DNA of 64,000 nucleotides, from the NCBI GenBank assembly GCA_011037195.1, contig JAAEAF010004993.1:1-64000 (forward strand), read 5' to 3'. Positions 1 to 64,000 of this stretch are shown here, one piece after another. The notes under the pieces were generated by a model that saw only the letters and a list, made by a program, of their open reading frames with translations, had not been told where the DNA came from and searched no databases. A program made the translations under genes and the position numbers. The first letter of the stretch is position 1; each line of letters opens with the position of its first letter. Origin of the DNA: Triatoma infestans (taxonomy: Eukaryota; Arthropoda; Insecta; Hemiptera; Reduviidae).

Positions 1-410
1 ACTTTACTAAATGATTTTTTAACTTTTTCGCAATTTTCTCAAAAATGGCTCCGACGATTTTCTTGAAAAATCTTATATAAACTAATCATACAATGATCTA
101 CAACTTTTATTTTAAACATTACTCTAGGAAAATTCATTTAAGGGCACTTTTAGGGAGGAATGGGGTTATGTTTTTTTACATCATAGTTGATTATACAATT
201 CTATTATCAAAAGAAAATTAATTGAAATAAATAGATTGCCAAAATTCCGAGTTTTAATAAATTAGTAAACCGGAAGTGCGCTTTTACTGAACAGTTTTCG
301 ACGAATTTCATTAAATTCGATACACAAACTATAAAATTAGTCCATTATAATTTTGAAAACTGGAGTAAGAGAAAGTTGTGTGAGTGTTTCACACGAGGTT
401 TATTTTTCTA
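1..410 (-). repeat. Dispersed repeat R, reversed copy
   Basis: Nearly the whole stretch is the reverse of copies at 39.9 and 56.2 kb. Shared blocks are the end tag TGTGAAACACTCACAC, AAGCGCACTTCCGGTTTACT, the C-rich AACCCCA tract and GGCTCCGAC near the other end. No coding potential. It sits in the GH1 intron downstream of exon 8. Confidence 0.75.
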
Positions 411-658
411 TAAGTTAAGTGTAATTAATTAGAAGTATTATTAATTTAAAGACCTGCTAATTACTATCGTAAATAGGTGCGATATTATACTAAGGTGTCT
501 TGGCTCTGGAGGTAAAGATAAATAAGTATTAAAATCAGTATGATCAGTTTTCATTCAATTCAATTTTCGGAGATTGATTGAAGTTTCATCCAATAGTCAC
601 CAACATCAGTATACTGCATTTATTTCAGACGATTAAGGGAGTTAAATTTTCTGCACAC

Positions 659-807
659 CTTTAACCAGTCAATTTTGGAAGATGGCCAGTTTTTGTTAAA
701 TGATCTGTGCACACCACTATCTCTATTAATAGATGGTATTTCTCCTTGCTCACCAAATTTTACTTCATGCGAACTATAATTCTGAAATCCAAAAAAATCG
801 CTACTAC
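659..807 (-). CDS. GH1 exon 8 (last one in window)
   Basis: 149 bp from TTTCAG. It encodes [12 protein letters not shown] (strand 6) to KIDWLK, with donor GTGTGC after 659. The reading stays open to the donor, so the gene continues left of base 1. Confidence 0.87.
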
Positions 808-3800
808 CTGAAATTATATAAATAAAACATTTAAGTAAAAAATTCAAGAGGACAATTTTGAGGCTTTACAAATAAATAGAAATAATTTTAAATTCAGAAA
901 ATTCTTTACAAAGCGTTACAAATATCTCAAATATTTTTTTTACAATCTTAAATATGTGTTGGTGGGCATGAATCTGCCTAATTTTGCCAAATAAATTACT
1001 AAATGTAAAATATTTGGCTTAGTTTAGAATAGGCTTAGCGAAACGGGTGAACTATTGGACTATTTGTGAAATGATTTATTTATAACTAATTTAAATAAAT
1101 TTAAAAAGTAGTTTTTTAAAAAAAATTGTTTTATATAAAATACTGAATGAGATTACAGCGACAAACCAAGCTAATGTGGCTGCTCAATTCCATTGAGTTG
1201 CTAAAATACGCAGCTTTTTGATCAATCTTCATAAGACAATTTCAAGTCAAACTGACATTTCTTTAAGAATATAAAACTTAAAGAAAAAAAAAATATATCG
1301 ATAAACAGGACTTTTAAATTATCAAACAATTCTGCATAACCACGGGCGTACACCCTCCCTGAGTGCCGCACCATAGACTGTGAGCTACAAAGTTCCTTTT
1401 TCCAAATTCATGTAGGAGAAGTTAATGCACTTCTCATAATTCGCTCGCTTTTCTTCATGGATCGTTGCTGTCATGACTAATGGTAGGAACAACAACTAAC
1501 GCGATTATATCTGCGTAACTTGAGGCGCCGTCCTTGTCAACAGAGTAGACCTTCTCATAGCATACATATACATTTTTCTTTAGTAACTCGATGTACTACA
1601 TTCATTTTGGTATCGAGAGTGACGAGGAGTAATATGTTATTCGGGCATTTTCCCAGCACGCAGATTGGAGTTTCGGCCTCTATTCCGCATATGCGGCAGA
1701 GGAACCCAACATCTCGCATCTCCTGATTGCCGAAGACTGGCACACCGCGGAGTGAAGCCATAATTAGAGCTTAGATTCAGTGCATTCATCCACTCACATC
1801 CTGAAAGTAATTGTTTTTCACAAACAAATTTGTTGCCATAAATGTTGTTTCCAAAATATTGGACCCCGCAGCCTTGCCATTTGCAACTTGTCCCCACATG
1901 AAAAGCCTTTTCTCTTAATCCTTGCCTTATCCTTCTTAAATTCTGGGCTTCCTCAACATTGTCATTCTCTAGGCCCAGCTGATCCGCACAAGGCTGATCC
2001 TTAACCTCAAGGCTAAATGCGAAGGTGGACTGGAAAATAGAATCATCTACCTTGGCCAACCACTGAAGGGTTGCCTTACCAGATGCAGTGAAGTAACCCA
2101 AGCCCTCAGGAACGGCGTGGGGCATAGAGCATTGCTGGGGCATCCAAGTCAATCATTGCTTTAACGGTATCCAGACCATCATGTACAAGAGACCATCATA
2201 CAGGCGTTGGGCTACTCCTGTGACTATCCAATTCTAGAGAATTTTCAATCCCCGTCTATTTTAAAGAAAGTTGAAGATCTGTTGTAAAGATCTGTCTGAA
2301 ACTTGTTCAGATATCCTACTAACTGAAGCAAGAGTTGGTATCAATTAATCTAGGAATCTAAGAATTAAGCTCCAAGTAAAATAGAAAGTTGCAGTTAGGC
2401 TACACGATAAGCAAGTATGCAATTTTAGAAATTTGCTAGCCACTTCTTCAATGATCTTGCTATCTTTGCTGGTATCCCAATGTAGCAACACAAATGATAA
2501 ATTTTCTCCCTCAACACTCAGTTGCACTAAGCGTGCAGAGAAAGCTGACCACCCAAATACACACCTCTAGTCACATGTTCACGCACACTTAGAAACTGTA
2601 AGTTTACAAACGATTATTTTCTATGAATAAAAACGAGTGAGACCTAAGGGAGCCCACATAAAATCTTTGGGGTCCATTGGATTATTTTGTTTTTAGCTGC
2701 GCATTTCCTCTGCAATCTGACATCTACTAATGATATGTATCAACTAAAATTCTGTAAGTGATATTTAAATGAACAAACATTTTAATTCCTAAATTACCCT
2801 TAATCAGAGATATCTCATCATCGGTAAACACTGGTAAGCGTGAAATTGTTAATCCTTCCTGCTTTGAATTTGCATCTATCATTTGACGCATTTTAGCTGG
2901 GTAATCTCCTGACTTACTATAAATAGGATTTGCAAACCAACCTAACTAAAACAAATAAATAAATTTTAAAAACACCTTTAGGATTAAAACATTTGCAATA
3001 GAAATCAATTTGTTTGATGCAATTCTTTAAATGAAAAAATATTTTGCACAACTAAGCAAAAATGTAGCTACATTCGATGGTGCCGTAAAAAGTTTCTAAT
3101 CATTAATTTCTTTAATAAATAGAGAATATCTTTTTTTTCACTTACACGAAATGTCATGGCTATATTGGCTGCTTCTTTATCTTCTGGTGAATCGGTTAGC
3201 GGAAAGTAGAATGGAGAGTCCAGTGATATGGAAACTTTCCCTGTATATCAGTAGATAACATAAATAATTTGAAAGAATAAATTTAAAAAACAAATTGTTG
3301 TGCAAGCCTCTGAAGCAGTATTTTTCAACCTTTTTTATTCATTTCACGCTTAAATTATGATGATAAAAAATTATATCTTTTTTTATTTATTTATTAAGAC
3401 ATTTTATACATTAATATTTTTAGAATTTCTTCCTTTGCAAGGTTGAATTCGGAGAGTCATAATCTTACATCTTTACATCTTTTAGATGTGATTGATTTTT
3501 GTTTTTATTGTTTTATTCATTGAAGCTTCGCATAACTATGACGTTCAGAAGAAAAATATATTTATTTATTTATTTTTTCTAATTTTTCTTGTAAAATGCT
3601 TGAAAGTTGTCGGGTTCCATTAAAATAAAAAATAAATGCAGCAATGCAAAAATACAGTGAAATCAAGCAATCCATTATTTGCTTTGACTAAACCTCATAA
3701 CGGCTATAAACAACTTTATTTTCTTGTAATATACTGCATTAAGTATTCATTTATTTTAATGACTAATGTAATCAATTTAAAGTAAATTTTGATATGTACA

Positions 3801-6800
3801 GTTATTGTGCCTTTGGACTTTTTTGAAAATAATTTAATTAATGATTTTTAAAAACTTTTGTGGTACACAAGACCCTTTCTTGGCGCTGGATGCCGGATTT
3901 TAGACCGGATGAAAATAGGTGCTCTAAAGTAATGACGAGACATGTATATGAAAATGTTATTTACTTTGTTAATTTGGTTTGATGTGAAACTCACTGTGAA
4001 TGTAAAATCAAAGAATTATCATAACTCAAAAATTCTATCTAATCTGTTCAAAACTATAAAGCATTAACGTTAACAGCACCAAAATGAATTTTTTCTGTAT
4101 TAAAATTGAAATTACCATTTTGTTGTGCTTTGAATTCCTTTTCATACAATCTATAAGCCTTGGCGTGGGCTAGCAAAATATGATGACCAACTTGATATTC
4201 AGCCGTGCCATGCTGATTTAACGCTGGCAGAATCATAGCACCGCCATATCCTAAAGCGACAGGATATGGCTCATTTATTGTGACCCACAATTTGATCTGG
4301 AAGTAGTTGGAAAAAATCGAATTAACTTAAAATTTAATTTTTTTTTCAGCCAACATCTTGCTGGAAAAATCATATCAAAAATGAAGATACTTCCCGCTCC
4401 CTTGAACGCATCATTCTTCGAATGTCTGCAGATTTATAACAGGTTTGAAATTTTATTATATTTTTTTTATTGTTTTATAAAAATGTTTATTGTTTTAATG
4501 TTTTGTAAAAACTGTAATTATTGTCCCCTATCAGACCATACAAGGTCTGAACAGAATTTAAAAAAGAAAACGTATAAAAATATTTATCACTTTGTCTCCA
4601 AAATATGTGTATAATATCCTGGCATAATCTTCAAAATAGTCAACAATTTTTCTATTCATCCAACCTCCTTGTTCTTCTAGCGTTTGGGGAAGATCCCAGT
4701 GATACATAGTAACCTAATAATTAAAAAATTTAATATTTTAGTATTAATTGCAAATGTTTAATTAATTTTTGAAACAATGAATTTAAAAACTATAGCCAAT
4801 TATTATCACTAATCATTCATAAATTTTTAAGAAGTAAAATGCCCCTACCATTGGCTGAATGTCATTCATTAGAAGTTCATCAATTAAATTTGAATAATAT
4901 TGAATTCCTTGCAGATTAATATAGTCTTTTGTCCCTCTTGGCAGCACTCTTGGCCAACTGATTGAAAATTTATAGATGTCAAACTGTAAATCATATTTAC
5001 TTATTCATTATTATATCTTTACTAAACAAATAATAGAAATGTACATTTAATAAGAGACAGTTGTATTTATTTATTTATATTTTTTGTGTAAAGTGAATAA
5101 ATCATCTCAAACGACGGTTTTGTCTTTTTCTTCCAACTGATTCTGTTACTTTAGACAAATATTCTCAAAACAAAACAAAAATATTGTGTTTAATTTTGTT
5201 TCGAAGTTAGTTATTTTTATATATTTACTTTTTTGTGCTAGTAAATGCTCTTCTTTTAATATGTTAGATACTTATTTCATTTTCTTTATGCCGCTTTAGA
5301 TATTTTGTGCCCCATGGGTTGAGAATATAACATTACTTTATATTTCCCTTCTCTTCTCTTCATCTCTCTTATTTATTTAACAATTCAAGACCTTATGTAA
5401 TTAAACCATACATCCAAGGCTGAGAATCGCACTTAGCCCAATACTACTCACTTAGTTACAATGAGTAACAATACATTTATTAGAAGCGTTTTCAAATAAT
5501 TCGTAAAAGAGGCAAAATTATTTTATAATACCAAGGGAAACAATTTCCAGATCAACTTCCAGCTTTAAATATGTTGAACTTTCCCTAAAAGATTAATAAA
5601 AACGACAAAAAGTCAACAAACAAACAAAATAGTTTCATTTTTTAAAGCCTCAATTGTTCTGTTCATGAAAAAACGATTGCATAAGAGAAATGACCTTGCA
5701 AACCTTTGCCATTTATATCAACTTTCAGTGGAGTTGTGGATGAGGATATTTATTTCAGTAATTTTGCTCTTTATTTTAATATGTTTTTCTTCTTAATTAT
5801 AAATAGTAAATAGTAATCAATGAAACAATTAGGATTATTTTTAGCCATAAATGTTTCTCCTCTATGATGAAACTGTATTTATTTGGATGCTTTTTCAAAT
5901 ATCTCGAGAAGGAGACGAAATTGGAAATAAAGAGGCTGTTAACGATATTTCCCTAGACAAGTTTCTAAATTTATTAATTTTTTTTTTAAATGATAACAGA
6001 GCTGTGCTTTTTAAATTAAACTTAAAGGGGAGGGATTAGCTCGGTGGTAGGCGTTGGACTCTCAAGCGGAGGTCCCAGGTTCGAGTCCAGTACTATCAAT
6101 TAGATGTTTATAATGAAAATGGCTGCGGAAACCTAAAAGATCAATTATTTTACAGTTTGTTTGTGTTTTTTTTAATTTTCAAAGCTGAACTCTGTAATCA
6201 TTTTAGAAAAAAATTAAAAAATTTAGAAACTTGTCTAGGGAAATATTGTTAACAAAGCCTTGTTTTTTTTTTATTTCAATTTCGTCTCTTTCTCAAGATA
6301 TTTGAAAAAGCATCCTGATAGTGTGAATCCTGGAAAAATCACTAATATATAAAATAATTATTTTACATACAGAAATTTTCAAAGTAATTGTTTCATGTTA
6401 CCCCTATTTAAATGAGTTTATTTATGAACTTACAAAAAAGCTGCTGAATTGGTTTTGGTTAAAGCAGCTGGATTATTGTTTTAATTTTTAAGATTATTTT
6501 TTTTTATATATAATTAAAGTATTAGCAATTTTGAATAAAGTATTAGCCATATATTAAATAAGGCAATATGATTGCTTCAAAACAATAAATTCTTTATTAA
6601 CAATAATATCATAATTAATTTCCTTAATTAAATTTCGGTTAGAAAAGAACAAAATGTTTTCCTAACTATAGATTTAATGAAAAACAATTACCCCAATGTC
6701 CTTAACCATTTGTACATCTTGTTTGTATAAATGAAACGAATCACATGCAACATCGCCATTTGATTTATCTTTTACTAATTCTGGTTTAGTGTGAAGAATC

Positions 6801-8080
6801 CGATCCCACATACTTTCTCCTTTACCTAAAATAAAACAAATATCTGGTGTAAAACATTGCACGTCATCTTACAGCAATTTACAAAGTTGTGTAATTGACT
6901 AATCTCTTCAAACATAATATGATTCTAACTAGATGTTTGGTCACTTGCAATTTACATGAATGGGAATCTAAACTTTCCTTTCTGAGGAAAGCATAATCTC
7001 TTCTTCTCCTTCTCTCTCAAATAATTCGTAAAAAAGACAAAATTATTAAATAATGCCAAGGGAAACAATTTCCAGATTAACTTCTAGCTTTCTCAAAACA
7101 AAAACAAAAATAAAAGTTTCAAACAGAAGTGATAAGACTCTTTATTTATAGTTAGTATACAAATTTTAATAAAACTCATCGGTGTTTTTATGGAAACAAT
7201 CGTGGAAAGCTGAAAATACTTTCAGCAAAGACGTAAATCTGATCAACCTTTATTACCCGCTTTTCTCGAGTACACCTTAAATGAATTTTCCCAGAAAAAT
7301 GTTCCAAATAAAAGTTGTATCTCTTTGTATATTATTGTAGTTAGTGTACCAAATGTAAAGAAAATGGTTTGAACTCTTTTCGAGAAAATCTCAAAAAAAC
7401 TGAAAAGTAGGACTTCCGGTATCAAGTTGAACATTCTGTGGTTTTCCATTTTTGAGTTAACTGAGCACTGAAACAGAGTGATTGAGTGAGAGAGAAATCA
7501 ATTTCTAAAAACTATTTTTCGGGCTCAGGGGACCATAAATCTATATTTTTGTTGGAAATTCAATATCGATAATTTGAGACAATATTAAATCTTTTCTCGC
7601 CTCTTACAACAGTAAGAGAAAGTAAACAATGAAAAAAAATAAATCAGTATTTCATTGTCAAGTAACTAAAAGACAGTTTTTTAGCTTTTTGCGAAGTTGT
7701 TTTTAATCATTTGTGATGTTAGCATTAATGTGTTGATCTGAATATTAATTATTAGTTTATGAATTCATTCCAGAAAAGGTTGGTTGTTTATAAGGTAACT
7801 AAACTAAAAAATGCTGGTTGCTTTTACATGTCTTCTGAAAATATATTTAAAGAAGTATTTTTGATTTATTACTTTTGTTAAAAAGAATCAATGAAAGATG
7901 ATTAAGTATGATAATGATTAATTGATAACGTAATTATTTGCATTTTATTATTAATTATATAGACTTTTAAGTTAGTTTGTCCAATAAAAAACTCATACCT
8001 TCTTCATTCCATCCACCTTCTATCTGGTACGAAGAAGTAGCAACACCGAATAAAAATCCCTCCGGGAATTTGTTTTCCAT
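659..8080 (-). CDS. Glycoside hydrolase family 1 (beta-glucosidase/myrosinase-like), 8 exons, 3' end off window
   Basis: Eight exons (8080-7999, 6825-6692, 4983-4849, 4713-4591, 4296-4116, 3240-3146, 2945-2798, 807-659) join in frame through GT-AG introns to about 349 residues; GH1 enzymes are usually near 480-500, so roughly 130 C-terminal residues lie left of the window. Seen: N-terminal [51 protein letters not shown], and the acid/base motif TINEP in exon 5. The ITENG nucleophile motif would be in the missing part. GH1 enzymes hydrolyse beta-glucosides or, in aphids, glucosinolates. No signal peptide precedes the first methionine, as in the cytosolic aphid myrosinase, so an intracellular enzyme is inferred. 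No frameshift or stop was found in the exons. Substrate cannot be read from the sequence. Confidence 0.92.
1340..2160 (-). pseudogene. Decayed R2-superclade LINE fragment (zinc-knuckle/C-terminal region)
   Basis: Minus-strand frames read [18 protein letters not shown], a decayed form of the CxxC...HxxxxC knuckle that follows the RT in R2/NeSL-type LINEs. A related knuckle (CRKCGRESETTSHVLGIC) is at 63.5 kb. The frame at 2152-1637 reads [19 protein letters not shown] and then [17 protein letters not shown], the segment normally just before the knuckle. Frame changes near 1740 show that it is dead. It lies in the GH1 intron between exons 7 and 8. Confidence 0.5.
2161..2797. other. GH1 intron sequence, no feature recognised
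   Basis: AT-rich intronic DNA between the LINE relic and exon 7. The small frame at 2345-2527 has no recognisable domain. Confidence 0.5.
2798..2945 (-). CDS. GH1 exon 7
   Basis: 148 bp from TTTTAG to GTAATTT. It encodes [16 protein letters not shown], then [15 protein letters not shown], the conserved loop before strand 6. Confidence 0.9.
3146..3240 (-). CDS. GH1 exon 6
   Basis: 95 bp between ATACAG and GTAAGTG. It completes [16 protein letters not shown] and runs to AANIAMTFR, matching the strand-5 region of GH1. Confidence 0.88.
3241..4115. other. GH1 intron 5, no feature recognised
   Basis: AT-rich, with runs of TTTATTTATT, and no ORF, repeat copy or RNA gene that I can identify. Confidence 0.5.
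4116..4296 (-). CDS. GH1 exon 5 with acid/base catalytic motif
   Basis: 181 bp from acceptor CTTCCAG. It encodes [18 protein letters not shown]; the Glu of TINEP is the general acid/base of family GH1. It ends at KAQQNG with donor GTAATT, phase 1. The open frame continues past the donor to 4054 but loses family similarity. Confidence 0.9.
4591..4713 (-). CDS. GH1 exon 4
   Basis: 123 bp, 41 codons, phase 0. It encodes [10 protein letters not shown], whose His-Trp pair lines the sugar pocket in GH1 enzymes, then GGWMN and YFGDK. The donor is GTGATA, a weaker but usable site; readthrough would leave the GH1 alignment. Confidence 0.85.
4849..4983 (-). CDS. GH1 exon 3
   Basis: 135 bp between TTTACAG and GTAGGG, phase 0 at both ends. 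It encodes [15 protein letters not shown], the GH1 signature strand, then the [10 protein letters not shown] helix. Confidence 0.9.
4984..5884. other. GH1 intron 2, left part, no feature recognised
   Basis: AT-rich intronic sequence. A segment near 5500-5560 (GGGAAACAATTTCCAGAT) recurs at 7062-7080, so some shared repeat is present, but its ends are not clear. Confidence 0.4.
5885..6010 (+). repeat. Left arm of long inverted repeat
   Basis: Pairs with 6181-6315. Matching blocks include GGATGCTTTTTCAAATATCT, GACGAAATTG and ATTTCCCTAGACAAGTTTCT. By eye the arms agree over about 125-135 bases with small gaps in A/T runs. Confidence 0.8.
6027..6110 (+). repeat. tRNA-derived SINE head in hairpin loop
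   Basis: A-box-like TTAGCTCGGTGG and B box GGTTCGAGTCC stand 30-odd bases apart, as in a tRNA promoter. The flanks do not pair as an acceptor stem, so it is not a working tRNA. The first 60 bases match the SINE head at 61.67 kb (GGGGAGGGATTAGCT, GTTGGACTCTCA). The usual SINE body is absent here. Confidence 0.65.
6181..6315 (-). repeat. Right arm of long inverted repeat
   Basis: Reverse complement of 5885-6010, with a 170-base spacer holding a tRNA-SINE head. As part of the GH1 primary transcript it could fold into a long hairpin. Confidence 0.8.
6316..6691. other. GH1 intron 2, right part, no feature recognised
   Basis: AT-rich intron sequence reaching exon 2; no ORF or structured repeat seen. 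Confidence 0.5.
6692..6825 (-). CDS. GH1 exon 2
   Basis: Acceptor TTTTAG and donor GTAATT frame 134 bp. It encodes [10 protein letters not shown] through QMVKDIG, the strand-1 to helix-1 region containing the conserved SMWDR segment and the [10 protein letters not shown] helix. Confidence 0.9.
7140..7630 (+). repeat. Dispersed repeat R, forward copy
   Basis: Contains the R-family blocks TTAAATGAATTTTCCCAGA, AATGTTCCAAATAAAAGTTG, CTCAGGGGACC, and the end hairpin CTCTTAC...GTAAGAGAAAGT at about 7607-7624. The 3' half is better kept than the 5' half. It lies in GH1 intron 1. Confidence 0.65.
7631..7998. other. GH1 intron 1, no feature recognised
   Basis: AT-rich intron sequence with no ORF, repeat copy or RNA gene recognised. 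Confidence 0.45.
7999..8080 (-). CDS. GH1 exon 1 (coding part)
   Basis: ATG at 8080-8078 opens the GH1 N-terminus (MENKFPEGF) and the donor GTATGAG follows 7999, phase 1. This start puts the KFP motif at residues 4-6, as in secretion-signal-free insect GH1 proteins. An upstream in-frame ATG at 8176 lies beyond a TATA-like box and would add about 32 residues with no family likeness. Confidence 0.85.
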
Positions 8081-8115
8081 GATTCTGTTTACAATGTAAT
8101 TCTCAACTGTGAAAA

Positions 8116-8158
8116 CATTCTGATATTTGTAACCAAGCCGCCGAGAGTATAAAATATA
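8116..8158 (-). promoter_or_regulatory. Candidate GH1 core promoter (TATA plus initiator)
   Basis: On the minus strand TATATTTTATA lies at 8158-8148, and an insect-type initiator TCAGAA has its +1 A at 8121, about 30 bases downstream. This would give a 41-base 5' UTR ending at the GH1 ATG. A short out-of-frame upstream ORF (ATG 8118-8116) would lie in it. Spacing is right, but the base composition is AT-rich, so chance is possible. A 3' splice-like TTTTCACAG at 8107 offers an alternative with an upstream noncoding exon. Confidence 0.35.
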
Positions 8159-8176
8159 TTGCAAGGCCACACACAC

Positions 8177-8581
8177 TTACAGCCTTATTAGATAATAATT
8201 TTATCAACAAGCATTTGTTAAAGAAATTATGTAAACATTAAATACATTTATTTTTTGTTGACTGTTTTTGATTTGTTGCAATTGACAATATGTATGGTTC
8301 CCACTATTTTATGAATCTAAATAATTGTTTAAATTATCTGTAAAACATATGTGAATTTTTTTTTCGTATGAATGTAATACATTTAAATATATTCTGCAAT
8401 TTTTATTATTCCTATCTACAGTTCCATTAGATTACTATTTTATCAATATAATTGCGCTCTTACTAAATCAAAATTATCCTTTAATTAATATTTTCTGTAA
8501 TTATTTTTGCTTGAAAACACCTGCATCGCCTCACACCTGGAATAGCGGTGGTCCCCTCATGCACATTATGTTCTTTTGAAG
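8177..8581. other. Intergenic, upstream of GH1
   Basis: AT-rich sequence upstream of the GH1 promoter candidate. No ORF or repeat copy recognised. Confidence 0.45.
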
Positions 8582-9051
8582 CAGAGCCCGCTCTAGGGGC
8601 GGGCAACCCGGACATTTGTCCGGGGCGCCATTCTGGCTGTAAGTATGGGAAAAATATTTTTGTGTTAAATGCTCAACTTTCACTAATCGCTAAAAATTTT
8701 CAGTGCATAGCGTATTTATATTGTTTATGTCTTAAAGCTAAAAATATTTACTTTATTATTGAAAAATTATCGCAGAATTTGTAAAGGACGATGCTTGAAC
8801 TTGTTTGAACAAGCATATACTTCTCTGAACAGAAAAGCATTAGCACGCAGAGTGCTGCTTCAGCTAGTGTTTGAACATGCATAGACTTGCTTAAAAAAAT
8901 ATATACACTGCTGGTAAAAAGTTTGGACCACCTAGAATAAAAATGAATTATATTTATTTTTGTTAATTTAATGAATGAAATAAAATGCCAGCAATTCAAA
9001 AATGTTATATTTAATCTATATACAATAATATAAGCGATAACAAATTCATTA

Positions 9052-10055
9052 CAAAGTGCAAATCTTTTCCAAAAATAAATTTCGACTAAACGGCTTTTTC
9101 ATCAAAGTGGCCACCACTCCGCTTAATTACTTCTCTTATAATTCTAGGCATTCTCTCAATCAATTTATTGATTGTTTCGAATTCAATATCCCTCCACACA
9201 TTGTACAGTATCTACTACAGAGCATTTGGAAAATTAGGGCACTTGATACGAACTTTTCCGTCTAGCTCATCCCACGAAAGTTCAATTGGGTTCAAGACCG
9301 GTGATTGCGAGGGACAGACCATATCGACACATATTTTTCATCTTCTTTTTCCTTAAGGTATTGTCTACATAATTTGGAAGTATGTTTACGGTCACTGTCC
9401 TGTTGCATAATGATTTTTTCCCCAATCAATCGCTGACCGCACGGTAAGACGTGATTTTCTAAAATGCTTTTATAATTTTCTTTGTTCATTATCCCGTCAA
9501 TATGGAGATCACCTACTCCATAGCCTAAAAAACATCCCCAAACCATGATTGAGCCCTCTCAGTGCATAACGGTGGATATTATGCATTGTGGATGTAGTTT
9601 TTCTGAGCTGAATGGTTCCTCCATTTTACTGTGAAGTCTTTGTATTTCAAGCCCACTGTGAACGTTTCTTCTTGTTTTCACCCTTTAATAATGGTTTCAG
9701 CGTTGCAGCTCTTCGTATTAAGTTCGCTTGACGAAGTCGCCTTTGAACAGTTGAGACAGAAATTGGCCTCGAACTTGTTTTAATAACTTCCCCTCTGATT
9801 TTGGAGCTGTAATCGTCTGCTTCTTTTACTTCATAAAATAATGAACTTATCCTCACCTGTGACCGTTGATTTTGGTCTCCCTGAGCGGTGTAAATCTTCA
9901 TGATCACCATATTTTTTAAACCTTTTGATAGCACGGTGAACACCATTTTTTGAAATTTTAAGTTCAGCCGTTATTTTTCGTTCTGATTTCTCTATTTTGT
10001 GTAAAGTTCAAATGGCACTTCTGGTAGCAACACTAGGTTCTTTAACTTTGCCCAT
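9052..10055 (-). pseudogene. Tc1 transposase, broken
   Basis: Starts at MGKVKEPSVATRSAI and carries helix-turn-helix-like segments KISKNGVHRAIKRFKKYG and RSGRP. The DDE core reads MVWGCFLGYGVGDLHIDGIM and then MQQDSDRKHTSK, the middle catalytic Asp being in QQD. Several frameshifts and stops (early TGA in place of an Arg-like codon, break after KYVSIWS) make it nonfunctional. The frame ends near 9052. Tc1 transposases cut and paste DNA at TA sites; this copy cannot. Confidence 0.8.
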
Positions 10056-10107
10056 TTTGTATTAATTCAAAAGAGGAAAAATCAACGTTGTAATAAGATG
10101 TACTCTA

Positions 10108-10200
10108 AACCGTGAAGACATACTCGTAACCGTGAAGATATACTCGTAACCGTGAAGATATACTCGTAAACGCAGAAAGATATACTCGTAAACCATGAAG
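10108..10200 (+). repeat. 20-bp minisatellite, about 4 units
   Basis: Tandem units of ACCGTGAAGATATACTCGTA with small changes, just upstream of the Tc1 transposase start. The last units are diverged (CGCAGAAAGATATACTCGTA). Confidence 0.85.
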
Positions 10201-10375
10201 CTCAAGGAGTGAACTAATCCCAATTAAATAAAAAGTAAGTAAATAATGATTTGTTTACAAACAATACAAAGTCCTAATCTATAAACAGAATCAATAATAG
10301 AAATTATTCTCTGTGAATTACTAACAAATCCAAGAGGTAAATTGTTTCTCAAAGGGCAAAGTGTATATTATGTTA

Positions 10376-10887
10376 GATTGGATGGGGGAGAGCCGCTCCT
10401 CATTCCTCTACGACCTTCATTGAGAGGTCTATTGTGTATCCCCTGGGTTTGACAACTCTCAGCTTCGCCCTCTTAATCAGGCCTAGCTGAAAGTAGCTCC
10501 ATCATGAAGCTCGGGGCTTCGGGATTGCTAGTCCCCAGTTGAAGAAACATTGTCCTCGCCAGGCCGGCACACACAGAAAGGACGTGTGCCGGGGTTTCCT
10601 CCTTGGCCCTGCAGAAACGGCATAACGCGTTGTCTGCTAGTAGTAAATGGTGTATGTGCCTATTCAGCCACCTGCAATGCCCTGTTAGTAAACCCACTAT
10701 TATCCTTATATCTCTTCGGCTATCGCTCAGTAGATCCCTGGTGAATGTAGGTAAATGTCTTAACAAAGAATTTAGCCTGTCACTGCCCCGGCGTTCTATC
10801 CCACCATCGCAGATGCTGGTTTCTATCCATTCCTTGACAGAAGGGTAACCGCAGAAGAGCTCCGGGCGGATAAAGGTATCCTTCAAG
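10376..10887 (-). mobile_element. 5'-truncated R1/I-type LINE 3' fragment with 13-bp target duplication
   Basis: GTATATTATGTTA occurs perfectly at 10363-10375 and 10888-10900, bounding the insert. The minus frame (10886-10473) reads LLTGHCRWLNRHIHHLLLA, then CRFC...EETPAHVLSVC, the cysteine-histidine tail that follows RNase H in R1/I-group LINEs. The tail toward the low end is AATCTAA-like. It is inserted in the Tc1 element, so it is the youngest layer of the nest. Confidence 0.8.
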
Positions 10888-11261
10888 GTATATTATGTTA
10901 ATAAAATATTTATTTTAAAAGGTGCCATTTAAATGGGGGAGGTATTATGCATAAATCACGTTACTGGAAAATTCTTATTACAATGTAACTATATTTTTCT
11001 TTAAAGAATTTTAGTAAATAACTTAATTTTTTTTACTGATCCCAAACTTCTGGTCGGCAGTGAATATGTATGAAGGGGCGGCAATTTGTCTTTTTGTCCG
11101 GCGCGACGTAACCGCTAGAGCGAGCGCTGCAACTAGCCATAGAAGGGCAAAGGCTGAACTTTGCAAACAAATTAAGAACAAAACCAGTTTATCAATTTGC
11201 CAGAATTTACGTTTTTGGATTGCACACACGGCAAATCCATCCGACAGTGTGAATTTACTGA

Positions 11262-11450
11262 ATTTTTTGTTTTCTACTTTTTCGTGATTTTCTCGAAATT
11301 GGCTGCAACGATTTTCTTTGAACGTTGAATACTATCTATACATATAAATTCTTATCACTTTTATTTGCCACATTTCTCTGAAGGAACAATAGCAATATGC
11401 TTTTCTCTAAAGTATCACTAAAATAACTAATGACTGATGAAGTCCCGAAA
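11262..11450 (-). repeat. Dispersed repeat R, reversed partial copy
   Basis: CTTTTTCGTGATTTTCTCGAA, GGCTGCAACGATTTTCTT and the CTTTTATTTGCCACATTTC block match the start of the window (reversed R), with more divergence. The tail is lost after about 11450. Confidence 0.45.
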
Positions 11451-12489
11451 ATAAAACTTTTGAGACAAACAAATAATGCGAAAAATAAGATTCAAATAAA
11501 GGTTGTGCAAGAAAAAAATTATGTTCCTAATCAAAATGATGCTCAGATGACAAAGTCTACATTTTCCGTCATAGTCTAGATTTGACATCCCTAAATTTAT
11601 AGAGTCTACTGCCGCGATTTAGGAAAAAGAAATCTGGTATAAAATAATCACCCTTCATTCCTTTATTGTATAATTCATTTGCAAATAAACGGTTCGTGGA
11701 CATGTATTACAGATAAATAAAGGAGGTGAGGATTATGCTATTTACCTAAATAAGATTGCATGTACGATGATAGCAAGCTCTCTTTCAATCCAGTAGCAAT
11801 GCTTGTGACGGCAATTTGCAGGACAATTTAAGTCTCGGGATAGAACACCCTTCACAATTATTTGGAAGAATATTTTGGTATTAAATATAATAAATACATG
11901 TAACTTAATAAGAGAGAAAATAACTTAATTAATTTTAGAGTCACAATTAGCCCCCATTAACAAATAATTGATTAATTAATAAAATACATAAAAAAGATAG
12001 AGCTAAGGAACAAATATAAAATTTTTCTTTTTTCCAACTGCTTTAAGAATGTAATTGTTGTAGACGTTTATACTAAAAAATTAGGACTGTATTCTTATAA
12101 AACAAAAAAATCAAATTTTACATTTTAGTTGAAATAAAAAAGGAAAATAGTTAAAAACGAATAAAATCAAAGTTTCTGAATTCACCGCTAGGTAACAGCA
12201 CTTACTTAATCTAGAATTTGTAGTAGTTCAAATAATTGCCGCTAGAAAGCATAAGCTTCTAGATATTCAGAATTGTAGTTCCAAAATTTGCCACCCGATC
12301 ACAGCGCCATCCTATGATGTACAAAATTTTTCAATAGTTTCAATGGACTCCCAAAAAAAACTTTGGAAGTAGCGACACCTAGTGACAAACTATATAACCA
12401 TAAATAAAACTGATTTCTCAGTAGGTGTTGTTGTCTGGTGGCCATGTTTATAACTACAAATATACTAATTTTAATTAGTTACTTTATTA
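11451..12489. other. Unassigned AT-rich DNA
   Basis: No ORF over 60 codons, no terminal repeats and no match to the repeat families seen elsewhere. Confidence 0.5.
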
Positions 12490-12710
12490 ATTAGAAAACA
12501 AAAAAAATTTGGTGTGGAACACTCAACTTGTTTCTCTTACACCAGTTTTCAAAATTATAATCGACAAACTTTAAAGTTAGTATACCAGAGAGAAACAATT
12601 TATTTATAAATATTTACAAGTACAAATATAAATACAAGTTTAATAAAATTCGTCGGTGTTTTTATGGAGAAAATCATAAAAACTGAAAAAATTACTTGGA
12701 TGTACATTAT
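12490..12710 (+). repeat. Dispersed repeat R, forward 5' part
   Basis: Shares the R tag GGTGTGGAACACTCAAC, the CTTACACCAGTTTTCAAA block and the TTCGTCGGTGTTTTTATGGA block. Truncated after about 220 bases. Confidence 0.55.
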
Positions 12711-13479
12711 AATTGAAAAAAAAAGCGTACACTTCATTTTTAAACTAGAAATAAATGAATATATTAATTATATAATATTTATTTATTTTGTTCTACATTA
12801 TATTTCTTTCGCAAACTATTAAGATAATTCTTGGCATATTATTTGCCAAGATATTTTTTTGGAATAATGCTTGATATGATATTTTTCCCTCCTTTCTTTT
12901 TCATGAGAGGGTTCAGATTTTTTACATTTGTTTTTCAGCTAGAAGCTATAGAGGGGCTGCGAATATTAATATTATCGTATGTAATAACTTAGATACAATG
13001 TTAAAATGAGAAATTTAAGACTATTGAAGGATATATTCAAATAGCAATCCATCCTATATAATCATTATTTTTATAAGCATTTAACATACAGTTCAAGAAC
13101 TTTTATCTAAATCTTGTCAATAAAATTTACGGGCTAATTTCATTTGTTGGTATTTGATTGAATATTGTATTTGATATATTTTTGAAAGCAGCTTCAAAAT
13201 CTCTTGAATTGGCTGGTCCAATTGCTTGAAACATTTCTTGACAAATTTCATTCAATATTTATTTATTTATTGCCTAAAGAAACTATATATTTCTATAGCA
13301 AGAGATTGATCTCTGTTGAAAGCTGAACAAAAAATACAATCGTTACAAGAAAAAACATTACAAACATAACATCTTAATCTTCAAAGTAATAAAATAATAT
13401 TAAATACTTGAATAATAAAGTAGATAGTAACAATGATTTAAATAGACTATTCATTTATACAAATTATTTTAGGGAAGGA
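12711..13479. other. Unassigned AT-rich DNA
   Basis: No coding, RNA or repeat feature that I can support. Confidence 0.5.
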
Positions 13480-13900
13480 TTCTGAGGGATCTCCTCGTAG
13501 GTATTAAATAATACCTTTACAAACCTATGTATACCTTTCCTCCAAAGCCTGAGAGATAAAATAAAATAAAGTAGTTTAAGTTTTCTTTATTTTCTATATC
13601 TACTAAGTTAGCAAGAACATAAGAACTGTTTGAAGGTAAATACCTATTTAACAGTCTCCTTCTCACACATTTATAATAAGGGCATTCCCAAATAAATGCA
13701 TAATATTATCATTTTTGCCCACCGCACAAGTAAAGCAACTCTTTTAGGATCAAATAAATGGGTTATTCCATTATAAAAAATCGTGGGGTGACGATCACTA
13801 GCTACTCTAATTTGAGCTATTAATCTAGTTTTAATGATATTGCACCTAATATTTACATATGAACTACCATTAGCCAAGGGACATATCAATCTATAGTGGA
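13480..13900 (-). pseudogene. Possible LINE C-terminal fragment
   Basis: The minus frame reads SSYVNIRCNIIKTRLIAQI, then TCAVGKNDNIMHLF after a frame change, resembling the Cys/His tail (CxxxxxxxxxHxLxxCP) after the RT of Jockey-group LINEs. Short and decayed, so the assignment is tentative. Confidence 0.35.
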
Positions 13901-14295
13901 TGTTATGTGAAGAGTTAAGTACTTTATTGATATCAGTTTGGAGAAAGATTTTTTAAGTTATTAGAGACCATGGCCGCATGCTGCGCCTGCCAGATGTCCT
14001 GCGCTCCTAGAAGAATAAAGCATTTCTCTTACAAGAGCCACCCAGTTAAAAGAAATGTCAGAACCATCCAAAAGCTTCACAAGTCTTCTATAGCATATCT
14101 TCAGAGGTGAGCTGCTTTACATCTATAAAATCTTCAGCCAGAATCTTATAGATTTATTAAAAATCTTGGTTTTTACTTGCCGTCATTCAACTTCCAGCGA
14201 ACGAAACTATTGGGGACTTGTCGTGGCAGATTTAAGAGCAACTTCAAGAATATCAATTGGACACGATCGACTATAGTGAAGTAGTTCAAGGCCCA
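13901..14295. other. Unassigned, slightly GC-richer DNA
   Basis: No long frame; possibly more of an old retroelement, but no motif is readable. Confidence 0.35.
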
Positions 14296-14397
14296 ATTTT
14301 TTAACTGATCCCAAACTTCTGATCGTTAGTGCATATATTCTTAAGGGGCGGCAATTTGTCCTTTTGTCCGGGGCGATGTAACCGCTTGAGCGGGCGT
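14296..14397 (+). repeat. Second copy of the Tc1/hAT-like right-end junction
   Basis: The Tc1 right end (CTGATCCCAAACTTCTGATC, then GTTAGTG) runs straight into the hAT-like right end (AAGGGGCGGCAATTTGTCC, then CGGGCGTTG) at the same junction as at 11040-11129. The left parts of both elements are missing. Confidence 0.75.
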
Positions 14398-15506
14398 TGC
14401 TTGAAGAGATGCCAGCCGAGAACTTAAACTCATGTCCTGCACTTCAGTACATTAGAGAGAGATATTTACACCTAACGATAGCATTTATGCCAGAAAAGCT
14501 TCCTTGTACAGGACTGCAAGGACGGAATGGCCGAAATGCCCAACAGCCTAGGCGTAGTAGGAAAAAACTTCACATACTACACAACCTTCTAGAAGCAATC
14601 ATGTACTCTCTTTATTACTTCCCGGGCCGGATAATTTCTTAAAATACAAAAAAAAAAAATTATGCGTTCGAACTATATGATCATCCATTTTTAAGTTATT
14701 GTGCACTACTAACTAAAAGAATGCTATTCTGAACTTGTGCCAACTGCATAGGCTTCGTATAAGTCTATTTTAATAATCACAACAATTCCTTAATTTGAAA
14801 TTAATCATATGCAAAAATAAATGCTTCTAACTATAATTTGAACAACCTACACTAATTCTTTTTTAAATTCATAATATATTTGGCGCTATATATATATTTT
14901 TTGTTTTTAAGAATCACTTGTCAAAAAAGACACTTGTCTACTTTAGCCCGAACAAGCATTACACATATGTACAAAAAAAGCATGTTTCAAAAAGATAGCT
15001 CAAACAACACTAATTCAAATCTAAATTTTAATTATGTTATACTTCTAACATGTCTTCTATATGTCATAAATACTTGTCAAAAATTAAAAAGAAATATACA
15101 TGTTTTGTTAAAATTTCGGAAACTTTATAACAACCAAATATTCAAAATCTGTGAGAAAAATATTTATTGTATATCATTTTTACAAAATCTCACAATTATT
15201 TCGCGTACAGTTGGCACTAATGGCGGCCATTACAAACTGTAATTTTTTTTATTGTTAGAAAAAATATAACTTCCAGTTACTTATGTCAGTGCTTATTTTC
15301 AATGAGTACACATATTATGGATCTACTGTGACAAATTTTATCGCTCAAAGGTGGATAAATATGGAAGAGGTAAGTGGGAAGCTACTGTACAATTGAACCA
15401 TTCTAATAAGGTCTATCATAATTGCACGGTACCTTCAGTTTGGCCATTTTTAGACGACTTTCCCCTCTGCAATCCAAATTTAATAGAACTAAGCGATTTT
15501 ATTAGG
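14398..15506. other. Unassigned AT-rich DNA with two weak ORFs
   Basis: Frames at 14397-14642 and 14880-15242 (plus) have no recognisable domain, and the second is driven by low-complexity AT composition. Not called as genes. Confidence 0.45.
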
Positions 15507-15746
15507 AGCAAGTTTAGCTCAGTGGACTAGCACCTCCAGGTCCCGGGTTTGAGCCTAACAGTATTGCGCTTAAGTTTTCTCGCCTCTGCCCGGTGAAGGG
15601 CAGTGCTGTCTGTACCGAAAGAACACTGCCCGGAGGCCGACATTGCATTGAAAAGACTCTGAACTTTGATATTGCTGTATGGGTGCAGAGGAGCTTTGGA
15701 TATTTAGGGTTTCGCCCTTCCCACAGACGATTAAAAAAAAAAAAAA
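15507..15746 (+). repeat. tRNA-derived SINE with poly(A) tail
   Basis: The tRNA-like head has an A box TTTAGCTCAGTGG and B box GGGTTTGAGCC, with the anticodon part shortened. A body (GGGCAGTGCTGTCTGTACC, AGAACACTGCCCGGAGG) is shared with the SINE at 61.7 kb. A run of 14 A at 15733-15746 is the tail. Pol III transcription and LINE-borrowed retroposition are the family mechanism; no protein is encoded. Confidence 0.75.
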
Positions 15747-16379
15747 TTGTTATTCCTTCTTCATTACAATAATGCTTGAACAGAGAATATGTTATTTGAA
15801 AGAATTAGACACTCTTTTCAAACCAGTATTTACAATGAGTTCAACCGTATTACCCTATTTTAGATCTGTTGGATAATATCCTGAAATATTTCCGCTGTCA
15901 TAGGAAGCTCAGATTAGTAAATAAAGTACGTTAGCTTAATCTAACTACCAAGCCATTATAGTGAAGAAGTAAAAGTTACAGTTTCCAAACTTCTTGTCAA
16001 GATCACTTGGTAAAAGAAAAAGTGAGAGTCAATAGTTCCAATACCAAGACGATGCTTACACTCGTCAAAACTCTTGTTATTGGGTAGTGAAGATTTCTAG
16101 AGAAGATCGGGGCCTACAAATAATGGGGGTTGAAACTAAAAATTAGCATGAAATCAATGCTGAAGTGAATAAGATTGACCGAATATTTTCTGCAGCCAAT
16201 GAAAGGTTTTTAGAAAGGTAGAATTCCTTGAGAAGATAAAAATCACTGTATCCCAATCTACAATCTTATTTAAAGGCTACAACCAATGGGCACTCATTTC
16301 GAATCAAAGCCATTTATACCCAAGAAATGAGCTACCTCCAAAGGGATGTTTGAAATTGAGGGTGAAGGGCGAAGAATCA
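15747..16379. other. Unassigned DNA
   Basis: No supported feature between the SINE and the possible RTE tail. Confidence 0.4.
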
Positions 16380-16640
16380 GATTATCGTTCTAACCTTTAA
16401 AATTGACCTTCTGCTAATTGGGGACCCAGCACACAATTCCAGTGATTTGGTCATGTGCCCCACATGGATGGCTCGAATACTTAACAAGCCTGACCAGAGG
16501 GCCAACGCAGCTGCCCCAGAACGAATGACCTGAATATTAAAAGTTTAGTTCGAAAGTGTGTGGGTAGTCTCGATCATCTGCGATATAGGAGCAGCAAAAC
16601 ATTTTTAATTCCGCCCATACTTGTTGATAGAAGGGCTTGA
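16380..16640 (+). pseudogene. Possible RTE-type LINE tail fragment
   Basis: One plus frame reads FGHVPHMDGSN and, after small gaps, PEGQRSCPRTND and KSLVRKCVGSLDHL. This recalls the WxGHVxRM...PxGxRxxGRPxxxW tail of RTE-like and related LINE proteins. Stops interrupt it. Tentative. Confidence 0.3.
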
Positions 16641-17596
16641 AAAATGTAAATTTATTTGTCAAATCCGGGCCAAATTGCTGGTAATTTACTCAATTATTTC
16701 TAGAGACATATGTGTTCTGGGTAAAAGATAAAGAAGCCAGAAACCGAAACCATATTTTATGTACCTCTTCAGTCTTGATAGCATTTAAGATTGATTTATT
16801 TATGATTATGATTATTGTTCCTTATTAGTTACATTCATAAATTAAACAATATTTTCAAATATTTTTTACATGTTATGTTCTTAAACTCTGGTAAATTATC
16901 ATTCTTTTTCTACTTAAGGTTTATTAAATAATTTCTAAGATAATCCTATTTTATTTAGTTTGTAGATACATACATTAAAAAGTTTTCTTTCTTTATTGTT
17001 ATTATCATCATCATCAAGGATTTATTTTACTTTTTATTGTATACTAAGATCTTTATATTCACATAAATCATAGTGTTTGGCCGTTGTATGATGCAAGAAA
17101 AACGATGGTCAGCAGGTACAAAGAAAAAAATTTTTAATTTCAAACAAGCCTACTTGTCGATGTTTCGGGCATCTCTGGAATTACATGAAAAAATAAAATA
17201 AAAAAATAAAAATTACAAGTAAGTAGTAGAATTATGATGTTATTAAGAATGGAGTAGAAGAATAAAGGATATTACGATATATCACAGAACTTATTAATAA
17301 TACAGAACTTAAAAATAATAAAATATAATCTTTATTTTTATATTTGTAACATTTGTGGCTTGTCTTAAAATCTTTTTACTCTTCTACTCTGCAAAGTCAC
17401 CCTTCTTAATTACATCTTAATTGTTAGTTACTTCCCCCCACTCATGCTTGTAATTTTTTTTTACATGTAATTCCTAAGGAAAAATACCAACGGTGCCCAA
17501 AAAGTCAAAAAATAAACTCTTTTTTTAATTTAAAAGTAAAATTTCTTTGACCCTTGCCAATCATAATTTTTTCTTGTTTCATATATTATTATATAT
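16641..17596. other. Unassigned AT-rich DNA with one Penelope-type motif
   Basis: Nothing coding. The motif at 17156-17178 is listed separately. Confidence 0.4.
17156..17178 (-). ncRNA. Decayed hammerhead-like core
   Basis: The minus strand reads CCAGAGATGCCCGAAACATC. The GAAAC half fits the family, but the CUGANGA half is changed (CCAGAGA), so no activity is expected. Probably a relic of a Penelope-like element. Confidence 0.3.
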
Positions 17597-17730
17597 TCGA
17601 AAGTTTGTTTACATTACAGACACAAAGAAAGCTGTAGTTTGTTGTTCTGAAATTGCTTTCTGTTTTCGATGCCAATCATGTACTTGACTTTTATTACATT
17701 TATAGAATGCAGCAATTACACGCAGTGCAT
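17597..17730 (+). repeat. Direct repeat, copy 1
   Basis: 134 bases repeated at 18012-18150. Shared: AAGTTTGTTTACATTACA, TTTTCGATGCCAATCATGTA and TAGAATGCAGCAATTACA. Noncoding. Confidence 0.85.
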
Positions 17731-18011
17731 GAATTTAATAAATTCATTTTTATTGTATTCGTTTAAATGATTGTAATACAGGATTTTTGTCTTTTTTATC
17801 TTTCACTTTTAAAGAAATATTACAAATAATTTGGCCGTCATCTCTTTTGGGCTAACTTATTGTTTAAATAAATAAATTTATATCTATCTAGATGATTTGA
17901 AGCATAATAATTTATTTTTCTGATATTATTTAGATAACACTTTTTTTTTTTTTTTTTTTTTTGAGAAAGTAAAGAATCAACATGGATATTTATTAACAAA
18001 GAGTTAATTGT

Positions 18012-18150
18012 ACGAAAAGTTTGTTTACATTACACACATGAAGAAAACTAGCTGTAGTTTGTTGTTCTGGAATAGCTTTCTGTTTTCGATGCCAATCATG
18101 TACTTGATTTTTATTACATTTATAGAATGCAGCAATTACATGCAGTGCAT
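18012..18150 (+). repeat. Direct repeat, copy 2
   Basis: Second copy of 17597-17730, about 415 bases downstream and differing at roughly ten positions. A 22-base T tract at about 17941-17962 lies between them. It could be a local duplication or the ends of a small LTR-like element; no PBS or PPT was recognised. Confidence 0.85.
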
Positions 18151-18683
18151 TAGTGCATTGGTATAGTAATTATTTCTTGGCTTTACTCAGGGAGCCTTTC
18201 GATCGCAGAGCCTGGTTATTGTCTTGGTTTTTAAATCGAGTTGTTGTTATCGTTGTCTACAGTAGTCTGTTGCTACAAAAATTTAGTTTTTTTATTTTAT
18301 TTTGTAAGTATTAGTAATCTTCTAATTTGTAAGCTTATGATAGGTAGTTCTATTATAATCTATATTTGATTAGTTCTTTTATATTTATATATTTTATAAT
18401 CAATATTTTGAATAGTAAAAAATTAAATAAAAAAAAATTAAAATGCGCACCCAAACATTTTTAACATTTTATGAGAAGTCGCCATATCGTATACAACAGT
18501 AATCGTTGCTCATCTAGCTTACTTTATTGCTTGTATAATATGACATAGAGAGTTTTATAAAAGAATGGCTGACAGTTCCCGTTTTGTCGAATTTTCAAGT
18601 CAAAATGTTTTGAACGTTGTACACTCTTCATTCAGAAGAAAAATACTTAGTGAAACGAACATTTTTTATTACTGCAATTGTTA

Positions 18684-19984
18684 TACCTGGATCATTCAAT
18701 ATTAACGAGAGAGAAATCGCTATAGCTCAGAAAGATTTGTTTAACTAATACAATAGTTTCAGTGCGTCAAGTTAGCATCCTTGTACTTAGTTTCTTATCA
18801 GCTATTCGAGAGTATTTGGTAAGCATAACCTCAAATGTATTCAGCTAACAATGGCAGATCCGCTCGAGATTGCACCTCGGAAGAACAACTTTCAGTGATT
18901 AGATATTTAGTTACTTTTAGAGGCTTTCAAAGGTAGTGAAGTCCACGAAAGAATGTTGAAAGTATACGGGAATAATTGTTTGAATCATTCGAACGTTTAC
19001 AAATGGGTAGAACAGTTTAAAAGTGGCCGTGAAAGTGTCTGTGACGAGCAACGAAGTGGACGACCGGATGAAGTTGCAACTTCCTCCCTCGAATCTCGCA
19101 TTAACGCGTTAAATTCAGGACAATAGGCTTGTTATTGTTGAACTGATAGCTGAAGAAGTGCCCGCGAGTGTTGGAACTGTCCATACATTATTCAGAATAA
19201 GCTGCAGTACAAGAAAACTCGTGCGAGATTGGTTCCAAGACAACTTATGGATGCCCACAAAGAAACCAGGTTTCAAATCAGTGAACAATTGAAAAAACGA
19301 TATTTAATTTAATAAGAGTTTTTCAGTAGAATAGTAAGATGTGATGAAACATGGATGCACCATTTTGAGCCGGATTCTAAGCGTTAAAGCCCTGAGTGTA
19401 AGCATACGGGTTCTCCCACTCGAAAGAAATTCAAGACCCAGCTGTCTTCAGGTAAAGTCATGCTTACAGTATTCTGCGATTCGCAGGGGCCTATTTATTG
19501 TGACTATATCGAAATCAACGAACCATCAACAGCCAGTTTTATACGGATATACTCACAAAGTAGGCCTGCTATTCGAACGAAACTTCGTGGACTCTTGAGG
19601 AAAGGCGGATTTTGCTTCATGACAACGTAGCCCACACACGGTACACTTAACTCAAGAAACACTTCAAAAAGTGGGTGGGAAATCCTTCCATATCCCCCTA
19701 CAGCCCTGACCTCGCTCCATCGGACTTCCATTTGTTTGGACCCGTCAAAAAGGCTCTACGTGGGAAAGATTTTCAATCCAATGAAGAAGTTAAAACAGGT
19801 GCAAAGTAGCTTCGAGTTCAACCCACAGAATGTTATGTAAGAGGCATATACAAATTAGAAGAAACGATGGGACGAGTGTATAAATGTTGCTATGTAGGGG
19901 ACTATGTTGAAGTTTTGTATTGATTAAATAAATCATTTTCGTGCTACAGCGATTTCTCTCGTTACATATTGAATGACCCTCGTA
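18684..19984 (+). mobile_element. mariner element, about 1.3 kb, with inverted ends
   Basis: The left end at 18684 (TACCTGGATCATTCAATATT, then AACGAGAG) and the reversed right end at 19984 (TACGAGGGTCATTCAATATG, then TAACGAGAG) agree over about 45 bases. TA stands outside at 18682-18683. The 1301-bp length is standard for mariner. It encloses a dead transposase. Confidence 0.85.
18851..19922 (+). pseudogene. mariner transposase, broken
   Basis: Readable blocks in order: FKGSEVHERMLKVYGNNC, YKWVEQFKSGRESVCDEQ and SGRP (DNA-binding half), CDETWMHHFEPDSK (first catalytic Asp), CDSQGPIYCDYI, HDN-like before a break, and YSPDLAPSDFHLFG in another frame (second and third Asp region, D34D type). 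At least five frameshifts or stops separate them, so it is inactive. Mariner transposase cuts and pastes at TA sites. Confidence 0.85.
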
Positions 19985-22799
19985 ATTTAATTGACAAATT
20001 ATTTCATATTTTGAGTTTTGCTCAACTTTTTATTGCCTTTTATAATAACAAACAAGCATGTAGCGGGAATCGTGTAATATGGTTCTTAGTTAACCTGAAT
20101 TTGATCCCCATCAGCCCTTTTATCAAGCACCTGCTGACTGGCAGATTAACGTTAGAGTTCCCTAGGAACTGTGTACTTTTCCCACGTAAATACAAACTGG
20201 AAACTCCATTTATTGCTTAGGAAGAAGAATGTAAACAAAAATAAATAAATAAAATCACATTAATAATAATAATTTTTTATTTTCATTTGAATTTTTATAT
20301 AAAGGAAATAGGGCTGGTTAATTTTTTATACAAATAGTAGCAAAAAAATAAAAATGACCGAACAAAAAAAAAAATTATTTACAGTAACATGTTTTTTTTG
20401 GTTTTATTTTTTCAAATATTTAATCAGAACAGTATGATCAGAAATAATTCATTCAATCTTCAGATTGTGGCCAGAAGAAATTGGCTGGGAATCAGTGTAC
20501 TGACTTTCCAAACCATGTCTTCCAGGCTACATCTTTAATTTGAAGAAGGAATTTTTTCCTGATCAAGTCTTAACGAGTATTCACCATCATTTCATATCAT
20601 ACAATCTGCTCATCACTTTCGAAAGAATTTTCATATAAAGATTCCCAAAATGCATTTTTCACTCTGTATTAAAAAATAAATAAGACTAATTTCAAAGAGC
20701 GACATTACTTGGAGCAGTAGTGGTTTTGTTCATCGCTTAAGTTAAAAGACAATCGTTTTGTAATGGATAGAATTCAAAATGAAGCTACACTCCCTCTTTC
20801 AGCTAGAAATTTTATTATGTGACCCGTAATCGTTTTAGCACACTACACTGGATTCACTATAGGTAGCAGCAGGCAGTTGACAATCTGTAGAGAATTGGCG
20901 AAAGAAAATGGGTAGAGTTCGTACAGAAATGGCGATAGAATTTGAGGCCTTTCAGATATCAACGAAAAAAGTGCGGAAAAATTGAAAAAACAAGCAGAAA
21001 GACAATCATAAAGCGGGAAAATTTAAATATTCACAGTAGCGGAATACGGCAGGCTGATAATGATACTGCTGAATCTTTCTCGCAAAGAAGTGCTAAAGTT
21101 GGCTCACCAATTTGCACTTGAAAACTCTAAAAAAAAATATTCACTTTATCCCAAGTCATATGTTTAATTGTATTGCAGGTTATGAGGAAATCACTTTCTG
21201 GCATTTTTTGCGAAATTTTTTGGAATAACGTTGGTCCGAATTTCTTTGCATCAATGAAACTTAGTTGGATTAGCCAGGACATATATCCCAGTTCAATGTT
21301 GAGTAGTTTTATAATCCTTTGAATCTCTATGTCGAATTGTTTCATTTTGCTTTGCTTCCTCCCTACTGATGATTACAATAAAAAAACATAGATTATTTAA
21401 ATAACAGTTTGTGATTTTAGTTAGAGAACTGCATGCCGCGTTTTCCGTTGCCGAGTAATGTGTCATTCAAATCAGACACCGTTACCATTTGCAGCTCCCT
21501 TTTACACAGAATGCTGTGTGACTAAATTAAGCATTATTGGCCACTCTATAAGAGGAAGCTCTATTAATACCAATAATAATGTCATTAGAGTGCTCAATAA
21601 TAGGCATTGTTGTGCATCAATACCATCAACGTTCCCAAAAATGTTTCAACTCAAACATCAGTCATTACCATAATCATGGATCACTAGATTCTGCTCGGAA
21701 AAGTTAAGTGTTTTTTTTAGGGGTAGATTCATAAGTCCGTAGTGGAAATATATCATGAAATAGGAATTTCTTTGATGAAGAATACCAGCGAGTCTCGTTC
21801 TGTTTAGAGCTCTAAACATTAGACTTAGATATCCTCAGATGCTAGTTTTTTACTATGTTGAATACATAATATAATTATTACTAGAAGGGGTTCCCAGTCC
21901 TGGCCTTGAAGATAGAGATGAAGGAGCGCCATTTATCCTACTACAATTGTAGACCGAAGACCATCAAAACATGCTGCTGAGTAGAGGTCACCGGCGACAA
22001 GGCAAATAAAGCCCAAAACCAGTATTTCTGAATAACGCTTTCACTGTCTTTGCCACGGAGCAATCATCTCGGTGAAGGATGTTGTCCCCGAAGAGAAAAG
22101 GCTTGTTAGGACAAATAAGTCTAACAAAAAAAAAATATTTTCCTGACGTCTGTTACCTGCCTGCTGAACTTATAGGAACATGGTTTCAGGCAATTCAGCA
22201 AATAATTAAGCTTCAGAAATTACGTATTTTCAAACGGAATATTGATTACAGGAACAAAAATATGCTTGTAATGAATGCGATATACAAAACTAAAAGTCCA
22301 AAAAAGTTTATATGCAATTCGCATTTATCTTCTTTACTAATAAAAGAAAGATAATTAATATCCGAAGTGTTTGACTCATCCAATATTTATCTTTATTATT
22401 TACTTTTAATATTTTTGTTTAGGTAATATAATTTATGTGGTTATATTAATTTTAGTTTGAAAGCTTCTTTATAATATAATTTTTCTCATCAAGTGAAAAG
22501 CTTTAAACATTAAAATATTAGCAGCAAATATTGTTTTTTCTGAAGTCAAGAGAAAAATTTTAAAAATTAGTTATATATTAAAAATTAGAAAAATTTTAAA
22601 TTTTCCCAATATACACAGAATACAAAAATCCTGGATCCCTTTCGTATAATAATGTGTATGAGATAATAATATTTACACAAAAACAAATAAATTTAATATT
22701 TCATAACAAATAATAAAAATAAAATACATTTATAATAAGCGTCAAAAATTTGGAGTAACAGAAATAGAATATATTTTCCACTTTAGACCTTTATCCTAT
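19985..22799. other. Unassigned DNA, 2.8 kb
   Basis: Several short frames (19969-20220, 21458-21673, 22079-22354 plus; 21127-21345 minus) show no domain, repeat border or codon-like composition. The stretch 21890-22100 is GC-richer and may be an old element. No gene is called. Confidence 0.45.
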
Positions 22800-23880
22800 T
22801 TTTTTTTTTAATTATTGGCCTTAGCTCTCTCGGCCATAGCCATGTACGACCTTTCAGTTTACTTATCTACAGTCTAGCAGACCTACAGCTAGTATTTATT
22901 ATCCACAATCTTAATCATTATTTTTTCTTTTAAACTTAGTTCGTAAGGTTTTAGAATCTATTAGATTTCTTATTTGTGGTTACATATGCTAGAAGTAGGT
23001 TTAAATTTCTCTTTGGAAACAGCTGGTCTTGATTTTTAATTTCTTTATGCTTGTTAGGTCGCGGCACCTTTGACAGCTTAACTCCGCTTCGCCTTTATTG
23101 CTCATTTTTACTACCACACTAATGCTAATCCCCTGCCATTTCCAATCTATTATTTCCTGTTTATTCTTTGATCTTCCGCCTCGTTCTCACGCTTCCCCGC
23201 ATTTTTCCCTCTCTTTCTATCTTGGTGGTGGGATTGCGGCGCTTTCATCTTCCGGAGTTGGCGCGTTATTTTAGTTTCCCTTACCCTTCAAACCTTCTTT
23301 ATTCCTCAAAATTTACTTCGCTTCTCTTCTGTATCTCGCCTGGTTAACAGTGTTTGTGCCGTTCTGTTCTCTGTCGCCCATCTAGTTAACCTCAATTTTA
23401 CCGCTTCTTCTTCTGTGGCGTGCTGTCAATTTCGCCTTTAAACTTTGTGTCGCCTTATACGTGCCTATTCGCCGTGGTAATTATTAACTTGACTCTTCGG
23501 TGATTACCAAGACTCATCCCTTCGCGCCAGACTCATCTTCACGAGGCTATCTCATTGCACGTTAGTGGACTCGCCAGCATCTGCCGCTTCAACCAGGGTA
23601 TCATACGCTTCTGAAAAAGCATTGTAATCCTTCTACGCTCACCTGAGTTCCTTTCTTTCGCCACATACGCACACCACACACACACACACACGCCACCTCT
23701 TCCTTTCTCACTCCACCATTCGTCTGATCAACCCTGCGTCTATTCATCACTCAACGTCACCAAGGGGTAAGTCTCATTTTCATTTGTTTTGTGTTATTAT
23801 TCATTTTGATTGTCACCTGCTTGTCATCTCGCCTTGGGTGTCTGCCGCGCAGACAATGCTAATATAAATTTCTTTATTTC
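22800..23880 (-). repeat. GC-rich noncoding block with T-run at its low end
   Basis: The block stands out from AT-rich flanks. Its low end (T run at 22801-22809, then GGCC...CTCTCGGCCATAGCC) read on the minus strand ends GGCTATGGCCGAGAGAGC, then A-rich sequence. The LINE at 31127 ends similarly (GGCTATGGCC, then poly(A)). It is probably a retroposed 3' region, but no long frame survives on either strand. A plus-strand donor-like AAGGGGTAAGTC at 23760-23771 offers the alternative of a 5' UTR exon. Confidence 0.35.
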
Positions 23881-24043
23881 ATTTCTAAATAAAATGCCTT
23901 TTGTGAATGATATCCTTGAATATTAATTTTTTAATCAAGCAAAATAAATAAAAATTTTGCAAAAGTTTTCCAAAAACAAACATAAAAAGTAATAATAAAA
24001 AAAAAATACTAATAAAAATTAAATAAAAAAATAATTTGTTTAC

Positions 24044-24230
24044 CTGGGGTTGTGGTTGATTAATAACAGATATCCCAAATTTTGGAAGACATAATCCGAA
24101 TTTAGTTTCAATACCATATAATATTGGTATAGCCACTTGGTAACCACCAATATGATCTGGGTTGTGTGTTTCCTCAATATTCGACACAGAACGTGGACGT
24201 GGTGCTTTATGCTCTGATCCAGCTGGACGG
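24044..24230 (-). CDS. aralar1: aralar exon: C-terminal tail
   Basis: The acceptor GTTAAG at 24231 restores the frame ([12 protein letters not shown]). It encodes [13 protein letters not shown] and [13 protein letters not shown] donor CAG|GTAAAC follows 24044; the frame also stays open to 23885 through AT-rich, hydrophobic sequence that looks intronic. So either a tiny last exon lies further left, or the stop at about 23885 is used. I favour a further exon. Confidence 0.85.
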
Positions 24231-27200
24231 CTTAACATCATTGATAAAATATTAGAGATGTGAAGATAATATAATAAAACATCTGGTGTGAAACACTCGC
24301 ACGACTTTCTCTTACACCATTTAATAAATTAATTATAATATGACAAATTTTCATTAAACTTAAAATTTTCTCTTTTATCCTACCATAAATATACAGTTGG
24401 GGGGGGGGAGTGCTAAAATACTTCATACTTACGTAACACTTCCTCCCACAACATCCTTATAATCAAGTAATTATAATACCAACAAAGCCAGATAGAGAAT
24501 GATTGCATTGTAAAGAGACTAATATTCAACAAACACATTGAATTTTAACGTCATATTCCTTAGAACCACCCAAAACCAATTTTTTCAGAAAAATGTTTCA
24601 AATGAATGTGATACGTTTCTATCTATGCCGCAGGCATTCCAAGTTTAAAGAAACTAATTTTGTATCAGATTTCGAAAAAAGTCCAAAAAAATTCAAAAAC
24701 CTATTCTGTAAAATCGTACTTCCGGTAAACCGATTTTCTTCAAATTTGGAAATAATATTATGAAGGTTGTAAACTATTTTGTAATGTGGTACTTCTGGTT
24801 GATGGATTATGGCCGAAATCTTCGTGTCTGATGCGGTAACAGGACCTAAACGGAATACCAAGTTTGAGCTTCCTCTAACTTTTTGTTTTTGAAATACGGT
24901 GTATACACACAAATGCAAAGACTATTCGCTTAAAACAACACTTATTTGGACTCAAGGGACCTCAAAACGTGTCCTTCCGGGGTAAACTGAATTTTGAAAA
25001 TCGGGCACAATCGCAATACTTAGTGGAACGCAATAATGGTGGATTGGATGATCCCTCGAAGCACCATCAGTAATGTATCTATCATGTACCTATCCACTAA
25101 CCTTTCTATAGTCATCAGAGACATTTTCCGTGGTAGCTTGCTTCATATTGTGGTCATCGACCGGTTTCGGGCGTTCGCCCATCTAAGAGGATGCGTTTGT
25201 CAGACAGTGTGATAACACAGACTTGCACAGAGCAAATTCAGTTTATACACTGATTCTTTCCACTAATGCTTTAATGATGCTTTCCAACTCTGCGGAACCA
25301 ACCACCACAACAACTTTCTGTAGTCATTAATAGGAATGACCGAAAGATTTATAGGTCCAAATACCATAGAGTCCTAGTGGTAACTTATTCTTGGTTTATG
25401 AGTAAAGACTACCCTAACTTCCATCCTCAATTTGGATTTAAAGAAACATTAAGTAACCTTTTAAAATCCTTTATTACCATCTTCATCAGTACATCCCTAC
25501 CATTTTATAACAGATGGAAAACTCCGTCTGGTCCGGGTTACCTAAATGAACGTTAAAACTACTCTATCTTATAGCCATAATAGCTCTACTCTAACTAACT
25601 CAGCCATAATAGCTACAACTAGATCATCATGGGCCTCAGTTAGTGCGTTTTTTCTTTTTACTGACAGATTTCAGTTAATACTCTTCCCCAGTTATAAAAA
25701 AAAACTGGTGTGACACACTCACACGACATTCTCTTATTCCAATTGACTGAAATGGTAAATTTTCATTACATTTATAATTCTCAGAGACATTTTCTGTAGT
25801 AGCCTGCTTCATTTTGTGGTCATCGACCGGTTTCGGGCGTTCGCCCATCTTCAGGATGTGTTTTTCAGACACTCTGTGTGTAAAACTAAATTTGCTCTGT
25901 GCAAGTCTGTGGTGTCACACTGTCTGAAAAACGCATCCTGAAGATGGGCGAACGCCCGACACCGGTCGATGACGACAAAATGAAGCAGGCTACCACGGAA
26001 AATATCTCTGATGCTTTCCAGCTCTGCGGAACCAACCACCACAACAATTTATAATTCTCATTAGTGTTTACAACCGTGTGGGTGTTTTTATAGAGAAAAA
26101 TCACAGAAAACTGAAAAATCTGTTCAGTAAATTCCATTTCCGGTGAATAAATTTGCGTTAAATTCGAAATTCTGACATAATATTTCATTGGCATCAGCGC
26201 CCGCTCTAGCGGTTACGCCGCCCCGGACAAAAAGACAAATTGCCGTCCCTTAAGAATATATATATATTTTTTTAAGCAAGTCTATGCATGTATAAAGACA
26301 CGCTGAAGAAGCGCTCTGCTCGCGTGCTAATGCTATTATTCTGTTAAGAGAAGTATATGCATGTTCAAACAAGTTCAAGCATCGTCCTTTACAAATTCTG
26401 CGTAAATTTTTCAATAATAGTGTAAATATTTTTTGCTTTTAGACGTAAACAATATAAATATGTCGCCCGTAAATTTTGGAGCCCCGGACAAATGTCTGGG
26501 TTGCCCGCCCCTAAAGCGGGCGCTGTTGTCATTAATATTAAGTAGATAGAATGATATAATAAACTGAAATAGCAGTTTCGAAGAAAACATAGCCCCATCC
26601 CTCCCCCTAAAAGACCCCTCAAATGAATATTCTGGAGAATGTTACAAATAAACGTCCGTAGCTCTTTATATGTTTAGTTAAGATACTAAGTTTAAAAAAA
26701 ATTGTTGGAACCATTTTCGAGAAAATCACAAAAAAATGAAAAATATATTCAGTAAAGTGGCACTTTTACTTTGACAGATAACTTACTGTCGGATCCCATC
26801 GTGATGGGAATATCAAATGTAAACTTTCTGCGATTTTTCATTTTTGAGCTATGCGATTCACACACACACACACATATCACACCATTTTCTAGAAATCATT
26901 TTTTTTTACTCAGGGGTCCTCAAAACGTATATTTCCTGTGAAAATTCGATATGGAAAATTTGACAAGATTACAATATTTGCTCTTACTAGAAGTAAGAGA
27001 AAGTGTAAAGGATATGGCGGACAAAATTTCAGAGACTGAAAGCTAACTTGTGAGGAATTAAGAAAGAATAGTTAGTTCTGAAGCAACTAAACTGTTATGA
27101 ACGTCTAGTTTAAAATCTGAAGCTGTTTTTTTTTTATTTATGTGTTTAGTATTACTTACTGCCCTCCAAAGTCGACATAGAAAAAACGCTGAAGAAGTTC

Positions 27201-30200
27201 ATAGGTAAACAAGGTGATACCTAACTGGGGTGAAGATCTCAGTACACGAGCTAGACAATAAAGAGAAAAAACATTAATCACCAAAACTGAAATACATAAA
27301 TAAATGCATATAAATACAATAAACAGAACTGTTATTGTACTTAAATATAAACCTTTGTAATCATATTACAAAGTTAATTTCTCCTTATTTATTGAATATT
27401 ATTCAACCAAGGAGAATTCATTTATTAATTTATCAGTTGACACAATTTTCTTTAAAATATGTTATTATTTTAAACTTGTCATTAAATAAAAATAATATAG
27501 TACAATTGAATAAAAGATCTAATTTACATAAAATTTTGATCAATTCAATTAGTGAAAACCAAAGTGGTATTCATTGAATATATTGAAAAAATATTGCAAT
27601 ATTGAAATATATTCATTGAAAATAACATAATATAACATAAACAAAACATAAAAATAAAATAGATAAATAATGGTTGACAATACCTGGGTAAATAGCTCTC
27701 CTTGTTTGGAGACAGGAAAAGAAAAAAGAAAAACCAATACAAAAATTACTAAAAAAGACCTCAAAAATAATTATTATATAATTTTACCAGCAACTCCTTT
27801 CCAAAATGCTTTGCCACCTTCTTCAGTATAAATCTTTCTAGCAGCATCCACCACCCCATTATAAGTTGTCTGTCCTTTCCGAGCGATAACCTAACAATAT
27901 ACGATAACAATTTGCTATGTATAACTTATAACTGAAGGAAATATTTTTAGAGTGTACAGTATATACAAACTGACGAACTTAAGTTCAACAATAAGAGATT
28001 GATTTTAGAATGATTGACAAATAAATTCAATTATTCCTAGTATTCATTTGAAATAAATTTATATTAGGACGGGGCAAGCACAACATTTTATTTATTTAAA
28101 TTTTTCTAGATTTATTGCTTGCTACTTGAGCATTTATTTAACCATAATTCTTGCATATACTAAGGCTAGAGAAGCAGATCTCTCTGCCAGGAATGATTAA
28201 TGGTAAAATAGTTTGGTAGAAAAATTGTATCAAGCTTTGAGTATACCTAGTATATAAATATAGTATGGTTTTGTTTATAAATTGAGTATATTACTGATGT
28301 CGGTGTATATCGTTTGGAACGAGCTGCTGGCGGGCGTTCTGTTTTATATCATAATTTTTATGTCAAGTTTCTATATAAATGAGTGTTAGCCCACAGTGAA
28401 TAAGTGCAAGGTGATGGTATACTGTGTTTAGGTATACTTGTGTCAATGTGAGATGATAAAATTGATGTGTTAATGTTGCTTTTAGGATTATGTATGCTAT
28501 TACGCTTAGTGAACTATAGTTATTCCTGCCTCTACGTGATGGTTTTCAAGGAAGATTGAATTGAATATCCTGAAGAATCGTCTTCGTGAAAATCTTAAGG
28601 ATTAAATATATGGAAGATCTTTTTTCTAGTTCGCTAGTTAATTCGTATCACAACTTGTCATTGTCTTTTCCACATTAAAAATGCAACTGTGCATTTTTTT
28701 CTTTTCGAAGCAGTAGCTTCGTTAGCGTTAGAAGTTGCTACATTAGCAACTTCACGCTCTAACAGCTCGTTTAGTGTGACCGTAGGAAAGTCGCTGATGG
28801 ATAACGTTGTTTTCATCGCTGAATTAATAATTTATCTCGACGTTTTTCTGAGCAAAGAGTTATTGAATGAAAAATTTATTGAAATAAGGAAAGGCTTATT
28901 GAATGAAGTCGCCAATTCGTTTGATTTAGCGACCAACTAACGATTTAGAAAATATGACCTTGCCTCTGAAGTCAAATCTTAAAGTTACTTACTTAGAATC
29001 ATAAAATAAAATTAAATACCTGAAGTCTAGTTTTAATGACATCCGCGGGTGTGGCTAACGAAGCAGCAGGAACACCAGCAGTGACACCCGATGCAAGTAA
29101 TGAAATCGGGCTATTGTAACCAGTTTCATCGGCAAGATTCGCCTTCACATGTGCATACGTCGGAAAATAGATAGATGCAAATGTAATATCCCTCATTACA
29201 CAAGCTCTTGCTCCCTGAAAATGAAAGGAATATGAATGAAAACTTAAAAATTCAATCAATCCCATTCTTTGAATTCGAATGTGAAGCCCACCTTATACAA
29301 CCCGAGCACTCCACGCTCCCTAATAAGATCCTTAAGAACAATTAATGGGCCAACTTTTTTTCCTGTTTTTACTTCACCAGCAACTTGCAACCGAATTTTT
29401 ATAATTTCTACTGGATTTGTAAATATTACCTGACAACATCCTGCCTACAAATATTAAAATAAAAGAAAAATTATCTGAATTATATTTTTAGAATTAATAT
29501 ATTTTTTTAACCAAATTATGAAACTTACTTAATGAGAGGGGGGAAAGTATGAAATTATATGTATGGCTATTTTTTCTTTTAATTTTCGAAATCTTTAAAA
29601 TTTTGGGAAAAGTAGAAAAGAAAAAATCAATCATATTATGACGCTGCGTTATTGACGCTGAACATTAGAAAAGAAAAGTGACTGTTTCCTATGAAGAAAT
29701 TATATCACAAGGAAAAATGACTGACAATGAAACATTCGGGATAATATATAGTGATGAATTGCAGGTTTGTCGAAATATTTCATAATACAAAAACAAATAA
29801 ACAACTCTTTATTGTATAATATTAATGTGGTATTTAAATGGAAACTCTTATTATTTAGAGAAAAATCAGAGGCTTATCTAGTTTTGTGACAACTTCCCAA
29901 TGGTATTTTTTATTTCAATTAAAAATAGAATAAATAAAATAATACATACAGAACCGCCGGCTATTATTTCACCATACAACTTTATGTTACCATTAGAATC
30001 CATAAATCTATCACGTACGAAATCATTTACAGTCAGTTTTATAGCTTTTTCTGGAGAAACACCCATTAACTGTGGTAGCAAGCCTCGATACAAACCGAGC
30101 GGGCCTTCATTACGAATCACTTTTATAAAACAATCCCAACTATTGTGGTACATCACTTTACCACCGATCTTTCTCTGATTCTGCATCCTAGTTTTTACTA

Positions 30201-33200
30201 AATCAATTGGATATACTGCTGCCGCTCCAGTACCTAAAATATTAACGTTAATCATTACAAAACTGTTTGGGTAAAATATAAAAATTTATATAAATAAAAA
30301 AAAAAATTACCTCCGGCAATTGAACCCAATGTAAATCTGTAAAGGCTCTCTAAAACTTTAGTTTGAAAACTTCGCTCGTCTAGGTGCTGCAACAGTGTTA
30401 TCAATTGACTTCATTAATACAATAAAACAAGTTTATTAACACGCATTGTTCATGAACCAAATAATCTATCTGAATAATTTATTTCTATATTTTTTATTTT
30501 TTTCAGAGAAAGATCCAACCATTTTTCTAATTTTTAAATCACTATTATTTATATTATATATGAAACATATCTGTAGTGACTAATTGTGAAACTGTAATTT
30601 CTCTTAATAAAAGCCATTATCAGGATCGAGTATTAAAAGTTGCTATTTAAGAGAAAGCCTCTCTCTCATTTCGACGAGTATTTCAGATGATGAAAGAAAC
30701 AGTAGCTAAAATGACACTTTAGTAAAACCATTGCGGCTCCATTAGCCTGGAATGGATACACCAGTATAAGTTGGTTTTTATTTTTTTTTCTTTAATGCTG
30801 GTAAATACTATTTCATATTTAAAGGTTAATTTTCAATTGAAAGCTTTGTTAACATGAATTTTTTTTTAGACAGTGGACGTGATGACCATAAATAAGCTGT
30901 CTCATTATAATATACAATAAGCTATTATACTTAAGTCAGCCATTCACTCAGTACTCGACCGGAAATCAACTCATTTTATTAATCCTCGCCAATATAATTA
31001 GTTAGTTTTAACGTTCTGGTTTTTGAATTAGTTCTTTATTTCATATTGTTCCTGTAGGTGAATGTATTGGGATTGGTGTTAAATATTCGAAATTACATTT
31101 TCAATGGAAATACTTCTGAGCATAGATTTTTTTTTTTTTTTTGCATTTGCTACGAGGCCATAGCCATAATATCTTATATTTGATGTTGCAAATTTTGTCT
31201 TAATTAACCTACATACATCATTCATGCAAATAAATACTTCCATTCAAATAAATACTAGCATTTATAATAAGTTAGCTATTTACTAAATATTTACATCTAG
31301 CTATTGTATACACAAAGACACACACACACACACACACGCACGCCTCACACTCACCATACTAATCCTTCAAACGAAATTGGGGTGGAGTACTCAATATTCC
31401 TCGCACCCCTTTAAACTTAAACCTATAACAAAACTACAAGCAGATGTCCGAACCCATTATGCTGGATATTTTCCATATAAAATACTAACCATTATCGTAT
31501 TTATAAATCGATAGGAAATGTATTAATTCCTGGAGTACATACACATTTTCAGAGAATATAATATTTTCATAGTTGAAGGGACACATTAAATATGTATATA
31601 TATTATTAAAGAAAGTATTTCTTTCTGGAGAATATTTACTGCAGATCATCACAATGTGTCTGAAGTCTTCAATTTCCTGACACAGTTCACAAAGAGGTGA
31701 GGAACATAACCCTATTCTATGCATATAAGACCTACAGACTGCATGATTGGCTCTAAGCCTGCTTACAATAGTCACTACTTTTTTACTTATATTTAAACCC
31801 CTAAACCAGGTTTTCTTTTTCAAAGTAGGATAATATTTCTTATATATGCTACCTTTATCACTATTTATATATTTCCTTTGCCAATCAATCAAAATTTTTC
31901 TCTCCGTTACTATTTCCAAGTCGTTATATGGCAAAGGGATATAATCCACATATTCCCCCTTCACAGTGGCCACTTTTGCCATTAAATCCACTGTATCATT
32001 ATCCCTTAATCCACTATGTCCCTTCAACCAACCAAAATTTACTTTCACATCTTTCTCAATTAATAAATGTATTGTCAATAAAACCTCATTTAATATAAAA
32101 TTATTTTCAAAAGGTACTTTAGTATTCTTTAATTTAATAAGAGAACTTTGGCTGTCGCTTATAATCGCATAACAGCCTTCCCTGTGGAGGCTAAGAATAT
32201 ACTTAAGAGCTAACAATGTGGCACTTAATTCTGCTGTATAGACCGAAGCAAATTCATGTAGCCTAGCCAATTCGAAAAATTTCTTCTGAGGATCATAAAA
32301 AGCACAACCTACTTTACCATTTAATTTAGATCCGTCAGTATATATTATGTAAGCCTCAGGCCATAAATTTTCTATAGAATCACGCATAGCTAAATCCTTA
32401 ATTCTAGGTGGGTAATTTGTAAAGTCCCCAATGAGCTTTACATTTATGTCCAAACAGGTTAGATTATAACTCACAGAATTACTCTTTTCTGTATTAACTA
32501 AATGTTTAATTTTAGATATTTCCAAAAAACTCTCACAGAAAAGAGGGGTAGTCTTATTTTTCCAATAACTATATGTTAAAACTTTAGTATTGAGTTGGCA
32601 TATTTTATTATATATTCTATCATCATACATTGACTTTTTCAAAACATACCTATGGGATAACATCTGCGCCCGGAACTCTAACGGAAGTTCACAAGCTTCC
32701 GCAAAAACTACATCTAATGGAGAACTACGAAGAAAACCCAAACATAATCTTAGGCATTTGTTTTGAATTAGCTTTATTGGTTGTAGAATTGTTTTTTTAG
32801 CCGTACCATAAAACATAGCTCCAAAATCGAAAATTGACCGAATGGTTGATTTATAAAATGTTAAAGAGATCCCAGGATCTGCTCCCCAATTATGATGGGA
32901 AACTGCTCTCAACATATTATAGTAACCTTCAGATTTCTTTGCTACCATTTTTATATGCTCTTTCCAATTAAGCGTTTTATCAAGAACGATTCCTAGAAAT
33001 TTAACGTGATTTTTCCATGGGTAATTACGTCCGGCTAATGTAATTGCGTCAGTTACCGGCAGCCTTCTTTCCTAGTGAATGGGCATACAACTGATTTCTT
33101 CTCTGATATTACTAACCCATTTTCTAAAACCCATGACTCTAGCTTCATTAATGCGGAATCCAAAGCATGTCTACATTCCTGAAAAGAAGTTTTAGTAACA

Positions 33201-36200
33201 TATATACAGACATCATCTGCATACTGCAGTATTTTGATATCCGAAGAGAACAAAATTTCTAAATCCGCAGTATATAAAGAATAAAGAGTAGGTGAAAGGA
33301 TTCCCCCTTGCGGAAGTCCAACGTTTACAACCCTAGGGTCCACAAAAGATTCATTAATTCTAACATATATAATTCTATTATTGATTAACCTAATTACATT
33401 GTCGATAAACTTTTCAGGTAGTCCTATATGTCTTAATTTAGTTGCCAAAATAGGCATTTGAACCGAGTCGAAGGCTGTAGAAAAGTCCGAAAACAAAGCC
33501 AGAAGTACCTTGTTGGTGAAGAAGGCCTGCAAGATGTCAGTTATTAACTGAATCTGACAGTCATAAACCGATTTATGTTTCCTAAAGCCGTATTGTGTAC
33601 TAGGGAATTTATGATTAGTTTCCAACCACCGAACTAGTCGGTTTTTAATTAACCTTTCAAGAGTTTTTAATAAACATGAGGCTAATGAAATTGGCCTATA
33701 TGAGAGGAAATTTTCTTTCGGCTTGTTTGGTTTTAACACTGGGCATATCACGTAATCCTTCCATTGTGAAGGAAACTCACCCTTCATCCACATCTCATTA
33801 TACATATTAAGTAATTTTAGTTTAAACTGCGGGGGTAAATTAGAAATGAGGCTGTACTGTATCTGATCGATACCTGAAGCGCTGTTTGAACATGACTTTA
33901 TAACCGAGATAAACTCTTTAAGTTGAAATGGTTCAAGCAAAAAATGATTTTCTCCAATAATTTCTAAGTTAAATTCTATTTTATTTTCAACGTAACATGG
34001 GGCCAGATTATAAAGAAATTCAGAAACCCATTCTCCATTTTCTATTGTGTTACACATTTCATGGTTTCCTAGAGACTTAATTTTATTCCAAATAGTTTTT
34101 ACGGGAACATTTTTATTTAAACTTGTACAAAATAATTGCCACGATTCCTTTTTACTTTTTTTAATGATCTTTTTAGTTAAGGCAACTTGTCTTTTATATG
34201 CCATAAAATTAGAATTATTTGGAAGTTGCATGTATTTTTTAGTAAGTGCTTCCTTTCTGCTTTTAACGCTAATGGCACATTCTTTTGTCCACCAACATTT
34301 AAAAAATTTTGCTTTTACTTCCATTTTTATAGGAATAGAATGTTGTGAGGCATTATTTATTTCTTTAATAAATTCTTCATAATTCAAAATGTTTATTTGT
34401 TTTTCGTTGAAACTATGTTTGTAAATATCCCAATCTGCCCTTTTTGTATCCCATTTACAGTAAGGTTGAATTTTCTTTTTTACTATTAAATTAATATTAG
34501 ACTCTATAATAATGGGTTAGTGATCCGAGCCCATATCATCTTCGAGGATTTTCCAATTAAATTTAGTAGCCAGACTGGGAGAACAGAAAGTAAGGTCAAC
34601 CGCAGACTTATTAATTTGCCTAATGTTACCTATAATGGTGGGGGAACCATCATTCAAGTAAACCAAGTTGTTATCTTGCACAGCTTCTAACAGCAGAAGA
34701 CCCTTGGAATTAGTATAGGAGGATCCAAAGGTCTGGTTGTGTACATTGAGAAGTCGCCTGCCATTATCAGTTGACCACTACCAATACTTTCTATTAACCT
34801 ATCCCATTCTGTATAACTAACATTATTTATAGCAGAGTTATATAACGAAATAATTGAACATTTACCATTGTTAAATAAATCGATCTCTATACCAACTAAC
34901 ATTAATCCTTTAACTTTGTATAAATTTTTAATTTCTTTGAATGGAATTTCCTTTTTTATTAAAATAGCTGTGCCAGATTTACCATCTTTACGATCCATTC
35001 TTATCACATTGTACCCTCCAAATTTTACATTTATATTTGGCTTGAACCATGTTTCACTCAATAAAGCGATATCTATTTTTTCATTCAGTAAAGCTACCTC
35101 TATGTTGTGTTTATTGGCTACTGCCGATCGAGCGTTCCATTTCCATTAATTTAAACCAATTGAAAATGTGGAAGTTTACTTTAAAATTAAATAAATAGAT
35201 ATCGATAGTATATAAATAAAATGATGATATTAAGACAGTTTGCAAATCAACAACATAAAATACACTGTACAAAGATATAAATACTTATATTTACATTTAT
35301 ATACAATCTCTCAGATACACACTCACAAACATTCTCTCTCACTCTCTCTCTCTCTCTCTCTCTCTCTGACACACACACACAACATATATACATATACCCA
35401 TACACACAACACACACGCACGCACATACATGCATAAACAACATATACACATACGTACATACATATATACATATACACAGAGCACACATGCCCAGAGCACA
35501 GAGTACATGATTCATAAAATCTGAACAGTACATTATAGTGAATTATAAATATTAAATTAATTTTATATATTGCAGATTTATACAATTATTTTGAGGACCT
35601 ACTTACACCTATCGCCTCATCTAGAGTGGTTACTTTATCTTTTATCATTTTCCTTAAACCTTCATCAGTCATCTCTTTCAATTCATTTAATTTAACACTC
35701 TTAATTACAGAGTAAACCGCTTCGTAAACAATATCTAAATTATCATTATCATGTAAAGATTCTTTCAATTTCATGATCTCATTTGGACGATATGGATTTT
35801 GAGGTATAAAACCCCCGGGTACATTTTCCTTTACCACTTCACCGATTAATAATTCTTTTATCTCATTTTTATTATAACTTGGCGATGATGATCTAGGCCT
35901 TTTTGTAGGCCTTCTGTAAGAAATAGTTGAGGCATATAGCCTATTATTACTGCCCTTATTTCCATTGAGATAAGGAAATTCTTTTATATTATCAATATTA
36001 ATTCCCTCTTTAGCAGCAAGAGCTGCAAAAGAATTTCCGTTATCAAAGTACAATTTGGCCTCTATATATGAAATATTACTTTCGGCCATTAACTTTTTTA
36101 TTTGTTTTTCTTTTGTAAAGCAGGGACATAATTTCTGATCCAAGACTAAGTGATTAGAGGCACTACAGTTTATACATTTAGTCTCAATACTATCGCATTC

Positions 36201-39200
36201 TTTACTGTTGTGCTTATTACCGCATTTAAAACACCTCCCAGAAGACATAGGATGGACCCTTGATATGCCCTTTTTCTCTTTATCCATACTTTCAATTCAA
36301 AATAAAAAGGACCCAAATCACTCTTTCTATATTCCATACAATTATTCTGTTTGGTATTACCGTTATTTGTCTTATTTTCTGTCATTAAACAATCAATTTC
36401 ATTTTTCTTACCTTTTATTTGTGCATTACCAACCTCCACATTCATTTCCTCAAAATCAGGTGGATACCCAATTGTCCTCTGCTATTATCACTCTTTTTTT
36501 TTTAAACTACTAAATATCTTTACACTATTTAAACTATTTACAAGGTTATTACAATATATACACGAAAAAGCAAATAAAAAGGCAACAAAATTAAATAAAG
36601 AAAATTAAAAAAAAAATAAGAATTAATAATTTAGGAAAACTTGGAAAAAGAACTAAAAACAAAAGAAACTATAAGTGAAATTATATGAGAAATATAGTAG
36701 ATTTTGCCTGTACGCCTAACGAGTGTATAGATCGAACTTTGATCCGCTCATTTCGAAAGATCAACACAGTCTGAGCATGGAAAAAAAATGTTGAAAATTG
36801 GATTTTGAGATACGGTCATACAAAAGAACTCTTTTTAAATTTCTACCGACGTTTCGGTAAATTTATTGCCTTCTTCAGGGCCTGTACAAAGGTTTAAATA
36901 CAAATCAATAAAAAACAGAAGCAACAGAAAATATGAACTTAAACTAAATATTTTCAAAATAATTTTTTTTTAAAATAAACTATATAAATAAACTAAATAA
37001 AGAGTATGATATATATAGAGTACTATTAAATTTATTTCAAATTATTGTTGTAGAACAGTATTAAATTAAATCACAACTATTAAATAATCAAATCACAACT
37101 ATTAAATAATCAAATCACAACTATTAAATAATCAAATCACAACTATTAAAAAAATATATGTGTGGCATATATGAGTAAAGTATGAAAAGAACTTAGGAAA
37201 TGTACTTACAAAAATTTTTTTAGTTAGAATTCCAGTAGTAATTAATATAGTTTAACCTGGGACATATCATCACCAAGTGTTACGGACATTGGATGGGTTA
37301 TAAAGGGCTAGGAGAGCGGATGTAATGTCCGGCCTTGTACTGATTTCAAGGTTTATAAAGGGCTAGGAGAGCGGATGGGAAAACCGTGTCTTAGTCTGTA
37401 TGTTGTTTTGGAAATTCCAGGAGATTGTTATAACTGAGGGATAGGTTTTTGGTGTCTGTTCTAAAATTGATAGATAATTTATCTTTTTTAATATGAATCA
37501 TTTCCAATATATTTCTTTTTTTATTATTATTGTTGATTGGAGAGACTCTCCAGGCACAACAAGGTACAGCTGCTATGGGTGCCTGGACATGCAGGGATTG
37601 AGGGGAATGAGACAGCTGAACAACTGGCCAGGAACGGGGCAAACACTCCGTTCATTGGTCCAGAGCCCGTCCTGGGGATAACTGGCGGAGCGATTCGTGC
37701 AGCGATGAGAGAGTGGTGTCGCAGTAAGCTTGAAGAGCTCTGGAGGGGGAGCCCAGTACTATACACAGTAAAAGGATGATGCCAGGACTGTGTAAACGAA
37801 GGACCCAAATGACTCTTAGTAAGTAGGAGCCAGATTTCTCTGGTGACGGGACTATTAACGGGTCATGGTAGGTTCAGGAAACATCTGTACAAGGTAGGGC
37901 TCATTCGAGCGGAACCCTTGTGCAGATTATGTCAGGAAGAGGAGGAAACGGCCCTCCCACCTGTTGTTCGATTGCGTTGCAATAATTAGATTGAGGTATG
38001 AAACCTTTGGTACTTTGCGACCTGAGGAGATAGTAGCTCAAAATGACCTGGTGGTGAAGGCCCTCAAACTCCTTAAGGAGGGAGGGTTTGTCTACTAGGA
38101 ACTATCAGAGATGGCACAAAAAGGCTCTGTTGGCTGCGGTGCCGGGATATAGCCCACCCGAGGTTGGTAATAATAATAATAATAATAATATTATTGTTGA
38201 TGGAGAGATTTTGGTGTTTTCTATGTCAAATTCATGTTTGTGTTGTATGCAGTGTTTCATTAGTGCTGTAGTCGTGTCAGTCGGTTTTTTTAGTTTTACA
38301 GTCGTATTTATGTTGGTACAGTCTATTTTTTAAATATTGAGATGTTTGACCTATGTACGTAGCTGGGCATTGTAAACAATTTATTTTATAAATTATATCT
38401 GATAATAAAGTTGTGGGTGTGGGGTCTTTTAGTTTAAAAAACCGTACTTTTTTTTTAAACAAAAATTTAATAAAATACCGCTTCTGTACAAATGCCATGA
38501 TACTGAAAAGCTGAAATAATATTTTGAAAAGCATCTATACCCTGCCGAATAAATTAAATTTTATTAAGGTACCATATAAGTTATTATATTTCAAAAAATT
38601 ATTATTTTTTTGTAAATAATAAAAGTAAACAATCAAATATTGTGTGTGTGTGTGTGTGTGAGTGTGTGTGTTTTTGTCTGAGCAATATATCAAACCAAAT
38701 AATCGCAGGAAGTTTGAGCCGAAAAGCAGGACTATATTGAAAGATTTTTTTAGTTCGCAATTTTGTAGAAATCGGTTCCTGAAGATGGCAAACAATGTTT
38801 GCCAAAACAATGTTTTAAAAATTATTTGGTGTTTTTTTCCTGCAAACTTCCTGGTCGATAAGTCAACAATAAGATGCACTAATGGCCAACAATTGCAATA
38901 ATTCAACACTTATTTAGCTCCATCCGGATCATGTGACTAAAAGATACCTTTCTACAGGGCCGCGGACAGAAGTACTTTATTTCCGTTATTCCCTCCGGTC
39001 TCTTTAGTATTTAATTATTTAGTTAATTTAATTATTTAGATTAATTTATTTCTTTATTATATAAAAAGAAGAACAAACAGATTTCAATTAAGATGTTGCT
39101 GAATGTAGTTTAGTAGTTAAGTTCATTTTGAAAGATGCACACGGTGAAAGTATGAAGGTATGCAGCACTGCAACAACTAAACAAATTTTTTGGGGTTTCT

Positions 39201-42200
39201 GTTAAGATAAAATGGCGATTCTTTTTATGATATAAAATTATTCTTTTAGATTATTTTTAAATATCTCACCCATTAAGAATTTTTCTTCCTGTGCAATTTT
39301 TGGTTAAAGGCTTTCTGAACGGATATTCTTTATAAAGATGTGAAGTTGTGAGTTATGAATACTTTGCTTAATCCTAAATCCTAAAATAACGGTAATTAAT
39401 GGTTAAACGGTTAACATCAAATACTTACAGCAAGCTCATATATTTCAGGCAGTCTATAATTTAATTGTTCACTATACTGTTCTGGAGTTATTGATTCTAA
39501 ATCTGCATAAACAATACTCCTGCAAAATAATGTAACACTAATTTTTAATTATTACTAATTCAAAATTGTTTTTTTTCTTTCGTTTAATAATAAAAGTTAA
39601 ATAAATCGAGAGAAAGAAAAAGCAATATAATATAATTGCAGTCCCCAAAAAATAAAATGAATTATTTTTATGATCATAAACGGAACTGTTTAATTAAAAA
39701 AAAAATATATAATCATAATTAATAGAATAAAAGAAACGTATTTTTACTAGTAACTGACAAAGCTACTCTAGATGCATTGAATGATCCACATATTAGTGTG
39801 GGAAGCACACAGAAACAATTTCACAATTTATGAAACTAAAAAGACAGAGAAAAATCTGGTGTGAAACACTCACACAACTCTCACTTATTCCAGTTTTCAA
39901 AATTGTAAATGACAAATTTTATAGATAGTATACCATATTTAATGAAATGTTTCGAAAACTGAAAAACTGTTCAATAAAAGCGCACTTCCGGTTTACTAAT
40001 TTTCTTGAAACTTGTAACTTTTACCATCTATGTTTTTCTAATTCATTTTGTTTGGATGGAAGAATAGTATAATCAACTATGATATCACTTTAGACATTAC
40101 CCCACCCCTTCCCTAAATGTGCCCTTAAATGAATTTAATAAGGTAGTTTATCACTTGTTATCACTCCACGGTATTCCATACCAGTCCACGGTTGACAAGT
40201 GTTCTTTCGCTTTGTTCTACACTCAAGAAATAATTTTAAAAAAATAAAAAAAGGTAAGATTCGGTAATTATTAAAGTAAATCTCCTTCAAAAACGTAATT
40301 TAAGTTACACATCCCCACTTGTTGGATGTTTCCATTTTTAGAAGGAACAATGTGCACCATTTTTTTTAAAAAAGCAAAAAACAACATAAGTTTTTTCCAC
40401 CCAGTTATCAGTGAACCCCCTCTTAACCTAGTTAAATCCTAACGAAAACACTTTTTAAAACCAGTGTATCAACTAAATTTGCTCTGTGCAAGTCGTATGT
40501 TATCAAAAACATTCGATGATGGGCAAACGCCCGAACTCGCTCGATGATCACAAAAAAAAAAGTAAACTAACACGGAAAATATCTCTGATGCTTTCCAACT
40601 CTGCGGAACCAACCGCAACAATTTTTAATAAAGTTAAGCCCAAAAATTAGCAATCAGTTCAATGTAGAAAACTAAGTCCAAAATGTTCATCAGATTTTGA
40701 AAAACAGTTAATTTATAATAAACTACAAAGATAGCTACTGGATGTTAAATTCTGGATTACTAATTTAAGGCACTATCAAGGTAAATTTTGCATGATAAAG
40801 AAATTAATCATAAAATCATAATTACCCTTTTTTCTGAAACAAAAAATATATACATATATATATAGATATTACAAAAAAGGGGTCACAAATGTTGGTTCAT
40901 AAAGTTATCACTTAAAACAAAGTGGACCATCCTAGTTGCAACAGTTTCGAAGTTGTAATGCTCATTTATTGAGCATTTTTAGCAAACCTTTATTTTTCTC
41001 AGAAAAAGAAGCTTGTTTGAGCTTCCTTATATTACTTGAAAAGAATATGAGATAATTTTTGGAAAGAGCCAAATTATTGTCTATAAATAATGTAAACAAT
41101 ATTTACATTTGGCCGTAGTTAATTAAACAAGCTAAAACATTAATTGGCTGGGGCCAAAGAAGAAACTTTTTATTTTTTAAAAAGTTTATTCGACGATTCG
41201 GACACCTTCCTCAGGAACTACAAAACAAAAAATATGGATATAAAGAAAACTGTATGATAAAGTTAAAACATATAATAATTAAATAATATTAGAAAGATAT
41301 GATACCTGTTAAGGAAGAATGGTGGCATTGAGATTAAATGCTGGAGGGGGTTGTAGAGTAAGGATGCTAGCAAAGAAAACAGAGAGGGGACATTTTTCTA
41401 ATTTTTTCTGATTGCATTCTTCTTTATCTGTTGTCGGGATGAAACATGGGGAATTGGTGGGAGTTTGTTGAAGAGACTGTCGATATATTTCGCAAATAGC
41501 TGAACCAAACGGCATTTTAAAAGAAAAATACGTGAACTCACTCGTGATGCTAGTTTCTTCAGTGTGGAAGTAATGGCATATGTAGTTTTTTTGAAATTAT
41601 ATTTATCGTTGAAGTACTTGAATACCAGAGATTTCTATATGTATGTGGATGAGTGTATTGTGTGAGATTCTTCGCCAAAGAGTCCATATCAGTGTAAACA
41701 ATATTTATGTTTGGCCGTATAAATATAAAAAGTTAATATAAAGAATATAAAGTTTCTTCTTTCGCCCCAGCCAACTAATATTTTAGCTTGTTTTATTGTC
41801 TATTATATGTGGCTCTTTTTAAACATAAAATCTGGAAATAATTATTAATTATACCGTCTGAAACAAGGGAAATCTAAAGTTGGAATTTTAGAAAATGTTC
41901 CCTTTTTTGGTTATAAAGATAAAAAAGGATTCAAATATTACCCTCCAGTTTGATGTATTAATTGGCAAAGACGAAACAATATGTCAACTTGTAAGGGTGT
42001 GATTTGTGACATCATTTGTGCTGAATACAGGAACTTATCTGAAATAAGTTGTTTAAAAAAAGAAAGAAATTATAACATTCTTTTAATAAGTTCTCATAAA
42101 ACACAAATAAATAAATAAATAAAACATTCATAGGAATTTCTCTCAATGCAATTCTTACAGTACCAATGCACCTACTTTATACTATAACATATACTAAATT

Positions 42201-45200
42201 GATAGTTTTTTCATAAGCCATATTATAGTTTATCAACAAGCCAAACATCGCAGCGTCCCAGAAAAAAATCTTTCAAATAAAAGTGTCAAGCTTATCTTAT
42301 ATTATGAATACTTGCATATTTTATTTTTTTAAAAATCAGAGTCTCTATCAAATGATTTCAAATTCAGCATTTCAATATGTATTTTATGGTTCTTATGATG
42401 AGATAAATGTTTAAACAAAAAATTATGTTAAAAAGTGCAATTTAGAAGGAAGATTAATGTAAAAGGTTCGTTCATTGCAAATTTTTACAATAATAATCCG
42501 GCTAACACTGTATCATTATTTCGGAAAGCTTAAGGAAAAAACAAACGATCGAAATAGAATATTCTTTCAATGATGTTATCTTTAGCAATTCGTATCACTG
42601 AATTTAGAATGAAAATGCTACACAATTCCTAAGAAGCCTGTTATATTGGAAAATTTACTGCGAATATCTATTTCTATGAACAACATAAAAATATGAACTT
42701 ACTCTTTGTTAATTTCTGGGTTCTACTACCATTTGAAGCATGAAGATAGATCGTTTTTATTAATTCCATATTATTCAATAAAGAATTGAATGCCATAAAA
42801 TATGGAAAACTGACTTTATGTCCAGCCTGTCCCGTACTGGCCGCCTAAAAGAGCCACAACAATATCCTAAATTAATCGCTCAGGATTAAATACTTTTTTT
42901 TTCTTTTCTTGTTAATAAAAAAAACAAGAAGAAGAAGAAAATTTTGTATAAAACATTACACAAAATATGATAAAATAAGTATCAAAATAAAAAAGTGCAC
43001 TACAATTAATTTAGGCGTAACCAAAATATACAAACAGCAACTAAATTATCTTGGACTTGCTTAGTAAGTAGATGACTGTTTATATTCGTCATTATATGTT
43101 GGAAATCTAATGCTGAAATAAATCCAGAACCATCTTTATCAAATTTTTGGAAAGCTTGTTTTCCACATTCTACATGGAAATCCTAAAATATAAAATACAA
43201 TAACAGGTTGTACTATTAATAATGATCTTATACTGTTAAAATCATAAAAAATACAATAACAGTTTATAAGTTAAAAATTACTTGTCCAAACTCAAAAACT
43301 ATTACTGATGCAGAGTATTTTTAAAAAAATAAATATTTTGACCCAAGTATGTAACTAAGATATCCAAAATTGGTATAGGGGATTATTGCACTGCGACCTG
43401 AAAGATCGAAACTAATATATTACCCTTGCTTGCTGAAGGGGAAAAACATACACATGTAATTAATACAACAACTTTACTTCAACTTGCTGTCCTTTACTTT
43501 ACATAACAGAGATAGTGTAAAATATATGAAATAGAAGTTCATATGGAAGCCTTACGCCACAACTGACCCAAAACCCCCCAAAATCAGTTTACTGATAGCC
43601 AAATCATTTAAATCCACCAAATAAAAAGTATTTATTATTATTCCCAAAAGGGGAGGGGAGTAAACCCTACGCTATCCAAAGCCCCCTCGGGCCCATATAG
43701 CTGCCCCTAAAGAATACCTACCACTGGGACTAGAATGAAAATCCAGGCCCAGGTTTTAACCATCTAAGTTTCACAACAGACCGAACAAATCGGACCAAAA
43801 CCTTAAAAGGACACAGCTTAAGATCCTCTACCGACATCCTATTCCGGCCGAAGGTCCTAAACCTAATCTCCTCACAACCCAAACAATTCGTCATCAAATG
43901 CATGGGTGTTTCCTCCTCAGTTTCACAAACTCTACAAAAAGGGTCAGGCACAAGTCCCATTATATAGAGATGTCTCCTTAAACCACAATGCCCAGTGAGG
44001 AATCCAACCAGATACCTGAGGGAGGTCCGTGAAAGACATCGGACCCCACTACTCAAAGCTCCGTCCGGGCCCCCAATGAGCATTTTAGACTGCCGACAAC
44101 CCACTGCACTCATCCATAAGGATGATGCTGTGGGGTCATCCACGTCTGAAAGCACGACAAACATGTGCCAGAAGACACACCAACAGCAGGCTCTGGACCA
44201 ATGAAAGGGAGAGAGGCACCTAATTTGGCAAACCTGGACCTGGACCCCAGACCAGAAGCACATCCTTTAATGAAGAAAGATCTTCCAGTCTTCTAGAACA
44301 TTCCAACACCAATCTGGAAGTGAAGACACATGAATTAAGCGCCTTCAACGCAGCCTGGCTATCCGAGCAGATACAAACACCTTTTAAATTAGTGTTACGC
44401 ACCCTCTCATCCAAAATACAGCAAAGAATTGCATAAACCTCAGCCTGGAAAACGGTGGCCCACTCACCAAGAGGCGCTACCAAATGATCTCCCGTCTCAA
44501 AATAGACGGCAGCCCCAGACCTACCATCCATCCTGGAACCGTCCGTGTAGCATCGGAGATAATTCTCAGGAATCACACCAGACGGACCCAGGGTTAACCA
44601 ATCTTCCCTAGAAGGCAACCTAACCCTGTAGGAATGACCAAAGACAAAAGTCTTCAAATTCCTATCAGAAGGGAAACCTGTAATGGGAATCCTTAAAAGC
44701 ATCTCACGATAAATGGTAGAATGACCATATCGCTTACCCTGCCAAAAACCTGCCTGTTTAATTCTATAACAGGCTTTCATTGCCTGGTTTTTCACCTCCA
44801 CAAAAAGAGGTGGAATCCCTAACAAAGTCTCCATAGATGCGGTCGGTGTCGTCCGAAACGCTCCAGTCACCGCCAGACAAGCCAAGCGTTGGACTTCTTC
44901 CAACAGCTGCCTAGCAGATCGTGTTTCAATGCGACGCCACCACACCAAAGCCGCATATACCAATCTAGGTTTAATGACCATACAATAAATCCAGAACATC
45001 ATCTTGGGAGTGATTCCCCAGTTCTTACCTACAACTCTTCGACATTGCCAAAAGGAGATTATCGCCTTTTGATGTTGTGTCTTAACATGTTCCGACCAGT
45101 TCAATTTACTGTCGAGAACTACTCCAAGGAACTTCACTGATTTGCTAACCTGTATGGAAGTACCTAACAACCTAGGAGGTGTAAAACCTACTATCTTCCT

Positions 45201-48200
45201 TCTATGAGTAAATAGAATTGCCTGGGTCTTAATAGGATTAATAGAAAGACCCTTATCCTGTGTCCAACAATATACCATGTTAAGGGCGCTTTGCATTAGG
45301 TCCGAAATAGTGGACAAACAGCGCCCTAACAATAAAATAACACCATCATCGGCATATGCTTGCACATAAAATCCCGATGAATTCATCCTAACCAAAAGGT
45401 CATCCATGACGATGCACCACAACTTAGGTGAGAGACAACCCCCTTGAGGGCAACCTCTCCCCACTTGTACTATCATGGTGCGCCCGCCAAGGGAAACCTG
45501 TATAACCCTACTCCTAAGATAGACACCTATCCAATTGATTAAGACGGGATGTATACCTTTTCGTACCAAGGCATCTTCCAGAGCATCAAACGATACTCTG
45601 TCAAATGCCCCCTCAACATCAAAGAAACACCCTAGGGCATATTCTTTTATTTCCAAAGCAGATTCTATCCTTCCGACGAGACAATGTAATGCAGTCTCTG
45701 TCGACTTACCCACAATATAAGCATGTTGGTTAGGATGGAGTGGATGATCCCTTAATGGGCCATCAGTAATATACCTATCCACCAACCTTTCCAAAGTTTT
45801 CAAGAGGAAAGACATAAGACTAATGGGTCTAAATGCCTTGGGGTCGGAGTAGTCATTTCTTCCCGGCTTGGGAATAAAGACTACCCTTACTTCTCTCCAT
45901 AATGTTGGTACATAACCAAACATCAAACATCCTTTAAACAATCTTAACAATACCTTCGTCAGCACGTCCCCACCCTTTTGCAACAGACAAGGATAAATCC
46001 CGTCCGGTCCAGGTGACTTGAAAGGTGAGAAACTTTGTACTGCCCAACTAACTCTATCATGTGTGACAACCTCATCTAAGGTGGATACATCTTCAAGGTC
46101 CCATCTCCTACCACCCACCAAAGACGAAGCAGCATTTAAACCAATATTATCCGGGAAGTGAGTATCAAGCAAAAGCTGCAGTGTCTCCCCTTCCCCCCCT
46201 GTAAAGGAACCATCAGGGTATCGTAGGGTACCTAACTGACTGTCCCTATCCTTACTAAGAATCCGTACCAATCTAGATGATTCCTGGAACGAATTTATAT
46301 CCTCACAAAAGGATCTCCAGGAATTCCTCTTGGCTCTCCTCAGAGCATATTTATATGCTCTTTTAATACTGTTATAACTATCCCATGATTCCGAAGAATC
46401 AGCAAGGACAGCCTTCCTGTATGAGCCCCTTACCTGTCTCCTTAGTTTTTCCAACGAAGAAGACCACCAGGGATTCTTACTATCCTTAACCACCTGGGGA
46501 GGACAAGACTCCTCGAATGAGGATCTAATGTGTTCATGAAGAATACCAGCCTCCCTTTCCAATTCCTCTATGCCATCAGGGGCTTCTGATTGGATAGTCA
46601 GTTTATCTTCAATAATTCTAGAATATAAACCCCAATCCGCCCTCCTAGGATTCCTATAACTAGCCAGGGTAATTGGATCAATCCCCAGACTAAACCTAAT
46701 CATCCTGTGATCGGAGATGGAAGCCTCAGGACTCACCCTCCAATCCTTAATCAGACCACTAAAATTCCTAGAAGCAAGGGAAATATCAATAACCTGTCTT
46801 CTAATCCTAGTAACAAAAGTGGGTTCAGTACCCCTATTCAGGACCTCTAATCGCGTGCCCACCAGGAAATCCATGAGAGCGCGACCCCTACCATTGGTGT
46901 CGCTGCTGCCCCAGACAACATGATGTGCATTCGCGTCACATCCTATTATAATAGGTATGTCATTGGTCTCCGAATACCGAACCAAACCCATGAACTCCTG
47001 AGGAGGAGGAGAGGGGCCATCATAGGGGAAGTAAGCCGAAGCCACAACTACGTCGCGACGACGCCCACCAACCCCCAGTCCAACCCTCACCGCCACCAAG
47101 TCCCGAGAGCAGAACTGTCGAAGCAGGACAGCGTCGACACTCCGACTGGCAAGAATACATGCCCTAGGAATGTCCCCGCCATCCGCCACGAACAGTCTGC
47201 CATCAACCACACTCAATCCTCGAACCAAACCTTTAAAGGCATAAGGTTCTTGAATTAGAATAAAATATGTATGCAACTTAGCAATACAACGGCATAAGTT
47301 AGCCGTTGCATCTTTGCTATGCTGCAAGTTAACCTGAACCATTTCTACCCTGTCAATCATAGTAATAAGTCAACTAATGTAAGAAATGGAACTTCTGACA
47401 AACTTGATAGCAGGCAGGAACAAAAATAAATGAATAATAATAAAATAAATAAATAAACAAATAATAATAAAATAAATAAATTTAAATAAATAAATAGACC
47501 AATAGATAAATATAAATAAATAAATAAACAAACAAAGAAATATAAATAATAAACAAACAAATAAATATAAATAAATAAATAAAAATGAAAATACCTGCCT
47601 TACATATCTTTCCTTTTTCCTTTGACCACGTTTCAGAAATCGCCGCAGGAGGACAAGTCCTCCGCGGCTCCTCCTGACACGTTCTCCTCCAGAGCAAGCC
47701 TTCCCTGCCTCTGGATATTTTTCCAGATTCCCACCCATTAGTGCATCCAGGCCCTGGTCACCCGACTCTGGATGTACAGAGGAATTACCCCCACCACCGG
47801 TGGCCCCCTCCTCTAAGGGGCCCCCGGCTGACGAATTTAAAATTAAAAACATATAATATAAAATTAAAAATTCATCTCCAGAGCTCTCCACCCTCCACGG
47901 AGCCTCACAATTTGGGACGCTTTGAAGAAGCGCCAGAGCTACCCTAGAGATATAGCGCCCAGGGATTGTGAACCATGGCCCACAATACCCGGGAGCTCAC
48001 CCATGCGTTCTTTACGCTAGCCGATTGACCAGAACTGGGTTAGGCTCTGGCCGCCTGTTTAGTGGAGTCAGGAACCAAAGTGGTGTGTTGGACTGCAAGG
48101 CACGCCGAGGAAACTTGCCTCCAGCGAGAACCTGCATCCTCAACCACCAGGACTTCCCTCCCCCACGACACAGGTATCCACACACGGCAAACATGTGGGT

Positions 48201-51200
48201 GGCACCAGCACGTGCCACTGGCGTGTAAGACTGTAACTATGTAAGTGTATAATGTTAAGGCGTTTAGGTGTAAGTGATGCAATATGAATTCCCACGGAGG
48301 CTCCGCAGCAAAAGAATTCGCTGCAAGAGATTCAGGCCGCACATAAATTATGGCGACCCAAACAGAGGGCAGAAAAGTCTCCACCAACTCACACTCCTAA
48401 TGGGAAAACCACTGCACTTGTTAGTCTGTAATTGTAGCTGAGGTACGTGGGAGTGCTAGGTTCCCAAATAGCCCGAAGGCTACCCTCTGCGTTCACCCTC
48501 CAACTTAGCCACCCACGCTTCCACAAAGTGGAGCGCAGATGTTTCCGGAGCCAGCGACGAGGACGCGTTGGATGGGCTAGAATGAGGTTCCGCGACGGAA
48601 TAGCCGTCTCGAGAAACATAGGGAAGTTTCACCCTATGTGAGTACGAATACTCCCTCAAACCTTTGGCTCCAAATAAAAAGTATAGAAAAGTAATAAAAT
48701 AATGTATATATATATTTTTTTAAATTTCCTATAAATATAAATTAAAATAGATTCTATAATCTAGGGTAAAGAGGGGATTAACCTCCCCTCTAGTTAAGAG
48801 AGGAATTAAATCTTCAGTAGAACCACAATTTTATTTTGTGTCTTACAGGGACGATGTAATCTTCAGCCTGCATTCACATTGTAACTTGGTCAACTAAAAA
48901 TATTTCAACTAATTACCTATTATAACCTCCCATGTTTATAACAATAATTAATCATAAAAATTAAGACTACAACTAAATTTAGTTAACTTTGTGTGGGTCA
49001 AGGCTCATGCAAACATAACGGGCAACGAACTAATTGATTCTTAAGCCAAGTAGGCAATTAATGAGGGAATGATAACTGGCGTAAAAATGGCAACAAAGGA
49101 TTTATTTTCTGTGGGACACCTGAGGATAAAAGTATTCTTGAATGGATTACTATATATATTACAAAATTATGATCAAATATTATTAATAAAACCACAATGC
49201 ATTAATAATACTGGAAAATGCAGATTAATAAAAACAACAAAAAGAAAAAGAAAAAAATAATAATAATATTAAACTCATATAGAAAACCGTGAAGCTATGA
49301 AGACAGAATTTTTAAACTAACACATTTGTTACATCGCAGAAATATAAAAGGGAAACTTAAAAGTAACTAGTGCCAAATCATCTACAGAAATGAAATGGGT
49401 TGAATAGGCCAAGTAAAAGGGATTAGAGGAAATTTTTAGAGGTGGGGTACTATTATAGTAGGAATTATACTGCATTTTACAGTATTATTAATGCATTGTG
49501 ATTCCTCCTCGTATTGTTTTTTTTTTTTTTTTTTTAGATTAAAGCCTTGATAAAGACAGGAAAGTCTGTCAAAATGTTGGCATAATTGAATGTTTTTTCT
49601 TGACCGATCCTCACCAAATTTCTTCATAACATAATTCATCAACAGTCAACAAATTCTTTTATATTTTTTTGTATTTGTTTAGGGATTTTTACCATTTTTG
49701 ATTTACATGGGAAAGATAGAATGTTTGAGAAGAATACTGAGTTGGAGTGACATATAATATAATATAAATATGATGGATAGAATTACCTAAATGACAAAAA
49801 TATAATATAGAGTTTTATATTATATGGTATCGAGCTTTCGACCTGGGAGCCAGGTCATTTTCAAGATAACACAACCAGATAGAATATTTATATATTTATA
49901 AATAAAACAATTAGCAAGGATTGGGAAGTTTCACTGTTACAAATACTGCAATACTTGACAAAGAAACAATATTTCTCAAAAATAGTCTCCAAACATAAAG
50001 AAAGTATTGCATTGAAATCATGTCAGATTTTTGAAATTGAGTTTTAAATTTAGCATGGGAAATGTTTTGAAGTTCTCTGAGCACACAAAAAGTGTTTTTT
50101 GCAAATTCGTGTATGTATTTGATAATTACCTTTTATATTATCAGGGATCTGACAAGAAGCTTCTGGTGAACATTTCCAATTGGAATTACACTTACTGAAT
50201 GTATTTTCCAGTTTTCATATTTGCTCGAAAACGGTTTCTATACCGAGCATATTATTACCATTTATAACCCTATCACTTTTATTATTCTGAAAACTAGTTT
50301 TGGGAAAATTGATTTTAGAAACGTTCTGAAGATTTCCTTTTCTAAAGTAGGATTTCAAAATTACGGCTTCACCACTTTTATATTTTCCAAATTCCAAATT
50401 TCCAAGAAAATCGGTTAATCGAAATTTGATTTCACCGGAAGGTAATAATTTTTCACGATTTCTCAGAAATAGAGCCAACGGTTTTCTTCAATGATTATGA
50501 GTTCTTAGGTTACGCATCCCATTTTTCGTTACAATAAACGGTTCATCTACCTTTTACATAATATTAAGGGAGCTAAGCTAAATTTCAACATTGAAAAAAT
50601 TTATTAATTAGAACTGTGAGAATAGCAGAAAGAGAAAATGTGTAAGTTTTCAGACCAAATTTAAAAAAAAATCATATTTTGGAAATGTAACATTTCTGGG
50701 AAAAAGGTTTTTGAACTTTAGAGATGTTTTTAGTGTGTTTCGTCTAATATGCTTTAACTGGCCTAATGATGATTATTATTAATTAATATTATTAGTAGGT
50801 ACTTACATGTAGAAACTGGCTGAACTCTGAATAATTAATCTCCCTAGTCTTATCTTTTCCAAAATAAAGATCCATTAATGCATTATCTTTATCAAAACAC
50901 AACCTCTGATTTAATTCAGTACATTCTATTACATCACAATATTTCTCTGAATGTACAAATAAAAGAATATTAATTTACAAAATTAATATTATTAAACAGT
51001 TTATAACCGCATAAATTTAAAAGGCCTATAGGCAAACATACGAGACAATCGTGAATGTTGATGACTGTGTATTAGTCAATGATAGACATTGTTTACTAGA
51101 GATAAGGTGTTGGGCATCTTTTCGCTGGAAAATGTAATTAATTCAAACGAAAATTTATATATATAAAAATAGGTTCGTTTTTAGGATTACTACTAGATCA

Positions 51201-54200
51201 GTCATGCGCTATGTCTGTCAGATTTGGGGGTTCCAAGCCTATGATGAAGTAGAAAAATTACAACGAATTTTATAAAAAGGTTGTTTGGACTCCCAACGAA
51301 TGTGCCGGACTATGCGCTGTATTTAGAGACAGAATTATCTCCGCTGTATGTGTTTACTTAAAGATGCACATTAATTATATTATTAGAGTTCTTGACCTTC
51401 CGCCAGACAAACTACTTTTTTTGTTGGCAAAAGAAATAATGAAAAGAAAAATCTATTGGTTTAAGGTGTGGATGTATCTAAAAAATAAATACAATTGAAC
51501 AGTAAACTTAGCGAATGTAACTAGCAATAATGTTCGGGAAAATACAAATTTAATTCTTAATCAGCATGAAATAGAATACAAACAGCAATTTAAAAGTAAA
51601 GCCCAATCTGCTATCCACCATACTTAATATTCTCAACTCTGTTACAGTTTAAACAATAGTTATCTGAACCTACGTAGCTTTGAATATATTAAATATTGTA
51701 TTAAAATCAGAACTGAGTCATTGTCATTAAGTTACAAGCCATGGTCTAAAGATAGAAATTTCTGTTGGTTTTATGTCATTTAAATGTTATTGAAGATACC
51801 TTTCATTTCTTAGCAATGTGCCCAATTTTGAAAGAATTTAGGATAAATTGTTTTAAAAGTGTTAATTAAGAAATAAAATAATTAATAAAATAGAAACATA
51901 AATAAAAAAGAATGCTTGTTTTATTTAAATGGTGGAGACTGGATCAGTTTAGTTAAGTTTATCAAATCAGCATATTACAGAAATTTTTAATCAAAGAATT
52001 CCATTTTTTGTTTAAATGAGAACGTAATTATTAGTTTCAAGATGTATGTTATTTTTTCAGGATGAATTTCTCCTGTTATTTAAGTTTGGTTTTATTTTTA
52101 TGTGAAATTGGAGTTTACCATTTTACTTTATCTATTTATTGTTATTTCATTGAACCATGTGTTGTTTTTTTGCCTATTATTATTGTCACTATTATTCTTA
52201 ATATATTGAGATAACAACTTGACAGACGGTTGTAAGATCATTGTTTTGTCAATATTTTATGTGACTGTGTAAGATAAAAAAAAATAATAATAATATCTTA
52301 TCTATCTATCTACCAAAAAATAGGTTCGTAGTTTTTCAATAATTTCTATAATCCTTCAAAAGTCAATCGGTCAGTTATTCTAGGTAATATCTCATTTACA
52401 AATAGTTTTAAAAAAAATATTTATTTCGCTCCTATCTAACTGATAGAGATTACTTGCTAAATTCATATTTTGAAATGCGTATGCATGCCAAGGGAGTACT
52501 TTAGCACATTATGCTACAGAAAATGAATAAAGGATGCTTCTACATCGAAAAATGGTGAGTATTTATTTGAAATTCCGTTAAAACTTCGATCGTTCTAAAA
52601 GGGTCGAAGATACTTCAAAAGATACTACTACCATCCGCGGAAGTGTTGCTATCAGTCTGGTGAGATATGAAGAGATTTTTCATAATGAACGTTTATATCA
52701 CAACCAAATAATTTTAAACTAAGGCGAACGATTCATTAATTCTCTAAGTTAAGTCATGTTTGAAGTAAACCGTTTTACTCGACAACTGGCGCGAAATTTT
52801 TCTTCCTGTCAGGTGAAATTGCTTAAATTATACAATTTCAAGTAGAAAATTATGAGTTATTCATCTTACTCACTGAAGTTACTACCTTGAATTAGGAACT
52901 GCTTCGAAGGCATCAAAGATTTTTGAATAATCAGCGGAAGATTCGTGGACAGAAGTAAAAAGAAAAAGTTTAAATCTTATCAAATTAAATCCAGTTTTTT
53001 ATAAATTATGTTGATAATAAATGAAAGATGGTGAATATATAGAAGTGAAGGAAAACTTTCAATATAAACGTAATGTGAAGCGAACAAATTAAACGTAATT
53101 AATCAATTGAAATAACAGATTGAAATTAACAAATGAATTTAGGTAATTTAAAGATCGATTCACACTATAGTCAAGACACATCTAGTCAAAACCAAATAAA
53201 AAGTACTGACGAGCACAGTTTACATGGCACCATTCAATCTGTAAGTAACATCAACGTGAAGTCAAAGTTATATGAAGTTGAGATTTCTTCACATGAATAT
53301 TTTGACTTTGAGAAATCACGTTACCTTTCTTTGCAAAACTCCAATACTAAACGCGCCGGGTGAACTAGCCCAAGGGTTGCGAGGGAAGTTTCGCCTTAAG
53401 GGACTCTACTTGTCTAAGCATGTGTAAGAGTAAATACATTTCTGTAAATGAAAAACATTCATTTGGAGGCAAAGTGGCATCTCGAGTAGATCTGGGGGTC
53501 ATCCTTTGTGGGATTTAGATAAATAAGGAGTCCAGGGCTTATTTACATTACAAATGTTTGTAAATGGATGATCAGAGGGAGAATCTTACTGGGATAAATT
53601 CGCGTGCTTGGCTCTTAGACATCGCACACTTGAATATTTGTATAGTACTAACTAGAGAAAGGGAAATCGAACGGCCTCCTCCGCTGGTTTAGATTAGATT
53701 AGATTCTTTGGGGGGTTTGGCTCTTCAGCCTGCGCCACCGCGACCCTCGTAGGTCTATTGTGGCACCTCCTAAGTTGGAGACCCTACCCCCGTCCTGTCC
53801 CCCATCGAACTGTGGAGTCTGGGGAGGTTTCCCCCGGTGGTCAATTAGAGCACCCTCTCGAGTCCTGTCTGCCTTAACACACCCGAGAGGGGTCCCTGGC
53901 TAAGGCCTGTAGGCATCAGCTTTTCTTCTCCGAAGAGGCGGTACCTCAGCCTTACTAGCCCCTCGCACTGATATAGCACATGCAGTGCTGTTTCCTCTTC
54001 TCCCTGACAAAACCTACACAGGCTATCCATTGCAGGCCCATGCGATGCATGTGCTTATTAATTCCGCAATGGCCAGTGAGAACGCCACTGCCATCCGTAT
54101 GGCCACCCGGCCAAGTTGGAGTAATTCTGCCGTTAGCCTGGGCGAGTAGCTATAAATAAACGTTTTCGCCTGCCTCTGGCCTGACCATTCCCTTGATCGG

Positions 54201-55709
54201 TCATGCATCCATGTCCTGATGGATGCACTCCTGAGGCACTTGAGACACCACAGAACGGATCCGGCCCTATGTGTGTTCCAATAGAACCCTCTAGAGCCAA
54301 ACTATTTGCAGCCTCCTTACCTCGGTGACCCGAATGCCTAGGTACCCAAACTAGGAAGACCTTATTATGGCTACTAATATCCCCTAAATGCACCTAGGCA
54401 ATCCCACACCAGCCTTGAGCTGATCTCCCACGAGTCAATTTCCCGCAGGGCAGCCTGGCTATCCGAATAAATGACGATTCTGAAGTTATGCACTCCGCGT
54501 CTTCTTATTTCGGCGGCGCAGGTAAGAAGTGCGACTAGCTCCGCCTAAAAGACCGCAGCTAGCCTTCCCAGGCTCATCGAGATATTACATCTCGCATGTG
54601 CCCCGTCGCTCCCGGCTCCCACTCCTTCTTCCATCTTAGACCCATCCGTGTACCACATAGATTCGCCTAAAACTGGCGGCCCGTTCTTCCACACCCCTCT
54701 GTCTAATATTAAGACTTTGAAGGGTTTTTGGAAATCGTATCTAGGAGTCATTACATCCGAAGGCAGGCCTAGAATCGGGTCTGCCTCCAACTCCTCGCAT
54801 AGTTTCTGGTATATCCCGCTATGCTTGGGATAAATGGGAGCTTGTCCCTGTTGCAGTCGAACCACGTCTGCTCTTGCAACGCCTTGGACGTAGATGTGGA
54901 GTGGTGGACTCTGCTGGCTTATATTGCTGACTTATCTCATGAACACAGTCACTTTGTGTGATTAAAATTGGGGGCAGGAAGGCAAACCCGAATAAAGAAA
55001 TGTTTCTTTTATCCCACAGCCCTACTTAAATTTTTAAAACAATAGCAGGCAAGAAGAATCATATAAATATATTATATATTGGAAAAATTCACCAAGTCAG
55101 TCACTTAGTATTGATATAATCACAGCGGGATAATCGCCCTTAACATTTCCTATTTTAATAGACAAATTTCTTACTATATGAAATCGTCCCTTTTCCGGTA
55201 GTGTCAAAAAGCTGAAATGCTATTCTGTTCAAAGCATCAGGTACACATAATAAGCCTTCAAATGCTTGAAATTCAAAAAATGATATGAACCTTAAACAAA
55301 AATAATAATTATTTATAAAACAAACAAAACAAAATAAAAATGAAGAATCAGTAACTTAAAAAAAAGAATTGCTTGACAGCAGTACAGAATTTTGCTATTT
55401 AAAACTTCATTAAAAAAAATGAAAACTATTTCAACACATTAATTGTTCATATCTAGCAAAAAGCAGAAGATCCAAATAAAAATTTCCTATCAGCTTAATT
55501 TAAATTACAAAAAGTACTTTTACAAATAGTTTAAATAAACTCAGAATAAGTTATATAAATTTTTACCCATCCTTGTTAATATCAACAATTCTGGCGAGTA
55601 ATTGAAAGGAATGCTCTTCATAATTGTCATGTGGCAGTAGTTTCAGAAATCCTACAATAAAATCAGAGCCACTCATACAAAGTTCACCATTTGTATGTAC
55701 AGTAGCATA
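24044..55709 (-). CDS. aralar1: Mitochondrial aspartate/glutamate carrier (aralar, SLC25A12/13 type), 14 exons
   Basis: Fourteen exons join in frame to 655 residues; family members are near 680, so only a short N-terminal exon and possibly a few last residues are missing. Order: EF-hand half ([32 protein letters not shown]), linker with MELIKTIY, then the carrier half with PxD-type repeats [26 protein letters not shown] and [11 protein letters not shown], and tail [20 protein letters not shown]. The protein exchanges mitochondrial aspartate for cytosolic glutamate plus a proton across the inner membrane, tuned by Ca2+ on the intermembrane side, and serves the malate-aspartate shuttle. Introns hold several kilobases of LINE and Penelope insertions, yet the exons have no stop. 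Confidence 0.95.
24281..25010 (+). repeat. Dispersed repeat R, forward, decayed
   Basis: The R tag CTGGTGTGAAACACTCGCAC begins at 24282. Later R blocks (TTTTTCAGAAAAATGTTTC, GTACTTCCGGTAAACCGA, GGGACCTCAAAACGTG) follow. It starts about 50 bases from the splice acceptor of the last aralar exon. A run of 11 G at about 24402-24412 interrupts it. Confidence 0.55.
25036..25560 (-). pseudogene. Decayed R1/I LINE RT fragment, split by small element
   Basis: 25036-25115 and 25328-25560 match, in order, the RT region of the LINE at 45740-46020 (GGATGATCCCT, CCATCAGTAAT, CACTAACCTTTC; then GTCCAAATACC, AAAGACTACCCT, CTCCGTCTGGTCCGGGT). The 198-base element at 25116-25313 lies between. Not translatable. 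Confidence 0.7.
25116..25313 (-). mobile_element. Small hammerhead-bearing element, copy E1
   Basis: CTTTCTATAGTCAT (25102-25115) and CTTTCTGTAGTCAT (25314-25327) are target duplications with one change. Inside, the minus strand carries the conserved arm with a core at 25155-25189, and the far end is the CTGCGGAACCAACCACCACA tail on the plus strand. The core is broken: CTGAAGA is replaced by CTCTTAGA. GAAAC and ACCGGTCGATG are kept. Confidence 0.75.
25821..25858 (-). ncRNA. Hammerhead-ribozyme-like motif, core intact
   Basis: Minus strand, in order: stem I CATC; core CTGAAGA; one bulged T; stem II GGGCG-AA-CGCCC; GAAA; stem III ACCGGT with no loop; C at 25825 as the expected cleavage base; stem I GATG. 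CUGANGA and GAAA match the hammerhead consensus. The self-complementary ACCGGU means stem III could only form between two RNAs, as reported for short-stem-III hammerheads of Penelope-like elements. The bulged base before stem II is atypical. Activity is inferred, not shown. Confidence 0.6.
25934..25971 (+). ncRNA. Hammerhead-ribozyme-like motif, one core change
   Basis: Plus-strand partner of the motif at 25821: CATC, CTGAAGA, T, GGGCG-AA-CGCCC, then GACA instead of GAAA (A to C at 25960), CCGGTC, GATG. The change hits an invariant core position, so loss of cleavage is expected. Confidence 0.55.
26195..26525 (-). mobile_element. hAT-like MITE, compact copy
   Basis: Ends CAGCGCCCGCTCTAG and (reversed) CAGCGCCCGCTTTAG bound 331 bp. 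Flanks TTGGCAT and TTGTCAT are an imperfect 7-bp duplication. Next to each end are the blocks CCGGACAAAAAGACAAATTG and CCCGGACAAATGTCTGGGTT. The inside matches the reversed split copy at 8582-11129. Noncoding. Superfamily inferred only from end sequence and duplication length. Confidence 0.7.
27160..27250 (-). CDS. aralar1: aralar exon: last transmembrane helix
   Basis: 91 bp from TGTCTAG to GTAAGT. It encodes [20 protein letters not shown] and YVDFGG. Confidence 0.93.
27788..27890 (-). CDS. aralar1: aralar exon: [16 protein letters not shown]
   Basis: 103 bp. It encodes [19 protein letters not shown] and AFWKGVAG, the matrix helix of repeat 3. Confidence 0.95.
27891..29019. other. aralar intron, otherwise unassigned
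   Basis: Apart from the hairpin at 28721, no element ends or domains are seen. A plus frame at 28689-28940 lacks any domain and overlaps the hairpin. Confidence 0.45.
28721..28763. repeat. 20-bp perfect-loop hairpin
   Basis: GTTAGCGTTAGAAGTTGCTA, loop CAT, TAGCAACTTCACGCTCTAAC: the inner 11 pairs are perfect and the outer pairs nearly so. It lies in an aralar intron. It might be an element end or only a chance palindrome. Confidence 0.5.
29020..29214 (-). CDS. aralar1: aralar exon: helix 4 to third signature
   Basis: 65 codons, phase 0. It encodes [20 protein letters not shown] and [12 protein letters not shown] (third signature). Confidence 0.95.
29292..29444 (-). CDS. aralar1: aralar exon: second carrier repeat, start
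   Basis: 51 codons, phase 0. It encodes [20 protein letters not shown] (second signature) and [10 protein letters not shown]. Confidence 0.95.
29950..30233 (-). CDS. aralar1: aralar exon: first carrier repeat
   Basis: 284 bp. It holds the first signature [11 protein letters not shown], then [20 protein letters not shown] and [12 protein letters not shown], helices 1-3. Confidence 0.95.
30311..30386 (-). CDS. aralar1: aralar exon: linker to first transmembrane helix
   Basis: Encodes [20 protein letters not shown], the amphipathic lead into helix 1. The intron upstream (30387-39428) contains a whole LINE and a Penelope-like element. Confidence 0.9.
30387..31126. other. aralar intron, unassigned
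   Basis: AT-rich intron sequence up to the LINE insertion. No feature recognised. Confidence 0.45.
31485..33060 (-). pseudogene. LINE ORF2, RT C-terminus and RNase H
   Basis: Reads [16 protein letters not shown] (RT thumb side), [19 protein letters not shown], then RNase [14 protein letters not shown] (first Asp), [13 protein letters not shown] (Glu), [11 protein letters not shown] (Asp), [19 protein letters not shown] (His/Asp). The tail has [22 protein letters not shown], a Cys/His knuckle. All RNase H catalytic residues are kept. A one-base frameshift near 33055 separates it from the upstream RT. Confidence 0.88.
33053..34387 (-). pseudogene. LINE ORF2, reverse transcriptase
   Basis: 444-codon open stretch with [49 protein letters not shown] (motif A), [20 protein letters not shown] (motif B), [12 protein letters not shown] (catalytic YADD) and [12 protein letters not shown]. 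It is joined to the EN part by a stop after MGSDH and to RNase H by the frameshift near 33055. Confidence 0.9.
34500..35150 (-). pseudogene. LINE ORF2, APE-type endonuclease
   Basis: [55 protein letters not shown], then MAGDF (catalytic Asp), a frameshift near 34735, [13 protein letters not shown], and DLTFCSP...MGSDH before a TAA near 34513. Nicking of the target DNA is the family role. A stop just before WKWN at about 35150 marks the lost ORF2 start. Confidence 0.82.
35330..35400 (+). repeat. TC/AC microsatellite between LINE ORF1 and ORF2
   Basis: A run of TC dinucleotides, then AC repeats, followed to about 35500 by ATACACAT-rich sequence. Unbroken frames over it on both strands are artefacts of the dinucleotide repeat. 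Confidence 0.9.
35586..36445 (-). pseudogene. LINE ORF1 (gag-like, zinc knuckles)
   Basis: Opens at 36445 ([18 protein letters not shown]), then shifts frame near 36290 to [19 protein letters not shown]. Knuckles [13 protein letters not shown] and [17 protein letters not shown] (CCHC type) and a Lys-rich tail ([16 protein letters not shown]) follow. It ends at 35586. Binding of LINE RNA is the family role. Confidence 0.82.
36848..36878 (-). ncRNA. Hammerhead-like motif of Penelope-like element
   Basis: Minus strand: CTGAAGA (36878-36872), A, GGCAATAAATTTACC (stem II, partly paired), GAAA, CGTC (36851-36848) with self-complementary ACGU as stem III. This is the arrangement reported for hammerheads in Penelope-like retroelements. 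It lies 3' of the GIY-YIG fragment on the same strand, as expected. Confidence 0.55.
37069..37150 (+). repeat. 22-bp minisatellite, 3.7 units
   Basis: Tandem AATCACAACTATTAAATAAT units followed by CA, nearly identical. It lies in the 3' part of the Penelope-like element. Confidence 0.92.
37298..37378 (+). repeat. Short direct repeat GGGCTAGGAGAGCGGATG
   Basis: TTATAAAGGGCTAGGAGAGC occurs twice, about 50 bases apart (about 37299 and 37351). Local duplication in the Penelope-like 3' region. Confidence 0.8.
37391..38534 (-). pseudogene. Penelope-like element GIY-YIG endonuclease end, split by LINE
   Basis: Reads [38 protein letters not shown] (GIY-YIG: IYK...YIGQT...Arg), then [25 protein letters not shown] fragment at 37546-38189 intervenes; after it come [20 protein letters not shown] and a stop at 37391. 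Only the C-terminal endonuclease region remains; the RT is absent, so the copy is 5'-truncated. Penelope-like proteins couple an RT to this nuclease. Confidence 0.85.
37546..38189 (+). mobile_element. 5'-truncated R1/I-type LINE tail with AAT repeat end
   Basis: ATTATTGTTGATTGGAGAGA (37526-37545) and ATTATTGTTGATGGAGAGA (38190-38208) are the target duplication, one base different in length. Inside: [20 protein letters not shown] (RNase H last motif, His kept), [39 protein letters not shown], then a tail of about seven AAT units. Frameshifts follow VKG. Confidence 0.9.
38775..38815 (+). ncRNA. Hammerhead-like motif, changed core
   Basis: Plus strand: CTGAAGA (38779-38785), T, GGCAAAC-AAT-GTTTGCC (perfect stem II), then AAAAC in place of GAAAC. 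The first base of the GAAA box is lost. A TG microsatellite lies at 38640-38670. Confidence 0.4.
38910..39428. other. aralar intron, unassigned
   Basis: AT-rich sequence between Penelope relics and the exon at 39429. Nothing recognised. Confidence 0.4.
39429..39519 (-). CDS. aralar1: aralar exon: [15 protein letters not shown]
   Basis: 91 bp from TTGCAG to GTAAGT. It encodes the linker between the regulatory and carrier halves, [18 protein letters not shown]. Confidence 0.88.
39853..40140 (+). repeat. Dispersed repeat R, forward 5' part
   Basis: AATCTGGTGTGAAACACTCA, AAGCGCACTTCCGGTTTACT and ACCCCACCCCTTCCCTAAAT are among the cleanest R blocks in the window. Truncated at about 40140. Confidence 0.75.
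40459..40625 (+). mobile_element. Small hammerhead-bearing element, copy E3
   Basis: Shares AACTAAATTTGCTCTGTGCA, GGGCAAACGCCCGAAC, CGGAAAATATCTCTGATGC and TCTGCGGAACCAACC with E1/E2. The core is broken (ATTCGATGATGGGC in place of CTGAAGATGGGC, and GAACTCGCTC in place of GAAACCGGTC). Single arm, tail on the right. Target duplication uncertain. Confidence 0.65.
41136..41802 (-). mobile_element. Penelope-like element fragment with inverted ends
   Basis: 41136-41181 (AACAAGCTAAAACATTAATT, GGCTGGGGCC, AAGAAGAAACTTT) reappears reversed at 41749-41802. A hammerhead-like CTGAGGA-A-GGTGTCC-GAAT-CGTC lies on the minus strand at 41191-41214 (GAAT instead of GAAA). The minus frame around 41515 reads [15 protein letters not shown] and SLFNKLPP, loosely like the N-terminal region of Penelope proteins. 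Boundaries inferred from the inverted repeat. Confidence 0.5.
41942..42038 (-). CDS. aralar1: aralar exon: [13 protein letters not shown]
   Basis: 97 bp. The residue split over the intron becomes Asn, followed by [19 protein letters not shown], the last EF-hand-like pair. Confidence 0.9.
42703..42844 (-). CDS. aralar1: aralar exon: [20 protein letters not shown]
   Basis: Acceptor TTTTAG, donor GTAAGT, ending with one base over. [12 protein letters not shown] is nearly invariant in this carrier family. Confidence 0.92.
43036..43182 (-). CDS. aralar1: aralar exon: canonical EF-hand [10 protein letters not shown]
   Basis: 49 codons, phase 0 at both ends. [14 protein letters not shown] is a full EF-hand calcium loop. 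The donor is GTTTGTA, weaker than the others. Confidence 0.9.
43183..43616. other. aralar intron, unassigned
   Basis: No feature recognised before the LINE target site. Confidence 0.4.
43730..44220 (-). pseudogene. LINE ORF2 C-terminus, out of frame
   Basis: After the deletion, frames read [20 protein letters not shown], then [39 protein letters not shown] (Cys/His knuckle) and KPGPGFSF before the stop at 43730. These are the expected last parts of the same protein. Confidence 0.8.
44220..47360 (-). CDS. LINE ORF2 polyprotein: APE endonuclease, RT, partial RNase H
   Basis: 1046 codons, uninterrupted. Endonuclease residues 1-225 ([22 protein letters not shown] at 142-147, SISDHR with catalytic His near 218). 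RT about 440-730: [31 protein letters not shown] (motif A, about 578-589), [13 protein letters not shown] (motif B), YADDG (about 669). RNase H about 935 on: YTDGS (940), FQAE (974), CSDSQAA (1000). The expected next motif, WxPGHxGxxGNExAD, is missing: [10 protein letters not shown] is followed by a stop. The endonuclease and RT may be functional; RNase H probably is not. Confidence 0.93.
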   Translation of the reverse strand: MIDRVEMVQVNLQHSKDATANLCRCIAKLHTYFILIQEPYAFKGLVRGLSVVDGRLFVADGGDIPRACILASRSVDAVLLRQFCSRDLVAVRVGLGVGGRRRDVVVASAYFPYDGPSPPPQEFMGLVRYSETNDIPIIIGCDANAHHVVWGSSDTNGRGRALMDFLVGTRLEVLNRGTEPTFVTRIRRQVIDISLASRNFSGLIKDWRVSPEASISDHRMIRFSLGIDPITLASYRNPRRADWGLYSRIIEDKLTIQSEAPDGIEELEREAGILHEHIRSSFEESCPPQVVKDSKNPWWSSSLEKLRRQVRGSYRKAVLADSSESWDSYNSIKRAYKYALRRAKRNSWRSFCEDINSFQESSRLVRILSKDRDSQLGTLRYPDGSFTGGEGETLQLLLDTHFPDNIGLNAASSLVGGRRWDLEDVSTLDEVVTHDRVSWAVQSFSPFKSPGPDGIYPCLLQKGGDVLTKVLLRLFKGCLMFGYVPTLWREVRVVFIPKPGRNDYSDPKAFRPISLMSFLLKTLERLVDRYITDGPLRDHPLHPNQHAYIVGKSTETALHCLVGRIESALEIKEYALGCFFDVEGAFDRVSFDALEDALVRKGIHPVLINWIGVYLRSRVIQVSLGGRTMIVQVGRGCPQGGCLSPKLWCIVMDDLLVRMNSSGFYVQAYADDGVILLLGRCLSTISDLMQSALNMVYCWTQDKGLSINPIKTQAILFTHRRKIVGFTPPRLLGTSIQVSKSVKFLGVVLDSKLNWSEHVKTQHQKAIISFWQCRRVVGKNWGITPKMMFWIYCMVIKPRLVYAALVWWRRIETRSARQLLEEVQRLACLAVTGAFRTTPTASMETLLGIPPLFVEVKNQAMKACYRIKQAGFWQGKRYGHSTIYREMLLRIPITGFPSDRNLKTFVFGHSYRVRLPSREDWLTLGPSGVIPENYLRCYTDGSRMDGRSGAAVYFETGDHLVAPLGEWATVFQAEVYAILCCILDERVRNTNLKGVCICSDSQAALKALNSCVFTSRLVLECSRRLEDLSSLKDVLLVWGPGPGLPN
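47420..47590 (+). repeat. AAAT/AAAC tetranucleotide repeat inside LINE
   Basis: Imperfect runs of AAATAAAT and AAACAAAT between the ORF1 remnant and ORF2. All frames over it are artefacts. Confidence 0.9.
47600..47891 (-). pseudogene. LINE ORF1 remnant
   Basis: [16 protein letters not shown] opens a frame with [39 protein letters not shown] and [18 protein letters not shown]. It runs into the ATTT repeat instead of a gag with zinc knuckles. Most of ORF1 is missing. Confidence 0.5.
47900..48669 (-). other. GC-rich 5' region of the LINE
   Basis: No conserved frame. It ends at the target duplication, so it is taken as the 5' UTR with the internal promoter typical of such LINEs. Confidence 0.6.
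48685..49515. other. aralar intron, unassigned
   Basis: AT-rich; no feature recognised. A T tract follows at about 49516-49536. Confidence 0.45.
49545..49585 (+). ncRNA. Hammerhead-like motif, decayed
   Basis: CTTGATAAAGACAGGAAAGT, then CTGTCAAAATGTTGGC. Stem II pairs (GACAG/CTGTC), but the core boxes differ from CUGANGA and GAAA. Probably a Penelope relic. Confidence 0.3.
49838..49868 (-). ncRNA. Hammerhead-like motif with AGCU stem III, partly changed core
   Basis: Minus strand: CTTGAAAATGACCTGG, CTCC, CAGGTCGAAAGCTCG. Stem II GACCTGG/CAGGTC and GAAA are kept. GAAAGCUC gives a self-complementary AGCU stem III and a C at the expected cleavage base. The CUGANGA box is changed (TTGAAAA). Confidence 0.35.
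49880..50806. other. aralar intron, unassigned
   Basis: A minus frame at 50215-50478 and its plus-strand mirror have no known domain. Possibly old Penelope-related sequence. Confidence 0.35.
50807..50946 (-). CDS. aralar1: aralar exon: [20 protein letters not shown]
   Basis: Encodes the [19 protein letters not shown] loop and [11 protein letters not shown], ending in phase 0 at donor GTAAGT. Acceptor ATTCAG. Confidence 0.9.
51180..51900 (+). pseudogene. Decayed LINE ORF2 tail
   Basis: Plus frames in order: [39 protein letters not shown] after frame changes, [34 protein letters not shown], and [17 protein letters not shown]. This is the post-RT region of non-LTR elements, ending in a Cys/His tail. 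Many stops. Confidence 0.6.
51901..53689. other. aralar intron, unassigned
   Basis: AT-rich. A plus frame at 53133-53363 ([15 protein letters not shown]) has no recognised domain; a retroelement gag start is possible but unsupported. Confidence 0.4.
53693..54908 (-). mobile_element. 5'-truncated R1/I-type LINE, RNase H end
   Basis: Minus frames: [19 protein letters not shown] (RNase H first Asp), [20 protein letters not shown] (GH changed to RH in WVPGH), [30 protein letters not shown]. The tail is AATCT repeats at 53693. Flanks CTCCGCTGGTTTA and CTCTGCTGGCTTA may be the target duplication (two changes). Several frameshifts. Confidence 0.75.
55175..55290 (-). CDS. aralar1: aralar exon: [10 protein letters not shown] segment
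   Basis: Encodes [20 protein letters not shown] and [14 protein letters not shown], an EF-hand pair. Acceptor TTTAAG, donor GTAAGAA. Confidence 0.9.
55567..55709 (-). CDS. aralar1: aralar exon (first seen): N-terminal EF-hand region
   Basis: Acceptor TTTCAG, donor GGTAAAA. It encodes [20 protein letters not shown] and [11 protein letters not shown], matching the N-terminal domain of the carrier. The initiator exon upstream was not found before 64000. Confidence 0.9.
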
Positions 55710-56152
55710 CTGAAATAAATTAATAAGTTAATTTCATATAAAGAATATAATTAATTATAGATTATATATAAAATATATACACATACACAAAAACACACAT
55801 AGACTCTTACAAATAACGTTTTCCTCTAATGGTCACAATATTTCTCTTATTACTGTAAAAGAGACTAAAAGTCATATAGAAAGTGGTATAAAAATTATGA
55901 GGGAAGTGGTAATATAAGTATTCCTTAAAACTAATTGCTGTCAAATTCTCTTGTGACAAGCTAACAAAGATCAGTTTTGAAATGTTTGTGACGTTCGGTT
56001 TTGAATTAGGCTGTGTCATTCATAAAAATTAAACACACACCATTACCAAATTAAAAAAAAATAACGGATTTCGCAGAGGATTTATATTCGTTGTGGTTGC
56101 TCTCCTGAGAATGTCTGAAAGAAATAACGTGAAGATCTTTTTGAAAAAAAAA

Positions 56153-56560
56153 AAATCTGGTGTGAAACACTCACACCACTTTCTCATCCTCCAGTTTTTA
56201 AAATTATAATTCACAAATGTACCAAATTTAATGAAATTCGTCGAAAACTGTAAAAACTTCAGTAAAAGCGCACTTCCGGTTTACTAATTTCCTTGAACTC
56301 GGAATTTTGGCCATCCATTTATTTCTAATTAATCTTCTTTGGATGATAGAATTGTATAATCAACTATGATAGTACTTTAGAGAAAAACATAACAACAACT
56401 CCCCCCCCCCCTAAAAGTGCCCTTAAATGAATTTTTCCAGAGAAATGTTATAAATAAAAGTTGTACATCTTTGTATGCACAGTTTATTTACGAAGTTTCA
56501 AGAATATAGTCGGAGCCATGTTTGAGAAAATCGCGAAAAAGTGAAAAAATTCATCTAGGA
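56153..56560 (+). repeat. Dispersed repeat R, forward copy
   Basis: AAAATCTGGTGTGAAACACT, GCGCACTTCCGGTTTACTAA, CAACTATGATAGTACTTTAG, CTAAAAGTGCCCTTAAATGA and GTCGGAGCCATGTTTGAGA. Best mirror of the reversed copy at 1-410. Confidence 0.8.
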
Positions 56561-57019
56561 AAGTGTAAAGTAAACGCTTATAACTATCATGTGGCAATAA
56601 ATCCGTGATGATATAGAGTGCTGAATGTGTTCACATCTAGTTTATTTGCCACGTAGATTTTTTCTATTTTATATTAGTTTTTGCAGTTTTTTTGAAACTT
56701 TATTTTATACCAAGTGACGTAGTTTTATTTTTTCTTGATTTAATCGATTTCTTGTTTCATTTTTTCTTTTTATTATTGAATTTGCTTTTTGATTGCAGTT
56801 GAATTGGGTAATCATAATTTTCGTTTGTTTTTTTTTGTTTCCAAGTTAGTGTTATTAGTTTCATTTAAGTTAAGAGACTGAACTGTTGTACCAGTGGGGA
56901 CCACAGACGTCAGTAAGTAAGACTGTGTTTGTACTATTGAGTTGGCAGCTATTACTCTTTCACTCTCTCGTAATTCTCTTCTATTTGAATAGAATAAGTT
57001 TATTTACAAATAAAATCAT
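56561..57019. other. Unassigned DNA
   Basis: AT-rich with T runs and a donor-like CAGTAAGTAAG at 56910-56920 on the plus strand. No exon could be supported. Confidence 0.35.
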
Positions 57020-59006
57020 AAAACAATACAACAGAAAGAAAGAGGATTCGGGCTCCTGAGCCTATCTGCACTCCACAAGCTTTCATATTTACACAAATTA
57101 AAATAAACATTAATAGATTATATAAGGAAAAAATAAACTGAAAAAAATCCTTATCTACACAATAAATTAAAGCAGAATGTGCTTAAGCCTCTTATGCTTA
57201 TATTTTTTATAATTCAAAGCACTTAGATTGTAGTTAACAATGCTTGCTATATGAACGTAGGGACTGTTTTCACAAGAGGTGATGCATTTTTGTGTAAGAT
57301 TATACATAAAAGTTCATAGCTGGCAACATCAAGTGTAGCATGCATATGATCGATAGGTGTCCATCTGGGAAAGGATCCAACCAATCTGAGACATTTGTTT
57401 TGGATTCTTTCTAATTTTCCATAGTTAGTAGGACAAGTGTTTGACCAGACAGGAGCCGCGTATAATATAACTGAGCGTATGTACAGATATTATATTAATT
57501 TTTTGTTCAGAAAATTCAGCTTAGATTTTCTGCTTAAGAATGGAAATAGGCTGCACATGACGCCTCCAGATTTGTCACATACTGTATTAGTATGTTTTGT
57601 GAACGTCAGCTTTTAGTCTAACACCAGCCCAAGATATTTAACTTCTTTAGCCCGGGGAAGGGTATTTCCATTAACTTTAGACAAAATGGGTCAGATGTGG
57701 CCTCCAGCATGTAAATAAAATTGCTTCAGTCTTAGTATTATTTGGCCTAATTCTCCATTTATTAAAGTAATCAAAGCTTTTTTGAATGGCTATGGACAAA
57801 TGGTTGGCTACTGTGCCAACTCGGAAAGAGATTTAGTGTAGACAGTACCGTCAGCGAATGGACGGCAGTTTGATTTTAACTTTAATTTAGCTAGGTCATT
57901 GATAAAAATATTGAACAGTGTTGGCTCCAGGACAAAGCCTTGTGTAAATTGACACTTTCACCTGAAAAAGACCTACCAAGAGCGACACAGAATTTTGTAT
58001 TAGTAAAGTAGCTTTTGACAAGATAAATTAGATATCTAGGCAAGTTGTATTGGATTAATTTATAGATAAGGCCATCATGTCAAACACAATCAAAGCCATC
58101 CCAGAAATTTGTTCAAATTGGAATTGTGCTGAACTCTAGCTACTAACTGCAGTAGTCCAGTGTATAGGCCGCAAACCAAACTGACAAGATGACAGCAAAC
58201 TGTTACAGTCAATGACTGAGGTGAGCCGCTTTAGGATAATTTCTCAGTCAGTTTACCTAGAGGAAGTAGGGAGATCGATCGGTAACTAAGTAAGGATGGA
58301 TCTATACCGGGTCTAGGAATAACAATAATTTTTGAAGTTTTCCATAGATCAAGAAAATGGCCAAACATCATTATATGATTAATTATTTTAGTGAGGCGGA
58401 TTAGACACTTTCTTGAAACAGGTGATTACAATTTTTTGTTTTGATTCCATCGATCCCCGGAGATTCGTTATTTTTATTTTTCTAATTTCTTTCCTTAATT
58501 CCTTAGGTGATGCCAGGATACAGTCGTCATGCTTTAGGTTAGGAATGAAAAATTTTTACTTACTGAAAGTACTTTGCGGGTGAAAGTAAGTACCATTTCA
58601 AAGAAATTAGCTAAAGAATCAGCCTTGTATTGGGGGCTGTAGGCATAATTATTGGAATTAAAGGTCTGGGTAACATTATGAAGTTTATTATTTAATGAAA
58701 GTGGAGGAATAATATTAGCTTTAGCACGTGCCTATATAACTTGGATCATAGGGAGAAAATTTGGGGAGCATTTCGCTCCATAAGGAATTTCTATGGTGGT
58801 ATAACATTTTGGAAATAATTTTTATTACTTTGTTTAGTAAATCTTCATCCAGAGGAGATGCTGTTTTAAGAAGGCCTTCTTAATCAGGTTCTTTACTTTT
58901 ATTAGGAGTAGAATCGATAGCGGCAACTGCTGGAATTAGCCTGTTACAGTGTGCGCAGGAATAGATTCGACTTTTGCGTTACTTATTACATATTGAAGTG
59001 ATTCAA

Positions 59007-59778
59007 CTAGTTGGTCGATGTCTTTGCAGTTAGTAACTTAGGGATTAATCGACAATTGGTCATCAAGTAACGACCGAGTTTGTTCCAGTCCGCGTCGTTG
59101 AAATTAAACACATCTCTAGGCTGGTCCAGACTCACTTTCTCTATTACATACAAGAGACTATGATCAGATGAAAGTGCGCACTGAATGGAAGTTACTACTT
59201 GATATGGAAAATTTTTGAGTAGTGCTAAGTCAAGGACACTTAGCCGAGCATTAGAACGGTCCAGATAGTAAGTAGGTTTGTCCGGAGCTACAATCATAAA
59301 ATTAAGTTTAAATGATAACTCAATCAAAGATTTTCCATTTCTGTTATTACAAAAGCAGTTCCATGCAGTGTGCTTAGCATTAAGATCTCCTAATATAATT
59401 GCATGCTTGTACAGACTTAGCATAGTGCGCAGATAAGTAATATCTAGCATATAGGATGGTGAAAGATAAGCAGAAATAATTAAAGCATCAAAGCGATCAA
59501 ATTGAGCTACAATACCTATGGCTATTACAGAATTTAGTGAAGGGAGAACAACAGGATAGTGTTTAAGGTTATTCACAGTTAAAATACCAACACCCCTACC
59601 AGAGTCGTTTCTTATAGGATACATATCCATGAGACTTGAGTTTATCCTTACTTCTTAACAAAGTTTCATTAAGTGCAATTATATCTATTTTATATTTACC
59701 TACATAATGTGAAAATTCTAAAATTTTATTAATGATGGATCTTAAGTTCCAGCACATTATTTTAGTTTTAGAAATCAC
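59007..59778 (-). pseudogene. Jockey ORF2 start and endonuclease
   Basis: MISKTKIMCWNLRSIINKI, KIDIIALNETLLRSKDKL, then, after a frame change near 59620, GRGVGILTVNNLKHYPVVLP, AIILGDLNAKHTAWNCFCNN (catalytic Asp/Asn), LSVLDLALL and CALSSDHSLL (catalytic His). It continues to a stop near 59007. Confidence 0.85.
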
Positions 59779-59849
59779 ATTAAATGAAAAATAAAATCAG
59801 TAATGACACTTTCTTTGCTTATTGCATCAGTAGCTAACTTTAATTTTTC

Positions 59850-61270
59850 TATACTGCTCTTTGCTTGCAGAAAAAAGTTCTTTAAGTCAAGGTAAGATAG
59901 AGATTTAACTTCATACACAAACTAAGCAAGGAGAAGTCAGAAGAGTCGCTATAGGAGTCATCAGGAGCAGTCGCGCCCCATGCAAAAGTAGGGGATAACT
60001 GTTACATTGGTATGATTTGGAAGTGATGGGAAGACAAGAATTCATCTAGAACGCAGGCTTAGAAAGTGGTTTACTTAGTTGTGCTCGTTTTGGTTGCGAT
60101 TTGATGTATTTGTGTAGGACGTAACAACTATTATGATCTCCAGAGCGACTACCACTAAGTTTACACATACTGGTGGCTGATCTGGTGGAGTTTTACACTC
60201 TTCTGTTAGGTGGTCATAGCGCATTTAAGACATTTTGGCTAGACCTAGCAATTTTTCGCTATATGGTTGAATGACTTGACACCTATAACATTGTGTAACG
60301 CCAGAAAAATTTTGTATCGCTCTCAAGAGATAATCCAGCCACATATCTTGTTATTAACAACAACTTCCCTAGTCTTTATATTTTTAGCAAAAGTCACCAT
60401 AAAAAGCTGTTATTTTATGATTTTCCCTGATAAATCTCTTTAGTAGCTGGCATTTTTTTCTGTGAAGTCTTGGATTATTTCTTCACATGATACGTTAGGT
60501 GCAAGTTTTTAAGTTCTAAAGTGTGGTTGATTTCATCTTTAAGGAGGCTACACACGATCTGATTTCGTCGGCCCGATTATCAGTCTGCCCAAATCAGATA
60601 TTGCATTCATCGTCAGTTGGTTTTATATTTACAACAGATCACATGCATTATGCCTCCAATTTTCACCTGATAACGCTTAACACGATGTGATTTGGTCAGC
60701 TGGTCAGATGGCGCGGCCAACTGACAACGTCGACAAGAATTTTATCAGAAGACACGCCTACACTCGATCTGATATTGTATCTGATCTTATCAAATTGACC
60801 TGACACAATATCGTGATGGACAGTGTTATCTGTAGCCTGACTGAATCAGATCGTGTGTAACCGCCTTTAGGCGTGTAGGCGGGTATTCAAGTTTGGCAGA
60901 TGCCACTTCGCTTATAATTTTGTAAAAATTATTAACCTATTATCTCCACATTTCACGTCGAACTCTTTTTACATGCAGCTTTTAAATTTTTGAGAACCTC
61001 AGACTGATTTTTAATGTAACTATCTACCACACGTTTTTTTTCGATGTATGAGTTTTATTGGTTGCGTTGGGCTGAAGGGTACTGTCCTCATCCATGCTAT
61101 GTCGGAAAGTGGCTCAAAATTATTGGCAGTACTTACGGTAATTTCAAAAGCGGTATTATCAGTTTTACGTTTTTTTCATTTTCAGATTTGTAGGTTCCGA
61201 CACTTCATTCATTTTGTCGGCCGTAATTATTGTTGGTGAAATGCCACTAAATGGCTTTTTACCAATTTAG
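59850..61270 (-). pseudogene. Jockey gag with CCHC knuckle, interrupted
   Basis: Reading order: DNTAFEITVSTANNFEPLS and KNQSEVLKNLKAAC (N-terminal), then the MITE, then NVSCEEIIQDF, VTQCYRCQ, and HLTEECKTPPDQPPVCVN. The zinc knuckles are partly lost to frameshifts. Confidence 0.65.
60542..60866. mobile_element. Harbinger/Tourist-like MITE
   Basis: Ends AGGAGGCTACACACGATCTG and (reversed) AGGCGGTTACACACGATCTG continue as matching ATT, then weaker pairing. TTA flanks at 60539-60541 and 60867-60869 are a 3-bp target duplication, typical of PIF/Harbinger. 325 bp, noncoding, with other internal copies of GATCTGAT. Confidence 0.75.
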
Positions 61271-61671
61271 CCCCACTGATATTTAAAGAAAATAAAAAAT
61301 GAAGAAAAACGAAAAAAAAATTAAAAAATAATAAAATGAATTAGAAATTGAAGAATAAAGCTTTATAATGTAACACAAAGTTGCAACTGATAGTCAATTG
61401 TACACAGTAAGAACACTAAACAAATGAACACAACTAATGTCAACATAATGCAGTAATTCTCTTCTCTTACTATTCGACTGTGCTGCGACCTGCAGTTTAT
61501 CTATTCAAGTACGGTTCTTTCATTTTAATTTTAGAATTAAAACTTTACATATTCTGACATTATTATTTTTAATGCGCGTTATGCAGGATAATATCACTAT
61601 TATAGTTACTTATTTTACATATTTTTCTTTGTTTTGGGAATTATTACATTCATTAACATATATTTTTATGA

Positions 61672-61895
61672 GGGGAGGGATTAGCTAAGTGGTTAGCGCG
61701 TTGGACTCTCATGCGGAGATCCCGGGTTCGAGTCCAATGCTACCTTTGGATTTTTTCTTCCTAGGAGCCTCTACAGCTCACTGTTCGGTGATGGACAGTG
61801 TTATCTGTAGCGAGAGAACACTGTCCGGAGGTGCCAGCAGTACACTGAGAAGGCTCTGGGCGCTAATAGATGTTGAAGCTCCTTAAATTAAAAAA
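61672..61895 (+). repeat. tRNA-derived SINE
   Basis: The head GGATTAGCTAAGTGGTTAGC and B box GGGTTCGAGTCC have a loop with CAT in the anticodon place. The body GATGGACAGTGTTATCTGTA and AGAACACTGTCCGGAGG match the 15.5 kb SINE. A-rich tail. T-arm pairing is lost, so it is not a tRNA gene. Confidence 0.75.
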
Positions 61896-62139
61896 ATATA
61901 TATTTTTTTTTTATGCTCCCAAAAACTCCTAACTTTTCTTCGAGTGAAACATCTCAAAGTACCAATCGCTTTAAACGCTCTAGGAGTTCACCAGACACCA
62001 TTTCATCTGAATTAAAAGCCACAAAAAAATGGCACTTCTCTGGCACTTTCGGAAGTTTCAATGTAAAACCTGGTTTCTGGTTCAAATAAAAGATGTAATG
62101 AAGGATCTTCTAGTCAAACAGGAGTCTAAGTCTTGCTAA

Positions 62140-63340
62140 ACTAGGTCCAATGATAATTTTAAGTTACTTCAAAGCGAGTGTACTACTCTTAGGGAAGAGG
62201 ATTCTAAGTTGAGAAGCCAAATTGAGGGTCTTAGGTCAGATAATTTAAGATTTGAAAATCTTATTGACGATCTTGACAGTAAGAGTCGCAGGATTAACTT
62301 CAAGCAAATGTTGCAAGTTAAAGAAAACTAGAAAACGTCCGTGTAACCTCACTTGAGTCCAGGGGTGCTGGCAGTCTTCCCCTCCTTGCCTTTTTTTTTA
62401 TTACTAACCAACAAAGTAGCAGTGATGAGGGCTGCAAGGCGTCTGAATAGTACTGGCTATTCTGTACAAGATTATTCACCGAACATGAGAAGAAAAAGAG
62501 CTAAACTTCTACTAATTCGAAAGATATCTTACGTCTGAATTCTTCTTTAAATGTGTTTGTTACCTACGACCGTCTCTTTGTTCAAACTCATCGTTTTAAT
62601 CTCAGTCATGATGGAGGAAGTCTAGTTTCTGGCTCTGACAACGGAGTGATTAAGCTTAGTGAGACTGTAGGCAGTGACAAATGTCCTCGTTTCTTTTGGC
62701 TGTCCTCTCAGTTTCTCTTGCTCGAGATAATTTTACTTCACCACATGTGTTTCAACAAACTTCGTCCGCATCTGAGGGACTGCCTACATGAGATCTCGTC
62801 ATCTGCCGGCAGGTTCCTGATCATACAGCTAAGTGCATGGTGCAATCTTTGTCTATTATATCTTACAATATAGCTGGTTTCAAAAATAAAATTGATGATA
62901 TCTTTTTTTTCGAATTTTTGAATGGTTTTGATATTTTTATTTTATGTTATGAAGAAATTTAGTGAGGATTTTTATTTTACTGGAAACATTTATCGAAGAG
63001 AATAATTTTAGTTTTTATGAAAAGTATTTTGTTAATTATAAATTGTGCTGGATCTGTTAAATCTGCTAGCTTTGGCAGGGCAATTGGTGGCCAATTGTAT
63101 GCCATTAGTCTAAGTTTTATAATAAGTGCATAAATTTCTTGTTCTAGGGAATTAATTTAATTTCTATTAATAATAATTTTTATTCGGAAGTACTTATTTT
63201 ACCTGTGCATTTAAACTGTAAGTTTTGGGAAGAAAATTTTAATGATTTATGTAATTTTCTAGTTTTATTTTCTCATCTTAAATGTATACTAATTGGTGAC
63301 GTTAATTTAAGGATTGTAGTTCACAGTTTCTCCTGATGAT
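62140..63340 (+). pseudogene. Decayed LINE: coiled-coil ORF1 end and endonuclease start
   Basis: A heptad-like stretch (TTLREEDSKLRSQIEGLRSD, LRFENLIDDLDSKSRRINF) at 62180-62310 suggests a coiled-coil ORF1 of the CR1/L2 kind. Later frames read SIISYNIAGFKNKIDDI, FNGFDIFILCYEE and SVKSASFGRAIGGQLYAI, like the start of an APE endonuclease. Stops and shifts throughout. Confidence 0.5.
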
Positions 63341-63429
63341 TTGTTATTTGGCAAGGCATAGGCATTCTCCATTTCCAGGATAAAGCGAAAACCAATTAGT
63401 TCATCTATGACAGGAAACTTCTTTCTGGA

Positions 63430-64000
63430 TCAGAATGGACTGGGGCCCCCAAATCGAATATGAATTATGCCCCTCTTCGTGCCGGAGGACAAGCGATCGG
63501 AGGTGTCGTAAATGCGGCAGAGAGTCAGAAACCACATCTCACGTGTTGGGAATCTGTCAACAGAACATGCTCCTCGCCATTGTCGAACCCATAGGGTTAA
63601 AAAAAGAATTGCCGAGTTTCCCACTGAAAGAGGATACACCTGTTTCGATGAAGTTAAGTGGTTCAAGCAGATTTGCCAACATCGTTGCATTTAAAGAGAA
63701 TAAAGGTACTTTGTTCATTGACAGCCATCCGATTCGAAACGAACGATACCAACCAGGGAGTGAAAATCGACGAAGAGAAGAAGCACATTTATGAGAAATG
63801 CATTCCTCACATCAAGAAAAATCCCGCGAAATGTTCGGGGATCGAAACTTTGTAGTAAGGGGTTTGTGGTTCGGAAGTAGAGGAGCAATATCCCGCATTA
63901 CGAGCGATTTCTTTGACCAGGTCGGAATAGATAAGAATCATCTTCTGACCATTAGCGAGCAAATTATACTTGATTCGCTCGGTAGTTTTCATAACCACTT
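63430..64000 (+). pseudogene. R2-superclade LINE C-terminal fragment, runs off window
   Basis: RRCRKCGRESETTSHVLGIC is the CxxC...HxxxxC knuckle after the RT in R2-type LINEs, followed by RHCRTHRVKKRIAEF after a shift. Then GLWFGSRGAISRITSDFF, in another frame, matches the final region with the restriction-like endonuclease end. At least two frameshifts. A relic of the same class is at 1.3-2.2 kb. Confidence 0.6.

What the first reader, a model, noticed from the sequence alone, without database searches (positions are those of the whole stretch)
25771..26060. Small element with two inverted hammerhead-like ribozymes and a 13-bp target duplication
The sequence shows TTTATAATTCTCA on both sides of a 264-bp noncoding unit. 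Inside are two arms of about 100 bases facing opposite ways, each with CATC-CTGAAGA-T-GGGCG/CGCCC-G(A/C)(A)A-CCGGTC-GATG. Hammerheads with a tiny stem III are known from Penelope-like retroelements and plant retrozymes. A free-standing, protein-less animal unit with an inverted ribozyme pair and its own target duplication is not something I recognise. It may be a non-autonomous, ribozyme-processed retroelement.
Basis: partly seen in the sequence, partly recalled or inferred. Interest (0 to 1): 0.88.

Follow-up and report, generated by a model that had tools for sequence, protein, structure and literature searches.

The report
Penelope-type fold-back ribozyme insertions
The small element is one of thousands of short insertions left by what looks like a Penelope-like jumping gene, each often made of two copies of the gene's ribozyme-bearing start joined head to head, and together they suggest how this odd class of jumping gene inserts itself.

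Summary
A unit of about 264 bp lies between 14-bp duplications (25770-25783, 26047-26060), with two head-to-head arms. The minus arm has an intact minimal type I hammerhead core; the plus arm has a broken invariant base (A14C). The window holds two more copies (25102-25327; 40462-40621). The 941-Mb genome has 12,125 exact copies of the tail and 10,828 exact 34-nt ribozyme cores. It is not a new kind of element: it fits the published pseudo-LTR of Penelope-like elements (ATG at the foot of stem II, cut 24 nt into a reading frame, AC-rich reverse-transcription end, a 35-bp tail on one of two inverted copies, target duplications). The useful result is mechanistic. Of 50 tail-defined copies at least 35 are fold-backs; the tail-less arm ends within M134-143 in 33 of 35; junctions are diverse; in 13 of 35 neither arm can be a copy of the other. 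The best reading is independent priming on both target strands from two fixed start sites, then joining of the cDNAs. Ribozyme cleavage does not set the ends: 42 of 50 copies keep sequence upstream of the cut. The protein-coding partner was not found.

The parts
25770..25783 (.). left target-site duplication of copy c2 (ATTTATAATTCTCA)
25781..25871 (-). antisense arm of c2 (monomer positions M137 to M47), outer end at start site 1, no tail
25821..25858 (-). minimal type I hammerhead core with stem I, all invariant bases present; predicted cut between 25825 and 25824
   Evidence: hammerhead consensus CUGANGA/GAAA/UH is recalled
25876..26047 (+). sense arm of c2 (M3 to M173), outer end at start site 2
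25934..25971 (+). second hammerhead motif, A14 changed to C at 25960, expected inactive
25944..26047 (+). reading frame from ATG at the foot of stem [36 protein letters not shown]
26013..26047 (+). 35-nt tail between start sites 1 and 2, AC-rich 3' end AACCAACCACCACAACAA
26047..26060 (.). right target-site duplication of c2
25102..25115 (.). left duplication of copy c1, CTTTCTATAGTCAT
25113..25252 (-). antisense arm of c1 (M139 to M1); hammerhead core broken (CTCTTAGA for CTGAAGA)
25275..25313 (+). short sense arm of c1 (M135 to M173, essentially the tail)
25314..25327 (.). right duplication of c1, CTTTCTGTAGTCAT (one mismatch)
40462..40621 (+). copy c3, sense only (M1 to M170), hammerhead degenerate; weak upstream homology at 40272-40355 suggests it reaches further 5'

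Best explanation
The element is a short insertion made from the 5' end of a Penelope-like (PLE) RNA: the end of the pseudo-LTR with its minimal hammerhead, the ATG at the foot of stem II, and the first 34 codons. Proposed steps. (1) A PLE reverse transcriptase/GIY-YIG nuclease opens AT-rich DNA with a stagger of about 10-15 bp (inferred from the duplications). (2) Each broken strand primes reverse transcription on a PLE RNA inside the frame. One strand starts at site 1 (monomer position about 138), the other at site 2 (about 173, AC-rich). The 35 nt between them is the tail (the fixed ends are shown; the priming is inferred). (3) Each cDNA runs towards the RNA 5' end, usually through the uncleaved ribozyme. 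(4) The two cDNAs are joined head to head, sometimes through short homology (CAGTGTG/CACACTG), sometimes with filler; fill-in leaves an inverted repeat with one tail and a target duplication. The ribozymes are passengers inherited from the PLE leader. Their self-cleavage, likely only as dimers or with protein, is not needed for most of these insertions.
For: Family size: 12,125 exact tails and 10,828 exact cores in G000; reversed-pattern controls 0. Duplications: score >=12 in 18 of 30 copies against 0 of 870 mismatched flank pairs; in the tail-defined sample 25 of 35 fold-backs score >=9 against 14 of 1190 mismatched pairs searched in the same way. The duplications are 77% A+T, their flanks 67.5%. 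Paralogous empty sites hold the target once: best case L078, whose joined flanks match the window's own LINE at 45111-44924, 88% over 188 nt. Fixed, unequal outer ends: at least 35 of 50 tail-defined copies are fold-backs; tail-less arm ends at M134-143 in 33 of 35. Over all held loci, 78 of 84 head-to-head pairs have one arm at site 1 and the other at site 2, 1 has both at site 2, 5 are other. Independent formation: 31 different junction pairs in 40 copies. Neither arm a copy of the other: the antisense arm reaches further 5' in 13 of 35, the sense arm in 10, level in 12, while the tail is on the sense arm. [quoted passage not shown] Match to anatomy: Adineta vaga Penelope has an inverted pLTR, a 31-bp tail on one of them and 8-10 bp duplications (PMC3846280, passages).
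Against: No PLE protein was linked to this leader. The 150 perfect matches to the 35-aa start that were shown (of 62,106 first-look candidates) lie in open frames of 38-178 aa. The one long GIY-YIG frame looked at (C1030, 809 aa open; 451 bases read) has a different start and no such ribozyme in that stretch. The Anolis study reports no apparent difference in start site between strands, whereas here the two arms differ. Tail-less fold-backs would be missed by a tail query; the check that does not use the tail is small (5 checkable core pairs, by eye: 4 with exactly one exact tail, 1 with none). Ten of 35 fold-backs have no duplication scoring 9. Arms of one copy are more alike than arms of different copies (0.068 against 0.105, 0 of 2000 permutations as low), which also fits one shared template. 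L002 and L003 share a junction and a variant with different flanks, so some fold-backs may have been copied as units. Junction coordinates depend on alignment and on a monomer consensus whose 5' end is not sharp.
Confidence: 0.72

Rival explanations
1. Self-priming: one cDNA (or an antisense RNA) folds back on itself and is copied, giving the inverted repeat; proposed for Adineta Penelope in PMC3846280.
For: Head-to-head arms with short palindromes at some centres; CAGTGTG/CACACTG could prime a fold-back (junctions at M42-49 with M1 in several copies); arms of one copy are more alike than arms of different copies.
Against: A copied arm should end where its template ends, so both arms would share one outer end. 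Instead 78 of 84 pairs use two different fixed ends. In 13 of 35 copies the antisense arm holds leader sequence that the sense arm lacks, and the tail is on the sense arm.
Confidence: 0.13
2. A non-autonomous, SINE-like family: the fold-back or the 173-nt leader is itself the transcribed, mobile unit (a PLE-derived retrozyme relative) and is copied by another PLE's enzyme. This is about the donor and can be true together with two-strand priming.
For: Huge copy number with no frame longer than 178 aa behind the leader in the 150 perfect copies shown; arms about 6-7% from consensus; L002/L003 look like one fold-back copied twice.
Against: Diverse junctions (31 in 40) mean that most fold-backs were made anew. 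Some copies carry about 370-430 nt of shared sequence further upstream (L067, L073; shorter in L058), so templates can be longer than the unit.
Confidence: 0.3
3. Metazoan retrozyme: ribozyme-processed circular RNA that is reverse transcribed into tandem copies.
For: Type I hammerhead core, small size, duplications longer than 4 bp, as described in PMC7229834 (sections 13 and 17 read).
Against: 84 head-to-head pairs against 2 direct pairs in the held loci; ends are not at the cut site (3 of 191 arms start at M94-95); 42 of 50 templates were uncleaved at the ribozyme; the motif is the minimal PLE form.
Confidence: 0.05
4. Cut-and-paste inverted-repeat element (MITE) or chance hairpin.
For: Long inverted repeat with target duplication.
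Against: Duplication length varies and ends are unequal (one 35-nt tail); junction and arm length vary from copy to copy; chance excluded by thousands of copies.
Confidence: 0.01

Closest known systems
Penelope/Poseidon-clade PLE, pseudo-LTR with minimal hammerhead (Anolis PAc, PMC11167929; Adineta Pen families, PMC3846280)
   Same: Hammerhead at the leader/ORF junction with the ATG at stem II; cut about 25 nt into the frame; internal AC-rich end about 104-118 nt in; 30-40 bp tail on one of two inverted copies; duplications of about 8-15 bp; AT-rich targets. (The hammerhead is described for Anolis; the word does not occur in the Adineta paper.)
   Different: No coding body found; the inverted leader pair alone is the insertion, in very high number; the two arms use two different start sites in 78 of 84 pairs, whereas the Anolis assay saw no apparent strand difference.
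Metazoan non-LTR retrozymes (PMC7229834)
   Same: Type I hammerhead core, small non-coding unit, duplications over 4 bp.
   Different: Those are direct tandem repeats of 150-450 bp with canonical hammerheads and circular RNAs; here head-to-head pairs with a minimal hammerhead and mostly uncleaved templates.
Dimeric minimal hammerheads (HHR_Amex1 in PMC7229834, passage)
   Same: Single base pair of stem III with a palindromic tetraloop (here A-U and CCGG); a double-hammerhead fold scores -27.3 kcal/mol against -3.5 for one monomer hammerhead.
   Different: One unpaired U between A9 and stem II, which is the U of the start codon; the best dimer fold (-31.2) is not the double hammerhead.
LINE-1 twin-primed inversions (recalled)
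   Same: Inverted 5' segment joined to a sense 3' segment between duplications.
   Different: In twin priming the two segments are adjacent parts of one RNA; here both arms largely cover the same stretch.

Membership tests
Penelope-like element (PLE) insertion | Minimal type I hammerhead in a pseudo-LTR at the ORF start, ATG at the foot of stem II | tested here: met
   ATG at M70 next to stem II, predicted cut 24 nt downstream, frame open through the tail in c2; 26 in Anolis
Penelope-like element (PLE) insertion | 30-40 bp tail on one of two inverted pseudo-LTRs | tested here: met
   35 nt; one arm with tail and one without in 78 of 84 head-to-head pairs
Penelope-like element (PLE) insertion | Target duplication of variable length at AT-rich sites | tested here: met
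   25 of 35 fold-backs score >=9 against 14 of 1190 controls; those 25 are 10-15 bp, one 21; 77% A+T against 67.5% in flanks
Penelope-like element (PLE) insertion | Linked ORF with telomerase-like RT and GIY-YIG nuclease | tested here: inconclusive
   38 GIY-YIG matches in the genome, none shown linked; the 150 perfect leader matches shown lie in frames of at most 178 aa; the DNA query of the upstream region did not complete
Hammerhead ribozyme, type I | Invariant core CUGANGA / GAA / UH and three helices | tested here: met
   Minus arm of c2; 26 antisense and 30 sense arms of 40 copies; among 100 listed cores position 7 is A, T or C. Helix III is one pair only
Hammerhead ribozyme, type I | Match to an Rfam hammerhead covariance model | tested here: not met
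   None at gathering over the window nor at E<=10 over 25600-26200; so it is filed here as a minimal PLE-type variant only
Hammerhead ribozyme, type I | Self-cleavage | not testable with these tools
   Needs RNA; the monomer hammerhead fold is 8.4 kcal/mol above the best fold
Metazoan retrozyme | Direct tandem repeats joined through the ribozyme | tested here: not met
   2 direct against 84 head-to-head pairs
Metazoan retrozyme | Circular RNA | not testable with these tools
   no RNA data
MITE | Equal terminal inverted repeats and fixed duplication length | tested here: not met
   unequal ends, duplications of varying length

The most novel reading that the evidence does not exclude
The PLE integration complex is built as an asymmetric pair: one reverse transcriptase starts at site 1 on one target strand while its partner starts at site 2, 35 nt downstream, on the other strand, on one or two leader RNAs, and the cDNAs are joined by annealing or end joining. 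The head-to-head insertion with one tail is then the normal product of PLE integration, not an accident, and this genome holds a family of more than ten thousand copies that records the reaction at base resolution.
Probability: 0.42. Interest if true: 0.75.

Novelty: new variant of a known kind. Interest (0 to 1): 0.6.

Why it matters
How Penelope-like elements integrate, and why they carry inverted pseudo-LTRs with an optional tail, is an open question (PMC11167929: little is known of the transposition mechanism; PMC3846280: further experiments are needed to choose between models). A family with over 12,000 exact tails gives a natural data set that separates self-priming from two-strand priming. 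It predicts two start sites, one per strand, and says that ribozyme cleavage is not required for most of these insertions. It also warns that paired inverted hammerheads in animal genomes need not be independent ribozyme elements.

Tried and rejected
Rfam at gathering and E<=10: no hammerhead; the sub-threshold miRNA matches reflect the long hairpin. Plain folding of single arms: hammerhead is not the best fold. Viral-contig scans for tail and core: 0 hits. The idea that all copies start at one RNA 5' end (M1, an initiator-like TCAGT, recalled motif) was drawn from the 40 copies most like c2, where 25 of 40 sense arms start at M1-5. In the tail-defined sample some copies run further upstream (L067, L073, L058; c3 by weak homology; L074 and L089 by 23-34 nt), so the start is only a suggestion and c3's 12-bp duplication may be chance. 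Ribozyme-cleaved RNA as the usual template: only 3 of 191 arms begin at M94-95, inside a diffuse cluster at about M81-102. A first arm-end count (33 fold-backs) was cut short by a small search window and was redone; its duplication control (22 of 2450) used those edges and was replaced by a matched one (14 of 1190). Arm distances in the 40 top copies (within 0.048, between 0.051) are biased by selection for likeness to c2; the tail-defined sample gave within 0.068, between 0.105; both are reported. Odd rows kept in counts: L085/L086 are near-identical neighbours, L082 aligned only at M2-48, L075's antisense arm is doubtful, L081 and L083 give more than one of the 84 pairs; L050 counted as sense-only although it has a short antisense piece by eye. 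Dropped before counts: L001 (same place as the window); L075. Among 106 tails no common continuation of the frame was found; the downstream flanks that do match each other do so at shifted offsets, read as shared host repeats. Cervera 2014 and Lunse 2017 on PLE hammerheads are not held; I saw only their titles in a reference list.

Full report
Observation. The duplication is 14 bp. Between the duplications lie a left arm read on the minus strand and a right arm read on the plus strand; the unit folds into a long hairpin. The minus arm carries C3-U4-G5-A6-N7-G8-A9, G12-A13-A14, A15.1, U16.1 and C17 in place (numbering recalled), with a 4-bp stem I, a 4-bp stem II, and a stem III reduced to one A-U pair around a palindromic CCGG. 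The plus arm has C at position 14. One extra U sits between A9 and stem II. No Rfam hammerhead model is hit.

More copies in the window. A blastn of the element against the masked window gave two more copies. c1 lies at 25102-25327 with its own 14-bp duplication (one mismatch). It has a long antisense arm and only about 39 nt of sense, the tail. c3 (40462-40621) is sense only and degenerate. The three end in the same tail, GCTTTCCA(A/G)CTCTGCGGAACCAACC..., followed by an AC-rich end.

What the extra U means. The U belongs to an ATG. From it runs an open frame, [21 protein letters not shown] in the antisense arm of c2 and [34 protein letters not shown] in its sense arm; c3 is frame-shifted. [quoted passage not shown] Reverse transcription begins at two adjacent internal sites, most often in an AC-rich stem-loop 111-118 bp into the ORF; the stretch between the two sites is the 30-40 bp 'tail'. 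The protein cuts and extends both strands, and ribozyme mutants still insert (PMC11167929, parts 1 and 2 of 4 read). Here the cut is 24 nt in, the outer ends are about 70 and 104 nt in, and the tail is 35 nt. The Adineta vaga paper describes an inverted pLTR next to the direct ones, a 31-bp tail on one inverted pLTR, and 8-10 bp duplications, and proposes self-priming (PMC3846280, passages).

Genome scale. G000 has 941 Mb in 13,959 contigs. The element as DNA query gave 4,445 first-look candidates; the 40 scored places match on both strands, and two arms map in each. The tail pattern matches exactly 12,125 times and the 34-nt core 10,828 times, with 0 for the reversed controls. I analysed two sets: the 40 best DNA matches (L001-L040, biased towards c2) and 50 tail-defined copies (L041-L090).

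Target duplications. In 30 copies, 18 have a duplication score of 12 or more (length minus 3 per mismatch) against 0 of 870 mismatched flank pairs; at 9 or more it is 24 of 30 against 10 of 870. In the tail-defined set, 25 of 35 fold-backs and 6 of 15 sense-only copies reach 9. Mismatched pairs of the 35 fold-backs, searched in the same way, reach 9 in 14 of 1,190. Ten fold-backs do not reach 9. The 25 duplications are 10-15 bp, one 21, and 77% A+T against 67.5% in the flanks. Joined flanks of 34 copies with duplications (31 of the sample, 3 of the window; window results not printed) were searched against the held loci: 7 copies gave matches across the junction (L042, L064, L066, L076, L078, L088, L090), several of them weak. 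Four were inspected. The clearest is L078, inserted into a LINE whose uninterrupted relative is in the window at 45111-44924 (88% over 188 nt).

Architecture. Mapped on a 173-nt monomer (M1 to M173; ATG at 70, cut after 93, site 1 about 138, site 2 = 173), 35 of 50 copies are head-to-head. The antisense arm ends at M134-143 in 33 of 35, at 137-139 in 28. Counting all held loci, 84 head-to-head, 3 tail-to-tail and 2 direct pairs were found. 78 of the 84 have one arm ending at site 1 and one at site 2, 1 has both at site 2, 5 are other (most loci were chosen through the tail or through c2, and L081 and L083 give more than one pair). A check that does not use the tail: among the 100 core places listed, 7 close opposite-strand pairs are all head-to-head (by eye). 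Of the 5 that fall inside the range of the tail list, 4 have exactly one exact tail and 1 has none. So tail-less pairs cannot be excluded but do not seem to dominate.

Junctions. In the 40 c2-like copies there are 31 different pairs of inner ends, some with short homology between CAGTGTG (M1-7) and the complement of CACACTG (M42-48), some with filler up to 17 nt. L002 and L003 share a junction and a variant but have different flanks, so one fold-back may have been copied as a unit. In the tail-defined set the antisense arm reaches further towards the RNA 5' end in 13 of 35, the sense arm in 10, and they are level in 12. Since the tail is on the sense arm, in the 13 copies neither arm can be a copy of the other. 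This is the main argument for two separate reverse transcriptions and against self-priming. Later deletions could mimic some cases.

Template. 42 of 50 sense arms start upstream of the predicted cut, so the RNA was uncleaved there. 39 of 191 arms start at or beyond M55, with a diffuse cluster at about M81-102; 3 start at M94-95. L078 is a curiosity: its two arms start at M94 and M95 with about 242 nt of other sequence between. Stem II and cleavage could both cause stops there; I cannot tell them apart. Arms of one copy differ by 0.068 on average (31 copies), arms of different copies by 0.105 (0 of 2,000 permutations as low). That fits one source at a time, one RNA or several alike. In the biased set the two values are nearly equal, 0.048 and 0.051.

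Ribozyme state. 26 antisense and 30 sense arms of 40 keep the core, both in 22, neither in 6. As monomer the hammerhead fold scores -3.5 kcal/mol against -11.9 for the best fold; a double hammerhead through ACCGGU scores -27.3, still above the best dimer fold at -31.2. So activity, if any, is expected in dimers or with protein, in line with the Anolis result.

What is missing. No coding donor was found. The 150 perfect matches to the leader peptide that were shown sit in frames of 38-178 aa. GIY-YIG matches exist (38), the longest frame being 809 aa at C1030, but its start is unlike the leader. A decayed GIY-YIG piece is in the window itself (Pfam E 0.0004, 21 bits, just under the cut-off of 22.6). 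The family may therefore be moved in trans by another PLE.

Literature. I found no description of the one-start-per-strand asymmetry or of a high-copy head-to-head leader family in nine searches of the held library and in what I read. The two main papers on PLE hammerheads are not held, so this is no proof of novelty. Of the papers named, I saw parts 1-2 of 4 of PMC11167929; passages of PMC3846280, PMC7761336 and PMC12910113; outline, passages and sections 13 and 17 of PMC7229834.

Noticed in passing
window 38280-38534 (-): 85-aa open frame with a GIY-YIG motif ([17 protein letters not shown]...RLYQH); Pfam GIY-YIG E 0.0004, 21 bits, just below the cut-off: probably a decayed PLE nuclease piece.
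   Followed up: partly
window 31485-35145 (-) and 44220-47996 (-): Two LINE-type elements, one with RT and RNase H in separate frames, one with a 1049-aa frame of endonuclease plus RT.
   Followed up: partly
G000:C1030:8279 onward (L091): Long PLE-type frame (809 aa open around a GIY-YIG match) with start MEETQQQNENN and an AC-rich run ACACAACAACAA near its ATG; no match to this leader in the 451 bases read; its first 107 aa hit no Pfam family.
   Followed up: partly
L067 and L073, up to about 430 nt upstream of the monomer: Shared upstream region (71% identical) with internal repeats in L067 and no evident reading frame; possibly the 3' untranslated part of the donor.
   Followed up: partly
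L078: Fold-back whose two arms begin at M94 and M95, at the predicted ribozyme cut, with about 242 nt of other sequence between them.
   Followed up: partly
L017, monomer arm M54-173 on the left: The only pair of 84 with a tail-length end on both arms.
   Followed up: no
window 25823-25968 and similar hairpins genome-wide: Such long inverted repeats, if transcribed, could feed small-RNA pathways; four miRNA hairpin models match c2 below their thresholds.
   Followed up: no
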